64,000 nucleotides of DNA from Cypionkella psychrotolerans (GTDB taxonomy: Bacteria; Pseudomonadota; Alphaproteobacteria; Rhodobacterales; Rhodobacteraceae), in the NCBI RefSeq assembly GCF_001294535.1, contig NZ_LGIC01000086.1:372001-436000 (forward strand). The letters run 5' to 3'. This document shows, in pieces, positions 1 to 64,000 of the stretch (position 1 is the first letter of the stretch; each line of letters starts with the position of its first letter). The notes beneath the pieces were generated by a model that saw only the letters and a list, made by a program, of their open reading frames with translations, made no database searches and was not told where the DNA came from. The position numbers and the translations under genes were made by a program.

Positions 1-3000
1 AAGGCCCAGGAACACACGATTCTGTTGACGATGGGCGATGCGCTAGAGGCGACCGACCGGGGTCGCGACAAGGTGCAGGCGTTGCGGCTGGCGCAGGCGT
101 TGCAACCACGCGACGACACCGCTTTGGCGCTGGACGATGCGATTGGCAAATATGGCTTTCGGATTGTTGATAATGTGGTTGTCACCGACACCGCCCGCCC
201 GCGCATCTGCGTGAATTTCTCGGAGGCTTTGGCGAAATCGGGCGTCGATTATGCCACTTATGTGCAACTTCCCAGCGCCGGCCTGACCGTGACCACTGAC
301 GGCTGGCAGCAGCTGTGTGTCGAAGGCGTCACCTTTGGCTCACGCAACACCATCACCTTCCGCGAGGGCCTGCCGTCTGCCGATGGCCAAACCCTCGCAA
401 AATCCATCGACGTTACTGCCTATGTGCGTGACCGCAATCCCGGCGTACGTTTTCCGGGCCGGGGCTATGTTTTGCCGCGCACTGGGGCTGCTTTGATCCC
501 GGTTGAGACGGTGAACACCGAAAAGCTGGAATTGTCGCTGTACCGTGTGACAGACCGTAACCTGTTGCGATCTTTGCAGAATGGCTATTTCGGCACGCCG
601 ATGGCGGATTATCAGGAATATGATTTCTCGAGCCAGATCGGTTCGGAAATCTGGAAGGGTGTCGGTTCCGTCAAGCAGGATGTGAACGTTGATGTCACCA
701 CCCGCTTGCCTTTGGATGAGGCGTTGAAGGACCAACCTGCTGGCATCTATGCCCTGAAAGCGGCGGTTCCCGGCGTGGATCCCTATGTGGTGCCTGCGGG
801 CTGGCAGTGGTTTGTGGTGTCGGATCTGGGCCTGACCACAATGTCAGGCGTTGATGGCCTGCATGTGTTTGTGCGCAGCCTTGGCACAGCGGCGGCGAAG
901 GATGGCGTTTCGGTCGATCTGCTGTCCACCACAAACGAAGTGTTGGCGACCACCAAGACCGACGCGCAAGGCTACACCCAGTTTGACGCCGCTTTGGCTT
1001 TGGGCACGGGGGGGCAGGCTCCGGCGATGATTGTGGCGCGGGATGGTGATGCCGATCTGGCGTTTCTGTCGCTGACAGATCCCGAGTTTGATCTTTCGGA
1101 TCGTGGCGTGGCGGGACGTGAGGCATCGCCTCCGGTCGATGTGTTCCTGACAACTGATCGCGGCGCCTACCGCGCGGGTGAGACGATCTATGCCACCGCT
1201 TTGGCGCGTGATGCTGAAACCGCCGCGATTGAAGGCCTGCCGCTGACAGCGATCTTGAAACGCCCGGATGGGGTCGAATACGCGCGCGCGCAAGTCGCCG
1301 ATACTGGGGCTGGCGGCCATGTGTTCGCGCTGCCTGTTGGCGGTTCTGCGCCGCGCGGGCTGTGGACGCTTGAGGTTTACGCCGATCTGGAAGCAGCGGC
1401 TTTGACATCGCAAACCGTGCTGGTGGAAGATTTCCTGCCGGAACGGATCGACTTCAAGTTGGCACTGGCCGATCAACCGATCCGCTTGGGCGATGTGGCG
1501 CAGATGACGGTGGATGCGAAATATCTGTTTGGCGCGCCGGGGGCTGATCTGGCCATCGAGGGCGAAGTTCTGCTGCGCGCGGCGAAAGAGCTAGAGGCTT
1601 GGCCGGGCTATGTCTTTGGCCGCTATGACGCGCCTTTTGACGCACAGCTTTCGTCGTTCGGTGACATTCGCACCGATGCAGATGGCAAGGCCACGGTCGA
1701 TCTAACCTTGCCCGAGGTTGAAGACCCCGGCCGCCCGCTGGAAATGCGCGCGACAGTGCGTGTGGCCGAAGGCTCGGGCCGCCCGGTGGAACGCAAGATC
1801 ACCAAATTGCTGGCCCCGTCGTCTGATCTGATCGGTATCAAGCCGATGTTCAACGATGTGGTGCCGGAAGGTTCGGAAGCGGCGTTCAGCCTGATCGGTA
1901 TTGACGCCGATGCCAAGCCTGCTGCGATGAAGGTAAAGTGGACGATCACCCGGATTGAGACAGATTACCAATGGTATCAGAGCAATAGCTCGTGGAACTG
2001 GGAGCCCGTCACCACCCGCAGCAAGGTGGCCGAAGGCACAGCTGATCTTGGCTCTGAGCCCACCAAAATTTCGGCCCCGGTGCAATGGGGCGAGTACGAG
2101 GTTCTGGTAGAGCGCACCGATGGCGCGCCTGCGGCCACCTCGACCAACTTCTATGCGGGATGGTATGCGCCCGCTGATGCCACGGATTCGCCCGATACGC
2201 TGGAATTGTCGCTGGACAAGCCAAAGTATAAATCCGGCGACACCGCCAATCTGCGCATCGTGCCGCGTGCTGCTGGCACGGCTTTGATCACGGTGCTGTC
2301 CAACCGTCTGGTGTCGATGCAGGCGGTTGAGGTGAAGGAAGGCGAGAATGTGATCCCGCTGAGTGTCACCGATGAATGGGGTGCTGGCGTTTACGTCACC
2401 GCATCCGTGCTGCGCCCGATGGACGTGGCCGCTGGTCGCAACCCGGCCCGGGCGTTGGGTCTGACCCATGCCACCATCGCCCCCGGTGCGCGTGCGCTCA
2501 CAGCTTCGATCGAAACCGCCCCCGAGGCCGCCCCGCGTGGGCCATTGGATGTGGCGGTGAAGGTGGATGGCGTCGAGGCGGGCGATACCGCTTACGTCAC
2601 CATTGCCGCCGTCGATCAGGGCATTCTGAACTTGACCGGCTTCCAGCCACCACACCCGCAAGACCACTACTTTGGCCAGCGCAAACTGGGAGTCGGTATC
2701 CGCGACATCTATGGCCGCCTGATTGACGGCATAAATGGCGCAGAAGGCTCGGTCCGCTCGGGTGGCGATGCGGGAGCGCAAGCGCGTCTGCAAGCACCGC
2801 CCCCGACAGAAGAACTGGTCGCCTATTTCGCAGGCCCGGTTCAGGTTGGCGCCGATGGCTATGCGCGCACCTCGTTCACCCTGCCCTCGTTCAATGGCAC
2901 GGTGAAGGTAATGGCCGTGGCGTGGTCGAAGAAGGGTGTCGGCCAAGCCAGCGCCGATGTGCTGGTGCGCGATCCGGTTGTGGTGACGGCATCCTTACCG

Positions 3001-4785
3001 CGCTTCATGCAGCCGCGGGACCAATCGCGTCTGCTGTTGGAAATCGTCCATGCGGCTGGGCCATCAGGCCGGATGTCGCTGGATGTATCTTCGGCGGGGT
3101 TGAAGCTGGGCGATGTGCCTTCGGGCTTTGATCTCGGTGACAAGGCCAAGGCCACCTTTGCCATTCCGGTGACGGCGGATGCCATCGGCAACCAAACGAT
3201 TGAGATCGCTTTGACCACGCCAGACGGTAAGGTTTTGAAGAAAACCCTGACGGTTCCGGTGGAAATCAACGATCCTACCGTGGTGCGGGTCAGCCGTCTT
3301 GATCTGAAGAAAGGTCAGGAATTCACCTTTGATTCCAACGCTTTTACAGGCCTGATCCCCGGTTCGGGTAAAGCCACGATGGCTGTCGGCCCGATCGCCC
3401 GCCTGAACGCCCCCGGTGTTTTGGCGGCGCTGGATGCCTACCCCTATGGCTGCACCGAGCAGATTACCTCCAAGGCGCTGCCGCTGCTGTATTTCGATCA
3501 AGTCGCAGTCGCGATGGACCTTCCGGGGTCTGACAACATCAAGCTGCGGGTGGAGCAAGCGGTTGAGGAAGTGCTGACCAACCAATCCTCCAACGGCTCT
3601 TTCGGCCTGTGGGGTCCGGTGGAAAATGGCGGCGATTTCTGGCTGGATGCGTTTGTCACAGACTTCCTCAGCCGGGCGAAAGCGCGCGGCTATGCGGTGC
3701 CGGATCAGGCGTTCCGCAGCGCGCTGGATAACCTGCGCAACCAAGTGAACTACCAAGCTGACTTTGACAAAGGCGGCGAAGCATTAGCCTATGCGCTGAT
3801 GGTTCTGGCCCGCGAAGGTGCCGCTGCTGTGGGCGATTTGCGCTATTATGCCGACGTGAAGGGCGATGCGTTCAGTACACCTGCGGCGATGGCGCAGTTG
3901 GGTGCGGCTTTGGCAAGCTACGGCGATCAACCCCGCGCCGATGCAATGTTCCGGCGTGCGGGCGTGGCGTTAGAGGCGTTGAAAGGCCCGGAGAAGGAGC
4001 AGGTTTTCCGCGCCGACTACGGCACCAACTACCGCGATGCGGCGGCGGTGCTGGCTTTGGCGGCGGAGTCAGGCTCAAAGGCTGTGGATCAAGAGGCGCT
4101 GACGTCGCGCATCGCAACCACCTCGGCCTTGTCAACGCAGGAAGCGACATGGGCGCTGCTGGCCGCCAATGCGCTGATTGATCGCAAGGGCGCGGATGGT
4201 ATTTTGATCGACGGCGCACCGGCTTCGGGGCCATTGGTCAAGGTGTTGGATGCGGCAAATACCGCACCGGTGGTGGTAAAAAACACCGGCGATAGCGACA
4301 CTACGCTGACCGTCACCACCTATGGCGTGCCGTCTGAACCGGAACCCGCAGGCGGCAACGGCTATGCTATCACGCGGAACTACTACACGATGGAAGGTGA
4401 GGCGACGACTTTGGATGGTCTGACGGTCGGCACTCGGCTGATCACCGTGCTGGAAGTCACGCCGTTTGGGCGAGGTGAAGCGCGGTTGATGGTCAGTGAT
4501 CCGCTGCCTGCTGGCTTTGAAATCGACAACCCGAACCTGATGTCCTCGGGGTCGGAAGCGCTGTCGGAACTGGGCTTGGAAACCGAAGTCGCGCACAGCG
4601 AGTTCCGGCAGGATCGGTTCCTGACCGCAATCGACCGTTACAGCAATGAGACCTTCCGGTTGGCCTATGTGGTGCGCGCGATCTCGCCAGGCACGTTCCA
4701 TCAGCCAGCGGCGTCGGTAGAAGACATGTATCGGCCCGACCTGACGGGTCGGACCGATGCGGGCACCATCTCCATTTCCGAGTGA
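1..4785 (+). CDS. Alpha-2-macroglobulin-like protein, 5' end outside window
   Basis: Large bacterial alpha-2-macroglobulin (YfhM type), expected to be a periplasmic, lipid-anchored protease trap. The frame is open from base 1 with no stop before the TTG at 25 or the ATG at 31, and no signal peptide is visible, so the true start lies upstream; about 1594 residues are visible. Seen directly: beta-rich repeats typical of macroglobulin domains and the thioester tetrapeptide CTEQ at visible residues 1151-1154 (bases 3451-3462), in the context YGCTEQITSKALPL, followed by the helical thioester domain and a final receptor-like beta domain. In this family the Cys-Gln thioester covalently captures attacking proteases. 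The stop overlaps the start of pbpC (TGATG), so the two are translationally coupled. This pairing is well known in Gram-negatives and is taken to couple protease trapping to cell wall repair. Confidence 0.93.
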   Translation, partial: KAQEHTILLTMGDALEATDRGRDKVQALRLAQALQPRDDTALALDDAIGKYGFRIVDNVVVTDTARPRICVNFSEALAKSGVDYATYVQLPSAGLTVTTDGWQQLCVEGVTFGSRNTITFREGLPSADGQTLAKSIDVTAYVRDRNPGVRFPGRGYVLPRTGAALIPVETVNTEKLELSLYRVTDRNLLRSLQNGYFGTPMADYQEYDFSSQIGSEIWKGVGSVKQDVNVDVTTRLPLDEALKDQPAGIYALKAAVPGVDPYVVPAGWQWFVVSDLGLTTMSGVDGLHVFVRSLGTAAAKDGVSVDLLSTTNEVLATTKTDAQGYTQFDAALALGTGGQAPAMIVARDGDADLAFLSLTDPEFDLSDRGVAGREASPPVDVFLTTDRGAYRAGETIYATALARDAETAAIEGLPLTAILKRPDGVEYARAQVADTGAGGHVFALPVGGSAPRGLWTLEVYADLEAAALTSQTVLVEDFLPERIDFKLALADQPIRLGDVAQMTVDAKYLFGAPGADLAIEGEVLLRAAKELEAWPGYVFGRYDAPFDAQLSSFGDIRTDADGKATVDLTLPEVEDPGRPLEMRATVRVAEGSGRPVERKITKLLAPSSDLIGIKPMFNDVVPEGSEAAFSLIGIDADAKPAAMKVKWTITRIETDYQWYQSNSSWNWEPVTTRSKVAEGTADLGSEPTKISAPVQWGEYEVLVERTDGAPAATSTNFYAGWYAPADATDSPDTLELSLDKPKYKSGDTANLRIVPRAAGTALITVLSNRLVSMQAVEVKEGENVIPLSVTDEWGAGVYVTASVLRPMDVAAGRNPARALGLTHATIAPGARALTASIETAPEAAPRGPLDVAVKVDGVEAGDTAYVTIAAVDQGILNLTGFQPPHPQDHYFGQRKLGVGIRDIYGRLIDGINGAEGSVRSGGDAGAQARLQAPPPTEELVAYFAGPVQVGADGYARTSFTLPSFNGTVKVMAVAWSKKGVGQASADVLVRDPVVVTASLPRFMQPRDQSRLLLEIVHAAGPSGRMSLDVSSAGLKLGDVPSGFDLGDKAKATFAIPVTADAIGNQTIEIALTTPDGKVLKKTLTVPVEINDPTVVRVSRLDLKKGQEFTFDSNAFTGLIPGSGKATMAVGPIARLNAPGVLAALDAYPYGCTEQITSKALPLLYFDQVAVAMDLPGSDNIKLRVEQAVEEVLTNQSSNGSFGLWGPVENGGDFWLDAFVTDFLSRAKARGYAVPDQAFRSALDNLRNQVNYQADFDKGGEALAYALMVLAREGAAAVGDLRYYADVKGDAFSTPAAMAQLGAALASYGDQPRADAMFRRAGVALEALKGPEKEQVFRADYGTNYRDAAAVLALAAESGSKAVDQEALTSRIATTSALSTQEATWALLAANALIDRKGADGILIDGAPASGPLVKVLDAANTAPVVVKNTGDSDTTLTVTTYGVPSEPEPAGGNGYAITRNYYTMEGEATTLDGLTVGTRLITVLEVTPFGRGEARLMVSDPLPAGFEIDNPNLMSSGSEALSELGLETEVAHSEFRQDRFLTAIDRYSNETFRLAYVVRAISPGTFHQPAASVEDMYRPDLTGRTDAGTISISE

Positions 4786-6824
4786 TGGGCGCGCGGTTTC
4801 TGTTTGTTTTGGCGGCGGGCCTAGGGCTCGCCGCCTTTTCAAATGACAAGCTTGATCAATGGGTTGATGCGACGGTTTTGCCACAACTGCAGGCAGAAAC
4901 TTCCGTCGAGGTGTTGGATCGTAGCGGCGCATTGCTGCGTGCCTATACGGTGGCTGACGGTCGTTGGCGGCTGGATGTGGCGCTGTCGGATGTGGACCCC
5001 GATTATATCGCGGCGCTGCTGGCCTATGAGGACAAGCGGTTTTTCCAGCACGGCGGGGTTGATCCGCAAGCGCTGCTCCGGGCGGCTTTGCAGGCGGTTT
5101 GGAATGGGCATGTGGTGTCGGGCGGTTCGACGCTGACGATGCAGGTGGCGCGGCTGTTGGAGGAAGGCACTACCGGGCAGATTGACGGCAAGCTACGGCA
5201 AATGCGGGTGGCAATGGCGCTGGAGCGGCGGCTGACCAAGCAGGAAATTCTGTCACTATATCTGCATCTTGCGCCCTATGGCGGCAATCTGGAAGGTATC
5301 CGAGCCGCGACGCTATCCTATTTTGGTAAGGAACCGTTGCGGCTGACTCCGGCTGAGGCGGCGCTGCTGGTGGCGATCCCGCAAAGCCCAGAGACGCGCA
5401 GGCCAGATCGCTCGGTGGAGCGGGCGACGGACGCAAGGGATCGGGTGTTGGCGCGGGCCTTGCGGGATGGGTTGATTGACACCGAGCAGATGGCGGCGGC
5501 GCGGACAGAGGTGGTGCCGTCGGTCAGACGCCCCTTCCCAGCGCTGGCACCGCATATGTCGGACCGGATTATTGCGGAGGAACCGGGGCTTAAGCGACAC
5601 CAGTTGACGCTGGACAAGGCCTTGCAGGGCAAACTGGAGCGGTTGGCAGCGGACGTGGTGTCCAGCCGGGGCGACAGGTTGCAAGTGGCGATTGTGGTGG
5701 CAGATCATGCCTCGGGTGAGGTGCTGGCTTCGGTCGGATCAGCGGCATTTGTGGCGGATCGGCGCGCGGGGTTTGTCGATATGACGCGCGCGATCCGCAG
5801 CCCCGGATCTACGCTTAAGCCTTTGATATATGGCCTATCTTTTGATGAAGGCTTGGCCCACCCTGAGACTTTGATTGACGATAAGCCAACCGATTTCAAC
5901 GGCTACAAGCCGCAGAATTTCGATCGGCAATTTCGCGGCACTATTCGGATCAGGGAGGCGCTGCAGGAGTCTTTGAATATTCCCGTCGTGGCGCTGACGG
6001 ATGCGTTGGGACCTGCTAAGTTACTAGCATCTTTGGACAAAGCTGGCGTCAAATACGAGCTGCCGGGAGGGCAGCCGGGGTTGGCGATTGCGTTGGGCGG
6101 CATCGGGGTCAGTCTTGAAGATATGGTGCAACTTTACGCAGCTATCGCTAGGGGTGGGGTGTCGTTGCCGCTGACCCACCAGATGAACGGCCAACGCGAG
6201 GAAGGGCAGCGGGTTTTGTCGGCCTCTAGCGCTTGGCAGGTGGAGGATATTTTGGCGGGCCTAGCGCCGCCGCCCGGTGCGCCGGAAAATCGTCTGGCTT
6301 ACAAGACCGGGACCAGCTATGGCCACCGCGATGCTTGGGCGATTGGGTTTGATGGCCGCAACGTGATTGGCATCTGGATGGGCCGCCCGGATGGCACACC
6401 TGTGCCGGGCGCGTTTGGCGCAGATTTGGCGGCCCCGGTCTTGTTTCAAGCCTTTGCCAGGCTGAAGCGGAATTTGGACCCGCAGCCAGAGGCACCGCCT
6501 GCTACGCTATTGGTTTCAAACGCGGAATTGCCGCAACCGTTGCAGAAATTTCGCAACCGCAATGCGGCGTTTCAGCCGGACAAAGACGCGCCAGCGGTGG
6601 CTTTTCCGCCCGATGGTGCAGAAGTAGAGATGCTGCCAGCGGGGCTTCTGGTGCGGGTTTCGGGGGGCAAAGCGCCCTACACTTGGCTGGCAAATGGGGT
6701 GCCTGTGGCGATCTCGCTGGGGTCAAAAGAGGTGATGTTGGGCCAGTTGGGGCGCGGATTTGTCACGCTTTCGGTGATTGATGCGATGGGTAGATCGGCC
6801 CGCACCAAGGTGCGATTGCGTTAA
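4785..6824 (+). CDS. pbpC: Penicillin-binding protein 1C (PbpC)
   Basis: Bifunctional class A penicillin-binding protein of 679 residues, anchored in the inner membrane by a short N-terminal hydrophobic segment (about residues 3-18). It polymerises and cross-links peptidoglycan. The glycosyltransferase domain shows YEDKRFFQHGGVD and SGGSTLTMQVARLL. The transpeptidase domain shows the SxxK box STLK with catalytic Ser342, an SLN box and the KTGT box (YKTGTSYGHRD). A C-terminal beta domain of about 85 residues matches the BiPBP_C region that separates PbpC from PBP1A/1B. The ATG at 4785 overlaps the stop of the macroglobulin gene; a GTG at 4782 is in frame but unlikely to be the start. It should work with the upstream macroglobulin in envelope defence. 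Confidence 0.95.
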   Translation: MGARFLFVLAAGLGLAAFSNDKLDQWVDATVLPQLQAETSVEVLDRSGALLRAYTVADGRWRLDVALSDVDPDYIAALLAYEDKRFFQHGGVDPQALLRAALQAVWNGHVVSGGSTLTMQVARLLEEGTTGQIDGKLRQMRVAMALERRLTKQEILSLYLHLAPYGGNLEGIRAATLSYFGKEPLRLTPAEAALLVAIPQSPETRRPDRSVERATDARDRVLARALRDGLIDTEQMAAARTEVVPSVRRPFPALAPHMSDRIIAEEPGLKRHQLTLDKALQGKLERLAADVVSSRGDRLQVAIVVADHASGEVLASVGSAAFVADRRAGFVDMTRAIRSPGSTLKPLIYGLSFDEGLAHPETLIDDKPTDFNGYKPQNFDRQFRGTIRIREALQESLNIPVVALTDALGPAKLLASLDKAGVKYELPGGQPGLAIALGGIGVSLEDMVQLYAAIARGGVSLPLTHQMNGQREEGQRVLSASSAWQVEDILAGLAPPPGAPENRLAYKTGTSYGHRDAWAIGFDGRNVIGIWMGRPDGTPVPGAFGADLAAPVLFQAFARLKRNLDPQPEAPPATLLVSNAELPQPLQKFRNRNAAFQPDKDAPAVAFPPDGAEVEMLPAGLLVRVSGGKAPYTWLANGVPVAISLGSKEVMLGQLGRGFVTLSVIDAMGRSARTKVRLR

Positions 6825-6866
6825 AAGCTAACGAAACCTTTCCAGTATGGAAAGCGGCCATATAAC

Positions 6867-8036
6867 TTACGCCCGCTCGATCGCCAAAGCGATGCCCTGA
6901 CCGCCGCCGATGCACATGGTTATCAGTGCGGTTTTGCCCCCCGCACGTTCCAGTTCTGCCAGCGCTTTGGCAACCAGTATCGCACCCGTAGCACCAACAG
7001 GATGGCCCAAGGCAATCGCGCCACCGTTGGGGTTGACGCGAGCCGGATCGAGGCCGAGCGCTTGGGTCACGGCAATGGCTTGGGCGGCGAAAGCCTCGTT
7101 CGATTCCACCACGTCGAAACTGTCTGGTTTGACCCCTAGTTTGGCACAAAGCGCCTGAACGGCTGGGATCGGACCAAGGCCCATCACTTTGGGATCAACC
7201 CCCGCCACCGCGTAGCCCATGATGCGGGCGCGGGCGTGGCCCGGATTGCCGCGCGACAGGATCACGGCTGCCGCGCCGTCGTTGATATCCGAGGCATTGC
7301 CCGCCGTGACAGTGCCATCCTTGGCAAACGCGGGGCGGAGGTTTGCGAGGGCGTCAAGCGTGGTGGCTTTGGGGTGTTCATCTTGCGCGAAGAGGGTGTG
7401 TCCCTTGCGGCCCGTCAGTTCAATCGGGTCAATCTGATCGACAAAGCGGCCTTCCGCAATCGCGCGGGCGGCGCGGGTTTGCGATTCCAAAGCGAAGGCG
7501 TCCTGCGCCTCGCGCGTCAGGCCGTAACGTGCGGCGACATTCTCGGCGGTGACGCCCATGTGCCCGGTGCCGAACGGGCAAGTCAAAGCACCCGTCATCA
7601 TGTCGAGCATCTTGGTATCACCCATCTTCTGGCCAAAGCGCGCAGACTGCACGGCATAGGGCGCGCGGCTCATGCACTCCGCACCACCTGCCAAGGCAAT
7701 TTCCGCGTCGCCCAGCAACAGCATTTGCATGGCCGAAACGATGGCCTGCGCACCGGAACCACATAGACGATTGACGTTCATCGCGGGCGTGGTTTCCGGC
7801 ACCCCGGCCTGCATCGCGGCGATGCGGGCCAGATACATATCGCGCGGCTCGGTGTTGATGACATGGCCGAAGACCACTGTACCGACCTGCCCCGCTTCGA
7901 TCCCCGCCCGCGCGATGGCGGCTTTCGCGGCATGGGTCGCGATGTCGATCGTGGACATGGCGGCGAGAGAGCCGCCGAAACTGCCGATGGCGGTGCGCGC
8001 GGTGGAGAGGATGAAAATGTCAGTCATGGCAGTCAT
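6867..8036 (-). CDS. Acetyl-CoA acetyltransferase (thiolase)
   Basis: Thiolase-family enzyme of 389 residues that interconverts two acetyl-CoA and acetoacetyl-CoA, or cleaves longer 3-ketoacyl-CoAs. Visible motifs: the nucleophile cysteine in NRLCGSGAQA, the GGAIALGHPVGATGA histidine loop and the C-terminal CIGGGQG cysteine, so the active site is complete. It is the last gene of a leftward operon marR-maiA-thiolase (11 bp after maiA). Homogentisate breakdown ends in fumarate and acetoacetate, so a thiolase here would fit disposal of acetoacetate after CoA activation; that is inference. The start at 8036 has GAGG eight bases upstream; a second in-frame ATG lies at 8027. It could be a PhaA or BktB type enzyme; sequence alone does not decide. 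Confidence 0.93.
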   Translation of the reverse strand: MTAMTDIFILSTARTAIGSFGGSLAAMSTIDIATHAAKAAIARAGIEAGQVGTVVFGHVINTEPRDMYLARIAAMQAGVPETTPAMNVNRLCGSGAQAIVSAMQMLLLGDAEIALAGGAECMSRAPYAVQSARFGQKMGDTKMLDMMTGALTCPFGTGHMGVTAENVAARYGLTREAQDAFALESQTRAARAIAEGRFVDQIDPIELTGRKGHTLFAQDEHPKATTLDALANLRPAFAKDGTVTAGNASDINDGAAAVILSRGNPGHARARIMGYAVAGVDPKVMGLGPIPAVQALCAKLGVKPDSFDVVESNEAFAAQAIAVTQALGLDPARVNPNGGAIALGHPVGATGAILVAKALAELERAGGKTALITMCIGGGQGIALAIERA

Positions 8037-8047
8037 GGGGCGGGCCT

Positions 8048-8659
8048 CTAGGGTTTGACGCGATCCGGATGCGCGGCGGCGATGGCGGGGATTTCGCGCA
8101 GGTTTGCCACGATCTTTGCGGTTTGGGGGAAGGACGTCACGTCAATGCCAACACGCTCGGCATTATAGATCTGCGGCACAAGGCAAAGATCGGCCATCGT
8201 CACGCTATCGCCGTGGCAGTAGCGGCCTGCCGTGGTCAGCATCGCCTCAAAAGCGGTCAGACCCTTGGTGATGTAATGGCGGGTCCATGCCTCACTGGTC
8301 ATCACGCCCATTGATCCTACGTGATCACGAACGGTCAGGTTGCAGACCGGGGCGATTTCCATCGCAATAGCGTAAGATAAAGCGCGGACGTGGGCGCGGG
8401 CCGCGGGATCTTTCGGCAGCAAGCCGCCGCGCGTTTCATCCAAATATTCGATGATCGCAAGCGATTGCGTCAGCCGCAGGCCGTCAATGTCGAGCGTTGG
8501 CACCAACCCCTGTGGATTGCGCGCAACATTGTCAGCCCCACGTTGTTCACCTTTCACCAGATCGACCGGGTTGCTTTCATAGCGCAGGTTCAGCAGGTTC
8601 AGTGCCATCCGCACGCGGTAAGCGGCGGACGAGCGCCAGTAGTCGTAGAGCTTGATCAT
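8048..8659 (-). CDS. maiA: Maleylacetoacetate isomerase (zeta-class GST)
   Basis: Cytosolic zeta-class glutathione transferase of 203 residues that isomerises maleylacetoacetate to fumarylacetoacetate, the step between HmgA and FahA. The N-terminal thioredoxin fold carries the diagnostic SSAAYRVRMALN glutathione-binding serine segment and the NPQGLVPTL and LTQSLAIIEYLDE motifs; the rest is the all-helical GST domain ending near PQIYNAERVGID. Length is normal for the family. The strong ribosome site GGAGGAAAA precedes the ATG, and the start overlaps the end of the marR gene by four bases (ATGA-type coupling). Together with hmgA and fahA on the other strand it completes the homogentisate pathway. 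Confidence 0.93.
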   Translation of the reverse strand: MIKLYDYWRSSAAYRVRMALNLLNLRYESNPVDLVKGEQRGADNVARNPQGLVPTLDIDGLRLTQSLAIIEYLDETRGGLLPKDPAARAHVRALSYAIAMEIAPVCNLTVRDHVGSMGVMTSEAWTRHYITKGLTAFEAMLTTAGRYCHGDSVTMADLCLVPQIYNAERVGIDVTSFPQTAKIVANLREIPAIAAAHPDRVKP

Positions 8660-9081
8660 TTTTCCTCCAACAGACGCAGCAAGGCAGCACGAAACAGCGG
8701 GGCATCCGCCCCAATCTGGTCCAAGATTTGTGTTTGATACGCGTCGGCAATCGGCACGATGCGGGCGATCAGATCTTGGCCTTTCGGGGTCAGCCGCATA
8801 TCCAGCAGGCGACGGTCCTCAAGGTTTTCCCGCTTTTCGATCAGACCCGAGGCCTCTAATCGCGCCGCAGCCCGGCTGACCTTGGATTTGTCCATATCGA
8901 CGCGCGCTTGGATCTCACGCACTGACACCTGATCCACCTGCGCCAGGTGCGCCAACACCCGCCATTCGGGGATCGTCAGGCCAAACTCGGTGCGGTATAG
9001 CTCGGCAAAGCCCTTGGAAATCCGGCTGGCGACGACGGCCAACTGGTAGGGTAAGAACGCGGAAAGATCGAAACTCATCAT
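8656..9081 (-). CDS. MarR-family repressor of the homogentisate cluster (HmgR-like)
   Basis: Winged-helix regulator of about 141 residues. The HTH and wing are seen in VSVREIQARVDMDKSKVSRAAARLEASGLIEKREN with the DRRLLDMRLTPKG wing typical of MarR proteins (quoted here in two parts of one stretch near residues 52-100). It is the first gene of a leftward operon with maiA and the thiolase, and sits head to head with the MFS gene. By position and family it probably represses homogentisate catabolism and is released by a pathway intermediate, as known for HmgR-type proteins. The palindrome over the hmgA promoter (10341-10360) is a candidate target; no copy of it is present in front of this gene. 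Start chosen at the ATG at 9081 (TTG at 9084 and ATG at 9078 are alternatives), with GAGG just upstream. Confidence 0.88.
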   Translation of the reverse strand: MMSFDLSAFLPYQLAVVASRISKGFAELYRTEFGLTIPEWRVLAHLAQVDQVSVREIQARVDMDKSKVSRAAARLEASGLIEKRENLEDRRLLDMRLTPKGQDLIARIVPIADAYQTQILDQIGADAPLFRAALLRLLEEK

Positions 9082-9169
9082 CAAGCCTCATGTTTTACCT
9101 AAGCCTGCCTGCTGGTGGGGAATTTCGCAAGCGCGTACGGTTGACAGTGCAGTGCGGGCGGGGGACACC

Positions 9170-10297
9170 ATGCGCGGCAAACCGGAGATCCCCTTGCGCG
9201 ACCTGATCAAAACCAATGCGGCGCTGCTGGCGATCAGCATTGCCAGCTTCATTCTGATGGGCGCGGGCACAGCGCTATATGGCCCGGCGCTGCCAGTATT
9301 TGCGCGCGGATTTGATATCCATATCGGCACGGCAGGGCTGCTGATTTCGGCGCATTGGATCGGGTGTTCGATCGGTGTGGGGACGATGTTCTTTGTTGGC
9401 GCGCGCGCGACGCCCCGGCATGTGGTGATGGCGATGACACTGGGTGCGGCACTGATGGCGCTGGGGGCCAGTTGGGCGCTGACGGTGCTGGGGGCAGTGC
9501 TGTTCGGCGCGGGTTATGGGGCGGCCACGGTGGTGTTTAACCCGCGGATGCTGCGGGCGTTTGGCGCACGCGGGCCAGCGATGCTCAGCCTATTGAACGC
9601 GACTTTCGGCATCGGAGCCATTGGCGCGCCACTGGTCTTCGTGGCTTTGGGCAATGATGCGGTACTCAGCTTTACCATTTGCGCCGTGATCGGCGTGGTG
9701 ATCACCGCCTGTGCCGGGCCTGCAGGGCGCGATGCGACGGTGGTGGCCAGCGACTCAGCCACACCATTCCGGCTGAACCTGCCAATCCTGCTCTTCGGTG
9801 CGGTGGCGATCAGCGTTGAGGCCTGCCTGACCGGGCTTGGCCCCACTGCCCTGATCAACGCGGGCCTATCCGAGACCTTGGCAGCCCAACTGCTGTCGGC
9901 GTTCTTCCTTGCTTTCCTAGCCGCCCGTCTTTGCCTGATGTTCATGGCAGGACTGCTGCCCGCCTTCACGCTGTTCACCCTATCGCTGGCCGGGGCCTGT
10001 ATCTCGGCCCTGATCGCCGCCTTATGGCTGCCCGGCGTGGGTTTTGTCGGCTTGGGCTTCTGCGCGGGCATGTTCTTCCCCACAGAATACGTCACTGCCA
10101 CCCGCAAGATGGGCAACAATGCCCGCGTCGCCCCCACCATCATCGGCGCTGGCCTCGTGGGCGGGGTCTTTGCGCCGCTGCTGATGTCGCCGTTTCTGGA
10201 AACCATGGGCCAGCGCGGGTTTTTCTGGGTGGTCGCCTGCACCACTGGCCTGCTGTCGCTTGGCGCTTTGGCCAATCTGCGTTCTATGAACAGCTAA
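9170..10297 (+). CDS. MFS transporter
   Basis: Major facilitator superfamily permease of 375 residues with about 12 hydrophobic segments, the first near LLAISIASFILMGAG. It has no assignable substrate motif. Placement between the marR/maiA operon and hmgA/fahA suggests uptake or export of an aromatic acid or a pathway product; that is inference from context only. The ATG at 9170 has a GGGGGA ribosome site a few bases upstream and is preferred over the in-frame GTG at 9152. About 109 bases separate its stop from hmgA, and that gap carries a promoter and operator, so the two are probably not a single unit. Confidence 0.85.
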   Translation: MRGKPEIPLRDLIKTNAALLAISIASFILMGAGTALYGPALPVFARGFDIHIGTAGLLISAHWIGCSIGVGTMFFVGARATPRHVVMAMTLGAALMALGASWALTVLGAVLFGAGYGAATVVFNPRMLRAFGARGPAMLSLLNATFGIGAIGAPLVFVALGNDAVLSFTICAVIGVVITACAGPAGRDATVVASDSATPFRLNLPILLFGAVAISVEACLTGLGPTALINAGLSETLAAQLLSAFFLAFLAARLCLMFMAGLLPAFTLFTLSLAGACISALIAALWLPGVGFVGLGFCAGMFFPTEYVTATRKMGNNARVAPTIIGAGLVGGVFAPLLMSPFLETMGQRGFFWVVACTTGLLSLGALANLRSMNS

Positions 10298-10335
10298 CCT
10301 CCATTAGTGAATTTTTCTGATGGCGGATATCCCTC

Positions 10336-10365
10336 TTGACATCGTTGCACTTGCAACAATATTTT
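10336..10365 (+). promoter_or_regulatory. Candidate hmgA promoter with overlapping palindromic operator
   Basis: A perfect -35 hexamer TTGACA lies at 10336-10341 and a weaker -10 TATTTT at 10360-10365 (18-bp spacer). The spacer is filled by the palindrome ATCGTTGCACTTGCAACAAT at 10341-10360, with 9-bp arms (one mismatch pair) around a 2-bp centre. Size and symmetry fit a MarR dimer site, and the position would block RNA polymerase. The hmgA start follows 41 bases downstream. The link to the MarR protein encoded at 8656-9081 is inferred. Confidence 0.65.
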
Positions 10366-10406
10366 CCTGCCATAGGTTAAACCCGATTCTGCACCGCGAG
10401 GCCGCC

Positions 10407-11768
10407 ATGAATACCCAAAGCCTGCCCTCGGGATTGACCCGCGCTGTGACACCGGTAGGCACGCACGCCCACTACATGCCCGGCTTCGGCAATGACTTTG
10501 AAACCGAGGCTTTGCCGGGCGCGTTGCCGCAGGGCATGAACTCTCCGCAGAAATGCAACTATGGGCTTTATGGCGAGCAGCTGTCCGGCACTGCCTTCAC
10601 CGCGCCGAGCCACCAGAACGAGCGGACATGGTGCTACCGCATCCGTCCCTCGGTGAAACACACGCATCGCTTTGAAAAAATTGATATTCCTTATTGGAAA
10701 TCCGCTCCGCATATCGACCCGGATGTGATCTCACTCGGACAATACCGCTGGGACCCAGTGCCGCACTCCGACGCTGCGCTGACGTGGATTACCGGTATAC
10801 ACACAATGACCACGGCGGGCGATGTGAACACCCAAGTCGGCATGGCGAGCCACGTTTACCTCGTCACCCAGTCGATGCAGGATGAGTATTTCTTCAGCGC
10901 CGATAGCGAGCTTTTGATCGTCCCGCAGCAGGGTCGCCTGCGGTTTTGCACGGAATTGGGCGTGATTGACCTAGAGCCGCAGGAGATCGCCGTGATCCCG
11001 CGCGGGCTGGTGTATCGGGTTGAGGTGCTGGAAGGCCCCTGTCGCGGCTTTGTCTGCGAGAATTACGGACAAAAGTTCACATTGCCCGGACGCGGACCGA
11101 TTGGCGCAAATTGCATGGCCAATCCGCGCGATTTCAAGACCCCGGTAGCAGCGTTTGAAGACCGCGAAGTGCCGTCCTCGGTGGTTGTGAAATGGTGCGG
11201 CCAGTTCCACCGCACCCGCATCGGCCACAGTCCGCTGGACGTGGTGGCGTGGCATGGCAATTATGCTCCGGTGAAATACGATCTGCGCACCTATTGCCCG
11301 GTCGGCGCTATTCTGTTCGATCATCCAGATCCTTCGATTTTCACGGTTCTGACCGCGCCTTCGGGCGTTGAGGGCACCGCAAACATTGATTTTGTGCTGT
11401 TCCGCGAACGTTGGATGGTCGCTGAAGATACCTTCCGCCCGCCGTGGTATCACAAGAATATTATGTCGGAATTGATGGGCAATATCTACGGCATCTACGA
11501 CGCGAAACCCAAAGGCTTTGTGCCTGGCGGGATGAGCCTGCACAACATGATGTTACCGCATGGCCCAGACAAACAGGCATTCGAGGGCGCATCAAACGCG
11601 GTATTGAAGGCCGAAAAGCTAGAGGAAACCATGTCCTTCATGTTTGAGACCCGCTTCCCGCAACATCTGACTGCCTTCGCCGCCAAAGAAGCTCCGCTAC
11701 AGGATGATTACATCGACTGTTGGGAGAGTCTGGCGAAGAAATTCGATGGCACGCCGGGGGTGAAATGA
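10407..11768 (+). CDS. hmgA: Homogentisate 1,2-dioxygenase
   Basis: Non-haem iron dioxygenase of 453 residues that opens the ring of homogentisate to maleylacetoacetate. Recognised along its length: the N-terminal [32 protein letters not shown], and the metal-site region with [24 protein letters not shown] and [13 protein letters not shown]. The ATG at 10407 is chosen because it precedes the conserved N-terminus and has GAGG six bases upstream; the open frame extends to 10320 but that part covers the promoter. It is followed by fahA after about 100 bases. Probably controlled by the palindrome at 10341-10360. Confidence 0.97.
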
Positions 11769-11868
11769 GAGCTGTGGTTTCACTGGTAGGAAAACTCTGC
11801 CGACTTGACAGCCACATCGGCTTGCCCGCATCCCTAGGCTTTGGGCCGCAAGCATGGGAGAGCGCGCA

Positions 11869-13134
11869 ATGAAACTGCTGAAATCTTGGGTGGAAAGCGC
11901 GAATTCCGCGACAACCGACTTCCCGCTGAACAACCTGCCTTGCGGTGTGTTTTCCCTTGCCGATGAACCGGCGCGCTGCGGTGTGGCCATCGGTGACTTC
12001 ATTCTCGATGTGAGCGCTTTGGAAGCCGAAGGCCTGCTAAAGCTAACCGATCACCCGCTGTTCGACGTGCCATTTTGGAATGAATTTATGGAGGCTGGCC
12101 CCAGCATCTGGGCCGAGTTTCGCGCCCACGTCACCGCAATGCTCATCGAAGGGGCCAGCAAGCGTTGGGTGGTCGAAGATCATCTGGTGGCGATGGGGGC
12201 CGCCGCGCTGCACTTGCCCTTCATTGTCGCCGAATACACCGATTTCTACGCTGGCCGTCACCACGCCACCAATGTCGGCACCATGTTCCGCGGCGCAGAA
12301 AATGCACTGCCCCCGAACTGGCTGCATATGCCGATCGGGTATAATGGCCGCGCCTCGTCGGTCGTGGTTTCCGGCACCGAAGTCCGCCGCCCTTGGGGCC
12401 AGTTGAAAGGCCCAGAGTTTGACCTGCCGATCTTTGCGCCTTCACGCCGCTTCGATATCGAATTGGAAATCGGCGCGATTGTTGGGCAAGCTTCCGAGCA
12501 TGGCCTGCCAGTGACGGTGGCTGAAGCCGACGCGATGATCTTCGGTTATGTTTTGCTAAATGATTGGTCTGCCAGAGATATTCAAGCTTGGGAATATCAA
12601 CCGCTCGGCCCATTCCAGGCCAAAGCCACCGCCACCAGCTTAAGCCCGTGGATCGTGATGAAAGCGGCGCTAGAGCCGTTCCGCACCACGACCCCGCCGC
12701 GTGAAGTCCCACTTCTGCCGCATCTGCAAGAGCCGGGACCGATGCTGTACAACGTCGCGCTAGAGGTTGGACTTACGCCTGAAGGTGGTTCTGAAGCCAT
12801 CATCAGCCGCACCAACTATGCGGAAATGTACTACTCTGCACCGCAGCAACTGGCGCATCACACGACCTCTGGCTGCCCAATGAATGTCGGAGATCTTCTG
12901 GGATCAGGCACGATTTCAGGCACCACCAAGGACAGCCGGGGCAGCCTTCTGGAACTGTCTTGGGGTGGCAAAGAGCCCTTCGCGATTGCCGGCGGGACTC
13001 GGAGCTTCATCGAGGACAATGACACGTTGACCCTACGCGGAGTTGCGCTGGGAGACGGATATCGGATCGGGTTTGGCGCGTGTTCGGGCAAGGTGATCCC
13101 GGCCTTCGCGGACCTCTATGCAAGGAAGAATTGA
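11869..13134 (+). CDS. fahA: Fumarylacetoacetase
   Basis: Hydrolase of 421 residues that splits fumarylacetoacetate into fumarate and acetoacetate, the last step of the homogentisate pathway. Family signatures: YTDFYAGRHHATNVGTMF with the catalytic acid/base and metal aspartate, the FDIELEIGAIVG metal glutamates, and NDWSARDIQAWEYQPLGPF. The ATG at 11869 has GGGAGAG six bases upstream and the normal N-terminus of the family; an in-frame ATG at 11854 overlaps that ribosome site. A TTGACA at 11805-11810 in the gap after hmgA could be a second promoter, but no good -10 was found. The stop is directly followed by the ATG of the MBL-fold gene. Confidence 0.96.
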   Translation: MKLLKSWVESANSATTDFPLNNLPCGVFSLADEPARCGVAIGDFILDVSALEAEGLLKLTDHPLFDVPFWNEFMEAGPSIWAEFRAHVTAMLIEGASKRWVVEDHLVAMGAAALHLPFIVAEYTDFYAGRHHATNVGTMFRGAENALPPNWLHMPIGYNGRASSVVVSGTEVRRPWGQLKGPEFDLPIFAPSRRFDIELEIGAIVGQASEHGLPVTVAEADAMIFGYVLLNDWSARDIQAWEYQPLGPFQAKATATSLSPWIVMKAALEPFRTTTPPREVPLLPHLQEPGPMLYNVALEVGLTPEGGSEAIISRTNYAEMYYSAPQQLAHHTTSGCPMNVGDLLGSGTISGTTKDSRGSLLELSWGGKEPFAIAGGTRSFIEDNDTLTLRGVALGDGYRIGFGACSGKVIPAFADLYARKN

Positions 13135-14085
13135 ATGACTAAGGCGTTTGCATCGCAGGGCGATCTGACCGAAAAAAAGACCTCATTCGTCGAAATCGGT
13201 GACGGAATATACGCCTTCACTGCCGAAGGTGATCCGAATTCCGGTGTGATCATCGGCGATGAGTCGGTGATGGTGATTGAGGCGCAAGCGACGCCACGAC
13301 TGGCACGCAAAGTAGTGGAATGTATCCGGTCCGTCACCGACAAACCGATCAGCCACTTGGTACTGACGCATTATCACGCTGTACGCGTTCTGGGTGCAAG
13401 TGCTTATAACGCAAGGGAAATCATCATGTCTGGTGCTGCGCGCGGCATGGTGATGGAACGCGGACAAGAGGATTGGCAAAGCGAATTTGGCCGCTTTCCC
13501 CGACTGTTCCAAGGGCATGAGGAGATCCCCGGACTGACCCTGCCGACCACCACATTTAGCGATCAGATGACGGTCTACTTGGGCAAACGCCGCGTCGACA
13601 TCATGCATCTGGGCCGTGCGCATACCGCAGGGGATGCGGTGGTTTGGGTGCCAGATTCCGAGGTGATGTTTACCGGCGATATCGTCGAGTATCACTCGGC
13701 CTGCTACTGCGGCGACGGGCATTTTGCCGATTGGATCGACACTTTGGAGAACATTGCGGCCTTCGATCCGGTGGCGATTGCGCCGGGGCGTGGAGATGCG
13801 CTGATAGGGCGCGAAATGGTGGGCAAAGCCATCGCCTCGACCGCTGATTTTGTGCAAAGCACCTACCGACCGGCGGCAAAAGTGGCGGCGCGCGGGGGCA
13901 GCTTGAAAGAGGCTTGGAACGCGGTGCGGGCTGAATGTGACTCTAAGTTCGCAAATTTTGCAATCTATGAACACTGCTTGCCGTTCAACGTCGCGCGCGC
14001 TTTTGACGAGGCACGCGGGATAGCGACACCTCGCGTCTGGACGGCTGAACGTGACCGCCAGATGTGGGCAGACTTGCAGGGGTAA
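13135..14085 (+). CDS. MBL-fold protein with incomplete metal motif
   Basis: Metallo-beta-lactamase-fold protein of 316 residues with no certain reaction. The usual HxHxDH metal motif is replaced by H79-Y-H81-A-V-R84, so the aspartate and third histidine are missing. Later fold motifs remain: GRAHTAGDAVVWVP (His) and VMFTGDIVEYHSACY (Asp). The protein starts without a gap after fahA and is followed four bases on by the flavin monooxygenase, so it belongs to the same operon. From memory, this HYHAVR variant recurs in proteins beside homogentisate genes, which would argue against random decay. It may bind a single metal ion, or may act as a thioesterase, lactonase or non-catalytic partner of the monooxygenase; none of this is shown. 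Confidence 0.88.
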   Translation: MTKAFASQGDLTEKKTSFVEIGDGIYAFTAEGDPNSGVIIGDESVMVIEAQATPRLARKVVECIRSVTDKPISHLVLTHYHAVRVLGASAYNAREIIMSGAARGMVMERGQEDWQSEFGRFPRLFQGHEEIPGLTLPTTTFSDQMTVYLGKRRVDIMHLGRAHTAGDAVVWVPDSEVMFTGDIVEYHSACYCGDGHFADWIDTLENIAAFDPVAIAPGRGDALIGREMVGKAIASTADFVQSTYRPAAKVAARGGSLKEAWNAVRAECDSKFANFAIYEHCLPFNVARAFDEARGIATPRVWTAERDRQMWADLQG

Positions 14086-14089
14086 TGTG

Positions 14090-15628
14090 ATGGCTTATGC
14101 GCATCAACCCTTTGATTATGTTGCACCTTCTGGATTGATGGCGCCCGAGCCGCGTCACAAAGTGATCATTGTTGGCGCTGGTCCGATTGGGTTGGCGATG
14201 GCGATTGAACTGGCAAATCATGGCGTGCTGGCGACGGTACTGGATGACAACAATGTGGTCTCAGTCGGGTCTCGGGCGATCTGCTGGAGCAAGCGTTCGC
14301 TTGAGATTCTGGATAGGCTTGGTGTAGGTGAACGATCCGTCACAAAAGGAGTGACATGGAAAGTGGGGCGCACATTTCACCGCGATAAAGAGGTGTTCAA
14401 CTTTGATCTGCTGCCCGAGGACGGGCATAAGATGCCCGCGTTTGTGAATCTGCAGCAGTATTTCGTCGAGGAATATCTGGTGCAGCGGGCACAGGAATTG
14501 AACATTGACCTGCGCTGGAAAAATCGGGTGATTTCTGTGGATCAGAATGCGGATTTCGTCTCGATTACGGTGGAAACCCCGGACGGATCCTACATGTTGG
14601 AGGCCGACTGGGTGATAGCCTGCGACGGCGCGCGTAGTCCGATCCGGGAAATGATGGGGTTGGAGTTTGACGGCGAATTGTTCGAAGAACGCTTTCTGAT
14701 CGCCGACATTGAAATGCAGGGCGATTTCGCCAGCGAGCGTTGGTTTTGGTTTGAACCGAACTTCCATCCCGGTCAATCAGCGCTGTTGCACAAGCAGCCG
14801 GATAATATTTACCGAATAGATCTTCAGCTTGGCTGGGACACTGACCCCGAAGTCGAGAAGCGGCCCGAGAATGTCATCCCGCGTATTGAGAAAGTGGTGG
14901 GTCACGCCGATTTCAAGCTGGATTGGGTCAGCGTCTACACCTTCCAATGCCGACGTTTACGAAACTTTGTTCATAATCAGATTTTGTTCGTAGGCGACAG
15001 CGCGCATGTCGTTTCGCCCTTCGGCGCGCGAGGCGGAAATGGCGGCTTGGGCGATGTCGACGCTCTCGGTTGGCGGCTGGCGGCGGTGATAAACGGTGCG
15101 GCTGCACCTGAAACCCTACAGGGGTATGATCGCGAACGGTGCTACGGCGCGGATGAAAATTTGCTGAATTCCAGCCGCTCAACGCGCTTTATGTCGCCGG
15201 AAGCGGGCATAGAGCGCTTGTTTCGCGATGCGGTTTTGCACCTTGCGGCACGGGCAGATTTTGCGCGGCCAATGGTGAATTCTGGGCGATTGTCGAAGCC
15301 CTGTATTTATCCGCTGGATGCGCCCGATGCCGATCTTCCGGTAGGCGCGCGACCGGGGGCTGTGGCACCAGATGCGCCACTGAAAAACGGTTGGATGACC
15401 GAGGCTTTAGGGCGCGATTTCGTGCTGTTGGTGTTGGGCTGCGATGCCCCAGAGCTCGGCATACGAGTGGTAAAGCCTGTGCTGACGGATATGATCCGTA
15501 GGCGCTATCTGGGCGATCAGCCACAGGCGGTTTACTTGATCAGGCCCGATCAGGTGGTTGCGGCGCGCTGGCTTTCGGCCTCGGCAGCTGAGATAGAAGC
15601 AGCCTTGGAGCAAAGTTGGGAAGGCTGA
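14090..15628 (+). CDS. FAD-dependent aromatic monooxygenase (class A flavoprotein)
   Basis: Flavin hydroxylase of 512 residues related to the MhpA/PheA/TfdB group. Seen: the dinucleotide fold VGAGPIGLAMAIELA near residue 25, the CDGARSPIREMMG (DG) motif and the FAD-ribityl motif LFVGDSAHVVSPFGARGGN, then a thioredoxin-like C-terminal region typical of phenol hydroxylases. Such enzymes add one oxygen to an aromatic ring using NAD(P)H. The operon context suggests that it makes homogentisate, or a precursor of it, from a hydroxyphenylacetate-type substrate; the substrate is not known. No 4-hydroxyphenylpyruvate dioxygenase gene lies nearby, so this could be the local entry to the pathway. The ATG at 14090 has AGGGGT upstream; the open frame extends to 14051 inside the previous gene. 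Confidence 0.92.
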   Translation: MAYAHQPFDYVAPSGLMAPEPRHKVIIVGAGPIGLAMAIELANHGVLATVLDDNNVVSVGSRAICWSKRSLEILDRLGVGERSVTKGVTWKVGRTFHRDKEVFNFDLLPEDGHKMPAFVNLQQYFVEEYLVQRAQELNIDLRWKNRVISVDQNADFVSITVETPDGSYMLEADWVIACDGARSPIREMMGLEFDGELFEERFLIADIEMQGDFASERWFWFEPNFHPGQSALLHKQPDNIYRIDLQLGWDTDPEVEKRPENVIPRIEKVVGHADFKLDWVSVYTFQCRRLRNFVHNQILFVGDSAHVVSPFGARGGNGGLGDVDALGWRLAAVINGAAAPETLQGYDRERCYGADENLLNSSRSTRFMSPEAGIERLFRDAVLHLAARADFARPMVNSGRLSKPCIYPLDAPDADLPVGARPGAVAPDAPLKNGWMTEALGRDFVLLVLGCDAPELGIRVVKPVLTDMIRRRYLGDQPQAVYLIRPDQVVAARWLSASAAEIEAALEQSWEG

Positions 15629-15629
15629 G

Positions 15630-15821
15630 ATGATATTGAATACCAAAACAAATATTGCAGATTCAGACGGCTTTTACGCCGACCTTCTAGCTGCGCATCG
15701 GGGTCTGCCTGAGGCAGAAAGTCATGCCATGAACGCGCGGCTTGTGTTGATTTTGGCCAATCACATCGGCGACGCTGAGGTATTAACTCAGGCTTTGGCC
15801 CTGGCAAAGGCGGGGAGCTAA
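15630..15821 (+). CDS. DUF2783 small protein
   Basis: Small soluble protein of 63 residues that I recognise as DUF2783, from DGFYADLLAAHRGL and NARLVLILANHIGD. Its function is unknown. It starts one base after the monooxygenase stop, with GGGAAGG as ribosome site, so it is the last gene of the fahA-MBL-monooxygenase operon. Its size and helical, charged character would fit an accessory or stabilising partner of the monooxygenase; this is inference from adjacency. It converges on the phosphatase gene with only three bases between the stops. Confidence 0.85.
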   Translation: MILNTKTNIADSDGFYADLLAAHRGLPEAESHAMNARLVLILANHIGDAEVLTQALALAKAGS

Positions 15822-15824
15822 ACC

Positions 15825-16556
15825 CTATTCCGGCAGTAACGCCACGCGTCCGGCTATGGTCAGTTTAAACACCTCACGACCCTCCAGAACCACCGCCGTC
15901 AAGGGCCCACCGTAAGCAGCGCTCGAGTCGATATTGACCCGATTGCCGTAATGCATTGGGGCATCCAGCGCGGTATGGCCATGCACGATGAGCGCGCCAA
16001 AATCGCGGGTGTCTTCAAGGAACCCTTTGCGGATCCAGACCAAGTCATCCTCGGTCTGTTGCTCAATCGGGATGCCGGGACGGATGCCGGCGTGGACATA
16101 AATTACCCCGCCGCGCTGGTAGTACGTCGAGCGGGATTCGAGGAATTGCAGATGAGCCTCGGGCACGGCGGCCACAGCCTCGGCATGCACCGGGGCCAGC
16201 GGGCGATCGGCGGCGTTTTTCACGCCGTAGGATTCCAAAGTTGCCGCTCCGCCGATCTTGGGGTGTAGATAGGATAGGTCGGTGCGCAGGCACGGGTCGT
16301 GGTAATTGATGTCGCGGATGTAGTTTGTGAACATGCGGTCATGATTGCCTTTGAGTACCACCCAATCTTGCCCGGCCTCGACCCCTGTGCGCAAGTATTC
16401 AACCACGCCCCGGCAATCCGGACCGCGATCCACCAGATCACCGACATGCACAATCGGGGCTGCGCCATGTTTTGCTTGATCAGCGGCAATCCAAGAATGA
16501 ACCTCTCGCAGAAGTTCAATATGGCCGTGAATGTCGCCGATGGCATAGGTTCTCAT
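15825..16556 (-). CDS. Calcineurin-like metallophosphoesterase (PrpA-type Ser/Thr phosphatase)
   Basis: Cytosolic binuclear metallophosphatase of 243 residues. The full motif set is present: GDIHG near residue 7, VGDLVDRGPD, LKGNHD, then HAGIRPG and VHGHTALD for the remaining metal histidines. Length and motifs match the PPP-family protein phosphatase 1 group (PrpA/PrpE) and the related ApaH diadenosine tetraphosphatases; I favour a protein phosphatase. It appears to be a single-gene unit between a convergent DUF2783 gene and a hairpin repeat that separates it from serA. Confidence 0.9.
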   Translation of the reverse strand: MRTYAIGDIHGHIELLREVHSWIAADQAKHGAAPIVHVGDLVDRGPDCRGVVEYLRTGVEAGQDWVVLKGNHDRMFTNYIRDINYHDPCLRTDLSYLHPKIGGAATLESYGVKNAADRPLAPVHAEAVAAVPEAHLQFLESRSTYYQRGGVIYVHAGIRPGIPIEQQTEDDLVWIRKGFLEDTRDFGALIVHGHTALDAPMHYGNRVNIDSSAAYGGPLTAVVLEGREVFKLTIAGRVALLPE

Positions 16557-16578
16557 GCGCGCCTCTCAGTGCAAAGGC

Positions 16579-16616
16579 TGGGGGCTTCACGCCCCCGGAC
16601 CCGTGTTGGATATTTG
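16579..16616 (+). repeat. GGATATTTG hairpin repeat, copy 1
   Basis: Stem GGGGGC (16580-16585), loop TTCAC, stem GCCCCC (16591-16596), then a spacer and the tail GGATATTTG at 16608-16616. It lies between the serA stop and the metallophosphatase start. The same loop and tail occur in copies 2 and 3, and the tail in copy 4. It may act as a terminator or mRNA-end element after serA. Confidence 0.7.
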
Positions 16617-16640
16617 CGCCAAACCAAAAGCGCAAGCCGA

Positions 16641-18236
16641 TCACGCCACGTCGAATTGCAGCGCTTTCACCGATTGGAACATGCCAGTGGATTCGAGGGT
16701 TTCCAGCACCTTGGGGTCGATGACTTGGTCAAGATACAAGATCGCGATAGCCTGTTTGCCAATGCCCTCGCGGCCCAAGGTAAAGTTTGCGATGTTGACG
16801 TTGTTTTTCGACATCGTCATGCCGAGAAGGCCGATGATGCCTGGCACGTCATCGTTGGTGGTGTACAGCATATGCTCGCCGATTTCGGCGTCAATGTTGA
16901 TGCCTTTGATCTGGATGAAGCGCGGTTTGCCATCGCTGAAGCATGTGCCTGCGACCGAGCGTTCGCGTTTTTCCGTGACCATGGTGACTTTAATATAGGC
17001 GTCAAAGGTGCCGGTTTTGTCTTGGCGGGTGGTCGAGACTTGGATGCCTTTGTCTTTCGCCACAATCGGGGCCGAGACGAGGTTCACATCGGGGTTCTGG
17101 GTTTTCAGCACGCCCGCGATGACAGCCGAGTTTAGGGCGGCAAGGTTCATCCCAGCTACGGTGCCATCATAGAGGATGTTGATTGCCTTGATCGGCTCCT
17201 CGGTCATCTGGCCGATGAACGCACCCAAATGGCTGGCGAGTTTGATCCACGGCCCCATCACGGCGGCCTCTTCGGCGGTGACGTTGGGCATATTCAGGGC
17301 GTTAGAGACAGCACCCGTCAGCAGGTAATCCGACATCTGCTCAGCCACTTGCAGGGCGACGTTTTCCTGCGCTTCGGTGGTCGATGCGCCCAAATGCGGG
17401 GTGCAGACCACGTTGGGCAGGTTGAACAGCGGCGATTCGGTGGCGGGTTCAACCTCAAACACATCCAGTGCTGCCCCGGCAACATGGCCGGATTTCAGCG
17501 CCACGGCCAAGGCGGCTTCATCCACCAGACCGCCACGTGCGCAGTTGATGATGCGCACGCCCTTCTTGGTTTTCGCCAGATTTTCCGCCGACAGAATGTT
17601 GCGGGTTTTGTCGGTCAACGGCACATGCAAAGTGATAAAATCCGCGCGGTGCAGCAGTTCGTCAAGTTCCACCTTGGTGACGCCCAGCGTCTTGGCGCGC
17701 TCGTCCGACAGGAAGGGATCGTAGGCGACGACTTTCATATGCAGGCCCACCGCACGGTTGCAGACGATGCCGCCGATGTTGCCAGCGCCGATCACGCCAA
17801 GGGTTTTGTTGAACAGCTCCACCCCCATAAACCGGGATTTCTCCCATTTGCCAGCTTGGGTAGAGGCGTTGGCCTCGGGCAACTGCCGCGCCACGGCGAA
17901 CATCATTGCGATGGCGTGTTCGGCGGTGGTGATCGAGTTACCGAACGGCGTGTTCATCACGATCACGCCTTTTTTGGACGCGGCTGGGATGTCGACGTTA
18001 TCCACGCCGATACCCGCGCGGCCCACCACTTTCAGGTTGGTGGCAGCGGCCAGCAGCTTGTCGGTCACTTTGGTGGCAGACCGGATCGCCAAACCATCAT
18101 ACTGATCAATGATCGCGGCCAGCGCGTCTTTATCTTTGCCCAGCTTGGGCATGTAATCAACCTCGACACCCCGGTCGCGGAAGATTTGCACGGCGGTTTC
18201 GGAAAGTTCGTCGGATACGAGAACGCGGGGGGCCAT
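16641..18236 (-). CDS. serA: D-3-phosphoglycerate dehydrogenase
   Basis: First enzyme of serine synthesis: oxidises 3-phosphoglycerate to 3-phosphohydroxypyruvate with NAD. The 531-residue length shows the long form. Order of domains: substrate domain, NAD-binding Rossmann fold with GVIGAGNIGGIVCNRAVG, the catalytic histidine in CTPHLGASTTEAQENVA, an intervening domain, and a C-terminal ACT domain (VPGIIGLLGMTMSKNNVNIA) that in this family can sense serine. AGGAG precedes the ATG. It is downstream of serC on the same strand, 87 bases apart, with a perfect 27-bp inverted repeat between them, so the two are likely cotranscribed with the hairpin tuning serA. Confidence 0.97.
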   Translation of the reverse strand: MAPRVLVSDELSETAVQIFRDRGVEVDYMPKLGKDKDALAAIIDQYDGLAIRSATKVTDKLLAAATNLKVVGRAGIGVDNVDIPAASKKGVIVMNTPFGNSITTAEHAIAMMFAVARQLPEANASTQAGKWEKSRFMGVELFNKTLGVIGAGNIGGIVCNRAVGLHMKVVAYDPFLSDERAKTLGVTKVELDELLHRADFITLHVPLTDKTRNILSAENLAKTKKGVRIINCARGGLVDEAALAVALKSGHVAGAALDVFEVEPATESPLFNLPNVVCTPHLGASTTEAQENVALQVAEQMSDYLLTGAVSNALNMPNVTAEEAAVMGPWIKLASHLGAFIGQMTEEPIKAINILYDGTVAGMNLAALNSAVIAGVLKTQNPDVNLVSAPIVAKDKGIQVSTTRQDKTGTFDAYIKVTMVTEKRERSVAGTCFSDGKPRFIQIKGINIDAEIGEHMLYTTNDDVPGIIGLLGMTMSKNNVNIANFTLGREGIGKQAIAILYLDQVIDPKVLETLESTGMFQSVKALQFDVA

Positions 18237-18260
18237 GAGGGACTCCTATGATTTGCGAGG

Positions 18261-18321
18261 GGGATGGCGGGGTAAACCCCGCCCTACGGATTGGGTAGGG
18301 CGGGGTTTACCCCGCCATCCC
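18261..18321. repeat. Perfect 27-bp inverted repeat between serC and serA
   Basis: Left arm 18261-18287, 7-base loop GGATTGG (18288-18294), right arm 18295-18321; the arms are exact reverse complements. Each arm also holds its own near-palindrome GGCGGGGTAAACCCCGCC. The right edge lies two bases from the serC stop. There is no T-run on the serA side, so a simple terminator is not indicated. It looks like a REP/paired-palindrome element, which can stabilise the upstream mRNA or attenuate the downstream gene. Confidence 0.8.
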
Positions 18322-18323
18322 GT

Positions 18324-19472
18324 TCAAACTTGCGCGGCGATTTCCGCGTCAAAGGCATGGGCGATCCACGGCATCAGCGCCGCAACATCGGCGGTTTCCA
18401 CTGTGCTGCCGCACCAGATGCGCAGGCCCGCAGGCGCGTCACGATACGCGCCGATATCATAGGCAACCTTTGCCTGCTCCAACCGCTTGGCGACAGCTTT
18501 GGCGAAAGCCTCGCCATCTTTGATGCGGGGATCGTTAAATTTCAGGCAAACCGAGGTCGTTGAGGCAATCGCCGGGGTTTCGGCAAGGTTCTGCAGCCAC
18601 GGATTTGCAGCGCAAAAGTTCCAGACCACTTTCGCGTTGGCCGTGGCGCGACCGACCAGACCGGCCAGACCGCCGACCGATTGCGCCCATTTCAACGACA
18701 CGAGATAATCTTCCACCGCCAGCATCGAGGGGGTGTTGATCGTCTCACCCACAAAGATGCCTTCGATGACTTTGCCCTTGCTGGTCATGCGGAAAATCTT
18801 CGGCAGCGGCCATGCGGGGGTGTAGCTTTCCAACCGCTCCACCGCGCGGGGCGACAGGATGATCATGCCATGCGCGCCTTCGCCACCCAGCACTTTCTGC
18901 CAAGAGAAGGTGGTTACATCCAGCTTGGCCCAATCAAGGTCCATCGCAAAGGCGGCAGAAGTGGCGTCGCAGATGGTCAGGCCTTGGCGGTCAGCCGGGA
19001 TCGCATCTGCATTCGGCAGGCGGCAGCCAGATGTGGTGCCGTTCCAAGTGAACACCACGTCGCTGTTGAAATCGACCGTCGCAAGATCAACGATCTGGCC
19101 GTAGGGGGCGATTTTAACCTTGGCATCCAGCTTCAACTGCTTGACCACATCGGTAACCCAGCCTTCACCGAACGACTCCCACGCCAGCATCTCAACCGGA
19201 CGTGCACCCAGCAGCGACCACATTGCCATCTCAACCGCGCCGGTATCCGAACCGGGGACGATGCCGATGCGATAGTCGGCGGGGACGCTCAGAATTTCGC
19301 GGGTCAGGTCAATCGCCTGTTTCAACTTGGCCTTGCCAACAGCCGCACGGTGCGAGCGACCCAAGGGCGCATCACCAAGCATATCAAGGGTATAACCGGG
19401 GATTTTGGCGCAGGGGCCAGAAGAAAAACGCGGGTTTTCCGGACGCGTCGCCGGGGCGGTGAAGTCAGCCAT
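18324..19472 (-). CDS. serC: Phosphoserine aminotransferase
   Basis: PLP-dependent class V aminotransferase of 382 residues that converts phosphohydroxypyruvate and glutamate to phosphoserine. The N-terminus [20 protein letters not shown] and the internal [30 protein letters not shown] and the PLP-lysine segment [16 protein letters not shown] mark the alphaproteobacterial SerC type. Start set at 19472 on this conserved N-terminus; the frame is open upstream to 19880, but that stretch covers the divergent serB gene. It is followed by serA. The 151-base gap to serB should hold two divergent promoters, so all three serine genes are grouped. Confidence 0.95.
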
Positions 19473-19623
19473 GGTATCCTCACAGATAAATGCCCTTCGT
19501 TGGGGAAGGGTGTCCCGCCGCCGTGCATATTGGCCCCGCCGGGGTGGCGCAAGCCAAATAATCGCGCTATTCCGGCGCATCATCTGCAAAAACCGACACA
19601 AATCTCCACTATCGGAAACACGC

Positions 19624-20499
19624 ATGTTCGTAGCCACTTTGCTGACCAACCCCAATCGCCCCGTGCTTGACCGTGTGACGGTTGAGTCTTTGCGCAATGC
19701 TTGGGGGGGGGGGGATGCGGTCTGGCTTGATCCGGGCGTGGCGGCAGAGTTCGCGGTTGAAACGATGCCCGCCAATCGTTGGGATGTGTGGCAGGGTCTG
19801 CAAGGCATGGGCGTTGATCTGGTGGTGCAACCTGCGGCGGGTCGGCGCAAGAAACTGCTGATCGCCGATATGGACAGCACGATGATCCAGCAGGAATGTA
19901 TTGACGAATTGGCCGATGAAGCGGGCGTCGGGGCCTATGTCGCCGGGATCACCGCGCGGGCGATGAATGGTGAGCTGGATTTCGAAGGTGCTCTGCGCGA
20001 ACGGGTTGGCTTGTTGAAAGGCCTGCCCGTCACGGTGATCGCGGAGGTGGTGCGCGACCGCATTACGCTGATGCCGGGTGGGCCGCAGTTGCTGGCGACG
20101 ATGAAGGCGAATGGCGCGCATGCAGCGCTGGTGTCGGGCGGCTTTACCGCCTTCACCTCGGCGATTGCCGGGATGCTGGGGTTTGACGAGAACCGCGCCA
20201 ATATCCTGCTGATCGAGGATAACAAGCTGACGGGCCAAGTGGCGGAGCCGATCTTGGGTCGTGCCGCGAAGGTGACAGCGCTGGAGGAGATTTCGGCGCG
20301 ATTGGGGATTTCGGTCGCGGATGCGATGGCGGTGGGGGATGGCGCGAATGATCTGGGGATGCTGGGGCTGGCGGGGGCCGGGGTGGCCTTGCACGCCAAG
20401 CCGAGCGTTGCGGCGCAGTGCGATTTGCGGGTGAACCACGGCGATCTGACGGCGCTGTTGTATATGCAGGGCTACGCCCGTGAGGAGTTTGCGCAATGA
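19624..20499 (+). CDS. serB: Phosphoserine phosphatase
   Basis: HAD-family phosphatase of 291 residues that completes serine synthesis by dephosphorylating phosphoserine. HAD motif I is [17 protein letters not shown], followed by the SerB-specific ELADEAGVG, motif [15 protein letters not shown] and motif [21 protein letters not shown]. The first 70 or so residues form a short regulatory domain. A run of 12 G (19703-19714) in that domain encodes Trp and three Gly; a length change would shift the frame before the catalytic domain. Start ATG at 19624; the upstream open frame is spurious. Its stop overlaps the GNAT gene start (ATGA). Confidence 0.95.
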
Positions 20500-20972
20500 T
20501 TATCCGGCCTGCTAGCCCGCAAGACGCCGAAGCGATGGTCACTCTGCAGAATGAGATCATCAGGATTGGCGGCACGACGGCCTATCAGACCCCGCGCGCG
20601 GCCGTGGATATGTTGCGCTATATTGCTGGCGCAAGCGTGGTTTCTTGCCATCTGGCTGATGAAGATGGGTTGATTTTGGGATTTCAGTCCATTTCGCGAT
20701 CAACGCCTTTGCCCGAGGACTGGGGTGACATCGGCACGTTTGTGCAGCCAGGGCTGCAAGCGAAAGGCATTGGCGGCGCACTTTTCGCCGCCAGCCTCGC
20801 GTCGGCACGAGCGGCAGGATTGCAGGTTCTGAACGCCACCATACGCGCTGACAATGTTCCCGGGCTGGCCTATTACGGTAAGTGCGGCTTTGTTGAATAC
20901 GAGTCGCAGCCGGATTGGGTGCTGGCGGATGGCCGCAAGGTCGGACGGGTGAGCCGCCGGTTTGATTTGTGA
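20496..20972 (+). CDS. GNAT-family N-acetyltransferase
   Basis: Acetyltransferase of 158 residues, using acetyl-CoA to modify an unknown amine. The acetyl-CoA loop is seen as GLQAKGIGGALFAASL near residues 86-101, and the C-terminal ADNVPGLAYYGKCGFVEY motif is typical of the fold. It overlaps the end of serB by four bases, so it is coupled to it, but no substrate link to serine can be claimed. The phosphinothricin acetyltransferase group is a possible relative. Confidence 0.88.
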   Translation: MIIRPASPQDAEAMVTLQNEIIRIGGTTAYQTPRAAVDMLRYIAGASVVSCHLADEDGLILGFQSISRSTPLPEDWGDIGTFVQPGLQAKGIGGALFAASLASARAAGLQVLNATIRADNVPGLAYYGKCGFVEYESQPDWVLADGRKVGRVSRRFDL

Positions 20973-20985
20973 GGCAGAATGATTG

Positions 20986-21747
20986 ATGTTTGAAATCGCG
21001 ATGCATCTGACCCTGCTGCTGGTCTGCGCCGCTTTCGTTGCGGGGTTTGTCGATGCGATTGCGGGGGGTGGCGGATTGATCTCGGTCCCTGCCCTGCTGC
21101 TGGCCGGGGCGTCGCCGATTGAGGCTTTGGCGACCAACAAACTTCAGGGCAGTTTCGGCGCAGGCACGGCGGCGCTGGCCTATGCGCGGGCTGGCCATGT
21201 GAAGCCGATGGAGCAGTTGGGAATGGCGGCGGTTTCAGCCTGTGGTGGCGGTTTGGGCGCCCTAGTGGCGCATCTGATGCCTGCCGAGGTGTTGCGGTTG
21301 ATCATGCCGGTGGTGCTGGTCGCGGTGGCTTTGTTTTTCGCGTTCAAGCCGGGGTTGACCGATGCGGACCGGGTGGAGCGCATCAAGCCTGCAGTGTTCA
21401 CTTTCACTGCGGTGCCGATGATTGCCGCTTATGATGGTTTCTTCGGGCCGGGGACGGGTAGCTTTCTGATGCTAGCCTTTGTGATGCTGGCGGGGTTTGG
21501 GGTGTTGAAGGCGACGGCGCATACTAAGATGCTGAACTTTGCCTCGAATATCGGCTCGCTCGCGGTGTTTGTTTGGAGTGGGGCGACGTGGTGGGGGGTT
21601 GGGCTGGCGATGGCCGTGGGTCAGGTCGCGGGGGCGGCTTTGGGGGCTAAGCTTGCAATGCGGATCGGAGCACGGTTGATCAAGCCTTTGCTGGTGGTGA
21701 CGTCGACGGCGATGGCGTTGCGGTTGTTGTGGCAGGCTTTTGGCTGA
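20986..21747 (+). CDS. TSUP/TauE-SafE family membrane permease
   Basis: Integral membrane protein of 253 residues with about seven to eight hydrophobic segments. The N-terminal DAIAGGGGLISVPALLLAG and the LATNKLQGSFGAGTAA motif identify the TauE/SafE (TSUP) family, whose members move sulfonates, sulfite or other organic anions. The second half contains the repeated motif GFFGPGTGSFLMLAFVML. Substrate unknown. Start at the ATG at 20986; the TTG at 20983 is also in frame. Likely cotranscribed with serB and the GNAT gene. The convergent gap that follows (21748-21992) holds two facing hairpin repeats. Confidence 0.9.
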   Translation: MFEIAMHLTLLLVCAAFVAGFVDAIAGGGGLISVPALLLAGASPIEALATNKLQGSFGAGTAALAYARAGHVKPMEQLGMAAVSACGGGLGALVAHLMPAEVLRLIMPVVLVAVALFFAFKPGLTDADRVERIKPAVFTFTAVPMIAAYDGFFGPGTGSFLMLAFVMLAGFGVLKATAHTKMLNFASNIGSLAVFVWSGATWWGVGLAMAVGQVAGAALGAKLAMRIGARLIKPLLVVTSTAMALRLLWQAFG

Positions 21748-21845
21748 GGTCCCAACTCGGGACCAAATTTTATTGTTTTATGTCAGTGAGTTGACATAGG
21801 CCCGTTAAGGGATTTTTAACGCTCTCGCTTTGTGCAGAGGTAGAA

Positions 21846-21883
21846 CTGGGGGTTTCACACCCCCAGACCCCTGCGGGATATTT
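21846..21883 (+). repeat. GGATATTTG hairpin repeat, copy 2
   Basis: Stem CTGGGGGT (21846-21853), loop TTCAC, stem ACCCCCAG (21859-21866), then GGATATTT at 21876-21883. The loop sequence is identical to copies 1 and 3. It is placed to end transcripts of the serB-GNAT-TSUP unit. Confidence 0.7.
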
Positions 21884-21930
21884 AAGCGCAGAGGATGACA
21901 ATTTTAGTAGAGTTTGCCTTCACATTGGCT

Positions 21931-21960
21931 CAAATACTCCACGGGGGTGTGAAACCCCCG
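21931..21960 (-). repeat. GGATATTTG hairpin repeat, copy 3 (inverted)
   Basis: Reverse-strand copy: stem CGGGGGT/ACCCCCG at 21942-21960 with loop TTCAC when read on the minus strand, then tail GGAGTATTTG (21931-21940). It faces copy 2 and lies just past the zapE stop, so the pair can act as two opposed transcript ends. Confidence 0.7.
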
Positions 21961-21992
21961 GCATGGGTGGTGCAGCGCGTAGCGGCTGATAT

Positions 21993-23072
21993 TTACTGCC
22001 CCCAATCGGCGGCTTGCATTTCACGCAGACGGCTGGCGGTGCGCTCGAACTCAAAGCTACCGGAGCCTTCGATATACAGGCGTTCGGGTTCATCCGCCGC
22101 CGAGCAGATCAGTTTGGTTTTCGCCTCGTATAAAGCGTCGATCAAGATGACGAAGCGTTTGGCCTCGTTGTAGTTGCTGGCGGAAAGCTGCGGGATGTCT
22201 TCGAGGATCAGCACGCGGACGGCGCATGCGATGGCGAGGAAATCGGCGGGGCCGAGGGGTTTGGCGCATAGCTCCCAGAAGCTGGCGCGACCGATGCCAT
22301 TGGCGAAACGGGGCAGGATGGTTTCACGGCCATTGACGGGCAGGCGGAGGGGTTCGCCGGGTGCCCCCCCTGTCAGGTCGCGCCAGATGGCGTTGATTTC
22401 GCCATGGGCTTTACCTGCGGGGTGGAAATAGACCTGCGCGCCTGTCAGGCGGTGTTGGCGGTAGTCGTTGAGCGAGGCGATTTCCGCGACCTCCAGCCGT
22501 TCGCGCAGCATGGCGATGAACGGCAGGAACAAGGCCCGGCTTAACCCGTCTTTATACAAATCCTCGGGTGGGCGGTTCGAGGTGGTGACGATCACCACGC
22601 CTGCAGCCAGCAGCTTTTCGAACAGGCGGCCAACGATCATCGCATCAGTGATATCGGTGATCTGCATTTCGTCAAACGCCAGCAGGCGGATATCGCGGCT
22701 GATCGCCTCGGCCACGGGGGCGATGGCGTCGTCAACACCGCCCTTGCGCGCCTCGTGTATGGCGTGGTGGATTTCCTGCATGAAGGCATGAAAATGCACC
22801 CGGCGTTTCTGCGTGATGTTCAGATGGATACAGAACAAATCCATCAGCATTGACTTGCCACGCCCGACACCGCCCCACAGATAAAGCCCTTTCGGCGGGG
22901 TCACGGGTTTGGCGAACAGGCCCGCGAACAGGCCGACTTTTCGGGTGGCATTTGCCTCTAGCCAGACCCGCAAGTCTTCCATCAGCGGCAGCAGCGCCAG
23001 TTGCGCGGGGTCGGGGCGCAGGCGGCCTGCGGCCACTTCGGCCTCATAAATCTCGGTCAGGGTCATTCGCAT
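21993..23072 (-). CDS. zapE: Cell division protein ZapE (AFG1-like ATPase)
   Basis: P-loop ATPase of about 359 residues of the AFG1/ZapE family, which associates with the division ring and may act in protein quality control. Walker A is GGVGRGKSMLMDLF, Walker B RLLAFDEMQITD, with a sensor region VVIVTTSNRPPEDLYKDGL, and the family motif SNYNEAKRFVILIDALY near the C-terminus. Start chosen at the ATG at 23072 (MRMTLTEIYEAE), with 23066 as alternative. A strong GGAGG sits about 17 bases upstream of it, better placed for an out-of-frame ATG, so the start is less certain than the gene. It is divergent from the type VI locus across about 205 bases. Confidence 0.93.
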   Translation of the reverse strand: MRMTLTEIYEAEVAAGRLRPDPAQLALLPLMEDLRVWLEANATRKVGLFAGLFAKPVTPPKGLYLWGGVGRGKSMLMDLFCIHLNITQKRRVHFHAFMQEIHHAIHEARKGGVDDAIAPVAEAISRDIRLLAFDEMQITDITDAMIVGRLFEKLLAAGVVIVTTSNRPPEDLYKDGLSRALFLPFIAMLRERLEVAEIASLNDYRQHRLTGAQVYFHPAGKAHGEINAIWRDLTGGAPGEPLRLPVNGRETILPRFANGIGRASFWELCAKPLGPADFLAIACAVRVLILEDIPQLSASNYNEAKRFVILIDALYEAKTKLICSAADEPERLYIEGSGSFEFERTASRLREMQAADWGQ

Positions 23073-23277
23073 ACCGTTGCATACCAGCGCCTCCGGGTGG
23101 AGGGAAGTCTGGGCCAGTTTAGATACGGCAGCCGGGATGGCAATCTCGGGCTTGATCCGGCGCTGTTGGCGCTGCAAACTGACCTCAGGTTTTTCCTTTA
23201 GGCCGCCGCTGTTTTTTCTAGGTGGCAGATTTAGAAGCGCTATTGTGGGCCGAAACGCCCGTTGGATTGAGGTTTGC

Positions 23278-24609
23278 ATGTCTTGGTATAGCAAGGTTGC
23301 GTGGAAGGAAGGGCTGTTCTTGCAGCCGCACCACTTGCAGCAAAGTGATCGCTATGTGGAAAAGCTGATCGAGGCGCGGGTGCGGCATGTCTCGCCCTAT
23401 CCTTGGGGTATCGAGGAGATGAAGGTCAACCGCGACCGTCTGCAACAGGGGCGGATTGAATTGGCGAGCGTGGCGGGGATTTTCCCCGATGGCACGCCGT
23501 TTGAAGCGCCGGGGATTTCGCCTTTGCCTAGGGCGGTTGAGGTGCCTGCGGGGTCGGATGGACTTGGCGTGTGGCTGACTTTGCCCGATCAGGTGATGAA
23601 CGGGCGCGAAGTGGCGATGGAGGCCGAGGCGGGCTCGCGCTATGTTCTGGGGGCCGAAACGGTGGCGGATAGCGCTTCGGCTTTGCGGTTAGAGCAGCAG
23701 ATTGAGGTGGCTTCGCCTCGGTTGGAGTTGGACATTCGGGCGACGGCGAAGCCCGGCTATCAGTGCATCAAGATCGCGCGGATCGTGGAAGTGCGCGACA
23801 ATGTGGTGATTTTGGATGATGCGTTTCCGCCGCCTTTGCTGACGATTTCGGCGCATGGCGTGGCTTTGGGCTGGCTGGATCGGGTGATCGGCTGGGTGGA
23901 GACCAAGCTGGACAGTTTGGCGCGCTATGCGGCTGACCCTTCGGCGGCGGGCGGGTTGCAGGCGACGGATTATTTCATGTTGCTGTGTTTGAACCGTCAG
24001 ATCAACGTGCTCAGGCATTTGCGGCAGAGCCGATATGTGCATCCTGAGCGGCTGTATGAGGAATTGCTGCGGTTCTCGGGTGAGTTGTGGACGTTTGATC
24101 AAGATAAGCGCTTGGCTCCGCCCTATGACGCCTATGACCATGCCGATCTGAAGGGATCGGTAGAGCCTGTCGTGCGAGATATTCAGCGGTTGTTGAGCCG
24201 TGATGTGGGCCGGGCGACGCGGTTGGATTTGGTGCAGGTGCGGCAGAATTCCTATCTCGCGCAGGTGCCGGATCGCAACCTGTTCCGCGATGCGACGTTT
24301 GTGGTCGAGGTGGAGAGTTCGCGGGCTTTGACGCTGGTGCAGCAGCAGTTTCCTTTGTTGTGCAAAGTCGGGCCGAACACCCGGATGTCGGAGATTGTGA
24401 ACAACAACCTGCCGGGGATCGAGTTGATCCATATTCCGACGCCTCCCCGGCAGATCCGGGCGGTATCGCGCAATGTGTATTTCATTCTGGAGAAGAACTC
24501 GCCGCTTTGGCGGGAGTTTTCGACGGCCCCCGCGATTGGGATGCATTTTGCGGGGGATTGGCCTGATCTGAAGATGGAGTTGTGGGCCATCGTGGAGACG
24601 AAGGTATGA
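23278..24609 (+). CDS. tssK: Type VI secretion baseplate protein TssK
   Basis: Baseplate subunit of 443 residues that links the baseplate to the TssL/TssM membrane complex. The N-terminus MSWYSKVAWKEGLFLQPHHL with QQSDRYVEKLI is diagnostic, as are FMLLCLNRQINVLRHLRQ and the C-terminal LIHIPTPPRQIRAVSRNVYF. Start ATG at 23278 with GAGG six bases upstream; the open frame reaches back to 23077 but that part is the divergent promoter region. It is the first gene of the type VI cluster and overlaps tssL by four bases. Confidence 0.97.
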   Translation: MSWYSKVAWKEGLFLQPHHLQQSDRYVEKLIEARVRHVSPYPWGIEEMKVNRDRLQQGRIELASVAGIFPDGTPFEAPGISPLPRAVEVPAGSDGLGVWLTLPDQVMNGREVAMEAEAGSRYVLGAETVADSASALRLEQQIEVASPRLELDIRATAKPGYQCIKIARIVEVRDNVVILDDAFPPPLLTISAHGVALGWLDRVIGWVETKLDSLARYAADPSAAGGLQATDYFMLLCLNRQINVLRHLRQSRYVHPERLYEELLRFSGELWTFDQDKRLAPPYDAYDHADLKGSVEPVVRDIQRLLSRDVGRATRLDLVQVRQNSYLAQVPDRNLFRDATFVVEVESSRALTLVQQQFPLLCKVGPNTRMSEIVNNNLPGIELIHIPTPPRQIRAVSRNVYFILEKNSPLWREFSTAPAIGMHFAGDWPDLKMELWAIVETKV

Positions 24610-26309
24610 GCGGCAGCGGCGATGGCAAAGACAAGACCGTCATTGGCGGGATGGGGATGCCGTCGCCGTTGCCGGGGGGGGTGAACCCGATGCCGGGTGG
24701 GAAGCGGCAGGTCAGCCCGAATGAACGCACGGTGATTGGTGGCGCGCTGCCGAGGGCGGGTGGTGCGTTTGGGCCGGGCGGGTTTGGGCCGCAGGGTGGG
24801 ATGCCTCCGGCCAGTTCGCCGGGGTTTGGCGGCGATACCGATGCTTGGGGCGTGCCGGCGCCAGCGCCTGCTGGTGGGGGTCAGGGTGGGTTTGCACCGA
24901 TCCCGCCGGCCTCGACGCATCCGGGGGTGAATAGCCCAGGCTTTGGTGGGCAGCCGTTTGGGCAACAGCCTGCACCACGGCCAGTGGCGGGGGCGTTTGC
25001 GCAGCCGGATCAGTTTTTTCCGGATGCTTCCACCGCTCAACCGACGAATTACGCGAATACCGGGCCGAAGATTGATCTGCGTAAGGCGTTGGTGGCCAAG
25101 GGTTTGGGCGCGGGGGGGCCGAAAAGCCCGATGCTGGCGGCGGCGGCTAATCTGTTGATTTTGTTTGGACGCTTGCGGACTCAGATGGTCGAGATGGAGG
25201 CGGTTCCATTGATGGAATACGTCACCCGCGAGATTGAGGGGTTTGAGGAGAACTGTCTGAAAGGTGGGGTGGACGCGCATCAGACTCAGGTGGCGAAGTA
25301 TCTGCTGTGCGGCACGGCGGATGATATCGTGCAGAATATCCCCGGCACGGATCGGCATTTGTGGATTCAATATTCGATGGTGGCGCGGTTTTTCAATCGG
25401 CGCACAAGCGGCGTTGGGTTCTTTCAGGAAGTTGAGAAGGCGTTGCAGGCCCCGGCGCAGAATTTCCAACTGCTGGAATTGGCGATGACCTGTCTTAGCC
25501 TTGGGTTTGAGGGGCAGTATCGCTCTGCCCCCAATGGCGCGGTGGAATTGGCGCGGGTGCGGGGGATGATTTATGACTCGCTGCGCCGGGTGCAGAACCG
25601 TCCGGACGACGATATCTCGCCGCGTTGGCAGCCTGTTATGGTGGGCGGGCGGCGACGGTTTGGCGGCACGCCGCTGTGGGTGATCGGATCGGTACTGGGG
25701 GTGGTGCTGATGGGGGCTTACTTTGGCCTCTCGACGCTGATCGCACAGGAGGGCTCGGTGGTGTCGCAACGGCTGTTGTCGCTGACGCCGACCTCGAAGA
25801 TTTCGCTGGTGCGGGCGGTGGCGTTTACGCCGTTGGAAGTGGTTCCGGTGACCGAAAGCAGCCAGTTGGACCGCCTGCAACAGAAGATGAAGGACGATAT
25901 CGCCAGCGGCTTGGTGAAGGTCGATATCAAGGGTGATTTCATCTTTATCCGCGTCAGCAATGCGGCGCTGTTTGCCAGTGGCAAGGCAGAAACCAAGCCT
26001 GAATTCAATGAGTTGGCGGCACGAATCACAGCGGCTTTGGATAAGGAACCGGGGCCTGTTTTTGTCTGGGGCTATACCGATAACGTGCCAATGTCGGGGC
26101 GCGGGCGGTTCAAGAACAATCACGATCTGTCGCAGGCGCGCGCCGAAGCGGTGCAAAAGGTGCTGGCGGTTGGCATGACCGACCCCACTCGCTTTGAGGT
26201 TGAAGGCAAGGGCGAGGCCGAGCCGATTGGCGACAATACCACCGATGATGGGCGCGGCGCGAATCGTCGGGTGGAAATCATGATCAAGCGGGAAGAGACT
26301 TTGCAATGA
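24606..26309 (+). CDS. tssL: TssL (DotU) with N-terminal TVIGG motifs and C-terminal OmpA domain
   Basis: Inner-membrane core protein of 567 residues. A Gly/Pro-rich leader (1-150) carries two copies of TVIGG: DKTVIGGMGMP (Thr11) and ERTVIGGALPRAGG (Thr42). The cytoplasmic DotU domain follows (about 150-345), then one membrane helix (about 355-377, LWVIGSVLGVVLMGAYFG), then a periplasmic OmpA-like peptidoglycan-binding domain (about 446-565) with GYTDNVPMSG, LSQARAEAVQKVL and GANRRVEIMI. Known for Agrobacterium: TssL is phosphorylated by PpkA on an N-terminal threonine that recruits the FHA protein; Thr11 and Thr42 are candidates here (inference). The start overlaps the tssK stop (ATGA). Confidence 0.96.
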   Translation: MSGSGDGKDKTVIGGMGMPSPLPGGVNPMPGGKRQVSPNERTVIGGALPRAGGAFGPGGFGPQGGMPPASSPGFGGDTDAWGVPAPAPAGGGQGGFAPIPPASTHPGVNSPGFGGQPFGQQPAPRPVAGAFAQPDQFFPDASTAQPTNYANTGPKIDLRKALVAKGLGAGGPKSPMLAAAANLLILFGRLRTQMVEMEAVPLMEYVTREIEGFEENCLKGGVDAHQTQVAKYLLCGTADDIVQNIPGTDRHLWIQYSMVARFFNRRTSGVGFFQEVEKALQAPAQNFQLLELAMTCLSLGFEGQYRSAPNGAVELARVRGMIYDSLRRVQNRPDDDISPRWQPVMVGGRRRFGGTPLWVIGSVLGVVLMGAYFGLSTLIAQEGSVVSQRLLSLTPTSKISLVRAVAFTPLEVVPVTESSQLDRLQQKMKDDIASGLVKVDIKGDFIFIRVSNAALFASGKAETKPEFNELAARITAALDKEPGPVFVWGYTDNVPMSGRGRFKNNHDLSQARAEAVQKVLAVGMTDPTRFEVEGKGEAEPIGDNTTDDGRGANRRVEIMIKREETLQ

Positions 26310-29300
26310 AGTGGGTAAAGCTTGCGCTGGTTCTGATCGGGTTTTTGGCGTTTTCCGCCGTGGTCTGGTTCGCGGGCCCGCTGATTGGATTCGGCGAGTC
26401 GCATCCGTTTGATCCGGTTTGGGTGCGCGCACTGATCATTGGTTTGCTGGCGCTGGTGCTGCTGGTCTGGGGGCTGATTGCGTTTTTGCGGCGACGCAAG
26501 GGCAGTGCTGCGCTGGAAAAGGCGATTGTCGTCGATGTGCCTACGGGCGATGGCCGCGAGTTGGCCAGTCGGATGACGGCGGCTTTGAGCACTTTAAAGA
26601 AGTCTGGTAATTCAAAGACTTATCTCTATGATATGCCTTGGTATGTGATCATCGGGCCGCCGGGTTCGGGCAAGACCACGGCCCTGGTGAACTCTGAGAT
26701 TAAGTTTCCACTGTCAGGCCAGCAGGGCGGCTTACAGGGCTTTGGTGGGACTCGATACTGCGATTGGTGGTTTGCCGAAGACGCGGTGATGATCGACACG
26801 GCGGGGCGGTATACGACTCAGGATAGTGATGGGGGGACGGATAAGGCGTCTTGGACCAGCTTTCTGAATTTACTGAAGAAAAACCGACCGAAGCAGCCGA
26901 TCAACGGGGTGATCTTGGCGATTTCGGTGGCCGATCTGATGAACGCGGGGCCGGACAAGATCACTGCCCACGCCGAGACGATCCGGGCGCGGTTGGGGGA
27001 AATTCACGAAACGTTGAAGGTGGATTTCCCGGTTTATGTGATGTTCACCAAGGCCGATCTGATCGCGGGGTTCCGCGAGTATTTCAGCAGCTTTGCGGCA
27101 GGGCGGCGGAAGAAGGTTTGGGGGGCGACGTTCCAGACCGAAAGCCGGAAGGAGCAGACTTTTGACCGGGTTGCGGGCGAGTTTGATGCGTTGGTGGCGC
27201 GGTTGTCGGATGAGGTTATTGACCGTCTGTCGGAAGAACCCGATGGCGTGAACCGGATCGCGATTTTCGGACTTCCCGGCCAGATGGCGATGTTGAAGGA
27301 CGAGGTGGAATCGTTCCTGCGGCAGGTGTTTGAGCCGACGCGGTATAAGACGAGCGCGATCTTGCGCGGGTTCTATTTCACATCCGGCACGCAAGAAGGC
27401 ACGCCGATTGATCAGGTATTGGGCGCGATGAGCCGTAGCCTTGGCGTGCAGGCGCAGCTTTCGGGCAAGGGCAAAAGTTTCTTCCTGCACGATTTGTTGA
27501 CCAAGGTGATTTTTGGCGAACAGGGCTGGGTTTCTTATGATCGCAAGGCGGTGCGGCGGGCGTCTGTGCTGCGAATCGGGCTGACCACGGCGATGTTTTT
27601 AGCCTCGGCTGGCATCTTGGGGGCTTGGGGGTATAGCTATCTGAACAATCGCACGCTGGTGGCCTCGGCGCAGGCGGCGATGGCGGATTACGAGTTGGCG
27701 GCGACCGAAGATTTGCAGGCGATTGAGGTGAAGGACACCGATTTTCTGCGTGTGAGCAATGAGTTGAAGCTGCTGCGCACAATGCCCTCGGGGTTCGAGT
27801 CGCCCGAGGAGCCGGAAGGCGATTGGACGCGCGGCTTTGGGCTATCGCAGCAGGGCGCGATCCGGCAGGCGGCGCGAGATTCTTACGCGCAGGCGTTGGA
27901 GCGGCTGTTGCGGCCGCGGCTGGTGTTGCGGGTGGAAGGCCAGTTGCAACAGTTCGTTTTGGCCAATGAGCCGATCCCGATTTATGAAACGTTGAAGGTG
28001 TATAAGCTGCTCGGCGGCGCTGCACCTGCGCCGCAGGATGATCTGGTGAAGACGTGGTTCCATGATGATTGGGAGCAGGTCTTGTTCCCCGGCATCAACG
28101 AGGAACCCGCGCGCGATATGCTAAACAAACATCTGGCGGCGATGTTGGAGCTGGATGATACGACTGCGCCGACGGTGGAATTGAACGCCGATCTGGTCGC
28201 AAAAGCCGAGGTGATTTTGGCCCGGATGTCGGTAGCGGATCAGGCCTATTCTTTGATCGTGGCTACCGCGCCTGTATCTGGTCTGCCGGATTTCAACGTG
28301 GTCGAACGCGCAGGGCCGGATGCGCGGCTGGTGTTTGAGACGGTGGACGGCTCGGACCTTGGCACGCTGACGGTGCCGGCTTTGTATACCTATGCCGGGT
28401 TCAACGATTTCTTCCTAGAGCAGTTGGCGGCGGTTGCGCATAAGCTTGAGACTGAGCAATGGGTTATGGGCGAACAGGCAGCGGCGGCTAAGGTGGATGA
28501 GCAGTTGTCGCGGTTGGGGCCGCAGTTGCTGGCGCGGTATCGTGAGGATTATCTGGCGGCTTGGGATGCGGTGTTGTCGAACATCAAACTCGCGCCGATG
28601 GCGGCGGATAAACCGGCTTATATGGCTTTGTCAGCGGCATCCTCGCCGACCACTTCGCCGATTTTGAAGCTGGTTGAGGGGATCTCAGCGGAGACGAAAC
28701 TGACGCAGCCGTTGGTGCCGGAAGGTGCCGTGGATAAGGCAGCCGGAGAGGCCGATGCGGTGGCGGGGGCTATTTCTCAGGCGGGCAGCGATGTGACGCA
28801 GATGATCGCGAGCCGGACCTCTGGATTGCAGCGGATTGGCCTTGATATAGCTCTGGCGGCAGGAAAATCGCAGAAGCGGGCGGGGGCGGCTGCGGGGGCT
28901 GGGCCGACGATTCCGGGCGCGGATATTGAGGCGCAGTTTGCGGAATATCACGCCTTGTTGGAGGGCTCGCCGGGGACGCGGCCGATTGATGCTTTGCTGA
29001 ACTCGTTGGGGGCTATTCAACAGGGTTTGGTGATTGCGGCGGGGTTCAATCAGGCGGAGGCGAATGCGCAAATTCCGGCGCTGATTGGGCAGTTGAAGAC
29101 GGCGGCTTCACGGCTGCCGCCGGAATTGTCGCGGATGGTGGGCGAGGCGGTGGATAATTTTGAGGGCGATGCAGCCTCAACGGCGGTGGCGCAGATCAAC
29201 GCGGATTTGACCTCGCAGGTGACGGCGGTGTGCGAGGGGATTGTCGACGGGCGCTATCCGTTCAGCAAAAGCCCGGCACGGCAGGTGCCTTTGTCGGAGT

Positions 29301-29881
29301 TTGCGCAACTGTTCGCGCCGGATGGCGTGCTGGACCGGTTCTTCAACGCCAATTTGGCGATCCACGCCAATATGGGCGCGGGGGATTGGACGTGGCGCGA
29401 TGACAGCCCGCTGGCGAAGAAGCTGTCGTTGCAGAGTTTGCGGCAGTTTCAGAAGGCGGCAGCGATCCGGGATGCGTTTTTTCCGGGGCGATCTCCGGTC
29501 GTCAAGTTGGACATAACGGTGAACCAGATCACTGCGCATGACCGGATCAAGCAATCGATTCTGGTGATTGACGATCAGCCGATCCAGATGCGGCAGGCGG
29601 GAAATACGCCGGTTACCGTGACGTGGCCGGGTGGGGCGGGAAATACTTCGGTGCAGTTGTTGCCCGAAATGAACAACCGCGAAAGCCAGATCATGTATCA
29701 AGGGCCGTGGGCGTTGTTGCAGTTCATCCGCGATGGCAATCCGCGGCAGATTGGTGACGTGATGCAGGTGGATTATGTGATTGGCGGGCGCAATATCACC
29801 TATGAAATCCGGGTGAATGCGTTGGTCAACCCGTTCAACATGGCGGAACTGCGTGAGTTCCGCTGCCCGACAGGCCTGTGA
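26306..29881 (+). CDS. tssM: Type VI membrane complex protein TssM (IcmF)
   Basis: Inner-membrane protein of 1191 residues that with TssL forms the trans-envelope channel. Two N-terminal helices (about 4-24 and 37-58), a cytoplasmic GTPase-like domain with Walker A GPPGSGKT at 117-124 and MIDTAGRYTTQDSD, the IcmF-related segment, a third helix (about 424-445), then a long periplasmic domain ending in the TssM C-terminal beta domain. The intact P-loop suggests nucleotide binding. It overlaps tssL at its start (ATGA) and tagF at its end (TGATG). Confidence 0.97.
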   Translation: MKWVKLALVLIGFLAFSAVVWFAGPLIGFGESHPFDPVWVRALIIGLLALVLLVWGLIAFLRRRKGSAALEKAIVVDVPTGDGRELASRMTAALSTLKKSGNSKTYLYDMPWYVIIGPPGSGKTTALVNSEIKFPLSGQQGGLQGFGGTRYCDWWFAEDAVMIDTAGRYTTQDSDGGTDKASWTSFLNLLKKNRPKQPINGVILAISVADLMNAGPDKITAHAETIRARLGEIHETLKVDFPVYVMFTKADLIAGFREYFSSFAAGRRKKVWGATFQTESRKEQTFDRVAGEFDALVARLSDEVIDRLSEEPDGVNRIAIFGLPGQMAMLKDEVESFLRQVFEPTRYKTSAILRGFYFTSGTQEGTPIDQVLGAMSRSLGVQAQLSGKGKSFFLHDLLTKVIFGEQGWVSYDRKAVRRASVLRIGLTTAMFLASAGILGAWGYSYLNNRTLVASAQAAMADYELAATEDLQAIEVKDTDFLRVSNELKLLRTMPSGFESPEEPEGDWTRGFGLSQQGAIRQAARDSYAQALERLLRPRLVLRVEGQLQQFVLANEPIPIYETLKVYKLLGGAAPAPQDDLVKTWFHDDWEQVLFPGINEEPARDMLNKHLAAMLELDDTTAPTVELNADLVAKAEVILARMSVADQAYSLIVATAPVSGLPDFNVVERAGPDARLVFETVDGSDLGTLTVPALYTYAGFNDFFLEQLAAVAHKLETEQWVMGEQAAAAKVDEQLSRLGPQLLARYREDYLAAWDAVLSNIKLAPMAADKPAYMALSAASSPTTSPILKLVEGISAETKLTQPLVPEGAVDKAAGEADAVAGAISQAGSDVTQMIASRTSGLQRIGLDIALAAGKSQKRAGAAAGAGPTIPGADIEAQFAEYHALLEGSPGTRPIDALLNSLGAIQQGLVIAAGFNQAEANAQIPALIGQLKTAASRLPPELSRMVGEAVDNFEGDAASTAVAQINADLTSQVTAVCEGIVDGRYPFSKSPARQVPLSEFAQLFAPDGVLDRFFNANLAIHANMGAGDWTWRDDSPLAKKLSLQSLRQFQKAAAIRDAFFPGRSPVVKLDITVNQITAHDRIKQSILVIDDQPIQMRQAGNTPVTVTWPGGAGNTSVQLLPEMNNRESQIMYQGPWALLQFIRDGNPRQIGDVMQVDYVIGGRNITYEIRVNALVNPFNMAELREFRCPTGL

Positions 29882-30507
29882 TGCTGGCGCTGTATGGCAA
29901 ACATCCGTCGAAGGGAGATTTCATCGGCGGCGGTTTGCCGGTTCAAGCGTGGTTGGAGGGCTGGCTGGATTCGGCTTTGGCCGAGGCGCGGCATGGCTTG
30001 GATGCTGAATGGGAAGGCGTTTGGGGATCGGCGCGCCCCTTGCGGTTCTGGATTGGGCCGAGTGTTTGGGGTGAGGCTTTGGCCGGGGTGCTGGGGGCGA
30101 GTGCCGATAAGGTCGGACGACGGTATCCGTTGCTGATCGCGGGGTTTGGCGCAGAGTGCCCACCCTGCCCGGTGATTGACCCGGCACAAGACTGGCACGG
30201 TGCAGTTGAGGCGAAGCTGGTCGAAATGCTTGCGGGTGAGACTGCCGATCTGAACGGGTTTGCAGCCCCCTGCCCTACCGCGATGCCTGCTGGCCCGCCG
30301 GAGTTTTGGGCGGCTCGGCCCGGTGCGGATGTGGTGGGGCTGCTGGAGGATATCGCGACCACAGATCACCACCGCGCCAGCCACAATCGCAGTTATTGGT
30401 GGATCGCGGGGGATGACTTTGGCCATTCTCAGGTTTGGGCGGGTGAGGGTTTGCCCTCGGGCCATGTACTTGCGTGGTTTTTGCGCGGGTATGCCGAAAA
30501 TGCTTAG
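29881..30507 (+). CDS. tagF: Type VI-associated protein TagF
   Basis: Cytoplasmic protein of 208 residues of the TagF family, recognised by LYGKHPSKGDFIGGGLP, then FWIGPSVWG and GRRYPLLIAGF. In Pseudomonas and Agrobacterium TagF represses secretion post-translationally, acting with or alongside the PppA phosphatase and the FHA protein. In Agrobacterium it is fused to PppA; here TagF and PppA are separate and adjacent, split by about 108 bases that include no gene. The ATG at 29881 overlaps the tssM stop; a GTG one codon earlier is less likely. Confidence 0.92.
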   Translation: MLALYGKHPSKGDFIGGGLPVQAWLEGWLDSALAEARHGLDAEWEGVWGSARPLRFWIGPSVWGEALAGVLGASADKVGRRYPLLIAGFGAECPPCPVIDPAQDWHGAVEAKLVEMLAGETADLNGFAAPCPTAMPAGPPEFWAARPGADVVGLLEDIATTDHHRASHNRSYWWIAGDDFGHSQVWAGEGLPSGHVLAWFLRGYAENA

Positions 30508-30615
30508 GCAGGTTGGGGCTAGGCAGTTGCATAGGTTTCCGCCTAAGCTGACCAAATGTTTTCAGCCCCCGGATTTTCAGCCTTGGGGGCAAGGTTGTTT
30601 CAAATGGGTGGGTCG

Positions 30616-31359
30616 ATGATCGAGGCTCCATTTCAATTCGAGACCGGGGCCGCGACCGATACGGGCCGCGTGCGCGATCACAATGAGGATAGTTTTTTGA
30701 CGCTGCCCGAGGCTGGGGTTTGGGTGGTGGCCGATGGTATGGGCGGGCATCACGCCGGGGATTTTGCCAGCAAGACGATTGTGGAAAGTGTGGGGTCTTT
30801 GGGCCGCCCGGTTTCCGCGCCGGATTTGCAGGCGCGGTTTATGGATCGGTTGCTGCGGGCGCATCAGTTGATTCAGGATCAGTCGGCGCTGTTGAATGGC
30901 GCGACCGTGGGGGCGACCTTGGTGGCACTGCTGGCGTTTGATCAGCATTTTGCCTGCGTATGGTCCGGGGACAGCCGGATTTATCTGCTGCGGGCGGGGC
31001 AATATACGCAGGTCACTGTGGATCATACCGAGGTCAATGAATTGCTGCGCACCGGGGCGATCACGGCGGAGCAGGCGCTGACGTGGCCACGGCGCAATGT
31101 GATCACACGGGCGATTGGGGTGCATGAGAAACCTCAGACGGATGAGCGTTCGGGTGGGCTGGTGGATGGCGATGTGTTTTTGTTGTGCTCGGATGGGCTA
31201 ACGGAGCATATCGAAGATCGCGAGATGGCCGAGGCTTTGGCGCAGTTTGCGCCCCAAGCCGCCTGCGATGCTTTGGTGCAGCTGACCTTGCAGCGCGGCG
31301 CAAAGGATAATGTGACGGTGGTGGTGGTGCGGGTCGCTGCTGCGAGGGCCTGGTCATGA
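30616..31359 (+). CDS. pppA: PP2C Ser/Thr phosphatase PppA
   Basis: PP2C-type metal-dependent phosphatase of about 247 residues that reverses PpkA phosphorylation and lowers secretion in known systems. Motifs: TDTGRVRDHNEDSFL, VVADGMGGHHAGDFAS, SGDSRIYLLR, CSDGLTEHI and the final AKDNVTVVVVR, so all metal aspartates are present. Start placed at the ATG at 30616 with GGGTGGG just before it; ATGs at 30604 and 30556 are in frame, the last giving a 267-residue product. The stop overlaps the ppkA start (ATGA), which keeps kinase and phosphatase translation tied. Confidence 0.93.
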   Translation: MIEAPFQFETGAATDTGRVRDHNEDSFLTLPEAGVWVVADGMGGHHAGDFASKTIVESVGSLGRPVSAPDLQARFMDRLLRAHQLIQDQSALLNGATVGATLVALLAFDQHFACVWSGDSRIYLLRAGQYTQVTVDHTEVNELLRTGAITAEQALTWPRRNVITRAIGVHEKPQTDERSGGLVDGDVFLLCSDGLTEHIEDREMAEALAQFAPQAACDALVQLTLQRGAKDNVTVVVVRVAAARAWS

Positions 31360-33971
31360 GTGACGCCTCGGACAAAGGCCCGAACCATGCAACCACGGTG
31401 TCTTCCGGCACTTTGATCATGGGCACCTATGAGATTGAGCGACTGATCAATTCGGGCGGCATGGGTGAGGTGTATCGCGGCCGCAATATCCACAATGACG
31501 AGCCTGTGGCGATTAAGATTGTGCTGCCATCGTTGGCGCATGATCCGAAGATCGTGGCTTTGTTCCAGAAGGAAAGCACCACGCTGTCGCGGCTGAGCCA
31601 CGAGGCGATTGTGCGCTATCATGTGTTTACCGTCGATCCGACCATCGGGCGGCCTTGTATGGTGATGGAGTTCGTCTCGGGTACTTCGATGTCGGACCGG
31701 ATTGAGCAAGGGCCGATGCCAGTCGACGATGTGCGGGTGATGCTGCGGCGGGTGGCCTCTGGCTTGGACAAGGCGCATCGGGCCGGGGTGGTGCATCGCG
31801 ATTTGTCGCCGGACAATGTGATTTTGGAAGACGGCCATGTTGAACACGCCAAGCTGATCGACTTTGGCATTGCGAAAAGCACTGCTTTGGGGGCGGGGAC
31901 GCTGTTGCAGGGCCAGTTTGCAGGTAAATTCAACTGGGTGTCGCCGGAACAGTTAGGCGCGTTTGGCGGCACGGTCGATGGGCGGTCGGATATATACTCG
32001 CTGGCTTTGGTGACGGCGGCGGCGAGCAAGGGTGAAGTACTGCCGATGGGTGCGTCGATTGTCGATGCTGTGGGCAAACGCTCGGGCGTGCCGGATTTAA
32101 CCGGGGTGGATGAAGGGCTGGTGCCGCTGCTGTCATGGATGTTGCAGCCTGATCCGGCTTTGCGGCCTGAGAGCATGGCGAAGGTGATGGCGGCGGTGGA
32201 CAACCCGTCTCTGGTGCCGCAGATTGCTGCGCCTGCGCCGAAAGCACCTGATCCGAACCGCACGGTGATTGGCGGGGCTTTGCCGATCCAAGTGCCTAAG
32301 CTGGTTCCAGTCGCGCCCGTTGAGGCTGCGGTTTCGGTGGCTCCGGTATCTGTGGCGCCTGTAGTGAAAACCTCGGCTCCGGTTGGGGCGACGATGATTG
32401 CGGCTGTGACGCAGGCCCCGGAAAGCGAAGATGTCAGTCCGTTTGGGGCGCCGGGGGTGGCGGCGGTTGCACGGCACGTGCAGGTCGAGCCGCTGGTGGT
32501 GAAGAACAGCAAAAGCGGCCTGATCGCGGTGTTGGCGCTGTTGGCTTTGGGCGGCGGGGCTGCGGGGGCGTATTTCGGCGGGGTGTTTGACAGCAAAGTG
32601 GTGCCTGTGGCGGGGGAGACTCAGGCAGAAGCCGATGCGCGGGTGAAGGCTGAAGCGGAAGATAAAGCCGCCGCTGAACAGGCCACAGCCGAGGCGAAAG
32701 CGACAGCGGATGCCGCAGCGGCGAAGGCGGTCGAGGACGCGGCGGCTGTTAAGGCTGCGGCAGATGCCAAAGCCGCAGAGGATGCGGCCAAGCAGGCGGA
32801 GGCTGCAGCGCAGAAGGCGGCCGAGGAGCTTGCCGCACAAAAAGCCGCTGATGAGGTGGCGGCGCAGAAAGCGGCTGACGAGGCAGCGGCGCAAAAAGCC
32901 GCCGAGGACGCCGCAGCTCAGCAAACGGCGGCGCAGAAGGCTGAGGCGGATGCGGCGGCCAAGAAGGCTGCGGAGGCGCTTGCGGCGAAACAGGCGGCAG
33001 ATGCGGCAGCGGCGCAGAAGCTTGCCGAGGAAGCTGCGGCGCAAAAAGCGGCGGATGAGGCTGCGGCTAAGCAAGCGGCAGAGGCGCAAAGGCTGGCTGC
33101 CGAGGCAGAGGCAGAGGCACAAAGGCTGGCGGAGGAGGCTGCAGCTAAACAGGCTGCGGACGAAGCGGCAGCCAAGAAAGCCGCCGATGAGGCTGCGGCA
33201 AAGCAGGCAGCGGAGGCTGAAGTTGCCGCAGCGGAGGCTGCTGCACAAAAAGCTGCCGAGGAAGCCGCTGCGGCGCAGAAATTGGCGGATGAGGCGGCTG
33301 CGAAGAAAGCCGCAGAGGAAGCTGCGGCCAAGGCCGATCCGGTGGCGACGCAGTTGGCGTATCTGGCGGGCGTGCAGCCGCCGCTATGTGCTTTGGTGAC
33401 GCTGAAGGATGCCAAGGCCTCGGGCTTTGGGCTGGAGGGCTATACGGCGGACCCGGCGGCTTTGGCAGGGTTTGTGAAGGACTGGCAGGCGGCGACGCGG
33501 ACCACGCCGGACCTTGCGGTCCACCCGATCAACACCGCGCAATGCCCGCTGATTGAATTTGCCACCCACTACCCCGCGCCGGATGTCGATCCGCTGGCGG
33601 TGGTGATGCAAGCGACGGGGGAGGTGGTGAAAAGCGGCGCCAATGTCAGCGGCAAGGTCGAAGGGCTGGAGGGTCGAAATTTTGCGCTGTTCATCTTCTC
33701 GGAGGGCGGCGGGGCGACCAATCTGAAACCTTGGACCACGATGGGCAGCGATGGCACCGCCAGTTTTGAGTTTAACCTGACGCTGGAGGCAAATGCGCCG
33801 CCCGCACCGCAGATCCTGGTGGCGATGGTGACGGATAAGCCGTTGCCTGCGCTGGACAAGGTGCCTGCGGGGGTGACGGCGCAATCGCTGATGCCGTTCC
33901 TGGAAAAACAGTTGGAGAAAGCCGGGGTGAAACCGACGCTCAGCTTCGCCTATTTCCGGCTGGAGAACTGA
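31356..33971 (+). CDS. ppkA: PpkA-type transmembrane Ser/Thr kinase with long Ala-rich coiled coil
   Basis: Kinase of 871 residues that should switch on type VI assembly. Kinase domain about 20-290: glycine loop INSGGMGEVYRG, Lys54 in EPVAIKIV, catalytic loop HRDLSPDN (147-154; the usual Lys after Leu is Ser), DFG at 169-171. A linker holds DPNRTVIGGALP with Thr303, matching the TssL motif. One membrane helix lies at about 387-409. A near-continuous Ala/Lys/Glu/Gln heptad-like stretch follows (about 424-660), similar in style to TolA, then a folded C-terminal domain (661-871) with two cysteines (CALVTL and AQCPLIE) that could pair in the periplasm. Topology puts the kinase in the cytoplasm. 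It overlaps pppA; 121 bases separate it from vgrG. Confidence 0.95.
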   Translation: MSDASDKGPNHATTVSSGTLIMGTYEIERLINSGGMGEVYRGRNIHNDEPVAIKIVLPSLAHDPKIVALFQKESTTLSRLSHEAIVRYHVFTVDPTIGRPCMVMEFVSGTSMSDRIEQGPMPVDDVRVMLRRVASGLDKAHRAGVVHRDLSPDNVILEDGHVEHAKLIDFGIAKSTALGAGTLLQGQFAGKFNWVSPEQLGAFGGTVDGRSDIYSLALVTAAASKGEVLPMGASIVDAVGKRSGVPDLTGVDEGLVPLLSWMLQPDPALRPESMAKVMAAVDNPSLVPQIAAPAPKAPDPNRTVIGGALPIQVPKLVPVAPVEAAVSVAPVSVAPVVKTSAPVGATMIAAVTQAPESEDVSPFGAPGVAAVARHVQVEPLVVKNSKSGLIAVLALLALGGGAAGAYFGGVFDSKVVPVAGETQAEADARVKAEAEDKAAAEQATAEAKATADAAAAKAVEDAAAVKAAADAKAAEDAAKQAEAAAQKAAEELAAQKAADEVAAQKAADEAAAQKAAEDAAAQQTAAQKAEADAAAKKAAEALAAKQAADAAAAQKLAEEAAAQKAADEAAAKQAAEAQRLAAEAEAEAQRLAEEAAAKQAADEAAAKKAADEAAAKQAAEAEVAAAEAAAQKAAEEAAAAQKLADEAAAKKAAEEAAAKADPVATQLAYLAGVQPPLCALVTLKDAKASGFGLEGYTADPAALAGFVKDWQAATRTTPDLAVHPINTAQCPLIEFATHYPAPDVDPLAVVMQATGEVVKSGANVSGKVEGLEGRNFALFIFSEGGGATNLKPWTTMGSDGTASFEFNLTLEANAPPAPQILVAMVTDKPLPALDKVPAGVTAQSLMPFLEKQLEKAGVKPTLSFAYFRLEN

Positions 33972-34092
33972 ACGGGGGGCGGCTGCCAGCTTTTCTTGCC
34001 AGATTGCTGCGGCTTGATGTAACGTTGCAGGTATCCGGGGTTATTTTCCCCAGCCTGCCCGTTTTACGCCTATTTTTGAAAGCGATATCCAG

Positions 34093-35946
34093 ATGCCCAC
34101 GACCTTTTCCCAAGACAATCGCATCGGTCGGATGTTCACGCCATTGAAGGCGAACGACTTGGTGCTGATTGAATTTTCCGGCAGCGAAGCGGTGAACGCG
34201 ATCAGTCAGTTTCGCGTCAAGGCGCTGTCCGCCAAACCGATTTCAGAGATCGAGCCCTTGCTGGGCGAAGCGATTGCAGTTCAGATTGTCACCCCGCTGG
34301 GCGACGTGCGGGATTTTCATCAGATGGTGGATGCGATCCGCTATCTGGGGCCAGAGGGCGATCACCACATCTATGAGTTCGAACTGCGGCCGTGGTTCTG
34401 GCAATTGTCACGGCGGATCAATTACCGGATTTTCCACGAGGTGAACGTCGTCGATGTGATCCGAAAAATCGTTGATGAATACGGTAATTCTGATGTGGCG
34501 GGCTTTATTGACCTAACTGTCGGCAGTTTTCCTGAAATGGAATATGTCGTGCAGTACAACGAATCCGACATGGATTTCCTGTGCCGCCTGATGGAGCGTT
34601 TCGGGATCAACTACCATTTCCAGATGGAGCCGACGCGGCACACCTTGGTGCTGACCACCGGCGCGGATGCGTTCAGCGATGCCCCGGCCTCTGCGCGCGC
34701 GTTCAGCCCTTTGGGCAGCCGGGGCGATGCCACCGCAGAGCATTTCGATGCCTGGTCGCCGCAGCGGCAGTTGACCACGGGATCGGTGCGGCTGACCGAT
34801 TACAACTTCAAGACCGTCTCGGCGCAGATGGAGGTGACGCGCGAGAATTTGCGCGGTTTTGTCGGCGGAAATATGGAAAGCTTTGGCTATCCCGGCGTCT
34901 ATTTAACCCCCGGAGAAGGCAATCCGATTGCGCAGCGGCGTCTGGATGCCTACCGGATGGGCGATGCGACGGTGCGGGCGAACGGCAATGCAGCCAGCCT
35001 TGGCGCAGGGATGAAGTTTCAGCTTTCGGCGCATTCCGATGCTGGGCAGTTGGACGAATATGCCGTGCTGGCGGCGCAGCACTTTGTCTCAAACGGCACG
35101 TTCCGTTCGGGCGGGGGTGTGGCTGCGGACACCGCCTATCAAGGGGCTTACGTTCTGACGCGCAGTGCCAATCCGATTGCGCCACAACGCTTAACCCGGC
35201 CACCGCGCGTGCTGGGGCCACAGACGGCGGTGGTGGTCACCGGAGCCGAGGGCGACATTGACGAATTTGGCCGCATCAAGGTCAAGTTTTTTTGGGCACC
35301 TGACGAGGTGTCAATGTATTGTCGGGTGTCACAGATCTGGGGACAGGATGAATGGGGAACGATCTTTATCCCGCATGTCGACATGGAAGTGATCGTTGAA
35401 TTCCTAGACGGCGACCCGGATCAGCCCTTGGTGACGGGCTGTGTGTGGAACGAGAAAAATCGCCCGCAGATGCCGGACAACCACCTGACCAGCGGCTTTA
35501 AGACTGTGCGCAACAACCAGCTTTTCTTCTATGACACCGAGGGCAAGGAAGAAATCTACATCCGGGCGCAGCGGGATATGACACGGGTGGTGATGCATGA
35601 TGACAAATCCACCACCCACGGCAAACAGGTGCTGAAGATTGACGCCAGCAAAAGCGAAAGCGTGGGCGGCAGTTCTTCATCCTCGGTCGGCGGCGATATG
35701 TCTACCTCGGTCAGTGGCGCTGAAACCCATAGGGTGAAGGGCAGCCTGTCGATCGAATCAAAAGAGAAGATCGAGTTGAAAGTGGGGAGTTCCAGCATCA
35801 CCATTGATCAAACCTCGATCAAGATCAAAGCTTTGACGGTGGAGGTTGAAGCCACCGCCGAGTTGAAAACCAAAGCGGGGGCGATGGCCACGCATGACGG
35901 GGGGGCGATGATGGTGATCAAAGGCGTTCTGGTGACGATTAACTGA
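34093..35946 (+). CDS. vgrG: Type VI spike protein VgrG
   Basis: Trimeric spike protein of 617 residues at the tip of the Hcp tube. The gp27-like N-terminal half is seen in YVVQYNESDMDFLCRLMERF and the gp5/OB-fold in ITKVFF-like region around DEFGRIKVKFFWAPDE, then WGTIFIPHVDMEVIVEFLDG and DGDPDQPLVTGCVWNEKN. The last 120 residues form the repetitive beta-helix needle (SVGGSSSSSVGGDMST and onward) and end without an added effector domain. Start ATG at 34093. The gap before it has no gene and could hold a separate promoter, though none is clear. The stop overlaps the next ATG (TGATG). Confidence 0.96.
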   Translation: MPTTFSQDNRIGRMFTPLKANDLVLIEFSGSEAVNAISQFRVKALSAKPISEIEPLLGEAIAVQIVTPLGDVRDFHQMVDAIRYLGPEGDHHIYEFELRPWFWQLSRRINYRIFHEVNVVDVIRKIVDEYGNSDVAGFIDLTVGSFPEMEYVVQYNESDMDFLCRLMERFGINYHFQMEPTRHTLVLTTGADAFSDAPASARAFSPLGSRGDATAEHFDAWSPQRQLTTGSVRLTDYNFKTVSAQMEVTRENLRGFVGGNMESFGYPGVYLTPGEGNPIAQRRLDAYRMGDATVRANGNAASLGAGMKFQLSAHSDAGQLDEYAVLAAQHFVSNGTFRSGGGVAADTAYQGAYVLTRSANPIAPQRLTRPPRVLGPQTAVVVTGAEGDIDEFGRIKVKFFWAPDEVSMYCRVSQIWGQDEWGTIFIPHVDMEVIVEFLDGDPDQPLVTGCVWNEKNRPQMPDNHLTSGFKTVRNNQLFFYDTEGKEEIYIRAQRDMTRVVMHDDKSTTHGKQVLKIDASKSESVGGSSSSSVGGDMSTSVSGAETHRVKGSLSIESKEKIELKVGSSSITIDQTSIKIKALTVEVEATAELKTKAGAMATHDGGAMMVIKGVLVTIN

Positions 35947-36542
35947 TGGGCAGCGCATCTGACACCACTCCGCCCGTCACCATTGCGCCTGCACCGGGGC
36001 TGCGGGTGCAACTGGGGCGTCAGTTGTTCGGCACCATGCCGGAAATGGCGGATGACATTGTGGCAAGGCCGGGGGAAGGCGAGCATGTGTTCGACTTTTG
36101 CCGTCGCTTGCGGTTGGGGGAGACGCCGGAGGAAGCGATCTCGCTGATGGCCTTTGCTTTGCAGCCACGCCCTGCGGTGTGGTGGGGGCATGAATGTTTG
36201 AAGGCAGCACCAGAGCTGTTGACCGATCAGGACCGTGAGATGTTGGCGCTTTGCGAGGCTTGGGTGGCGGAACCGACCGAGCCCAACCGCTATCTGGCGC
36301 TGGATGCGGGGCTGCATGTGGCGGTGCGCGGGCCGGGGGCGTGGCTGGCACTGGCGGTGGGCTGGGCTTCGGGCTCGATGGCACCGGAAGGCCTGCCGCC
36401 CGCACTGGTTCCGATGTTTGCGATTGGGCGGGCGTTGAATGCGGGGGTGTTGACGGCACTGGCGCGGGTGCCGCAAGACAAGCGGCGGCGGATGCTGGAC
36501 CATTACGTTGGCATGGCCGAGATGCTGGCAAAAACTGTTTAA
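35946..36542 (+). CDS. DUF6931-like type VI-associated protein
   Basis: Protein of 198 residues, coupled to vgrG by a TGATG overlap. I place it in the DUF6931 group from memory of the pattern WWGHECLKAA, ALCEAWVAEPTEPNRYLAL, then GPGAWLALAVGWASGSMAPEGLPP. No signal peptide or membrane helix is seen. It has no catalytic motif I can name. Its position directly after vgrG, where adaptor/chaperone or cargo genes usually lie, makes an adaptor or structural accessory role plausible; no immunity-like partner follows, which argues against an antibacterial toxin. Confidence 0.75.
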   Translation: MGSASDTTPPVTIAPAPGLRVQLGRQLFGTMPEMADDIVARPGEGEHVFDFCRRLRLGETPEEAISLMAFALQPRPAVWWGHECLKAAPELLTDQDREMLALCEAWVAEPTEPNRYLALDAGLHVAVRGPGAWLALAVGWASGSMAPEGLPPALVPMFAIGRALNAGVLTALARVPQDKRRRMLDHYVGMAEMLAKTV

Positions 36543-36584
36543 GCCGCCTATCTTAGGTCTTGCCCCTGTTGGAATACCCCCGAA

Positions 36585-37841
36585 ATGAAACTGACCCTGC
36601 GGATTGAGAATTTGGATAGCCTGCCGGATGGCGGGCCGCTGGAGTTTTCGGCTGTGGCGCGCGGCTTTGAAGTGGGTCGCGATTCCGCGATGGATTGGAC
36701 GCTACCTGATCCGAACCGCCATATTTCCAGTCGGCATTTTGAGGTGACGTTTCGCGATGGTCAGTTCTGGCTGAACGACATTTCCACCAACGGCACGTTT
36801 ATCTATGGCGCGTCGATGCGGGTGTCGTCGCCCTTGGCGCTGAGCCATAATGAGCGCTTGCAGGTCGGACAGTATATCATCCGGGTGTTGGTGGTGGACC
36901 CGGCAGTCTCGGCCTTTGCAGCGCCGCCGCTGACCGCACCAGTGTCCGATCCGTGGAGCCTTGCGCCCAGCCCGTCGCCGATGCCGCAGTTTTCAACCAC
37001 GCCGCTGCCGCCGCCAACGCGGCCATCGCAGGCACTGGCCGGGCAGTTTGGCGATAGTTTCGTGGAAAACCCGCGGTCTGCGGCCTTTGTGCCGACCACG
37101 CCGCCGCAGAATGTGCCGATTGCCCCACTTATCAGCCCGTTGCCGCAAGCGGTGACAACGCCGCCTCCGGTGGTGAATGCGCTTCCGCCCGCCCCGCCTG
37201 CCTCTGAACCGTTTCCGCTGCGGCCCGTTCCCGCACAGATCGAGGCCCCGGCCGAGGCTTTGCCGCTGTTAGACGCGATCTGCAAAGGCGCTGGCTTGCC
37301 TGCGGGCAGTTTGTCGAAGGTGGATGTGGCGCAACTGGGCGAAGACATTGGCAAATCTTTGCGCATCGCCACCGAGCAAATGATGGCGCTGTTGGGTGCG
37401 CGGGCGGCTGCGAAGCAGTTTGTGAAAAGCTCTAGTCGGACAATGATCGGCGGAATCAACAATTCGCCGTTGAAGTTCAAGCCCAACGCCACCGAAGCGC
37501 TGACCACGATGTTTGCGCAGAAAACCGAGAGTTATTTGGGGGCGGTGGCGGCGTTTTCCCAAGGCTTTGATGACGTGAAACGCCACCAAACGGCGGTTTA
37601 TGCGGCGATGCAGCCTGCGCTGGCGCGGTTGCTGGAAGACCTTTCGCCTGAGTCGATTGAAGAACGCTCCACCGGTGGAATCATGTCCTCCAAAAAGGCG
37701 CGGGCTTGGGAATTGTTCGTGGAACGATGGGATGCCAAGACCCATCCCTATGAAAACGGTATGTTGGATGTGTTTTTGGCCTATTTTTCCGACGCCTATG
37801 ACGAAGCGGTGAAGTCCGCCACTCCGAAAAACGCCGGTTGA
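36585..37841 (+). CDS. Type VI FHA-domain protein (TagH/Fha)
   Basis: Cytoplasmic phosphothreonine-binding protein of 418 residues that relays the PpkA signal. FHA domain at about 1-105: GFEVGRDSAMDWTLPD, ISSRHFEV and NDISTNGTFI carry the conserved Gly-Arg, Ser-Arg-His and Asn-Gly phospho-recognition residues. A Pro-rich linker (about 110-220) leads to the TagH C-terminal domain, with SSRTMIGGINNSPLKFKP and SSKKARAWELFVERWD. In known systems phospho-TssL binds this domain. The ribosome site before the ATG at 36585 is weak. It lies 42 bases after the DUF6931-like gene. Confidence 0.94.
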   Translation: MKLTLRIENLDSLPDGGPLEFSAVARGFEVGRDSAMDWTLPDPNRHISSRHFEVTFRDGQFWLNDISTNGTFIYGASMRVSSPLALSHNERLQVGQYIIRVLVVDPAVSAFAAPPLTAPVSDPWSLAPSPSPMPQFSTTPLPPPTRPSQALAGQFGDSFVENPRSAAFVPTTPPQNVPIAPLISPLPQAVTTPPPVVNALPPAPPASEPFPLRPVPAQIEAPAEALPLLDAICKGAGLPAGSLSKVDVAQLGEDIGKSLRIATEQMMALLGARAAAKQFVKSSSRTMIGGINNSPLKFKPNATEALTTMFAQKTESYLGAVAAFSQGFDDVKRHQTAVYAAMQPALARLLEDLSPESIEERSTGGIMSSKKARAWELFVERWDAKTHPYENGMLDVFLAYFSDAYDEAVKSATPKNAG

Positions 37842-37893
37842 CCATGCCGCGCTGCGGCGCTAGCCTTCACATAAGTTTTGCAAAGGACCGACA

Positions 37894-37989
37894 ATGACTG
37901 CCGCATTGATCACCCTTCTCCTTGGCACCGGCCTGCTGGCCGCTTTGCCGAAACCGCAGCCTGCGCGTGTTGCTGCGAACCGCAAGTAA
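37894..37989 (+). CDS. Putative 31-residue membrane microprotein
   Basis: Short ORF with AAAGGA seven bases before the ATG and a stop nine bases before tssA. The product has one hydrophobic stretch (AALITLLLGTGLLAAL) followed by a Pro-rich basic tail ending in NRK, the shape of a small bitopic membrane protein. I recognise no family. It could be a real microprotein of the secretion machine, or a leader ORF that couples translation into tssA. Support is a good ribosome site and position only. Confidence 0.4.
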   Translation: MTAALITLLLGTGLLAALPKPQPARVAANRK

Positions 37990-37998
37990 CCTTGCCCC

Positions 37999-39297
37999 AT
38001 GCGGCTGGATGATCTGATCAAGCCGATCTCGCCGGACGCGCCATGCGGTGAAGACCTGCTTGCGCTGGATGATCCGGATTACTGCGACTATTACTTCAAC
38101 GTCGAAGACCGTCTGCCCACCAGTTATTTCAACATGGTGCGCGGCACGCTGTTTGATCCCAAGTCCGTTGATCAAAAGGCCGAGTCGGCGCAGCTTGACG
38201 GCTTGCTAAAGCGCAGCCGAGATTTGCGTCTGTTGGGGCTGGAGGCCAAGTTTCAGATTCTTGCCGGGCGTTTCAAGGGCTTTGCCGATGCGGTGATGGG
38301 GTTCGCCGGGCTGATTGAAGCTTATCCGGGCGATGTGCATCCGGTGGATCGGGTTGATCGGCAGAACGCGATTGAGGAACTGAACGCCCTCGCCACGATC
38401 GCCGCGCCGCTGGACTATGCGATTTTGCTGACCGACAAGCGGGTTGGCGACATTATCTATCGCGGCTACGGCACTGCTTCGGGCAAAATTCCGACGCGTG
38501 AGGGTGAGCAGCCGGGCGACGTTGGCAGCATCACCGGGGCGCTGAGTTCTTCAGAAAACGCCAAGGCTGTCGATGCTCTGTATGAGCAGCTGACGGGGCT
38601 GCGGGCGGCGATCAAGACCATGATTCAGCTGTGCCAATCTAGCACGCCGCCGTTCTCGCCCAAGCTGGATCGATTGGACGATAAGCTGGCCGATATTCTG
38701 GCGATGGTGGTTTCCGCCCGCGGCGATCTGGGGGCTGAAGCGGTCCCGGTGATTGAGCGGGCCGAAGGCGAAGCAGGCGCGGCGGTTGCAGCGGGTGGCA
38801 CCACCACGATCACGGTGCAAACAGGCACGGCTGAGGTGCCAAACCATCGCGTGGCCTATCAGCTGTTGCAAGCGGTGGAGCGGTATTTTGCCACCACCGA
38901 ACCCGCGTCTTTGGCATTGGTTCTGGTGACTCAATCGCGGTTGTTGATCGGGCGGCCTCTGGTGGAGGCACTGGACGCTTTGCTTGAAAATTCAGCTGGT
39001 TACGCCTCGATCAGCTTTGGCACCGAGACTGGCTTTGCGATTTCCATGGCGCGGATGCGCGATTTGTCGGGGCAGGCGAATATCACATCAGATGATTTCT
39101 CGACGCCCGATGAAAATGATCCGCCCGCGCCCGAAGTGGTCAGCCGCGATCATGCGGGGCAAATCCTGAAGCAGATCGAAGATTTCTACCGGATGCGCGA
39201 ACCGGCCAGCCCGATTCCAATCCTACTATTCAAAGCCCGAAATATGCTGTCTAAAGACTTCCACGCGCTGGTGCGCGAATTGATTCCGCCTTCCTGA
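37999..39297 (+). CDS. tssA: Type VI protein TssA (ImpA)
   Basis: TssA of 432 residues, which primes sheath/tube assembly at the baseplate. The N-terminal ImpA_N domain is clear: IKPISPDAPCGEDLLALDDP, RDLRLLGLEAKFQILAGRFK and YPGDVHPVDRVDRQNAIEEL. The C-terminal part includes AYQLLQAVERYFATTEPASL and the final REPASPIPILLFKARNMLSKD, a short-form TssA C-terminus. A 130-base gap before tssB has no gene and no promoter that I could defend. Confidence 0.94.
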   Translation: MRLDDLIKPISPDAPCGEDLLALDDPDYCDYYFNVEDRLPTSYFNMVRGTLFDPKSVDQKAESAQLDGLLKRSRDLRLLGLEAKFQILAGRFKGFADAVMGFAGLIEAYPGDVHPVDRVDRQNAIEELNALATIAAPLDYAILLTDKRVGDIIYRGYGTASGKIPTREGEQPGDVGSITGALSSSENAKAVDALYEQLTGLRAAIKTMIQLCQSSTPPFSPKLDRLDDKLADILAMVVSARGDLGAEAVPVIERAEGEAGAAVAAGGTTTITVQTGTAEVPNHRVAYQLLQAVERYFATTEPASLALVLVTQSRLLIGRPLVEALDALLENSAGYASISFGTETGFAISMARMRDLSGQANITSDDFSTPDENDPPAPEVVSRDHAGQILKQIEDFYRMREPASPIPILLFKARNMLSKDFHALVRELIPPS

Positions 39298-39427
39298 TTT
39301 CGGCTAAATTTTGCCTGACTGACCACCGTTTCCTTTGACCAAATGCCCGTTTCTGGCGCAGAGTTGAAATCTGTTGACTTGTAGCGCCGGTGCGGCTTTC
39401 CTTTTCGTATTAGACAGGAGAATTGTT

Positions 39428-39952
39428 ATGGCCTCTTCCGATTCAGCCACCGGCTTTATCAAACGCAATCGACCGCCGCGTGTGCAGATTTCCTACGCTG
39501 ACCCGATTGAAGCAAACAAACAGGTCGAACTGCCCTTCGTGATGGGCATCATGTCCGACTTGTCAGGCAATGCCAGCAAGGTCGAAAAGCCCCCGGTCGC
39601 TGATCGTGAGTTTACCGCCGTGACCTCGGATACGCTGGATGACTATATGGAAAGCGTCTCGCCCGGTTTGGCGATCAACGTCGACAACAAGCTTGACGCG
39701 GAACAGGGCGGCAAGCTTTCGGTCAACCTGAACTTCAAGAAAATGGCTGATCTCAGCCCCGGCGAGATTGCGCGGCAAGTGCCTGCGTTGAACAAACTGC
39801 TGGAAGCCCGTCAGCAGCTGGCGAACCTTGCCCGCTATATGAACGGCAAGTCCGGCGCGCAAGAGCAGTTGAAGCAGTTGCTGGCTGACCCGGCGCTGAT
39901 GGCGGCTTTGGATGAACGCCGTGCTGCCGCCAAGCCCGAGGGCGAAGAATAA
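39428..39952 (+). CDS. tssB: Type VI sheath small subunit TssB (VipA)
   Basis: Contractile sheath subunit of 174 residues that pairs with TssC. Diagnostic stretches: FIKRNRPPRVQISYADPIE, ELPFVMGIMSDLSGN, and LSPGEIARQVPALNKLLEAR. ACAGGAGAA gives a strong ribosome site before the ATG at 39428; the open frame upstream to 39374 is not part of the gene. tssC follows after 59 bases. Confidence 0.97.
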   Translation: MASSDSATGFIKRNRPPRVQISYADPIEANKQVELPFVMGIMSDLSGNASKVEKPPVADREFTAVTSDTLDDYMESVSPGLAINVDNKLDAEQGGKLSVNLNFKKMADLSPGEIARQVPALNKLLEARQQLANLARYMNGKSGAQEQLKQLLADPALMAALDERRAAAKPEGEE

Positions 39953-40011
39953 TCCTGAATGGCCGCCGTTGCAGGCTGCTGATTACACAAGACATTTTTT
40001 AGGACATCGAC

Positions 40012-41499
40012 ATGGCAACTGAACTGCAACAAGACGGCGGAGCCGGTGGCGCCCTTCACGAGCTGGATGAATTCTCGGCGATCCTGAAGCAAAACTTCAA
40101 ACCGCGCAGCGATGTCGCCGCGCGCGAGGTTGAAAACGCCGTGGGAACGCTGGTGCGTGAGGCTTTGGCCGATGAGACGGTGATCACCGATGACATTCTG
40201 GACACCATCGACAAGATGCTGGCCAAGATCGACGAAAAGCTGTCGCAGCAGGTCAATGAGATCATCCACAACGCCGAGTATCAAAAGCTGGAAAGCGCTT
40301 GGCGCGGTCTGGCCTACACGGTGAACAACACCGAGTCGGATGCGACGCTGAAGCTGCAAGTGATGAACATCTCGAAAACCGAGTTGGACAAAGAACTGCG
40401 CGGCTATCCGGGCGCGAAGTGGGACCAAAGCCCACTGTTCAAGAAGATCTACGAGGCTGAATTTGGCCAGCTTGGTGGTCAGCCGTTCGGCGCGCTGGTC
40501 GGGGACTTTGCCTTCGACCATTCGTCGTCTGACGTACGTCTGCTGCGTGATCTGGGCAAGATTGCTGCCGCCGCCCACGCGCCCTTCATCACCTCGCCCG
40601 CGCCGACCCTGATGGGGATGGACAGCTGGAACGAACTCGGCAACCCACGCGATCTGTCGACGGTGTTTGACACGCCGGATTACGCCGGCTGGAACTCGCT
40701 GCGCGACTCTGAAAACTCGCGCTACATTGCGCTGGCGATGCCGAGGGTGCTGGCACGCTCGCCCTACGGTCAGAACGGCGAGCCGGTGGAGGAGTTCAAC
40801 TTTGAAGAAACCACCGACGGCCATGAAGGCAAGCAATACGCTTGGATGAACGCCGCCCATGCGATGGCGGTGAACATCAACCGCGCCCATAAGGAATATG
40901 GCTGGACGGTGCAAATTCGCGGTGTCACGTCGGGCGGGGAAATCACCGCCCTGCCGGTACATAATTTCGATACCGGCGATGGCTCCACCGATATGAAATG
41001 CCCGACCGAATTTGCCATTAGCGACCGCCGGGAAGGCGAGCTTTCCAAATCGGGGATCATGCCACTGATCCACCGCAAGAACACCGACCGCGCCGCATTC
41101 TTGGGCGCGCAATCGTTGTACCGACCGAAGAAATACCAAAATGAGGAGGCCACGGCCTCGGACAATCTGTCTGCGCGCATCCCTTACATTTTTGCGATTT
41201 CGCGCTTCAGCCATTATCTGAAGTGCATGGTGCGCGACATGGTCGGTTCAAACCGCGAACAGGCGCAGCTTGAAAAAGAGCTGCAAAACTGGATCAACCA
41301 GTATGTTCACGGCAACCCTGGCACCGCATCCGAGCGGGAAAAGGCTCTGATGCCTTTGGCTGCGGCCAAGGTCGAAGTGATCGCGGATGAAGAAAACCCC
41401 GGCTACTATGTCGGCAGATTTTTCCTTCGACCGCACTACCAGTTGGAAGGCATGGACATCGGGATGAGCCTGGTCTCCAAGCTGCCTTCCGGCAAATAA
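40012..41499 (+). CDS. tssC: Type VI sheath large subunit TssC (VipB)
   Basis: Sheath subunit of 495 residues; with TssB it forms the contractile tube recycled by ClpV. Signatures: NAEYQKLESAWRGLAYTVN, then the mid-protein FGALVGDFAFDHSSSDV and the C-terminal RDMVGSNREQAQLEKELQNW and YYVGRFFLRPHYQLEGMDI. Full normal length. AGGACA precedes the ATG. A long hairpin lies in the 72-base gap before hcp. Confidence 0.97.
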   Translation: MATELQQDGGAGGALHELDEFSAILKQNFKPRSDVAAREVENAVGTLVREALADETVITDDILDTIDKMLAKIDEKLSQQVNEIIHNAEYQKLESAWRGLAYTVNNTESDATLKLQVMNISKTELDKELRGYPGAKWDQSPLFKKIYEAEFGQLGGQPFGALVGDFAFDHSSSDVRLLRDLGKIAAAAHAPFITSPAPTLMGMDSWNELGNPRDLSTVFDTPDYAGWNSLRDSENSRYIALAMPRVLARSPYGQNGEPVEEFNFEETTDGHEGKQYAWMNAAHAMAVNINRAHKEYGWTVQIRGVTSGGEITALPVHNFDTGDGSTDMKCPTEFAISDRREGELSKSGIMPLIHRKNTDRAAFLGAQSLYRPKKYQNEEATASDNLSARIPYIFAISRFSHYLKCMVRDMVGSNREQAQLEKELQNWINQYVHGNPGTASEREKALMPLAAAKVEVIADEENPGYYVGRFFLRPHYQLEGMDIGMSLVSKLPSGK

Positions 41500-41505
41500 G
41501 TCGCG

Positions 41506-41541
41506 GTCTGGGGCGCAGACACTCATACGGTCGCCCCGGAC
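41506..41541 (+). promoter_or_regulatory. Hairpin upstream of hcp
   Basis: Ten-pair stem GTCTGGGGCG (41506-41515) with CGCCCCGGAC (41532-41541), one T-G wobble, 16-base loop. It sits between the tssC stop and the hcp ribosome site and has no T-run. It probably marks an mRNA processing or stability boundary. Confidence 0.5.
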
Positions 41542-41571
41542 AGCTAAAGTTACATTCAAAGGAGAGTACAG

Positions 41572-42072
41572 ATGGCCGGAACAGACATTTTTCTGAAGGT
41601 TGGCGGGAATATCAACGGTGAATCCACCGATGACCAATTCAAAGACCACCTGAATATCGAAAGCTACGGTTGGGGCGTCACCCAACAAGGCACATTCAGC
41701 GCGGGTTCGGGTGCTGGCGGCGGCGCAGGCCGTTCGATGGTGCAGGACATGCACTTCACCAAGCTGATCTGCAAAGCCTCGCCCGAACTGATGATCGCTT
41801 GCGCCACCGGCAAGCACATCCCGGATGCGACGCTGTATGTGCGCAAAGCCACTGGCGACAAGGCGATGGTTTATTTCCAGTTTGAGATGAAAGACGTGCT
41901 GGTGTCGTCGTATCAGACCGGCTCGGGCGGCGGCCAAGGTGCTCTGATCAACGAGCAATTCTCGTTTAACTTCCGCGAATTGACCCTGACCTACTGGCAG
42001 CAGACCGCAGCCGGTGGCCAAGGCGCGAAAGTGCAGAAGAAATACGACCTCGCCACCAACAAAGGCTCCTGA
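41572..42072 (+). CDS. hcp: Type VI tube protein Hcp
   Basis: Inner tube protein of 166 residues, stacked as hexameric rings and secreted. Recognised by MAGTDIFLKVGGNINGEST, IESYGWGVTQ and MHFTKLICKASPELMIACAT, with the C-terminal LTYWQQTAAGGQGAKVQKKY. AAAGGAGAG gives the strongest ribosome site in the locus, in keeping with the high demand for Hcp. Hairpins lie on both sides of the gene, so its mRNA may be a separate stable species. Confidence 0.97.
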   Translation: MAGTDIFLKVGGNINGESTDDQFKDHLNIESYGWGVTQQGTFSAGSGAGGGAGRSMVQDMHFTKLICKASPELMIACATGKHIPDATLYVRKATGDKAMVYFQFEMKDVLVSSYQTGSGGGQGALINEQFSFNFRELTLTYWQQTAAGGQGAKVQKKYDLATNKGS

Positions 42073-42077
42073 GTGCA

Positions 42078-42107
42078 AAGGCCGGGCGAGCGCGCTTGCC
42101 CGGCCTT
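42078..42107 (+). promoter_or_regulatory. Hairpin downstream of hcp
   Basis: Perfect 10-bp stem AAGGCCGGGC (42078-42087) with GCCCGGCCTT (42098-42107), loop GAGCGCGCTT. It starts six bases after the hcp stop. No T-run follows, so partial attenuation or 3'-end protection of hcp mRNA is more likely than full termination before tssE. Confidence 0.6.
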
Positions 42108-42171
42108 CCCCTTCGATCACCGCTTGACCTATCACCGCTCTCAGGCGACCTGATCCTAAGAAAGTCGGCCT

Positions 42172-42726
42172 ATGGCAGAGCGTGACGGTATTTTCCAAGT
42201 CTCTTTGATGAACGTGTTCCGCCAAGCCGCGCGCGAGCGGGATGCTTCGGCGCGTGATGATGTGCTGACCGATGGCGATGGCCGGGTGCTGTCGGCGCGC
42301 AGCATTGAACGCCGCGAGGGCGCGGGGCAGGCCACCTTGCGCGATCATCTGGCGATTGATCTGGGCAACCTGATGGCCACGGTTCATCTGGAGGCCTCTA
42401 TCCCATTGAACGGTTTGGATTATGTGAAGAAGTCGATTTTGAACTACGGTATCCCTGATATGTCGCGGCTGACGGTGGATGATCACCGCCACAGCCAAGT
42501 CGCCCGCGATCTGCGCGATGCCCTGCTTGCGCATGAGCCGCGTTTGATCGCCGAAACCTTGGTGGTGAAAATGCGTCGGCCCGAGGCGGATGCCGCCCAG
42601 CGCATCGCCTTTGACATCACCGCCGAGATGGCCGCGCGCCCGGTCGATGTGCCGTTGGAATTTGTCGCCGAGATCGACACCGGGGCGGGCAAAGTCGCGC
42701 TGTCGAACCTTGTGGTGCGCGGATGA
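42172..42726 (+). CDS. tssE: Type VI baseplate protein TssE (gp25-like)
   Basis: Baseplate wedge protein of 184 residues related to phage gp25. Seen: LRDHLAIDLGNLMATVHLEA, LNYGIPDMSRLTVDD and IAETLVVKMRRPEAD, the usual TssE core. The 100-base gap after hcp contains a hairpin. The gene overlaps tssF by four bases (ATGA), starting the tightly coupled tssEFG block. Confidence 0.93.
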   Translation: MAERDGIFQVSLMNVFRQAARERDASARDDVLTDGDGRVLSARSIERREGAGQATLRDHLAIDLGNLMATVHLEASIPLNGLDYVKKSILNYGIPDMSRLTVDDHRHSQVARDLRDALLAHEPRLIAETLVVKMRRPEADAAQRIAFDITAEMAARPVDVPLEFVAEIDTGAGKVALSNLVVRG

Positions 42727-44660
42727 ACCGGGCATTTCTTGAGGCATATAACCGCGAATTGGCTCTGCTTTATGAAGGCGCCAAGGAGTTTGCCGAGGAT
42801 TTTCCGGGTATTGCCGAGCGCTTGGGTGGCTTGACGCAAGACAATCTTGACCCTGCTGTGGCGGGCTTGCTGGAGGGTGCGGCGTTCATGGCCGCCCGCG
42901 TGCAGTTGAAGCTGGACACTGAGTTTGACACCTTTACCAGCGAATTGCTGGATCAGCTTTTGCCGAACTTCATGGCGCCGACGCCCTCGGCCATCCTCGC
43001 GCAAGCCGATCCGAATTATGCCGAGGATGAGCTGGAGAAGGGTAAGAATTTCCCGGCCGGGGCCTATCTCGATGCACGTTATGTGGATCGGGATCAGCGG
43101 ATTTCCTGCCGTTTTCGACTGTCTGCCCCGCTGACTTTGTGGCCGCTGCGGCTGACCACGGCGCGGTTTGTCTCTGGCCCGACCGGGTTTCAGGCTTTGG
43201 GGTTGGACGTTGGCGCGGATACGGCGGGCGGGCTGATCTTGTCGTTTCTGCGGCCCGCATCTACCGCGCAAAAAGACAAACCGGGCAAACCAGTAAGCGC
43301 TATTCAGGCCGATACGCTGCCGATCTATCTGACAGGCGATCTGGGCGAACAGATTGCGGTTTATGAACATATGTTCACCAACACCACCCGCGCCACCATC
43401 CGCTATCTGGACGCGCGCGGCGATCCGGTTTTTATGCGGCTGGAAGCGGGTTGGTTGGAGCAGATTGGCTTTGACGAGACCGAAGCGATCTTCCCTGAAG
43501 ATACCCGTGTGTTCCGCGGCTTTACCCTGCTGCGCGAGTTTTTTCTGTTTCCGCAGAAGTTTCTGGGCTTTCGCCTGCAAGGTCTGCGCAAGGTACTGCC
43601 GCGCATCCCGGCGGCGAGCTTTGATCTGATGCTTGAGATGAACGCGGTGCGGCCCAGCCTGCCCGCGCGGATCACCGCCGAGAATTTCCGCCTGTTCGCT
43701 GCGCCCGCAATCAATCTATTTGAGGAAAACTGCGCGCAGGTGAAGCTGGACACTCTGCGCCACGACTATCTGGTGAGTGCCGATTCCAGCCCCGCCTCGC
43801 ATTACGAAGTGCATCGGATTACCGAGGTGTTCGCCTATTACGCCGGGGTGAAAACCAAGATTCCGGTGCATCCTTTGTATGGCATGCCAGCCGATGTGAT
43901 GGCCCCGCGCGAGGCGCTTTATTACACCGCCAAGCAGCGGCCCCGCCGGTTGACCGCAAAGGAAAAACGCTTTGGGCAGGTGCAGGGCTATACTGGCACC
44001 GAAAGTTTCATCTCAATTTATGAGCCCGGCCATCTGGACAGTGCCGAGCGGGTGAAGCGGTTGCAGATCAAACTGCTCTGTTCAAACCGCCACTTGCCGC
44101 AATACTTGCCCATCGCCCAAGGTGGTGCGGATTTCCGGCTGAACGACGACACCGCGATCCCGTTGCGCTGCATCGCTGGGCCGACCAATCCGCGCGAGTC
44201 GGTGTTGGAACTCGATGAAAGTGCGCCGCATCGTGCCAAAGCGGGGCCGGTGCATTGGCGGCTGATTTCGTTCGTGTCGTTGAACTTTCTGGGGTTGGAC
44301 AACCGGGGCAGCCGCGATGAAGCGGCGGCGTTGCGCGAGTTGTTGACCCTGTTTGCCGATGTATCCTCGCAGATCACCGAGCGGCAGTTGCAAGGGCTGA
44401 AGGCGGTGACAAGCCGCCCCGTCACCCGAACCATTCAGCGCGCGGGCGGCTATCACGCGGCGCGCGGCACGCAGGTGACGTTGCGGTTTGATGAACGGGC
44501 GTTTGAGGGCTCGGGCGTGTTTTTGCTGGGCGCGGTGCTGGATCGGTTTTTTGCCGAATACGCCAGCATCAACAGCTTTACCCAACTGGTGCTGACCTCT
44601 GACCAACGCGGCATGATCAAAACCTTCCCGCCGCGCACCGGGCAAGGACCGCTGCTATGA
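42723..44660 (+). CDS. tssF: Type VI baseplate protein TssF
   Basis: Baseplate wedge protein of 645 residues. Family marks: the N-terminal AYNRELALLYEGAKEFAEDF, then FPGIAERLGGL and TSELLDQLLPNFMAPTPS, and in the C-terminal half LRCIAGPTNPRESVLE and WRLISFVSLNFLGL. Length is typical. It overlaps tssE upstream and tssG downstream by ATGA, which fits the fixed TssF2-TssG wedge. Confidence 0.96.
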   Translation: MNRAFLEAYNRELALLYEGAKEFAEDFPGIAERLGGLTQDNLDPAVAGLLEGAAFMAARVQLKLDTEFDTFTSELLDQLLPNFMAPTPSAILAQADPNYAEDELEKGKNFPAGAYLDARYVDRDQRISCRFRLSAPLTLWPLRLTTARFVSGPTGFQALGLDVGADTAGGLILSFLRPASTAQKDKPGKPVSAIQADTLPIYLTGDLGEQIAVYEHMFTNTTRATIRYLDARGDPVFMRLEAGWLEQIGFDETEAIFPEDTRVFRGFTLLREFFLFPQKFLGFRLQGLRKVLPRIPAASFDLMLEMNAVRPSLPARITAENFRLFAAPAINLFEENCAQVKLDTLRHDYLVSADSSPASHYEVHRITEVFAYYAGVKTKIPVHPLYGMPADVMAPREALYYTAKQRPRRLTAKEKRFGQVQGYTGTESFISIYEPGHLDSAERVKRLQIKLLCSNRHLPQYLPIAQGGADFRLNDDTAIPLRCIAGPTNPRESVLELDESAPHRAKAGPVHWRLISFVSLNFLGLDNRGSRDEAAALRELLTLFADVSSQITERQLQGLKAVTSRPVTRTIQRAGGYHAARGTQVTLRFDERAFEGSGVFLLGAVLDRFFAEYASINSFTQLVLTSDQRGMIKTFPPRTGQGPLL

Positions 44661-45652
44661 GCGCGCGTCGGGATGATCTGAAAGCCGACCCCGCCGCCTT
44701 TGGCTTTTTGGCGCTGATGCGGGAGGTGGAACGCGGTCAGCCAGAGCGGCCTCGGATCGGGCGGAATAGCAATCTGCGCGAGGAAGTCGTGCGGCTGGGG
44801 CAGGAACCGTTTCAGGCCTTCCCCGACCGCAACGTCAGCCAAGTGACGGAAGGCGCCGAAGGAAAGCTGCGGGTGCGCTCAAACTTCCTTGGCTATTTCG
44901 GCCCGCAAGGTGCCTTGCCGATGAACACCACGGCGGAAGTGCAGCAGTGGTATATGTTCAAGGACGAGGCGTTTGTACGCCTTGCTGATTTGTTCACCAA
45001 CCGTTTCCAGCAGTTGTTTTTCCGGGCTTGGTCGGATGCACGCGGCATCACGCAATATGATCACCCGGGCGATGATCGGTTTCAGGGCTACGTTGGCGCT
45101 GCGGTAGGCTTGGCTTCACCGTCCTTGCAAGCGCGGGGCACCGTGCCGGATATGGCGCGGCTGCCGCTGGTGGGCATCGCGATGGCGCGGGTGAAAAGCC
45201 CGGTGCGGCTGCGGCAGATTTTGGAAAGCCTCTGCGGCGTGACGGTTGAGATTGAAGAAAACGTGCCGGTCTGGCTGGGGTTTGAAGCTTCGGATTTAAC
45301 CCGTCTTGGGGCTGCGAATTCAGGGCTGGGCCACGATTGTCGGCTAGGATCACGCGTGCAATCGGTGAACGAAAAAATCCGTGTGGCGGTGAAGACCGAA
45401 AGCCTGCCGCAATATCAAAGCTTTCTGCCGGGTGGTTCCAGCTTTCAGCGCCTGACCGAACTGTTGTTCACATATCTCGGACATGAGACGGAAGTGGAAA
45501 TCGCGCCGTCTTTGCCCGCCGATCAGATCAAGGGCGTTGCCTTGGGCAAAAGCGGCGCTTTGGGGTGGACGGGGTGGATCGCACCACCACAAGCCCCGCC
45601 CGGAACCTACCGATCCGACGCCGTTTTCGCCTCGGACCGCCGCACCGCCTGA
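44657..45652 (+). CDS. tssG: Type VI baseplate protein TssG
   Basis: Baseplate wedge protein of 331 residues, partner of TssF. Recognised by FGFLALMREVERGQPERPRI, RSNFLGYFGPQGALPMNTT and RIAVKTESL-like region near the C-terminal YLGHETEVEIAPSLPADQ. Starts by ATGA overlap with tssF. clpV follows 30 bases after its stop. Confidence 0.95.
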   Translation: MSARRDDLKADPAAFGFLALMREVERGQPERPRIGRNSNLREEVVRLGQEPFQAFPDRNVSQVTEGAEGKLRVRSNFLGYFGPQGALPMNTTAEVQQWYMFKDEAFVRLADLFTNRFQQLFFRAWSDARGITQYDHPGDDRFQGYVGAAVGLASPSLQARGTVPDMARLPLVGIAMARVKSPVRLRQILESLCGVTVEIEENVPVWLGFEASDLTRLGAANSGLGHDCRLGSRVQSVNEKIRVAVKTESLPQYQSFLPGGSSFQRLTELLFTYLGHETEVEIAPSLPADQIKGVALGKSGALGWTGWIAPPQAPPGTYRSDAVFASDRRTA

Positions 45653-45682
45653 CATTTGAAAACTGATTTGAAGGGAAACACT

Positions 45683-48316
45683 ATGGCCGATATTAGCCTT
45701 GAAACCGTCGCCGGAAAGCTGAACCGAGTCGGCTATGACGCGTTTCTGCAGTCTTTGCGCCACGCAAAAAATGAGGGCAACCGCAATGTGGAACTGTCGC
45801 ATTGGCTGTTCCATATCGTGCAGAACCCAAAATCGGATATTTCCGCGACGCTGAACCATTTCAAACTCGACCGCGCCAAGCTGGAGAAGGATCTGGCTTT
45901 GGTGATCGACAGCTTTCGGAAAAACGCCACTGAAATGCCGTCGGTTTCGGAATCGATGACCACGGTGATGGACCACGGCTGGCGCTATGCCACCCTGCTG
46001 TTCGGTGAGGCGCAGATCAGGACTGGGCATATTCTGGTCGCGGCGCTGAAGGATAAAGAGGCGAGGACCAAGCTGGTGCAGATGTCGAAGGTGTTCGGCG
46101 AAATCAACGTCGATACTTTGGTGAATGAGGCGCGGGCGGCGTGGAAAGACTCGGATGAGGAAGACATGCGCCCGATGGACGGCACCGGGGTGGGTCGGGC
46201 GGCGGCAGGGGCTGCGGCGGCGGGTGGGCCCACCGGGACCACGGCATTGGATCGGTTCGCGGTGGATATGACGGCGGTTGCGGCATCGGGCAAGATGGAC
46301 CCGATTGTGGGGCGGGATGAGGAAATCCGTCAAATCATCGACATTCTGTTAAGGCGGCGGCAGAATAACCCGATCCTGACGGGCGAGGCTGGGGTGGGTA
46401 AAACCGCCGTGGTCGAAGGCTTTGCGCAACGCTTGGCGGCAGGTGATGTGCCGCCGAAATTGCAGGGCAACAAGCTGTTTATGCTGGATTTAGGGCTGAT
46501 GCAGGCCGGGGCCAGCATGAAGGGCGAATTTGAGCAGCGCCTGCGTTCGGTGATTGACGAGGTGCAGGGCAGCCCGGTGCCGATCATCCTGTTTATTGAT
46601 GAAATTCATACGCTTATGGGCGCGGGTGGGGCGGCTGGCACCGGCGACGCAGCGAACCTTTTGAAGCCTGCTTTGGCGCGCGGTACCTTGCGCACCGTGG
46701 GGGCGACGACTTGGATGGAGTATGCGAAATACTTCGAGAAAGACCCGGCAATGACCCGGCGCTTCCAGCCGATCACCATTGATGAACCTTCGATTGACCG
46801 CGCGTGCTACATGTTGCGCGGGATTCTGGCCCCGATGGAAAAGCACCACGGCGTGCGAATCTCGGATGAGGCCGTGGTGGCTGCAGTGAACCTTTCGGCG
46901 CGCTATATCCCGTCGCGGCAGCTTCCCGACAAGGCGGTGTCGCTGCTGGATACCGCTTGCGCACGGGTGGCGATCAGCCAATCGACCACTCCGGCAAAAG
47001 TGCAGGATTTGCGGGTGAAAATTCAGGCCTTGGCAAGCGAAATCGCTGCCAAGGAATCGCAGCGCGATCTGGGGGAGGTGAACGAGGACCGTATCAAAGA
47101 AGCGCAGGCTGAACAGGCAGTGGCCGAGGCTGAATTGGCCGTGACCGAGGCGATGTATAGCGGCGAAAAGGCGATGGTCGATGAAATTTTGACCCTGCGC
47201 GCGTCGCTGACTGAAGAAGGTGCGGATACCGTGACGCTGCGCGACCAGCTTGCGGGCAAGATGACGGGGCTGGAGGAAACCAAGCCGGATGATCGGATGG
47301 TTTATTCCCATGTTGATGAGCAATCGGTTGCCTCGATCATTTCCGACTGGACCGGGATTCCAGCGGGGCGGATGGTATCGGACGAATTACAGATGATCCT
47401 GACGCTGGGGGATCGGCTGAAAGAACGGGTGATCGGGCAGGATCACGGCTTGGAAATGATCGCAAAGCGGATCGAGACGTCCAGTGCCAAACTGGCGAAT
47501 CCGAACAAGCCGATTGGGGTGTTTATGCTGTGCGGGCCTTCGGGCGTTGGCAAGACCGAGACGGCACTGGCTTTGGCCGAGGCGGTCTATGGCGGTGAGC
47601 AAAATATCATCACCATCAATATGAGCGAGTTCCAAGAGGCGCATACGGTGTCGCTGCTGAAAGGTGCCCCTCCCGGCTATGTTGGCTATGGCGAAGGCGG
47701 GCGGCTGACCGAGGCGGTGCGGCGCAAACCACATTCGGTGGTGCTGCTGGACGAAATCGAAAAGGCGCATTCCGACGTGCATGAGTTGTTCTTTCAGGTG
47801 TTCGACAAGGGCATCATGGAGGATGGCTCGGGGCGGTCGATCAACTTCAAGAATACCCTGATTCTGCTGACCTCAAATGTCGGCACCGAAGTGATCATGG
47901 ATATGGCGGAGAAGGGCGAAACCAAACCCGCGGTCGAGGATCTGACCGAGGCGATGAAGCCCCACCTGACCCGCGTGTTCCCGCCTGCCCTGCTGGGCCG
48001 CATTGTGACGATTCCGTATTTCCCGCTCTCGGCCGATGTTTTGGCGGGGATTGTGAAGCTGAAACTGAAGGCCATCGTGCGCCGGATGAAGGAAAACCAC
48101 GGCGCGACTATGACGGTGTCGCCCGAGGTGATGGATTATATTGTCGATCAATGCAAAGATCCGGATTCGGGTGGCCGCATGGTCGATAACATCATCACCA
48201 ACACCATTCTGCCTGACCTCAGCCGCGAGGTGCTGTCGCGCATGGTGTCGCAGACCGAGATGAAAACGGTGGAGATCGTGATGAAAGACGGCAAGATCGG
48301 TTACGATTTCGGCTGA
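45683..48316 (+). CDS. tssH: Type VI sheath-recycling ATPase TssH/ClpV
   Basis: AAA+ unfoldase of 877 residues that dismantles contracted TssBC sheaths. N-terminal ClpN domain (1-160), first AAA+ module with GEAGVGKTAVVEG and ILFIDEIHTLMGAG, a coiled-coil middle domain (IQALASEIAAKESQRDLGEV region), second AAA+ module with GPSGVGKTETALALAEAVYG and VVLLDEIEKAHSDVHELF. The ATG at 45683 has GAAGGGA upstream; the frame opens earlier at 45656 without a ribosome site. It ends the locus and is followed by a strong terminator. Confidence 0.97.
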   Translation: MADISLETVAGKLNRVGYDAFLQSLRHAKNEGNRNVELSHWLFHIVQNPKSDISATLNHFKLDRAKLEKDLALVIDSFRKNATEMPSVSESMTTVMDHGWRYATLLFGEAQIRTGHILVAALKDKEARTKLVQMSKVFGEINVDTLVNEARAAWKDSDEEDMRPMDGTGVGRAAAGAAAAGGPTGTTALDRFAVDMTAVAASGKMDPIVGRDEEIRQIIDILLRRRQNNPILTGEAGVGKTAVVEGFAQRLAAGDVPPKLQGNKLFMLDLGLMQAGASMKGEFEQRLRSVIDEVQGSPVPIILFIDEIHTLMGAGGAAGTGDAANLLKPALARGTLRTVGATTWMEYAKYFEKDPAMTRRFQPITIDEPSIDRACYMLRGILAPMEKHHGVRISDEAVVAAVNLSARYIPSRQLPDKAVSLLDTACARVAISQSTTPAKVQDLRVKIQALASEIAAKESQRDLGEVNEDRIKEAQAEQAVAEAELAVTEAMYSGEKAMVDEILTLRASLTEEGADTVTLRDQLAGKMTGLEETKPDDRMVYSHVDEQSVASIISDWTGIPAGRMVSDELQMILTLGDRLKERVIGQDHGLEMIAKRIETSSAKLANPNKPIGVFMLCGPSGVGKTETALALAEAVYGGEQNIITINMSEFQEAHTVSLLKGAPPGYVGYGEGGRLTEAVRRKPHSVVLLDEIEKAHSDVHELFFQVFDKGIMEDGSGRSINFKNTLILLTSNVGTEVIMDMAEKGETKPAVEDLTEAMKPHLTRVFPPALLGRIVTIPYFPLSADVLAGIVKLKLKAIVRRMKENHGATMTVSPEVMDYIVDQCKDPDSGGRMVDNIITNTILPDLSREVLSRMVSQTEMKTVEIVMKDGKIGYDFG

Positions 48317-48333
48317 CATGTGGTGGCAATGTT

Positions 48334-48360
48334 GGGTGCGTGCTTGCACGCACCCCTTTT
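48334..48360 (+). terminator. Rho-independent terminator of the type VI operon
   Basis: Stem GGGTGCGTGC (48334-48343) and GCACGCACCC (48346-48355) followed by CTTTTAT, 18 bases after the clpV stop. The two-base centre means the inner pair opens to a CTTG-type loop. It also separates the convergent peptidase gene. Confidence 0.85.
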
Positions 48361-50617
48361 ATATCGGCGTGCCCAATATCCCTGCGATGATCTTCTGATA
48401 GGCCAGCACTTCGGGCGGGGTCGCAGCAACAGTAGGCAATGAACCGCCACCCTTGCGGCTCATCTTCAATTCAGCCCATTCCTTGACATAGGCAATCGTG
48501 CGGCCTGCAAGGAACGGGTTGGCCTTAACCACACCGCCGCCCATCACATCGGCGACCAGTTGATCATCCTGCGCGCTCAGCACCATATTCGCGCCCTCGG
48601 CCCCCAAGAAATGGCAGAGATAAAGCCGCCCGGCGGTGATGTCATGGCCGCGCGCGCGCAGATAGCTTTCGCCTTCGCGCGCCAAGGCGGTGACCATATC
48701 GCGGCTGATGGTGGGATCGGTGCGCAGGGCCAGAAGGCTGGCGCGGCCCATCGTCGAAGCCAGATCGGGGCGGTATTGCTGCATCATCCTCAGCCATGTG
48801 CTCTCAATAAACTGGCCTAGACCCACGGCGCTGGACAGCGGATTGGCGGCATCGGCCTTGCCGCCTGATTCGACGCGGATGATCTGATCGACAAGAATTT
48901 CCACCGCCGAGCCGCCGCCATCCGCCACCACAGTCACCCCACCCACCAGCGGATCAACGGCCACGCCGTTCTCATACAACTCGAAATGCAGATGCGGCCC
49001 GGTGGATTGCCCGGTGGTGCCGATATAGCCGATCAGCTGGCCTGCGGTGACGGCCATGCCCGCCTTGATGCCATCGGCGAAGGCGCTCAGATGCGCGTAG
49101 CGGGTTTCCAGATTGCCGGGATGGCTGATCTTGATCAGGTTGCCATAAGTGCCGCCGTCGCCCGCCGCCAAAATGGTGCCGCCGAAAGCCGCGACCACCG
49201 GGGTGCCGACCGGGGCTGCCCAATCCGTGCCCTTGTGCAGCTTTAGCACCTTGAGGATCGGGTGCATCCGGGGGCCGAAGCGTGAGGTCAAAACACCTTT
49301 GGCCGGGGTGACGAAGCCCGCGCGCAGGGAAACGCCACCGCCCGCAGCCCCGCCGCCGCCGCTGGTGCCGGGGCCGAAGCAAGTGTAATCTTCTCTGCCT
49401 GCGGGCTTGTAGACATGGCATTCCAGCACCTTGCCCTCACCCTTGATCGCGGCATACAGCACCTGACCGGGGCCGGAACCCCCCGTACCCGGGTCACGGG
49501 AGTAAAGCAAAGTCATCTTATCGCCGGGGGCGGCGAAGCTATCCATATCAAAGGCTTGGCTCATCATCACGATGGTTTCGGCCACCACGGCCGAAGGCAC
49601 GCCATTGCGGATAGCCGCCGAATAGAACGCATCCAGCATGCGGTATTTGCGGCTGGTGTCCACGTCTGCGGCGACCTGATCGCCCGCGAAGCTGAACAGA
49701 TCCTCCTCGACCCATGGGTCCGCCGAAGTCACCACATTGCCCGCATCATTCAGTGCCACCGAGCCGAAATAATCGGTCTTGGTGTAAAGCGAGGCCTGCA
49801 CCGGCACCATCATGCCAGAACGGTTCGCCGCCCGCATCGCGAGAATTTTCCCCGGCCCCAAGCTGGCAAATTCGGGCAGCAGAAGTGCTGCTGCCTCCGC
49901 AAAGCGTTTGGCCGCCGTGGCATCCATGCCGTTCTCGGTCATCAGGCCTATCAGATCGGTGGTGTCTTTCAGCCGCAGGAAGGTGTCTTGATAGGGCGGC
50001 TTGCGTTGCGCTTCTGGCAGGATGAAATTGACGCTGGTGGTGTTTTCAATCCGGGTTTTCACATAGGTTTCCGGCGTGGTGGTACCGTCCATATTCTCGC
50101 CCCAACTGGCATCACCATCGGCGACGACAATGGTTTCGGCGGGCTGTTCGGATGGCACCTGGGCTTTCGGTAAGGCGGTGGGAGCGCTACGTTGGGCTTG
50201 GAAATAGGCGAAATCCTCACGGCTCGACGGCAAAGTGGTGATCAATTTTTCTTCGCCGGTGATCAGATCATCACTCAGCAAAGACAGCTCATCCCCGGCG
50301 CGGTCTGCCGGAATATCTATCGGTCGCAGCAACTTACGGGTTTTCTGCGCGGCCCCAGTATCAAACCGCAGCACCATCGGATCGCCTGCAAGATCGACGA
50401 AGGCCGAGACATAGGCGGCGGGCGGCGTATCATCGGCCACATCGAGCGGATCATCCGGGGTGCCAACCGTCACCACGCCACCGAAATACAAAGCCACGGC
50501 CACGCCGGACAAAGCCAGCAGCGCCGCGACCCACAGTACAACGCGCACCGCGACCGCGTTGCTACGCCGCTGCGCAGATCGGTCGCGCGCCGCTTTGAAT
50601 CGGGGGTCGATTTCCAT
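48359..50617 (-). CDS. M23 peptidase plus lytic transglycosylase-like membrane protein
   Basis: Cell wall enzyme of 752 residues. A basic cytoplasmic N-terminus leads to one membrane helix (about residues 23-45, VVLWVAALLALSGVAVALYF). The periplasmic part has a long linker, an M23 endopeptidase domain (about 430-550) with RFGPRMHPILKVLKLHKGTD and the HLHFEL metal motif, so zinc ligands are intact, then a lysozyme-like domain (about 575-690) with IIRVESGGKADA and SSAVGLGQFIEST, where the Glu fits the catalytic acid. The combination could cut both peptide and glycan bonds. Start at 50617 has AAGG upstream; the frame opens to 50686. It converges on clpV; a role in opening peptidoglycan for the type VI complex is possible but not shown. 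Confidence 0.9.
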   Translation of the reverse strand: MEIDPRFKAARDRSAQRRSNAVAVRVVLWVAALLALSGVAVALYFGGVVTVGTPDDPLDVADDTPPAAYVSAFVDLAGDPMVLRFDTGAAQKTRKLLRPIDIPADRAGDELSLLSDDLITGEEKLITTLPSSREDFAYFQAQRSAPTALPKAQVPSEQPAETIVVADGDASWGENMDGTTTPETYVKTRIENTTSVNFILPEAQRKPPYQDTFLRLKDTTDLIGLMTENGMDATAAKRFAEAAALLLPEFASLGPGKILAMRAANRSGMMVPVQASLYTKTDYFGSVALNDAGNVVTSADPWVEEDLFSFAGDQVAADVDTSRKYRMLDAFYSAAIRNGVPSAVVAETIVMMSQAFDMDSFAAPGDKMTLLYSRDPGTGGSGPGQVLYAAIKGEGKVLECHVYKPAGREDYTCFGPGTSGGGGAAGGGVSLRAGFVTPAKGVLTSRFGPRMHPILKVLKLHKGTDWAAPVGTPVVAAFGGTILAAGDGGTYGNLIKISHPGNLETRYAHLSAFADGIKAGMAVTAGQLIGYIGTTGQSTGPHLHFELYENGVAVDPLVGGVTVVADGGGSAVEILVDQIIRVESGGKADAANPLSSAVGLGQFIESTWLRMMQQYRPDLASTMGRASLLALRTDPTISRDMVTALAREGESYLRARGHDITAGRLYLCHFLGAEGANMVLSAQDDQLVADVMGGGVVKANPFLAGRTIAYVKEWAELKMSRKGGGSLPTVAATPPEVLAYQKIIAGILGTPI

Positions 50618-50741
50618 GCCAACCTTGCCGGAATAAGCTGAAATACAATCTATGAACCAAGGCCAACCTAGCGCAGCGGGGATCAACTGGCCAGCGGCTC
50701 ACAAATTGCTAAACTTGTCTAAAATGGTCATCCTCAGTGCT

Positions 50742-50788
50742 CAAATATCCTCGGGGTGAGGCCGCAGGCCGAGGGGCGGAAAGCCCCT
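50742..50788 (-). repeat. GGATATTTG hairpin repeat, copy 4
   Basis: Minus-strand reading: stem AGGGGC/GCCCCT (50772-50788), a second small hairpin GGCC-GCA-GGCC (50760-50770), then the tail GGATATTTG (50742-50750). It begins at the stop of the DUF1036 gene, as expected for a transcript end. Confidence 0.65.
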
Positions 50789-51185
50789 ACTGCGTGGCCG
50801 CCAAAAACAACGTCCACCTCTGGGTTTTCAGCGTATCGACCTCAATAAACCCCGCCGAAATATCGCCGCGCGACCAGCATTCCGAAATCCCCCGGATCGA
50901 AAACTTGCGCGGCGAGACGCACATCTGCGTCGTGCCGTTCAGGATTGGTTGGCCAAACACGTCTTGCGCATAGAGGTAGATGTAGCGGCTGGTCAGTTCT
51001 TCTTTGATCACATTGGCGCATTGGTTTGGGCCGATGGTCCACCAACCCTCGGTCTGAAACTCGCCTTCGACATCCTGTCCAATGGCAACGTTCACCACGT
51101 CGAAACTTTGGTTGCAGACCGCAAACTCCGCCGCCGCTGGGCTGGCGAGGCAAAGACCGATCAAAAGGGGCAAGGCGCGGATCAT
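50787..51185 (-). CDS. DUF1036 periplasmic protein
   Basis: Secreted protein of 132 residues with a clear Sec signal peptide (IRALPLLIGLCLASPAAA, cleavage after AAA). The rest matches DUF1036: EFAVCNQSFDVVNVAIG, EGWWTIGPNQCANVI and YIYLYAQDVFG, with four cysteines (VCNQ, NQCA, QMCV, ECWS) that probably form disulfides in the periplasm. Function unknown. It is a single-gene unit, divergent from the enolase-superfamily gene over about 120 bases, and ends in repeat copy 4. Confidence 0.88.
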   Translation of the reverse strand: MIRALPLLIGLCLASPAAAEFAVCNQSFDVVNVAIGQDVEGEFQTEGWWTIGPNQCANVIKEELTSRYIYLYAQDVFGQPILNGTTQMCVSPRKFSIRGISECWSRGDISAGFIEVDTLKTQRWTLFLAATQ

Positions 51186-51305
51186 GCCGTCAGCATAGCT
51201 GCCCTACCCCGCGCCGCAAAGTGGCAAGCGGCGACTTTTCTTGTCGCAAACACACCGGACATGCCCTGCGATCCTAGCCACGCTGACCGCAACCAAGGAG
51301 CCGCC

Positions 51306-52487
51306 ATGCAGATCAAAGCCATTCGTGCCACGCCCGTCCTGATCCCATTGGAAGCACCTTACCTTTGGTCTTATGGCGCGCTGGATGGGTTTACCAAGAC
51401 GATTGTGGAGGTGGAAACCAGCGACGGTCTGATCGGCATTGCCGAAGCGCCCAGTCATGGCTCTGCCACGATCATCGCGCGGATGGCGGAAGCACTGGTG
51501 GGCCATGATCCGCTGGACATGGCGGGGCTAGAGCGGCGGGTTTTGCCGTCGATGCCCGCCAATCATTCGGTGACGGACTACGCGACGCGGGCGGCTTGGG
51601 GCGGGATTGAGATTGCGCTGTGGGATCTGCGCGGCAAGCTGTGGGGTCAGCCGGTGGCGAATCTGCTGGGCGGCATTCAGCGCGAGGACATTCCATTCAC
51701 CGATTATTTTTCTTACCGCTTGCCGCAGGGAGGTAAGGGCGGCGAGGCCAGTATTCAGGATGTTGTCGACTATTGCCTTTCCCTGCGCGAAGCCCACGGC
51801 ACGACGTGGTTTGAAGGCAAAGTCTCCGACCCCGATCTCAACGCCAATATCCGGTTGATGCAGGCCCTACGCGCGGCTTTGGGCGAGGATGCGATGCTGC
51901 GGATCGACAGCAATCAGGCGTTCTCGCTGCCGTCGTGTCTGCATCTTGCACCGCCGTTTGAGGAATTGAATATCCGCAACTGGGAGGACCCGACGCCGGA
52001 CTGGACGGCGATGAAACGGCTGCGCACTCGCACCACAATTCCGTTTTCGGGGCATAATACCGATATCGGCAAGGCGGTGGCCTATGGCGTGCCGGATGCG
52101 ATTGTGTCGGATGTGGCGGGGTTTGGCGGCTTTTCGGCGATGCTGCGGTTTGTCTCGGCGTGCCAAGGCGCGGGGATTGATTTCTGGTGCTATTCGGGTG
52201 GCTCGGGTCTGGAAACCGCCGCCTATCTGCAGGCCTGCTCCGCCCATCCGCATATCCGTGAGCCGAATCAATCTCTGCTGCGCCAGCAGCCGCATGATGT
52301 GATCGCGGAAGGGCCGTTCAGCCCGAAGAACAACCATATTGCTTTGCCAAAAGGCCCCGGCCTTGGTGTGACACTGGATGCGGATCGCGTCGCCTATTGC
52401 GCCAGGTTGTTGGTGGAAAACGGCGTGCCGAACAAATACCGCGACCCCGCTGTACCGGGGCAGATGCGGCGGATGCCTCTGGTTTGA
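51306..52487 (+). CDS. Enolase-superfamily (mandelate racemase/glucarate dehydratase-like) enzyme
   Basis: Enzyme of 393 residues with the enolase-superfamily fold: an N-terminal capping domain and a TIM barrel. Candidate metal ligands are Asp in MLRIDSNQAF, Glu in IRNWEDPTPD and Asp in IVSDVAGFGGF; the second-strand lysine lies in WFEGKVSD. The CYSGGSGLETAAYL stretch resembles the glucarate dehydratase side of the family, so a sugar-acid dehydratase is my best guess. The substrate is not known. AAGGAG lies before the ATG at 51306; the frame opens further upstream but runs through the promoter and the DUF1036 gene. Confidence 0.88.
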   Translation: MQIKAIRATPVLIPLEAPYLWSYGALDGFTKTIVEVETSDGLIGIAEAPSHGSATIIARMAEALVGHDPLDMAGLERRVLPSMPANHSVTDYATRAAWGGIEIALWDLRGKLWGQPVANLLGGIQREDIPFTDYFSYRLPQGGKGGEASIQDVVDYCLSLREAHGTTWFEGKVSDPDLNANIRLMQALRAALGEDAMLRIDSNQAFSLPSCLHLAPPFEELNIRNWEDPTPDWTAMKRLRTRTTIPFSGHNTDIGKAVAYGVPDAIVSDVAGFGGFSAMLRFVSACQGAGIDFWCYSGGSGLETAAYLQACSAHPHIREPNQSLLRQQPHDVIAEGPFSPKNNHIALPKGPGLGVTLDADRVAYCARLLVENGVPNKYRDPAVPGQMRRMPLV

Positions 52488-52551
52488 GCCTTGCGGGCGG
52501 GCTAGGCTGGAGGGGCCCTTATCGAGTGTCTGATGCCCACCAACCTTCACC

Positions 52552-53000
52552 ATGCCTGATGTGCCCAGCTTGATCGTTCATGCTGGCGAAAGCTGGCATG
52601 GTGATGTGGCGTCCGGGCGGTTTGATTTCTTCAAAAAAACTGGCGGCTAAAGCGCAGACCGGGGGGATAGCTGCGGGCTTGGCGCAGGCGGGGCAGCCTG
52701 CATCGCAGCAGCTTTTGCAAATCCGAATCCATGTTCACTTTCTGATTGGTCCGCGTCAACCGATCCGCCCCGGCATCTTGCGCGCGCTTCCGGGGTATTT
52801 GCGCGGGTTTTGGTATCTCGATCAGGTGGGGGCTAATATGACCTCGTCCCTGCCGCGCCGCGCCCTTAGGCCCGATCAGATCGACGCCAAGGTCGCACGG
52901 TTTTTCATTAATGGTGTGACGGCGCGGAACCTGCGGCGCGGGCCGAAGCGCTGGCTTGAGCGCCAAAAATCGGCTAGGCTGGGCGGTATTATTGACATGA
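52552..53000 (+). pseudogene. Decayed gene: frameshift in an A7 tract, 3' part lost
   Basis: The region 52488-53009 has no intact gene. An ATG at 52552 opens a frame (VPSLIVHAGESWHGDVAS) that stops at a TAA just after an A7 run (52633-52639). Removing one A joins it to the next frame, giving FFKKLAAKAQTGG and then about 110 coherent residues with PGYLRGFWYLDQVGA and ARFFINGVTARNLRRGP, good codon bias and no stop until it runs into the fecR gene. The protein recalls conserved Rhodobacteraceae proteins, possibly linked to capsule, but I cannot name it. The C-terminal part is missing. A sequencing error in the A-run would explain the shift but not the truncation. Confidence 0.5.
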
Positions 53001-53009
53001 GGTATTGCG

Positions 53010-53618
53010 ATGGCCCCCCGTACTGAGCTTAGCCGTCGGCAGGTGATGCTGACGACATCTGCTGTGATGCTGCCGCTGCCGATCTGGGCGGCCAGTGATG
53101 TCGGCGTGGTGGAAACCACCGAGGGTAAAGCTTGGGCCGCGGGGTCACCTGCCCGAGATCTGGTGGCGCAAGCGGCGGTGTTTCTGGGCGATGAGATTGG
53201 CACCGGGGCGGAGTCTCGGCTGACGATGCTGCTGGCGGGTACCACGCGTATTCTGATGGGGCCACAGACCACGCTGACCATTGACCAATTCACCGCCGAG
53301 GCGGGGGGCGAGTTGGTGCTGGGCACGGGGGCCATGCTGTTTGACCGCGCCGAGGGCGCGCTGAAAACGCCAGTTCAACTCAACACAGCGTTTGGCCTGA
53401 TCGCAGTGCGCGGGACACGGTTTTTTGCCGGACCCAGCAAGGATAGGTTCGGGGTGTTTGTCGAGCGCGGTGAAGTGCGGCTGTCTAGCGGCGGGGTGGA
53501 GGTGGCGATTCTGCCGGGCTTTGGCAGCGATATTGCGGCACCTGGGGAAGCTCCGTCACAGCCAGCAGCTTGGAAACAGGCGCGGATTGCGGCGGCGATG
53601 GCTTTGGTGGGGGCTTAG
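53010..53618 (+). CDS. FecR-domain protein
   Basis: Protein of 202 residues with an N-terminal export signal: basic RTELSRRQVM then a hydrophobic core ending IWAASDVG, which could be Tat (SRRQVM) or Sec. The mature part is a FecR-type beta domain: LAGTTRILMGPQTTLTID, LNTAFGLIAVRGTRFFAG and VERGEVRLSSGGVEVAI. Unlike FecR itself it lacks an N-terminal anti-sigma helix region, so it is more likely a periplasmic sensor or structural protein. It converges on the CHASE2 cyclase gene with a four-base stop overlap. GAGG stands before the ATG. Confidence 0.85.
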   Translation: MAPRTELSRRQVMLTTSAVMLPLPIWAASDVGVVETTEGKAWAAGSPARDLVAQAAVFLGDEIGTGAESRLTMLLAGTTRILMGPQTTLTIDQFTAEAGGELVLGTGAMLFDRAEGALKTPVQLNTAFGLIAVRGTRFFAGPSKDRFGVFVERGEVRLSSGGVEVAILPGFGSDIAAPGEAPSQPAAWKQARIAAAMALVGA

Positions 53619-55468
53619 CTGGTGGGCGGGAGCGTATAGGCCGCCACCTTGCCGAAGCCGCGCAACTCGACCTCGCCCATGCTGTGCCATTGCAGCGCAG
53701 GAAGTGCCGCGTATAAAGCTGGCCCTGCCAAAAGCGTGACACCAAGGCCTTTGCCCGCTTGCTCCAACCGTGCGGCGATGTTCATCGCGCGACCGTGCGC
53801 GGTGTAATCCAGCTTTTCCCCCGCACCGACATCACCGACCACCAGCACGCCACATTCCATCCCGACGCGGGTGATGCCGAGGCCTTGGTTCTGCGGATCA
53901 GCGGCGAATGCAACGCCGTAGGCTTGTAGCGCTTGCCCCGCTTTCACCGCGCGGGCGCAGTGGTCTGGCAGATCGAAGGGGGCGTTGAACAGCACATGTG
54001 CGGCATCGCCGACAAACTTGTCCACCATGCCGCCATGGGCGTGGACGATCAGGGTCAGCCCGGCGAAATAGCGGTCGAGGATGGCGATCAGATCGGTGGG
54101 CGACAGCGCGTCGGCATAGGGCGAGAAACCCGCGATGTCGGTGAACAAAGCGGTGATCTCGCGCACCTCGCCGGGAAGACGGCTGAGGCCCGATTGCGCG
54201 GCGATCCGCGCCACCACAGCGGGCGAGAGATGCCGCTCAAACCGCCGCCGCAGGACTTGGGCATGGCGGCGGGCGGCCAGCATCGCGGCGGTGGTGGCGG
54301 TGAGGCCCGTGGCGAGCGGCAGCAGAGCGGGGTTGACCGGGTCGAGTGCAAGGCCCGCGCGCAGGCACAGCGCGGTGGTGGCGACAGCCCAGAGCAAGGG
54401 CAGACCGAGCGTCACGGCTAAGGCTTTGGTGGCGGAGCCGTGCGCGGCGATCCAAAGCGCCAGCAGGGCCATCGCCACAGCTGCCGCAATCTCGACCCAT
54501 GCCGCCCAAGCCGGACGTAGCAGCATGTGGCCCGAAAGCATGGTTTCGATTGCATCGGCTTGGATCTGCACCGAGGGCGCGAGCGGGGTGACAGCCGTTG
54601 GGCGCAAGGAGGCCGCCTGCGGCGCGCTGAGGCCAAGTAAGACGATTTTTGCGGAAAAATCGTGGTCTTGTGACAAGGCTTGCGCCAAACTGATGGTCCG
54701 GTTGCTCCATTTGGCGGGATCAGTCGGGCGGATGCGCAGGTCGGCTTGGGTGCCGAGGGGCAGGACAATCGCACCGAGGCTTAATTTGCCTTGCCCGATG
54801 CGCAGCGCGCTTGCGCCTTGGGCCAGTCGCACAACTTCAGTGGCAAATCCGGGGGCGGGGGATTGATCTGCCAGCACCAGCAGGGGCACGCGACGGACCC
54901 TGCCCTGTGCCTCCCCGCGCAGCGCGCTGACGCCTAGGCCCGCTGCGGTCAGGGTTGAGGCTTCTAAGCCATTGGCAAACCATGGCTGCGTTGGCACCGG
55001 CGGGCCGGACGACAGCAGCGGGGCCAACGGTGGCACGGGGGCAGATTGATCGGACAAAGCGGCGGCGAGAACCGTTGGTACGCGGGACAAAGCGATTTGC
55101 AGGGCGTCATCGCCATCGGTCAGGGCCTTGCCCCCGGGCACATCGGACAAGGCCAGTGGTCCGGCGGGATCGGGGCCGGAGAGCACCAGATCGAGGCCCA
55201 GAACATTGGGATTTTGGGCAGCGATCTGGTCGATCACCCGCGCCAATCTGGTGCGTGGCCACGGCCAGCGGCCAAGTTGGGCTAAATCTTGTGCCGTGAT
55301 CTCAATCACTTGCACTTGACCCGATGGTGCTGCCGCAGTCGCGGCTAGGCCCACATCAAGCGTCGCCTCGCGCAGATCATGCAAGCGGTCGGGCATCGCC
55401 AAAGCCACAGCACCCGCCACCAGCAGCGCCACAAAGCCTGCGCGCCGGGCAGCCCGTTCAATCTGCAT
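53615..55468 (-). CDS. CHASE2-domain adenylate/guanylate cyclase
   Basis: Membrane receptor cyclase of 617 residues. An N-terminal helix (about 10-25) is followed by a periplasmic CHASE2 sensor domain (about 30-330), three membrane helices (about 335-400) and a class III cyclase domain (about 430-610). Catalytic marks: metal aspartates in ALFTDIAGFSPYA and KFVGDAAHVLF, and the transition-state Asn/Arg stretch GRAMNIAARLEQ. The product is probably cAMP, since a Crp/Fnr-type gene overlaps it by 11 bases upstream. CHASE2 cyclases with FecR neighbours recur in alphaproteobacteria, from memory. The ligand is unknown. Confidence 0.92.
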   Translation of the reverse strand: MQIERAARRAGFVALLVAGAVALAMPDRLHDLREATLDVGLAATAAAPSGQVQVIEITAQDLAQLGRWPWPRTRLARVIDQIAAQNPNVLGLDLVLSGPDPAGPLALSDVPGGKALTDGDDALQIALSRVPTVLAAALSDQSAPVPPLAPLLSSGPPVPTQPWFANGLEASTLTAAGLGVSALRGEAQGRVRRVPLLVLADQSPAPGFATEVVRLAQGASALRIGQGKLSLGAIVLPLGTQADLRIRPTDPAKWSNRTISLAQALSQDHDFSAKIVLLGLSAPQAASLRPTAVTPLAPSVQIQADAIETMLSGHMLLRPAWAAWVEIAAAVAMALLALWIAAHGSATKALAVTLGLPLLWAVATTALCLRAGLALDPVNPALLPLATGLTATTAAMLAARRHAQVLRRRFERHLSPAVVARIAAQSGLSRLPGEVREITALFTDIAGFSPYADALSPTDLIAILDRYFAGLTLIVHAHGGMVDKFVGDAAHVLFNAPFDLPDHCARAVKAGQALQAYGVAFAADPQNQGLGITRVGMECGVLVVGDVGAGEKLDYTAHGRAMNIAARLEQAGKGLGVTLLAGPALYAALPALQWHSMGEVELRGFGKVAAYTLPPTS

Positions 55469-56171
55469 CGGGTTCGGCCAAGGCTTGCAGCGCGGGAATG
55501 TCGCAATCCCAACCGTCTGGCCCTTTGATCAATGCGCCCGCTTCAGCCAGCGCCAAAAGCGCGCGGTTGACCTTGGGGCGGCTGGCGCCCAGCACGGTGG
55601 CGAGTTCGGTCTGGCTGATCTCTAGCCGCAGGGTGGCGCGGCTGGGCAGATCGAGACCGTTCAACTGCCGCAAGGTGAACAGCAGGAACCGCGCGGCACG
55701 GGCTTCGAGCGGGTAGAGCGCGATGGATTCCAACTGTTCAGTCGTCTCGCGCAGGCGGCGGCTGAGGTAGCGTGCCACGCCCATGGTCAGGGCGGGGTGC
55801 TTGCTGGCGAGCGCCTCGTAACTTCGACGGGCGAGGACATAGCCTGTGGTGTTCAGCACCGCGGTGGCATCTGCCGAGCGGGGATCTTGATCGAACAGCG
55901 CCAATTCGCCCAAAGTATCGCCCGCTTCGGCATGGCGCAGGGTCAGTTCGCGGCCAGCTTGGGTGATCAGCGACAGCCGCACGCGGCCCGATTTCAGCGC
56001 CAGCAGCCATTCGCCCGCATCGCCACGCTGAAAGATCGCCTCGCCCGCTGCCCAGCGCTGCGGGGTGGCGGCGGCATCAATGTACGCAAGCACCGCATCG
56101 GGCAGATCCTGAAACAGCGGGAAAGACCGCCAGAAGCTTGGTTTTTCGCGTGAGGGCGGTGCAGGGCTCAT
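55458..56171 (-). CDS. Crp/Fnr-family transcription regulator
   Basis: Regulator of 237 residues with a cyclic-nucleotide-type beta barrel (about 15-130: FQRGDAGEWLLALKSGRVRL, HAEAGDTLGELALFDQDPRS) and a C-terminal winged helix (about 165-225: LRLEISQTELATVLGASRPK). The DTLGELALFDQDPRSADATA segment keeps the Gly-Glu and Arg-Ser spacing of cAMP-binding proteins, so it may read the signal made by the downstream CHASE2 cyclase. No Fnr-type cysteine cluster is present. Start at 56171 has GGAG upstream; the frame opens earlier to 56282. It is divergent from the RTX gene over 165 bases that hold two palindromes. Confidence 0.9.
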   Translation of the reverse strand: MSPAPPSREKPSFWRSFPLFQDLPDAVLAYIDAAATPQRWAAGEAIFQRGDAGEWLLALKSGRVRLSLITQAGRELTLRHAEAGDTLGELALFDQDPRSADATAVLNTTGYVLARRSYEALASKHPALTMGVARYLSRRLRETTEQLESIALYPLEARAARFLLFTLRQLNGLDLPSRATLRLEISQTELATVLGASRPKVNRALLALAEAGALIKGPDGWDCDIPALQALAEPDAD

Positions 56172-56241
56172 CCGGGCTCCGAAGCTTTTGGCAAACTTCG
56201 CCTGCCCTGTGATTTCACGCAAGGGTTTGCACACAAAACCC

Positions 56242-56259
56242 CTGTTCCGCAGGGAACAG
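56242..56259. promoter_or_regulatory. Palindrome in the crp-RTX divergent region (1)
   Basis: Perfect 7-bp arms CTGTTCC and GGAACAG around GCAG. It lies between the Crp/Fnr gene and the divergent RTX gene, a fitting place for an operator. It does not match the classic CRP site TGTGA-N6-TCACA. Confidence 0.4.
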
Positions 56260-56301
56260 CCGCCCGCGCCGCCGCATGGCATTTAAGCCCTACGACGGCA
56301 A

Positions 56302-56314
56302 TCACGCCGCGTGA
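56302..56314. promoter_or_regulatory. Palindrome in the crp-RTX divergent region (2)
   Basis: Perfect 5-bp arms TCACG and CGTGA around CCG, about 23 bases before the RTX start codon at 56337. Short, so chance occurrence in GC-rich DNA cannot be excluded. Confidence 0.3.
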
Positions 56315-56336
56315 CACAGTTTTGATGGAGATTAAA

Positions 56337-58220
56337 ATGGCATCCCTTTTTGGCAAATCCGGCACCCTTGGCAATGACTCGGAAGTCACCGATGGCACTT
56401 TGGGCGTCTTGAACGATGTGATTTCCGGTCTGACCGGCAATGACACGCTGTTTTCCTACGTTGGCGACGACACCCTGTCGGGCGGCGAAGGCAATGACGT
56501 GCTGCACGACGAGGCTGTGCTGGGGGTTTCCGGCAATGACAATCTGAACGGCGATGATGGCAATGACACGCTGTTTGGCGGGCTTGGCAATGACACTCTA
56601 AACGGTGGCGCGGATACCGATACCGCCACCTACAGCAGCTCGACCGCTGCGGTGAATGTCGATCTGAATCGCACGGTGCAAAGCGGTGGTTTTGCGCAGG
56701 GCGACCATTTGATCAGCATCGAGAATGTGAATGGCTCGGGCTTTGCCGACCGTTTGGTGGGCAACAGCCTAGCCAATCAGTTGCAAGGCTTGAGCGGCAA
56801 TGACAGCATCTTTGGCGGCTCTGGCAATGACAGTATCTTTGGCGGCAGCGGGCGTGACAGCCTTGATGGCGGCAACGACAATGACCTGATCGACGCGGGG
56901 TCCGACAATGACACGGTGTCCGGGGGGGCTGGCAATGACCAGATGTTTGGCGGCTCGGGTCGTGACGCGATGAGCGGCGGCAGCGGCAATGACCGGATGG
57001 ATGGGGGCACCGATGCCGATACGATGGCAGGCGATACAGGTAACGACAGCATCACTGGCGGCAGCGGCAATGATGTGCTGACGGGCGGCTTGGACAATGA
57101 CAGCCTTGACGGTGGGGAGGGCGATGATCGGCTGGATGGCGGCGCGGGCAATGATCTGGTGCGCGGCGGGATTGGCAACGATACCGTGCTGGCCAGCTCG
57201 GGCGATACGCTGTTTGGCGACAGCGGCACCGACACGCTGGATTTCACCAATATGTCGACGCTGTTTCAGGTGATCGGCGGCAACAACCAGATCAACCTTG
57301 TGACTGGCACCTTCGGCACCACCACTTTCTCGGGCTTTGAGAACGTGATCGGCACCAGCAATGTGGACACGATCAGCGGCAGTTCGGTGGCAAACCGATT
57401 GGACGGCATGGGCGGCAGCGATACCATCCTCGGCGGCTTTGGCAATGACACCATTTTGGGCGGTGACGGCGCGGATAGCATCGACGGCGGCTTTGATGCG
57501 GACCAACTGTTTGGCGGCGCAGGCAATGACCTGATCTTCGGCGGCAGCAGCAGCGACACGTTGGACGGAGACTCGGGCAATGATGTGATGAGTGGCGGTT
57601 CCAGCGATGATCGGCTGAACGGCGACTCGGGCGACGATCAGATGCATGGCGATAGCGGCAATGATGTGATGAACGGCGGCACGGGCAATGACGTGATGGC
57701 CGGAGATAGCGGCAACGACGTGATGACGGGCTTTCTGGGCAATGACACCCTAACGGGCGGTGACGGCAACGACTCCATCGATGGCAGCTTCGACAATGAT
57801 CGGGTTGAGGGGGGTGCGGGTGCCGATCTGCTAAGCGGTGGCACCGGCAACGATGTGCTGATCGGTGATGCCGGGGCGGATGTGCTGACCGGGGGCAGCG
57901 GTACGGATGTGTTTGTGTTCCGCGCCAGCACCGACTCTTTGAACCAACTCGGCGGCGCTGATCTGATCACCGACTTCCAGATTGGCATCGACAAGCTGGA
58001 CTTCACTGGCCTTGACGCCGATCCGATTGCGGCCGGAGATCAGGCCTTTGCCTTGGTGCTGGGTGGCAATGCGGCGGGCACCATCCATATCGAGAAGTTC
58101 GGCGCCGGAGCCGATGCGATCACCCAGATCGCGGTCAATCTGGATGGCGACGGCAACCCCGATCTGATCGTGCAACTGACCGGGAACTTGAATTTGGGTG
58201 CGGGCGACTTCCTGCTCTGA
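56337..58220 (+). CDS. RTX (hemolysin-type calcium-binding) repeat protein
   Basis: Secreted protein of 627 residues made almost wholly of Gly-Asp-rich nonapeptides of the GGxGND type (for example GNDSIFGGSGRDSLDGGNDN and GNDVMAGDSGNDVMTG), which bind calcium and fold into beta rolls. Two non-repeat strand-rich inserts interrupt the rolls (TATYSSSTAAVNVDLNRTVQ; then TLDFTNMSTLFQVIGGNNQ). The end resembles the serralysin-type C-terminal domain (DVFVFRASTDSLNQLGGADL; ITDFQIGIDKLDFTGLD), expected to carry the type I secretion signal. No enzyme domain is present, so an adhesin or surface matrix role is likely. No type I transporter lies in the window. GGAG precedes the ATG at 56337. Confidence 0.93.
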   Translation: MASLFGKSGTLGNDSEVTDGTLGVLNDVISGLTGNDTLFSYVGDDTLSGGEGNDVLHDEAVLGVSGNDNLNGDDGNDTLFGGLGNDTLNGGADTDTATYSSSTAAVNVDLNRTVQSGGFAQGDHLISIENVNGSGFADRLVGNSLANQLQGLSGNDSIFGGSGNDSIFGGSGRDSLDGGNDNDLIDAGSDNDTVSGGAGNDQMFGGSGRDAMSGGSGNDRMDGGTDADTMAGDTGNDSITGGSGNDVLTGGLDNDSLDGGEGDDRLDGGAGNDLVRGGIGNDTVLASSGDTLFGDSGTDTLDFTNMSTLFQVIGGNNQINLVTGTFGTTTFSGFENVIGTSNVDTISGSSVANRLDGMGGSDTILGGFGNDTILGGDGADSIDGGFDADQLFGGAGNDLIFGGSSSDTLDGDSGNDVMSGGSSDDRLNGDSGDDQMHGDSGNDVMNGGTGNDVMAGDSGNDVMTGFLGNDTLTGGDGNDSIDGSFDNDRVEGGAGADLLSGGTGNDVLIGDAGADVLTGGSGTDVFVFRASTDSLNQLGGADLITDFQIGIDKLDFTGLDADPIAAGDQAFALVLGGNAAGTIHIEKFGAGADAITQIAVNLDGDGNPDLIVQLTGNLNLGAGDFLL

Positions 58221-58240
58221 CCCCAGAAAAAGGCAAATGC

Positions 58241-58269
58241 AACGCCCCGGCTTGGTCCGGGGCGTTTTT
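58241..58269 (+). terminator. Rho-independent terminator after the RTX gene
   Basis: Perfect 10-bp stem AACGCCCCGG (58241-58250) and CCGGGGCGTT (58257-58266), 6-base loop CTTGGT, T-run following. It lies 20 bases after the RTX stop. Confidence 0.92.
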
Positions 58270-58390
58270 GGTCTGAGTTTGAGAGGGCCGTGGACGACCC
58301 ACTATGCTTAAAGCGTCCGGGCCGAGGCATACCCCGGCCCGGACAGGTTTGGGGTGCTGGGAGAGGTCAACACCCTGGGAAACTCTTCAA

Positions 58391-59206
58391 TCAGGCCAAT
58401 TTGGCGGGTTGGCCGTCAGGGGCGGTCCTAAAACCCTCAATCTCGGCTTCAAGCGCGGCCATGGTCTCGCCACCCGCCATCAGGTCGGTGATTTCTTCAC
58501 GGGTTTTGTCACCCTTGCGGAAATCGGCGGCAATCGCCCCCCGGATCAACACCGCAAAATGATCGCCCACCGCCATGGCGTGCATCACTTGATGGGTGAT
58601 GAAGATCACCGCCAAGCCGCGCCGTTTGGCCTCATTGACGATGCGCAGCACATGGGTAGCTTGTTTGACGCCCAAAGCTGCGGTGGGTTCATCCAAGATC
58701 AACACCCGCGCGCCAAAGTGAACGGCGCGGGCGATGGCCAAGGATTGCCGCTCGCCGCCGGAAAGCCCGCCCACCAAACGGTCGCCATCGGTGATGCGGG
58801 TGATACCAAGGCGTTGCACGGCCTCCACCGCGATGGCATTAGCTTTCTTCCGGTCATAGATCTTGAACGGGCCCCAGCCTTTGGTGGGCTCGACCCTGAC
58901 GAAAAACGACCGCCCGATGGACATCAACGGAAACGTGCCGCCGAACTGATGAACTGTGGCGATGCCGTGGTTGGAGGCATCCCGCGGGCTGGCGAATTTG
59001 GCGGGCGCACCGTCCATCTCAATCGTGCCGCTAGAGGGCTGATGCACGCCCGACAACAGCCGGATCACAGTTGATTTCCCGGCGCCGTTATCGCCGAGCA
59101 GGCACAGGACTTCGCCCGCCCGCAGTTCTAGGTTCAGGTCATGCAAAACGTCGATCGGGCCGAAGGATTTGTTGACGTTGATCAGCTTGAGGATGGGCGC
59201 AGTCAT
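58391..59206 (-). CDS. Sugar ABC transporter ATP-binding protein (FrcA-like)
   Basis: Single-module ABC ATPase of 271 residues that powers sugar uptake. Walker A GDNGAGKSTVIRLL, Q-loop near VHQFGGTFPLMSIG, signature LSGGERQSLAIARAV, Walker B RVLILDEPTAALG and switch histidine FITHQVMH are all intact. It has one ATPase module, unlike RbsA, and fits the FrcA group. It is the third gene of a leftward unit (binding protein, permease, ATPase) and overlaps the permease stop by four bases. Confidence 0.94.
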   Translation of the reverse strand: MTAPILKLINVNKSFGPIDVLHDLNLELRAGEVLCLLGDNGAGKSTVIRLLSGVHQPSSGTIEMDGAPAKFASPRDASNHGIATVHQFGGTFPLMSIGRSFFVRVEPTKGWGPFKIYDRKKANAIAVEAVQRLGITRITDGDRLVGGLSGGERQSLAIARAVHFGARVLILDEPTAALGVKQATHVLRIVNEAKRRGLAVIFITHQVMHAMAVGDHFAVLIRGAIAADFRKGDKTREEITDLMAGGETMAALEAEIEGFRTAPDGQPAKLA

Positions 59207-60222
59207 GCTTTGGCTCCTTTCTTCTTCGGCGCATAGGACAGCGCCATTTTGCGGAAGGTGTTGTTCATCAGCACCGCCAGCAACAGCAGCACGCCGATGA
59301 TCAGGCTGGCCCAGTTGGCGTCAAATCCGGTGTAATAGATGCCTTGGCTGACCACGGCGAAGGTCAGCGTTCCAAGGATGATCCCCACCACCGAGCCATA
59401 TCCTCCGGTCAGCAGCACGCCGCCGACCACAACCGAAATGATCGCGTTGAAGATATAGGATTGCCCCGCAGACACTTGGGCCGAGTTATACAGAATGGCC
59501 TGGCTTACGCCAACAAAGGTGGCGCTGGCACCGCTGCACATGAACAGCAGGATTGTCATCCAGTCGGTCGGGATACCTGCGTTGCGGGCGGACACCTTGT
59601 CACCGCCCATGGCGAAGATCCAGTTGCCAAAGCGGGTGAAGTGCAACAGGAAACCCCAAAGCAGCGCCGCCGCAATCCACCACAGGATGGTGACTTGGAA
59701 CACGCCACCAATGAAGCGGCCCAATAGCCATTTCGCCTCGGGCCCGGCCTTTAATGCGACCGAGGTGGTGCCAGTGACCAGAACCGACAGCCCGAGCGTT
59801 AGCCCCGCCACCGCAAACAGCGTGCCAAGCGTGACGATAAAGCTGGGAACGGCGGTGCGCACCACCAAAAGGCCGTTGATCAGACCGACAAATGCCCCGA
59901 GTGCCAAGGCGGCGCCAATGCCCAGCAGCATCGGCATATGGAAATGCCCCGAAATGATCGCCACCATCATCGACCCTGCGGGCACCAAGGAACCGATGGA
60001 AATATCCAACTCGCCTGCAATCATCAAAAGGCCGATGGGGATAGCGATGATGCCCAGCGCCGCGGCCACATTCAGCCAAGACGCAGCCCCACCGATTGAG
60101 GCAAAGTTGCTGCCGCCAAAGAAGGTGAAAAAGCCGAACACGGCAGCGAGTCCCAGAAAAGAGCCTGTCTCGGGACGGCGCAACAAGGCACCGATGGAAA
60201 ACGAGGTGGGGGTATTGGTCAT
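59203..60222 (-). CDS. Sugar ABC transporter permease (FrcC/RbsC-like)
   Basis: Inner-membrane permease of 339 residues with about eight to ten helices. The family marks are GLLMIAGELDISIGSLVPAG, GLINGLLVVRTAVPSFIVTL and YIFNAIISVVVGGVLLTGGY with GSVVGIILGT, as in RbsC/FrcC. Works with the ATPase that overlaps its end and the binding protein upstream. A 123-base gap with a strong hairpin separates it from the binding-protein gene. Confidence 0.95.
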   Translation of the reverse strand: MTNTPTSFSIGALLRRPETGSFLGLAAVFGFFTFFGGSNFASIGGAASWLNVAAALGIIAIPIGLLMIAGELDISIGSLVPAGSMMVAIISGHFHMPMLLGIGAALALGAFVGLINGLLVVRTAVPSFIVTLGTLFAVAGLTLGLSVLVTGTTSVALKAGPEAKWLLGRFIGGVFQVTILWWIAAALLWGFLLHFTRFGNWIFAMGGDKVSARNAGIPTDWMTILLFMCSGASATFVGVSQAILYNSAQVSAGQSYIFNAIISVVVGGVLLTGGYGSVVGIILGTLTFAVVSQGIYYTGFDANWASLIIGVLLLLAVLMNNTFRKMALSYAPKKKGAKA

Positions 60223-60301
60223 GTACGGGTTCCCGTCGATGCAGATCCGAGGCTTTACCGCGCAGCGTCGCGGGTGGGTCAGATCATGGCGCTTGAAATG
60301 T

Positions 60302-60330
60302 CCGGCCCCGCCGCAATCTTGCGGGGCCGG
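60302..60330 (-). promoter_or_regulatory. Intercistronic hairpin after the binding-protein gene
   Basis: Perfect 10-bp stem CCGGCCCCGC (60302-60311) and GCGGGGCCGG (60321-60330) with a 9-base loop, 16 bases past the binding-protein stop. No T-run on the minus strand. Such hairpins commonly protect binding-protein mRNA so that it outnumbers the permease. Confidence 0.7.
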
Positions 60331-60345
60331 ATGGCGGGTGAAAGC

Positions 60346-61326
60346 TTAGCGGAACCCAGCCGCAGCACCAGCGATGGTGGCGTCAACATTGGCGCTATCG
60401 ACAATGCCCGGCCCGGTCAGCACCGGAGCGGTGGCAATCGCGGTGCCAAAGCTGACATAGGCATCCGCCATCGACACCGCCAGAAAGCCTTGCAGCCACG
60501 GCTGTTGATCGACCGCAAACAGTTGCGTGCCCGCCTTGATACGGTCCAGCCCCGCGCCGTCCATATCGAAGGACGCGAGTTGCACCTTTGCCGTCAGGGC
60601 TGCCTGCTCGATCCCCGTGGCCGCAGAATTGGCATCCGCTGCCGAAATGGTGGCCACGCCGTTGATGGTGGAGTCTTTCATCAGGGTCGCCTTGATCGCT
60701 TCGGCCACAGCTGTCGGATCGCCAAAGCTGGAGGCTGGCAGCGGCAGTTGGGTGGAAACACCACCCTCCTTGGCGATGCCGTCCGCCACGCCCTTGCAGC
60801 GGTCTTCAAGGTTCTGCGCACCCGGAACAGTGTTGACACAGATCACGTTTTTGAAGCCATGGCTGCCGAAATAGGCCCCCGCTGCCAAACCTGCCGGATA
60901 TTCTTCGTTGCCGATGTAATTGATCGCGCCCAACTCTTTGGCTTTATCCGCGCCACCCGAGTTATACAGCATCACCGGGATTCCGGCATCCATGGCAGCC
61001 TTGATCGCCTCGTCCTCCGCATCGGGCACCCAGTTTGGCACCGCAATCACCGAAGCGCCCTGCGAAATCGCGGTGCGCACCAGATTTGCCGCGTCGCCGC
61101 CGATGTTGTCATAGTTTTGCAGCATCAGATAATTGACCGTGCCACCATGGGCCGCCACCACCAATGTGGCATCATCAATGCCCTTTTTCACCTTGGCAAA
61201 AAACGGGTCGTCCGCCTTGCCACCGACCACCGCAATGCTGACGCCTTCGGCCAGTGCAGCTTGCGCGCCAAAGGCCAGAACCGTCGCCATCAGAGCGGTC
61301 TTCATGTTCAGTTTCGGAAATTTCAT
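60346..61326 (-). CDS. Sugar ABC transporter substrate-binding protein (FrcB-like)
   Basis: Periplasmic binding protein of 326 residues of the type I (ribose/LacI-like) fold. A Sec signal (MKTALMATVLAFGAQAALA) precedes GVSIAVVGGKADDPFFAKVK. Ligand-pocket regions include IAVPNWVPDAEDEAIKAAM and FDMDGAGLDRIKAGTQLFAV, close in style to fructose/ribose/inositol binders. The sugar cannot be read from sequence by eye. GGAGGAG stands eight bases before the ATG at 61326. First gene of the transporter unit; the sterol-desaturase-family gene lies 109 bases upstream on the same strand. Confidence 0.94.
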   Translation of the reverse strand: MKFPKLNMKTALMATVLAFGAQAALAEGVSIAVVGGKADDPFFAKVKKGIDDATLVVAAHGGTVNYLMLQNYDNIGGDAANLVRTAISQGASVIAVPNWVPDAEDEAIKAAMDAGIPVMLYNSGGADKAKELGAINYIGNEEYPAGLAAGAYFGSHGFKNVICVNTVPGAQNLEDRCKGVADGIAKEGGVSTQLPLPASSFGDPTAVAEAIKATLMKDSTINGVATISAADANSAATGIEQAALTAKVQLASFDMDGAGLDRIKAGTQLFAVDQQPWLQGFLAVSMADAYVSFGTAIATAPVLTGPGIVDSANVDATIAGAAAGFR

Positions 61327-61435
61327 GGTCGCATCTCCTCCGAGTTGCCGCCGTTGTGGGCGGATATTGGGTGTTATGGGTCGTAGGGCGCTGGGGGATC
61401 TCTCCTCCTCCCGCAGTGCCTTTCGGTGATCGACT

Positions 61436-62464
61436 TTAGCTGCCCGTCGTCGAATTGGTGTTGTTCACCTTCGCGTTGGCTTTGGCGCGGGTGCGTTGGA
61501 ACCGCACTTCCATCCGAGCTTCACCATCAGCCGAGCCGTCATGCCATGTGCCGAACCATTGGTCGAAGGGCACCATGCCGTCAGAGTAATTCACCTCAAA
61601 ATACTTATGGTGCAGATAGTGGGCATAAGCGTGGCTATCCATTGCGGCCTCGCCCGCCTCGATCTTGTCAAAGCCGATGTGGCCGACCACAGCACCCGTA
61701 CCAGTGACTTGCAGATGATAGAGCATCAACAGCGGGTGCGACGGCAGCACCAGATGGATCAGAATATCCGACCAATACAGCAGGTGTTCGACCGGATGCA
61801 TCGACAGGCTGGACCACGGCGAGGGGTTGACCGAGTTGTGGTGGACCGAATGCACCCATTTATACAGGAACGGCGTGTGGATCAGCCGATGGATGCAGAA
61901 GAAGTGCGCCTCGTGAAACAGCGGGATGATGGCCAGCAGGGCGATCAGCGCCCAGGGATGGGCCTCAAACGTGGTCCAAGGGCCAAAGCCATGCGCCCAA
62001 GCATAGAGCATCCCGACTTCATAGGCAGTCCAGATTGGCACGCCGGTGCCAAAGCTGCGCAGGATGTTGTCGATGTTCTGGCTTTTGAACATGAACACAT
62101 CCGATTTCTTATCTGCCGGGAACAGCCCGTTGAATTTGAAGCGGTTGCCCTGCGCGCGACGGATATAAAGCCGCAGCTCCAACGCACCGTAGAACAGGAA
62201 CACTAGGGCAGCATTGCGCAGCAGAATAAACACGATCCAAGTCCAGTGCAGGGTTTGCAGCGTTTCCTTGGAGGGCGTTAGATAGAACCAGATCACTGCG
62301 GCAAAACCCATGAACAGCGCGTTCCAAGGCAAGATGTAATGCGGCAGCCAAGCGAGCAATTTCAACGGTTTCGGCGGCCAGACGATGATTGGGGCCACTT
62401 GCAACGGTTTACTGGGTGAAAAATCCCCACGCTTGTTGCGCTTGCCAAATTTCAGATCCTCCAT
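61436..62464 (-). CDS. Sterol desaturase/fatty acid hydroxylase family protein
   Basis: Di-iron membrane oxygenase of 342 residues. The histidine boxes are intact: HEAHFFCIHRLIH, WVHSVHHNSVNPSPW and HAYAHYLHHKYFEVNYSD. Four or so hydrophobic segments precede and separate them. The family hydroxylates or desaturates lipids, carotenoids, or small substrates. It lies directly upstream of the sugar ABC genes on the same strand and divergent from the LacI regulator, so it may share their control, which is unusual for a lipid enzyme. Start placed at 62464 (MEDLKFGKR); an in-frame ATG at 62518 would add 18 residues. Confidence 0.9.
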   Translation of the reverse strand: MEDLKFGKRNKRGDFSPSKPLQVAPIIVWPPKPLKLLAWLPHYILPWNALFMGFAAVIWFYLTPSKETLQTLHWTWIVFILLRNAALVFLFYGALELRLYIRRAQGNRFKFNGLFPADKKSDVFMFKSQNIDNILRSFGTGVPIWTAYEVGMLYAWAHGFGPWTTFEAHPWALIALLAIIPLFHEAHFFCIHRLIHTPFLYKWVHSVHHNSVNPSPWSSLSMHPVEHLLYWSDILIHLVLPSHPLLMLYHLQVTGTGAVVGHIGFDKIEAGEAAMDSHAYAHYLHHKYFEVNYSDGMVPFDQWFGTWHDGSADGEARMEVRFQRTRAKANAKVNNTNSTTGS

Positions 62465-62639
62465 CCATCCCCCCGACCGTCTCAAACCGTGCTTTGGTGC
62501 CTGTCTCGCATCCGGCACTCGGCTACATTGCTGCGGGCAGTTCTAGAACCGCTTGACATATTGTCGCAGTGGATAGTTGATTGAAACCCATCAGGCTTGC
62601 TGTGCTTCTGTGGTCTGCAATCGCTAAATTGTTGGAATT

Positions 62640-63686
62640 ATGTCCGAAAATAACCGACCCCCTCGCATCACTTTGGCCGATGTAGCCCAGCTTGCCGGGG
62701 TTGGCAGCGCCACTGTGGACCGTGTGATCAACGAGCGTGGCAATGTCTCGGATGAGGTGCGCCAACAGGTTTTGCAGGCGGCGCGCAGCTTGGGGCTTAG
62801 GCGGATGCTGCCGGTCAGCCATCACCGCATGGTGCGGATCAACGTCATTCTCGCCCGCCCCGAACTGCCGCTGATCCGCCGCATGGGGGTGGAGTTTCGC
62901 CGTCTGTCAGACCGCATGGATCATTCGGTTGCAATCCATCGCACTACGCTTGAGAACGAAGCCCCGGCGACGATTGCGCGGGCGCTGTTGTGCAGCCCCT
63001 GCGATGCGGCGATTGTTTATGCCCAAGATCACCCGCAGATCCACGCGGCCATCGCTGAACTGGCCGCGCGCGGCAAACCCGTGGTGACGATGATTTCAGA
63101 CCTGCCGGGGTCAGCGCGTCTGGCCTATGCCGGGACTGACCACGCTAAGGCGGGGCGTTCGGCAGGATATTTCCTGTCACGCATGACCACACCCGGCCCT
63201 GTGGTAGTGCTGTGCAACCATCTGGGATTTCAGTCGCATGCCGAGCGCGTGCGCGGGCTGACGGCGTATCTGGTCGCCCATGCGGCGGAGTTTCCCATTG
63301 TTGAGATTGTTGAGGGCGGCGATGATATGGTGCGGTCCGAGGCCCGGCTGAAAGACGCTTTACGCCGCCATCCCGAAGCTGTGGCGATCTACAATGTGGG
63401 GGCTGCCAATCGCGGTGTGGTGGGCGCAATCCGCGCAGGGATTGCCCTTAGGCCGCCGGTGTTCATCGGGCACGAGTTGACCGCTTTCACCTATCAAAGC
63501 CTGCGCGACGGGCTGATGACCCTGACCATCGACCAAAGCCCGGAATTGCAGGCGCAATTCGCCATTGACGTGCTGCTGAACCACTTCGCTTTTGCCGAGG
63601 CCACCCATATCGCGCCGCCCTATGCCTCGACCGTGCCAATCGTGCTGTACGGGCCAGAAAACCTGCCCGACAAGGCACCGGACTAG
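62640..63686 (+). CDS. LacI-family transcription regulator
   Basis: Regulator of 348 residues: HTH of the LacI type (ITLADVAQLAGVGSATVDRV with INERGNVSDEVRQQV) followed by a periplasmic-binding-protein-like sugar domain (LAYAGTDHAKAGRSAGYFL, VVVLCNHLGFQSHAERVRGL, FIGHELT). It is divergent from the desaturase and ABC genes over 175 bases and most likely represses or activates them in response to the imported sugar; no clear operator could be picked out there. It converges on the creatininase-family gene. Confidence 0.93.
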   Translation: MSENNRPPRITLADVAQLAGVGSATVDRVINERGNVSDEVRQQVLQAARSLGLRRMLPVSHHRMVRINVILARPELPLIRRMGVEFRRLSDRMDHSVAIHRTTLENEAPATIARALLCSPCDAAIVYAQDHPQIHAAIAELAARGKPVVTMISDLPGSARLAYAGTDHAKAGRSAGYFLSRMTTPGPVVVLCNHLGFQSHAERVRGLTAYLVAHAAEFPIVEIVEGGDDMVRSEARLKDALRRHPEAVAIYNVGAANRGVVGAIRAGIALRPPVFIGHELTAFTYQSLRDGLMTLTIDQSPELQAQFAIDVLLNHFAFAEATHIAPPYASTVPIVLYGPENLPDKAPD

Positions 63687-63687
63687 C

Positions 63688-64000
63688 CTAGATTGTGCCT
63701 GCACACGCGGCCAACCATGTGGCCATCGCACGGCGCAAATTGGCTGCGTCTTCGGGTGCATAGTCGCGCGGATCAGCGCCAAAAATGCCATGTAGGCTAT
63801 GGGTGGGTGCATGGCGCTGCGGGCCGAATGGATCTTCGCCTGCCTCATCAGGCTGCGGGGGGGACAGCATTGTGATGTCCACGGCCTTCGGATGAAACGC
63901 CGCCAGCAGTGTGGTTTCAAACCGCCCCGCGTGATCGGGCGGCAGCGGCGCATCTGCATTGCCGTTGACGCCCAACGCCAAGGCTTGCAATGGCCCCTTC
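63688..64000 (-). CDS. Creatininase-family amidohydrolase, N-terminal part outside window
   Basis: The frame is open to the right edge with no stop; about 104 C-terminal residues are visible. The motif HAGRFETTLLAAFHPKAVD is the creatininase-family pattern near the metal and active site glutamate. The ending DYAPEDAANLRRAMATWLAAC is also family-like. Members hydrolyse creatinine, formamide compounds or cyclic sugar derivatives such as 3-dehydro-scyllo-inosose; beside a sugar importer the last type is worth considering, but this is speculation. One base separates its stop from that of the LacI gene. Confidence 0.8.
   Translation of the reverse strand, partial: KGPLQALALGVNGNADAPLPPDHAGRFETTLLAAFHPKAVDITMLSPPQPDEAGEDPFGPQRHAPTHSLHGIFGADPRDYAPEDAANLRRAMATWLAACAGTI

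Follow-up and report, generated by a model that had tools for sequence, protein, structure and literature searches.

The T6SS cluster in the stretch of DNA analysed here (64,000 nucleotides of Cypionkella psychrotolerans, hereafter the window) carries one short threonine motif on TssL, on the kinase PpkA and on the FHA-domain protein Fha, and the question is whether these copies are a single phosphorylation tag. The reading favoured here, at a probability of roughly 70%, is that one portable phosphothreonine tag is written by PpkA on TssL, on Fha and on itself, that it is read by the FHA domain of Fha, and that assembly is multivalent. A first-pass annotation had proposed one motif shared by kinase substrate, kinase and possibly reader, and this proposal is supported by the sequence comparisons given below.

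Loci and sequence comparison

The window was compared with three sets: 70 related clusters (the family set), 60 clusters from across the phylum (the phylum set) and 80 Pseudomonas loci from named genomes (the named Pseudomonas loci). Family TssL leaders were counted from 71 loci, of which 3 were dropped and 68 had a readable leader; leaders were taken from the first Met and may take in untranslated upstream sequence. In L158, the sole PpkA-minus locus with a match in TssL, the lead has no Met and the TVL probably lies upstream of the start. For 28 loci of the phylum set the fetched stretch contained no kinase, and their PpkA class was set by hand: a same-contig kinase within ~30 kb was scored as plus (8 loci), none near as minus (12) and unclear cases as ambiguous (8), and the ambiguous loci, 3/8 of which have the TssL motif, were excluded from Fisher tests.

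Tag sites in the window

A Hanks-type kinase (PF00069), a PP2C phosphatase (PF00481/PF13672) and an FHA protein (PF00498 and PF20232) are encoded on the same strand and in the same cluster as TssK-M, which is the gene content of the T6SS threonine phosphorylation pathway (PpkA-PppA-Fha). Across 17 T6SS proteins of the window, T[VIM][IV]GG was found at four sites (Table 1), namely TVIGG twice in TssL (Thr11 and Thr42) and once in PpkA (Thr303), and TMIGG once in Fha (Thr286); the motifs and residue positions of the first-pass annotation were all reproduced on re-translation, with TssL residues counted from the ATG at 24606. Genome-wide (5.08 Mb), the T-V-I-G-G codon pattern was counted 12 times; tssL and ppkA contain three of these, where ~0.01 would be expected by chance in the two genes (P ~2e-7, by post hoc arithmetic). 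The weaker PpkA candidate at Thr346 (ATMI) has a counterpart, ATVI, in the linker of two of the nearest relatives (L032 and L034). The N-terminal placement of Tag 1 is similar to that of the DKTVIRPNPGG site in the other lineage of the family.

Table 1. Features of the window that bear on the tag (window positions)
Feature	Position	Strand	Basis or remark
TssL (DotU and OmpA-like C-terminus), long two-tag N-terminal leader	24606..26309	+	PF09850 7e-51, PF00691 6e-13
Tag 1 DKTVIGG, TssL Thr11 (codon 24636)	24630..24650	+	
Tag 2 ERTVIGG (ERTVIGGALP), TssL Thr42 (codon 24729)	24723..24743	+	
PppA-type PP2C phosphatase, presumed eraser	30556..31359	+	PF00481/PF13672
PpkA, Hanks-type Ser/Thr kinase; juxtamembrane linker, then predicted transmembrane segment, C-terminal region	31356..33971	+	PF00069 1e-33; transmembrane segment by hydropathy
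PpkA kinase domain, residues 25-272, presumed writer	31428..32171	+	HRDLSPDN and DFG in translation
PpkA activation loop (DFG to SPEQ, residues 169-199), GTLLQG, tag-like Thr182	31860..31952	+	
Tag 3 NRTVIGG (NRTVIGGALP), PpkA Thr303 (codon 32262), interval between kinase domain and membrane	32256..32276	+	
Possible further tag ATMI, PpkA Thr346	32388..32399	+	weak taken alone
Fha (FHA domain, linker of low model confidence, T6SS_FHA_C)	36585..37841	+	PF00498 2e-12, PF20232 3e-48
FHA domain, pocket residues R32, S48, H51, T68, N69, presumed reader	36669..36869	+	Rad53 FHA1 alignment
Tag 4 RTMIGG, Fha Thr286, inside T6SS_FHA_C domain	37437..37454	+	

Conservation of the TssL leader tag

T[VIL][VIFLM] was present in the TssL leader of 60 of the 68 family clusters, against a mean of 3.9 and a maximum of 11 in 1000 shuffles, and in 8 of 11 leaders (0.8 shuffled) when one sequence was kept per 60%-identity cluster. 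In the phylum set it was found in 24/34 PpkA-plus and 1/11 PpkA-minus loci (Fisher 9e-4); six further PpkA-plus loci with leaders shorter than 25 aa all lack it, which gives 24/40 when they are counted. The tag is absent also from L139, L143 and L190, and seven other loci pass only under a looser pattern. Multiple copies are common in the window-like lineage, with five in L050, and RT[QP]F stands in TssL of 79 of the 80 named Pseudomonas loci.

Near relatives thus keep the sites, and the absence from close orthologues that would have spoken against the motif was not seen. In TssL and in Fha, T-Φ-Φ is kept in the majority of family clusters and widely across the phylum. The GG of the window is a local form of the more general T-Φ-Φ-x-P/G, and not every locus with PpkA has the tag in TssL.

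The Fha domain and its C-terminal threonine

The FHA domain of the window aligned with Rad53 FHA1 (E 4e-7) with R32, S48, H51 and N69 present, and it has the pocket residues predicted to bind phosphothreonine. The pocket Arg was found in 46/46 family and 38/38 PpkA-plus phylum sequences and the Ser in 46/46 and 36/38. The Fha site, which the first-pass annotation had put forward with reserve, turned out to be the best conserved of all: Thr occupies the column in 85 of 93 sequences and in 83 of 86 outside the kinase-less loci (family 50/50, phylum PpkA-plus 28/31), and it was invariant on comparison with 35 Pseudomonas Fha. In the window it lies a few residues ahead of NNSPLKF (N-x-P-L-K), and T..ENNPLK is found in 78 of the 80 named Pseudomonas loci. 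In L169 and L172, which have the TssL tag, the Fha Thr is replaced by Ser/Ala, and in L151 by Ser. A site profile trained on TssL gave the top rank to the Fha Thr in only 12/50 sequences of the family and 13/28 of the phylum set (chance 2.6 and 1.4), with one column-shuffled control reaching 36. An AlphaFold model of Fha (36 sequences) had a good FHA domain and pLDDT below 50 at residues 265-331, around Thr286, too low for the model to inform on the presentation of this residue.

Judged by position and conservation, Thr286 is probably a phosphosite of the P. aeruginosa T362 type. It lies 132 residues from the C-terminus, compared with 134-135 in most Pseudomonas Fha (78 scorable of the 80 named loci); P. 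aeruginosa Fha1 (497 aa) is outside that set, and the match to T362 is positional. Among the scorable Fha of a 20-genome, one-genus sample (L302 alone scored of L302-L309), none had a Thr at 362.

The tag on PpkA

The catalytic residues of PpkA are intact (catalytic Asp/Asn and the DFG Asp are invariant columns in a 16-kinase alignment). The motif occurs in the linker of 27/44 family PpkA, and in the linker or the N-terminal extension of 38/43 (10.3 shuffled, maximum 20); in the phylum set the corresponding counts were 17/31 (4.6, maximum 12) for both places and 4/14 (2.1) for the linker alone, which is no enrichment. Among 60%-identity representatives 13/23 carried the tag (4.4, maximum 11), and in 19 of 74 PpkA it was at neither place. 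These counts leave out the last 15 residues before the kinase domain, where a GT-Φ-I segment is probably structural; dropping them left the family count unchanged and lowered the phylum count from 19/31 to 17/31. The tag changes position around the kinase domain: the N-terminus of L170 PpkA reads MNERTVIGG, and T-Φ-Φ-x-P follows the kinase domain in 74/79 named Pseudomonas loci. The earlier proposal of a tag on the kinase itself is strengthened by this recurrence at alternative flanking places.

The tag also resembles the activation loop. T[VILM][VIFLM] was found there in 34/43 family PpkA, DDRTQF in 74/78 named Pseudomonas PpkA, and RTQF was common to the TssL tag and the activation loop in 73 of those 78 loci. 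The likeness is weak in the phylum set (strict pattern in 6/18), in which several soluble-type kinases have no such Thr in the loop although their TssL has TVI. Against a tag peculiar to PpkA, the loose motif is seen as well in 4/9 other, lower-scoring kinases.

Self-tagging of PpkA would account for the motif outside the activation loop. It is unlikely, in our estimate, that phospho-marks are confined to TssL and Fha and that this PpkA motif is a docking or pseudosubstrate element, neither phosphorylated nor read by Fha. A docking or autoinhibitory element next to a kinase domain would look substrate-like as well, and the portions of the open-access literature consulted name no PpkA phosphosite at this place, with a review mentioning autophosphorylation on a conserved serine; yet at both of the alternative positions the Thr itself, which a pseudosubstrate would be expected to lose, is conserved together with its hydrophobic neighbours, and in A. 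citrulli kinase-dead PpkA shows reduced Fha binding (excerpts of PMC12607579).

Loci without the kinase

Among seven kinase-less loci with Fha, all have other residues in place of the pocket Arg and Ser, the Fha Thr is replaced in 5/7 (2/7 retain it), and the TssL tag is mostly absent. L096, from the window's own family, has TssL T->K and has lost the FHA Arg and Ser and the Fha Thr site; no PpkA was found on its contig and no close PpkA anywhere in its genome. Loci that lack the kinase thus mostly lack the tag and the pocket as well, a pattern that suggests a single phosphorylation code in the assembly of the T6SS. The kinase-less loci resemble one T6SS lineage plus L096, and the joint absence may therefore represent one or two events. 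The window cluster is not of the kinase-less TagH type, PpkA, Fha Thr286 and R32 all being present.

Family loci whose fetched stretch contains no kinase might be taken as PpkA-less, but this reading was rejected: 15 of 18 have a PpkA-like match elsewhere (E 3e-43 or better). Of the remaining three, G188 and G263 encode, ~20-24 kb away from TssL, a shorter kinase whose N-terminus has a T-V-Φ motif, and G221 (L096) alone is left without a PpkA-like kinase.

The joint absence also bears on the alternative of a short linear motif that works without phosphorylation, anchoring TssK, TssA or some other protein through its hydrophobic residues, with the Thr incidental. The hydrophobic pair at +1/+2 is indeed well kept with the Thr, G/P at +4 is common, and +3, the position of classical FHA selectivity, is G, R, E or Q among others, but we regard an anchor as very improbable, since the motif is mostly absent where PpkA and the phosphate-binding Arg/Ser are absent, the same motif stands in the kinase activation loop, and in A. 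tumefaciens T14A loses phosphorylation and Fha binding is phospho-only (excerpts of PMC3953482). Chance drift, in which G/P-rich leaders share T-V-I strings without function, can be set aside almost entirely: TssL leaders and PpkA linkers are rich in G/P/A/Q, and the second TssL copy and the PpkA copy in the window are ten-residue runs with one or two differences, but the same-residue shuffles contradict it, T-Φ-Φ occurs 83 times in 7327 aa of TssL leader and twice in 9817 aa of P-rich central Fha linker, and in the family comparison the TssL motif is a conserved island inside otherwise diverged leaders.

Proposed mechanism

In the single-tag reading, PpkA would phosphorylate the Thr of T-Φ-Φ-x-(P/G), a motif that in most cases directly follows an acidic residue, at Thr11 and Thr42 of the TssL leader, Thr286 of the Fha C-terminal domain and its own Thr303. 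The tag resembles the kinase's own activation-loop Thr, and what the writer recognises is therefore probably a copy of the site at which it phosphorylates itself. Fha would bind the marks through its FHA domain: those on TssL would keep Fha at the membrane complex, that on Fha would link Fha molecules to one another, and that on PpkA would tie Fha to active PpkA, with PppA as the likely eraser. A single phosphothreonine contact is weak, and multiple copies on multiple partners would therefore build the assembly site by avidity.

A more far-reaching form, in which we have somewhat less than even confidence, is that a self-tagging phospho-network nucleates the T6SS, with activation-loop copies on anchor, reader and PpkA, one FHA domain linking all, and a multivalent, possibly phase-separating seed. 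Tag copy number and location (TssL leader, PpkA N-terminus, PpkA linker, Fha C-domain) would then evolve freely, and such a network would explain Fha foci that need PpkA activity but not Fha phosphorylation.

PpkA targets have so far been described species by species, as Fha in P. aeruginosa and S. marcescens and TssL in A. tumefaciens and V. alginolyticus; a shared short motif unites them. The RT[QP]F sites predict a TssL target in Pseudomonas H1-like systems, the tag is a candidate for the kinase-dependent step by which Fha is recruited even when it is not itself phosphorylated (excerpts of PMC12607579), and it offers a sequence test of whether a given T6SS is under phospho-control. Text searches of open-access titles and abstract starts returned no statement of a shared motif or a PpkA self-tag.

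Comparison with known systems

StkP, a membrane-bound kinase of bacteria, is phosphorylated within the linker that adjoins its kinase domain (excerpts of PMC12077195), a placement like that of the PpkA tag. It belongs to another organism group and another pathway. We know of no tag that StkP has in common with a reader's other partners. V. cholerae-type TagH has the FHA and T6SS_FHA_C architecture of the kinase-less loci and no PpkA/PppA, and its S38 and K54 are reported as required, in contrast to the pocket loss in the seven kinase-less loci (excerpts of PMC8993066).

Thr362 of P. aeruginosa, Thr438 of S. marcescens and Thr640 of A. citrulli are Fha threonines under PpkA control, those of S. 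marcescens and A. citrulli being PpkA-dependent or required according to the excerpts consulted; Thr286 of the window falls in the only column of the Fha C-terminal domain where Thr is nearly invariant, and may correspond to the latter two. Fha foci in A. citrulli need PpkA activity and not T640 (excerpts of PMC12607579).

In A. tumefaciens the writing on TssL and the reading by Fha have been shown, and by analogy both may apply to the window. The excerpts of PMC3953482 confirm the precedent cited in the first-pass annotation, a PpkA-phosphorylated N-terminal TssL Thr bound by Fha: PpkA-dependent pThr14 in DLPpTVVEI is bound through FHA R30/S46 with a Kd of 0.54-1.58 mM, binding of the 8-mer is lost in FHA R30A/S46A, TssL is no longer phosphorylated in the T14A mutant, and Fha binding to the peptide depends on its being phosphorylated. 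The same paper describes the region around T14 as non-conserved in the TssL of distant relatives; taken as a short motif, the site is largely conserved among them. Thr11 and Thr42 of the window likewise lie in an N-terminal cytoplasmic leader in T-V-Φ context, T-V-V in A. tumefaciens. A. tumefaciens TssL has one site and window TssL two, A. tumefaciens Fha is without the C-terminal Thr that window Fha has, and the excerpts of PMC3953482 mention no PpkA self-tag, whereas PpkA of the window carries the motif.

Candidate tags in the window cluster

The window T6SS genes, all on the + strand, encode TssK, TssL, TssM, TagF, PppA, PpkA, VgrG, a DUF6931 protein, Fha, TssA, TssB, TssC, Hcp, TssE, TssF, TssG and ClpV. 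The four Thr sites proposed in the first-pass annotation (two in TssL, one in PpkA and one in Fha) were all confirmed in the translations, and no T[VIM][IV]GG match was found beyond them in the 17 window T6SS proteins; of the 12 matches to the T-V-I-G-G codon pattern across the 5.08 Mb genome, 3 are within tssL and ppkA. The scanned window ORFs showed no TssJ-like protein (scan without a TssJ model), in agreement with the earlier description of the locus as TssJ-less. The DUF6931 protein (E 6e-42), encoded between VgrG and Fha, may serve as an effector chaperone or adaptor. At the cluster end, clpV faces a convergent gene whose 774-aa product contains an M23 peptidase domain.

Proteins with candidate tags and two neighbouring genes of the window T6SS cluster
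Protein	Begin	End	Strand	Tag sites
TssL	24606		+	DKTVIGG (Thr11), ERTVIGG (Thr42)
PpkA	31356	33971	+	NRTVIGG (Thr303)
DUF6931 protein	35946	36542	+	
Fha	36585		+	RTMIGG (Thr286)
M23 peptidase-domain protein	48359	50686	-	

TssL leaders

Across 295 genomes of the window's family, the matches listed included 72 above 110 bits; with the window and a contig fragment excluded, all 70 remaining TssL loci were fetched together with their neighbourhoods. The N-terminal leaders vary in length and sequence yet retain one conserved island, which is DPFAEPDDTDKTVIRPNPGG or near variants in one T6SS lineage; leaders of the window-like lineage have TVIGG, TVFGG or TVIRP there, frequently in two copies and together with a related TWLGG; one leader (locus L050) carries five copies. 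The strict pattern T[VIL][VIFLM] was present in 60 of 68 scorable leaders (shuffled mean 3.9, max 11, 1000 shuffles; three loci with leaders <25 aa were dropped) and in 8/11 when one leader per 60%-identity cluster was counted (0.8 shuffled). It was absent in 8 scorable family leaders (loci L045, L095, L096 and L097-L101), those of L097-L101 having TRI or TRV at the motif position. Loci L036, L038 and L040-L048 mostly have an extra (D/N)TWLGG downstream of the TVFGG/TVIGG copies, which resembles a tag variant with Trp.

For the phylum set, 299 genomes were searched with PF20232 and 299 with PF09850, and TssL regions were fetched for 60 of the 89 DotU matches listed; those left out were the window, a genome already included (G294), 8 matches from a single genus with heavy sampling and 19 further matches, most of them with low scores. 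The strict motif was found in 24/34 leaders with PpkA nearby vs 1/11 without (Fisher 9e-4), in 14/19 vs 1/10 cluster representatives (p 0.0017) and, with short leaders counted too, in 24/40 vs 1/12; the single match without PpkA probably lies upstream of the start codon. The Pseudomonas-like form, DRTQFMPxPGG, is outside the strict pattern's reach. A recurrent T6SS lineage (L184, L185, L188, L191 and L097-L101) has GRTRIRP, GRTRVRP or ERTRIRL in TssL instead of TVI, which is a charged +1 variant of the candidate tag, and its Fha retains T-Φ-Φ (TVV, TMV, TII, TLI, TVM, TVI). Two distinct T6SS clusters lie ~14 kb apart in the same genome in the pairs L184/L179, L185/L180 and L191/L174; as the sole kinase match listed in their vicinity adjoins L179, L180 or L174, at one end of the pair, paired clusters may share one kinase.

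PpkA linker, N-terminal extension and activation loop

The strict pattern occurred in 27/44 family kinase-to-membrane linkers (shuffled 5.6, max 12), mostly 12-32 residues past the kinase domain, and several PpkA proteins with no match in the linker carried an evident copy in their N-terminal extension instead (MNERTVIGG in locus L170, MSDDDKTRIS in L174, several in L042 and L044). Counted in either place with [DEN]x(0-2)Tx[VIF], the 15 residues preceding the kinase domain being excluded, the tag was present in 38/43 family PpkA (10.3 shuffled, max 20), 17/31 phylum PpkA (4.6, max 12) and 13/23 cluster representatives (4.4, max 11). Among 74 PpkA, it was in the linker only in 33, in the N-extension only in 19, in both in 3 and in neither in 19; taken by itself, the linker showed no enrichment of the motif in phylum PpkA (4/14 vs 2.1 shuffled). 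T-Φ-Φ-x-P, typically EATLVRPLP, followed within 160 residues of the kinase C-lobe in 74/79 named Pseudomonas PpkA with enough sequence, and the loose pattern was present in 4/9 other, lower-scoring kinases, which makes this a weak control. In window PpkA, long Ala/Glu/Lys/Gln-rich repeats (EAAAKQAADE-like, residues about 420-690) follow a predicted transmembrane segment and are probably a periplasmic helical spacer.

The activation-loop Thr resembles the tag (GTLLQG in the window; ETIVG, GTLIG, ATVIG or ETLIG elsewhere). T[VILM][VIFLM] was found in 34/43 family and 6/18 phylum loops and DDRTQF in 74/78 readable named Pseudomonas loops, RTQF being common to loop and TssL leader in 73/78 of these loci. 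The tag thus appears to copy the autophosphorylation site of PpkA, which would explain the specificity of the writer. The likeness has exceptions: several soluble-type kinases (e.g. of L146, L166 and L169) have no loop Thr of the tag type despite a TssL tag.

Probable Fha phosphosite and FHA pocket

Among 93 Fha domains of at least 120 aa, the Thr286 column was Thr in 85 (family 50/50, phylum loci with PpkA 28/31, ambiguous 5/5, without PpkA 2/7) and was the only Thr column this conserved (83/86 outside the group without PpkA). Of 80 named Pseudomonas loci, 78 could be scored, and in these the same Thr was mostly 134-135 residues before the C-terminus. P. aeruginosa Fha1, which we take to be 497 aa long, would have T362 at 135 residues from its C-terminus, and from this position we therefore infer that the column is that known phosphosite. 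A TssL-trained profile placed the Fha site first in only 12/50 and 13/28 proteins, and a column-shuffled profile reached 36/50 once; the Fha site is therefore regarded as a variant context (TMI before NNPLK) and not as a copy. TssL motif, Fha Thr and PpkA linker motif occurred together in 22/27 family loci scorable for all three. In the AlphaFold model of Fha (mean pLDDT 57) the FHA domain is confident and Thr286 is inside a low-confidence stretch.

The pocket Arg (window R32) was Arg in 46/46 family Fha and 38/38 with PpkA, and Ser or Ala in 7/7 without; the pocket Ser was Ser in 46/46, 36/38 and 0/7, and the pocket Asn was retained in 41/46 and 29/38, with a gap at this position in all 7 Fha without PpkA. 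Locus L096, from the window's own family, has the same joint absence, with NDPKVVLPNPGG in TssL, an FHA-like domain that lacks the pocket Arg and Ser, and no Thr site; no PpkA was found on its contig, which is short, and the genome's single kinase match is elsewhere. Since the kinase-less set is phylogenetically narrow, the joint absence may reflect two events. According to PMC8993066, V. cholerae TagH is unphosphorylated, yet its S38 and K54 matter, so that the domain still has some role.

Proposed mechanism and known systems

All support for the tag in this analysis comes from sequences. According to PMC3953482, Fha binds the PpkA-dependent pThr14 of A. tumefaciens TssL via R30/S46 with a Kd of 0.54-1.58 mM; as single-site affinity is weak, multivalency would be useful, and several leader copies could supply it. 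Fha may also read the tag on PpkA itself. PMC12607579 reports that A. citrulli requires Fha T640, that Fha foci require active PpkA with T640 dispensable, and that kinase-dead PpkA reduces Fha binding; A. citrulli PpkA and Fha both reportedly form condensates. A PpkA self-tag read by Fha would explain the foci and the kinase-dead binding data, part of which TssL tags or the active conformation of PpkA could explain. The Fha phosphopeptide (Thr438) of S. marcescens was undetected without PpkA (PMC6082577).

No Fha Thr site was found in the Agrobacterium-like loci L166, L168 and L171 (TssL LPT[VI]VEL), and PMC3953482 likewise describes A. tumefaciens Fha without a corresponding Thr. L169 and L172, second T6SS loci in two Pseudomonas-like genomes, have EKTVLLDRDG in TssL and Ser/Ala in the Fha column; they resemble Agrobacterium in that TssL would be used alone.
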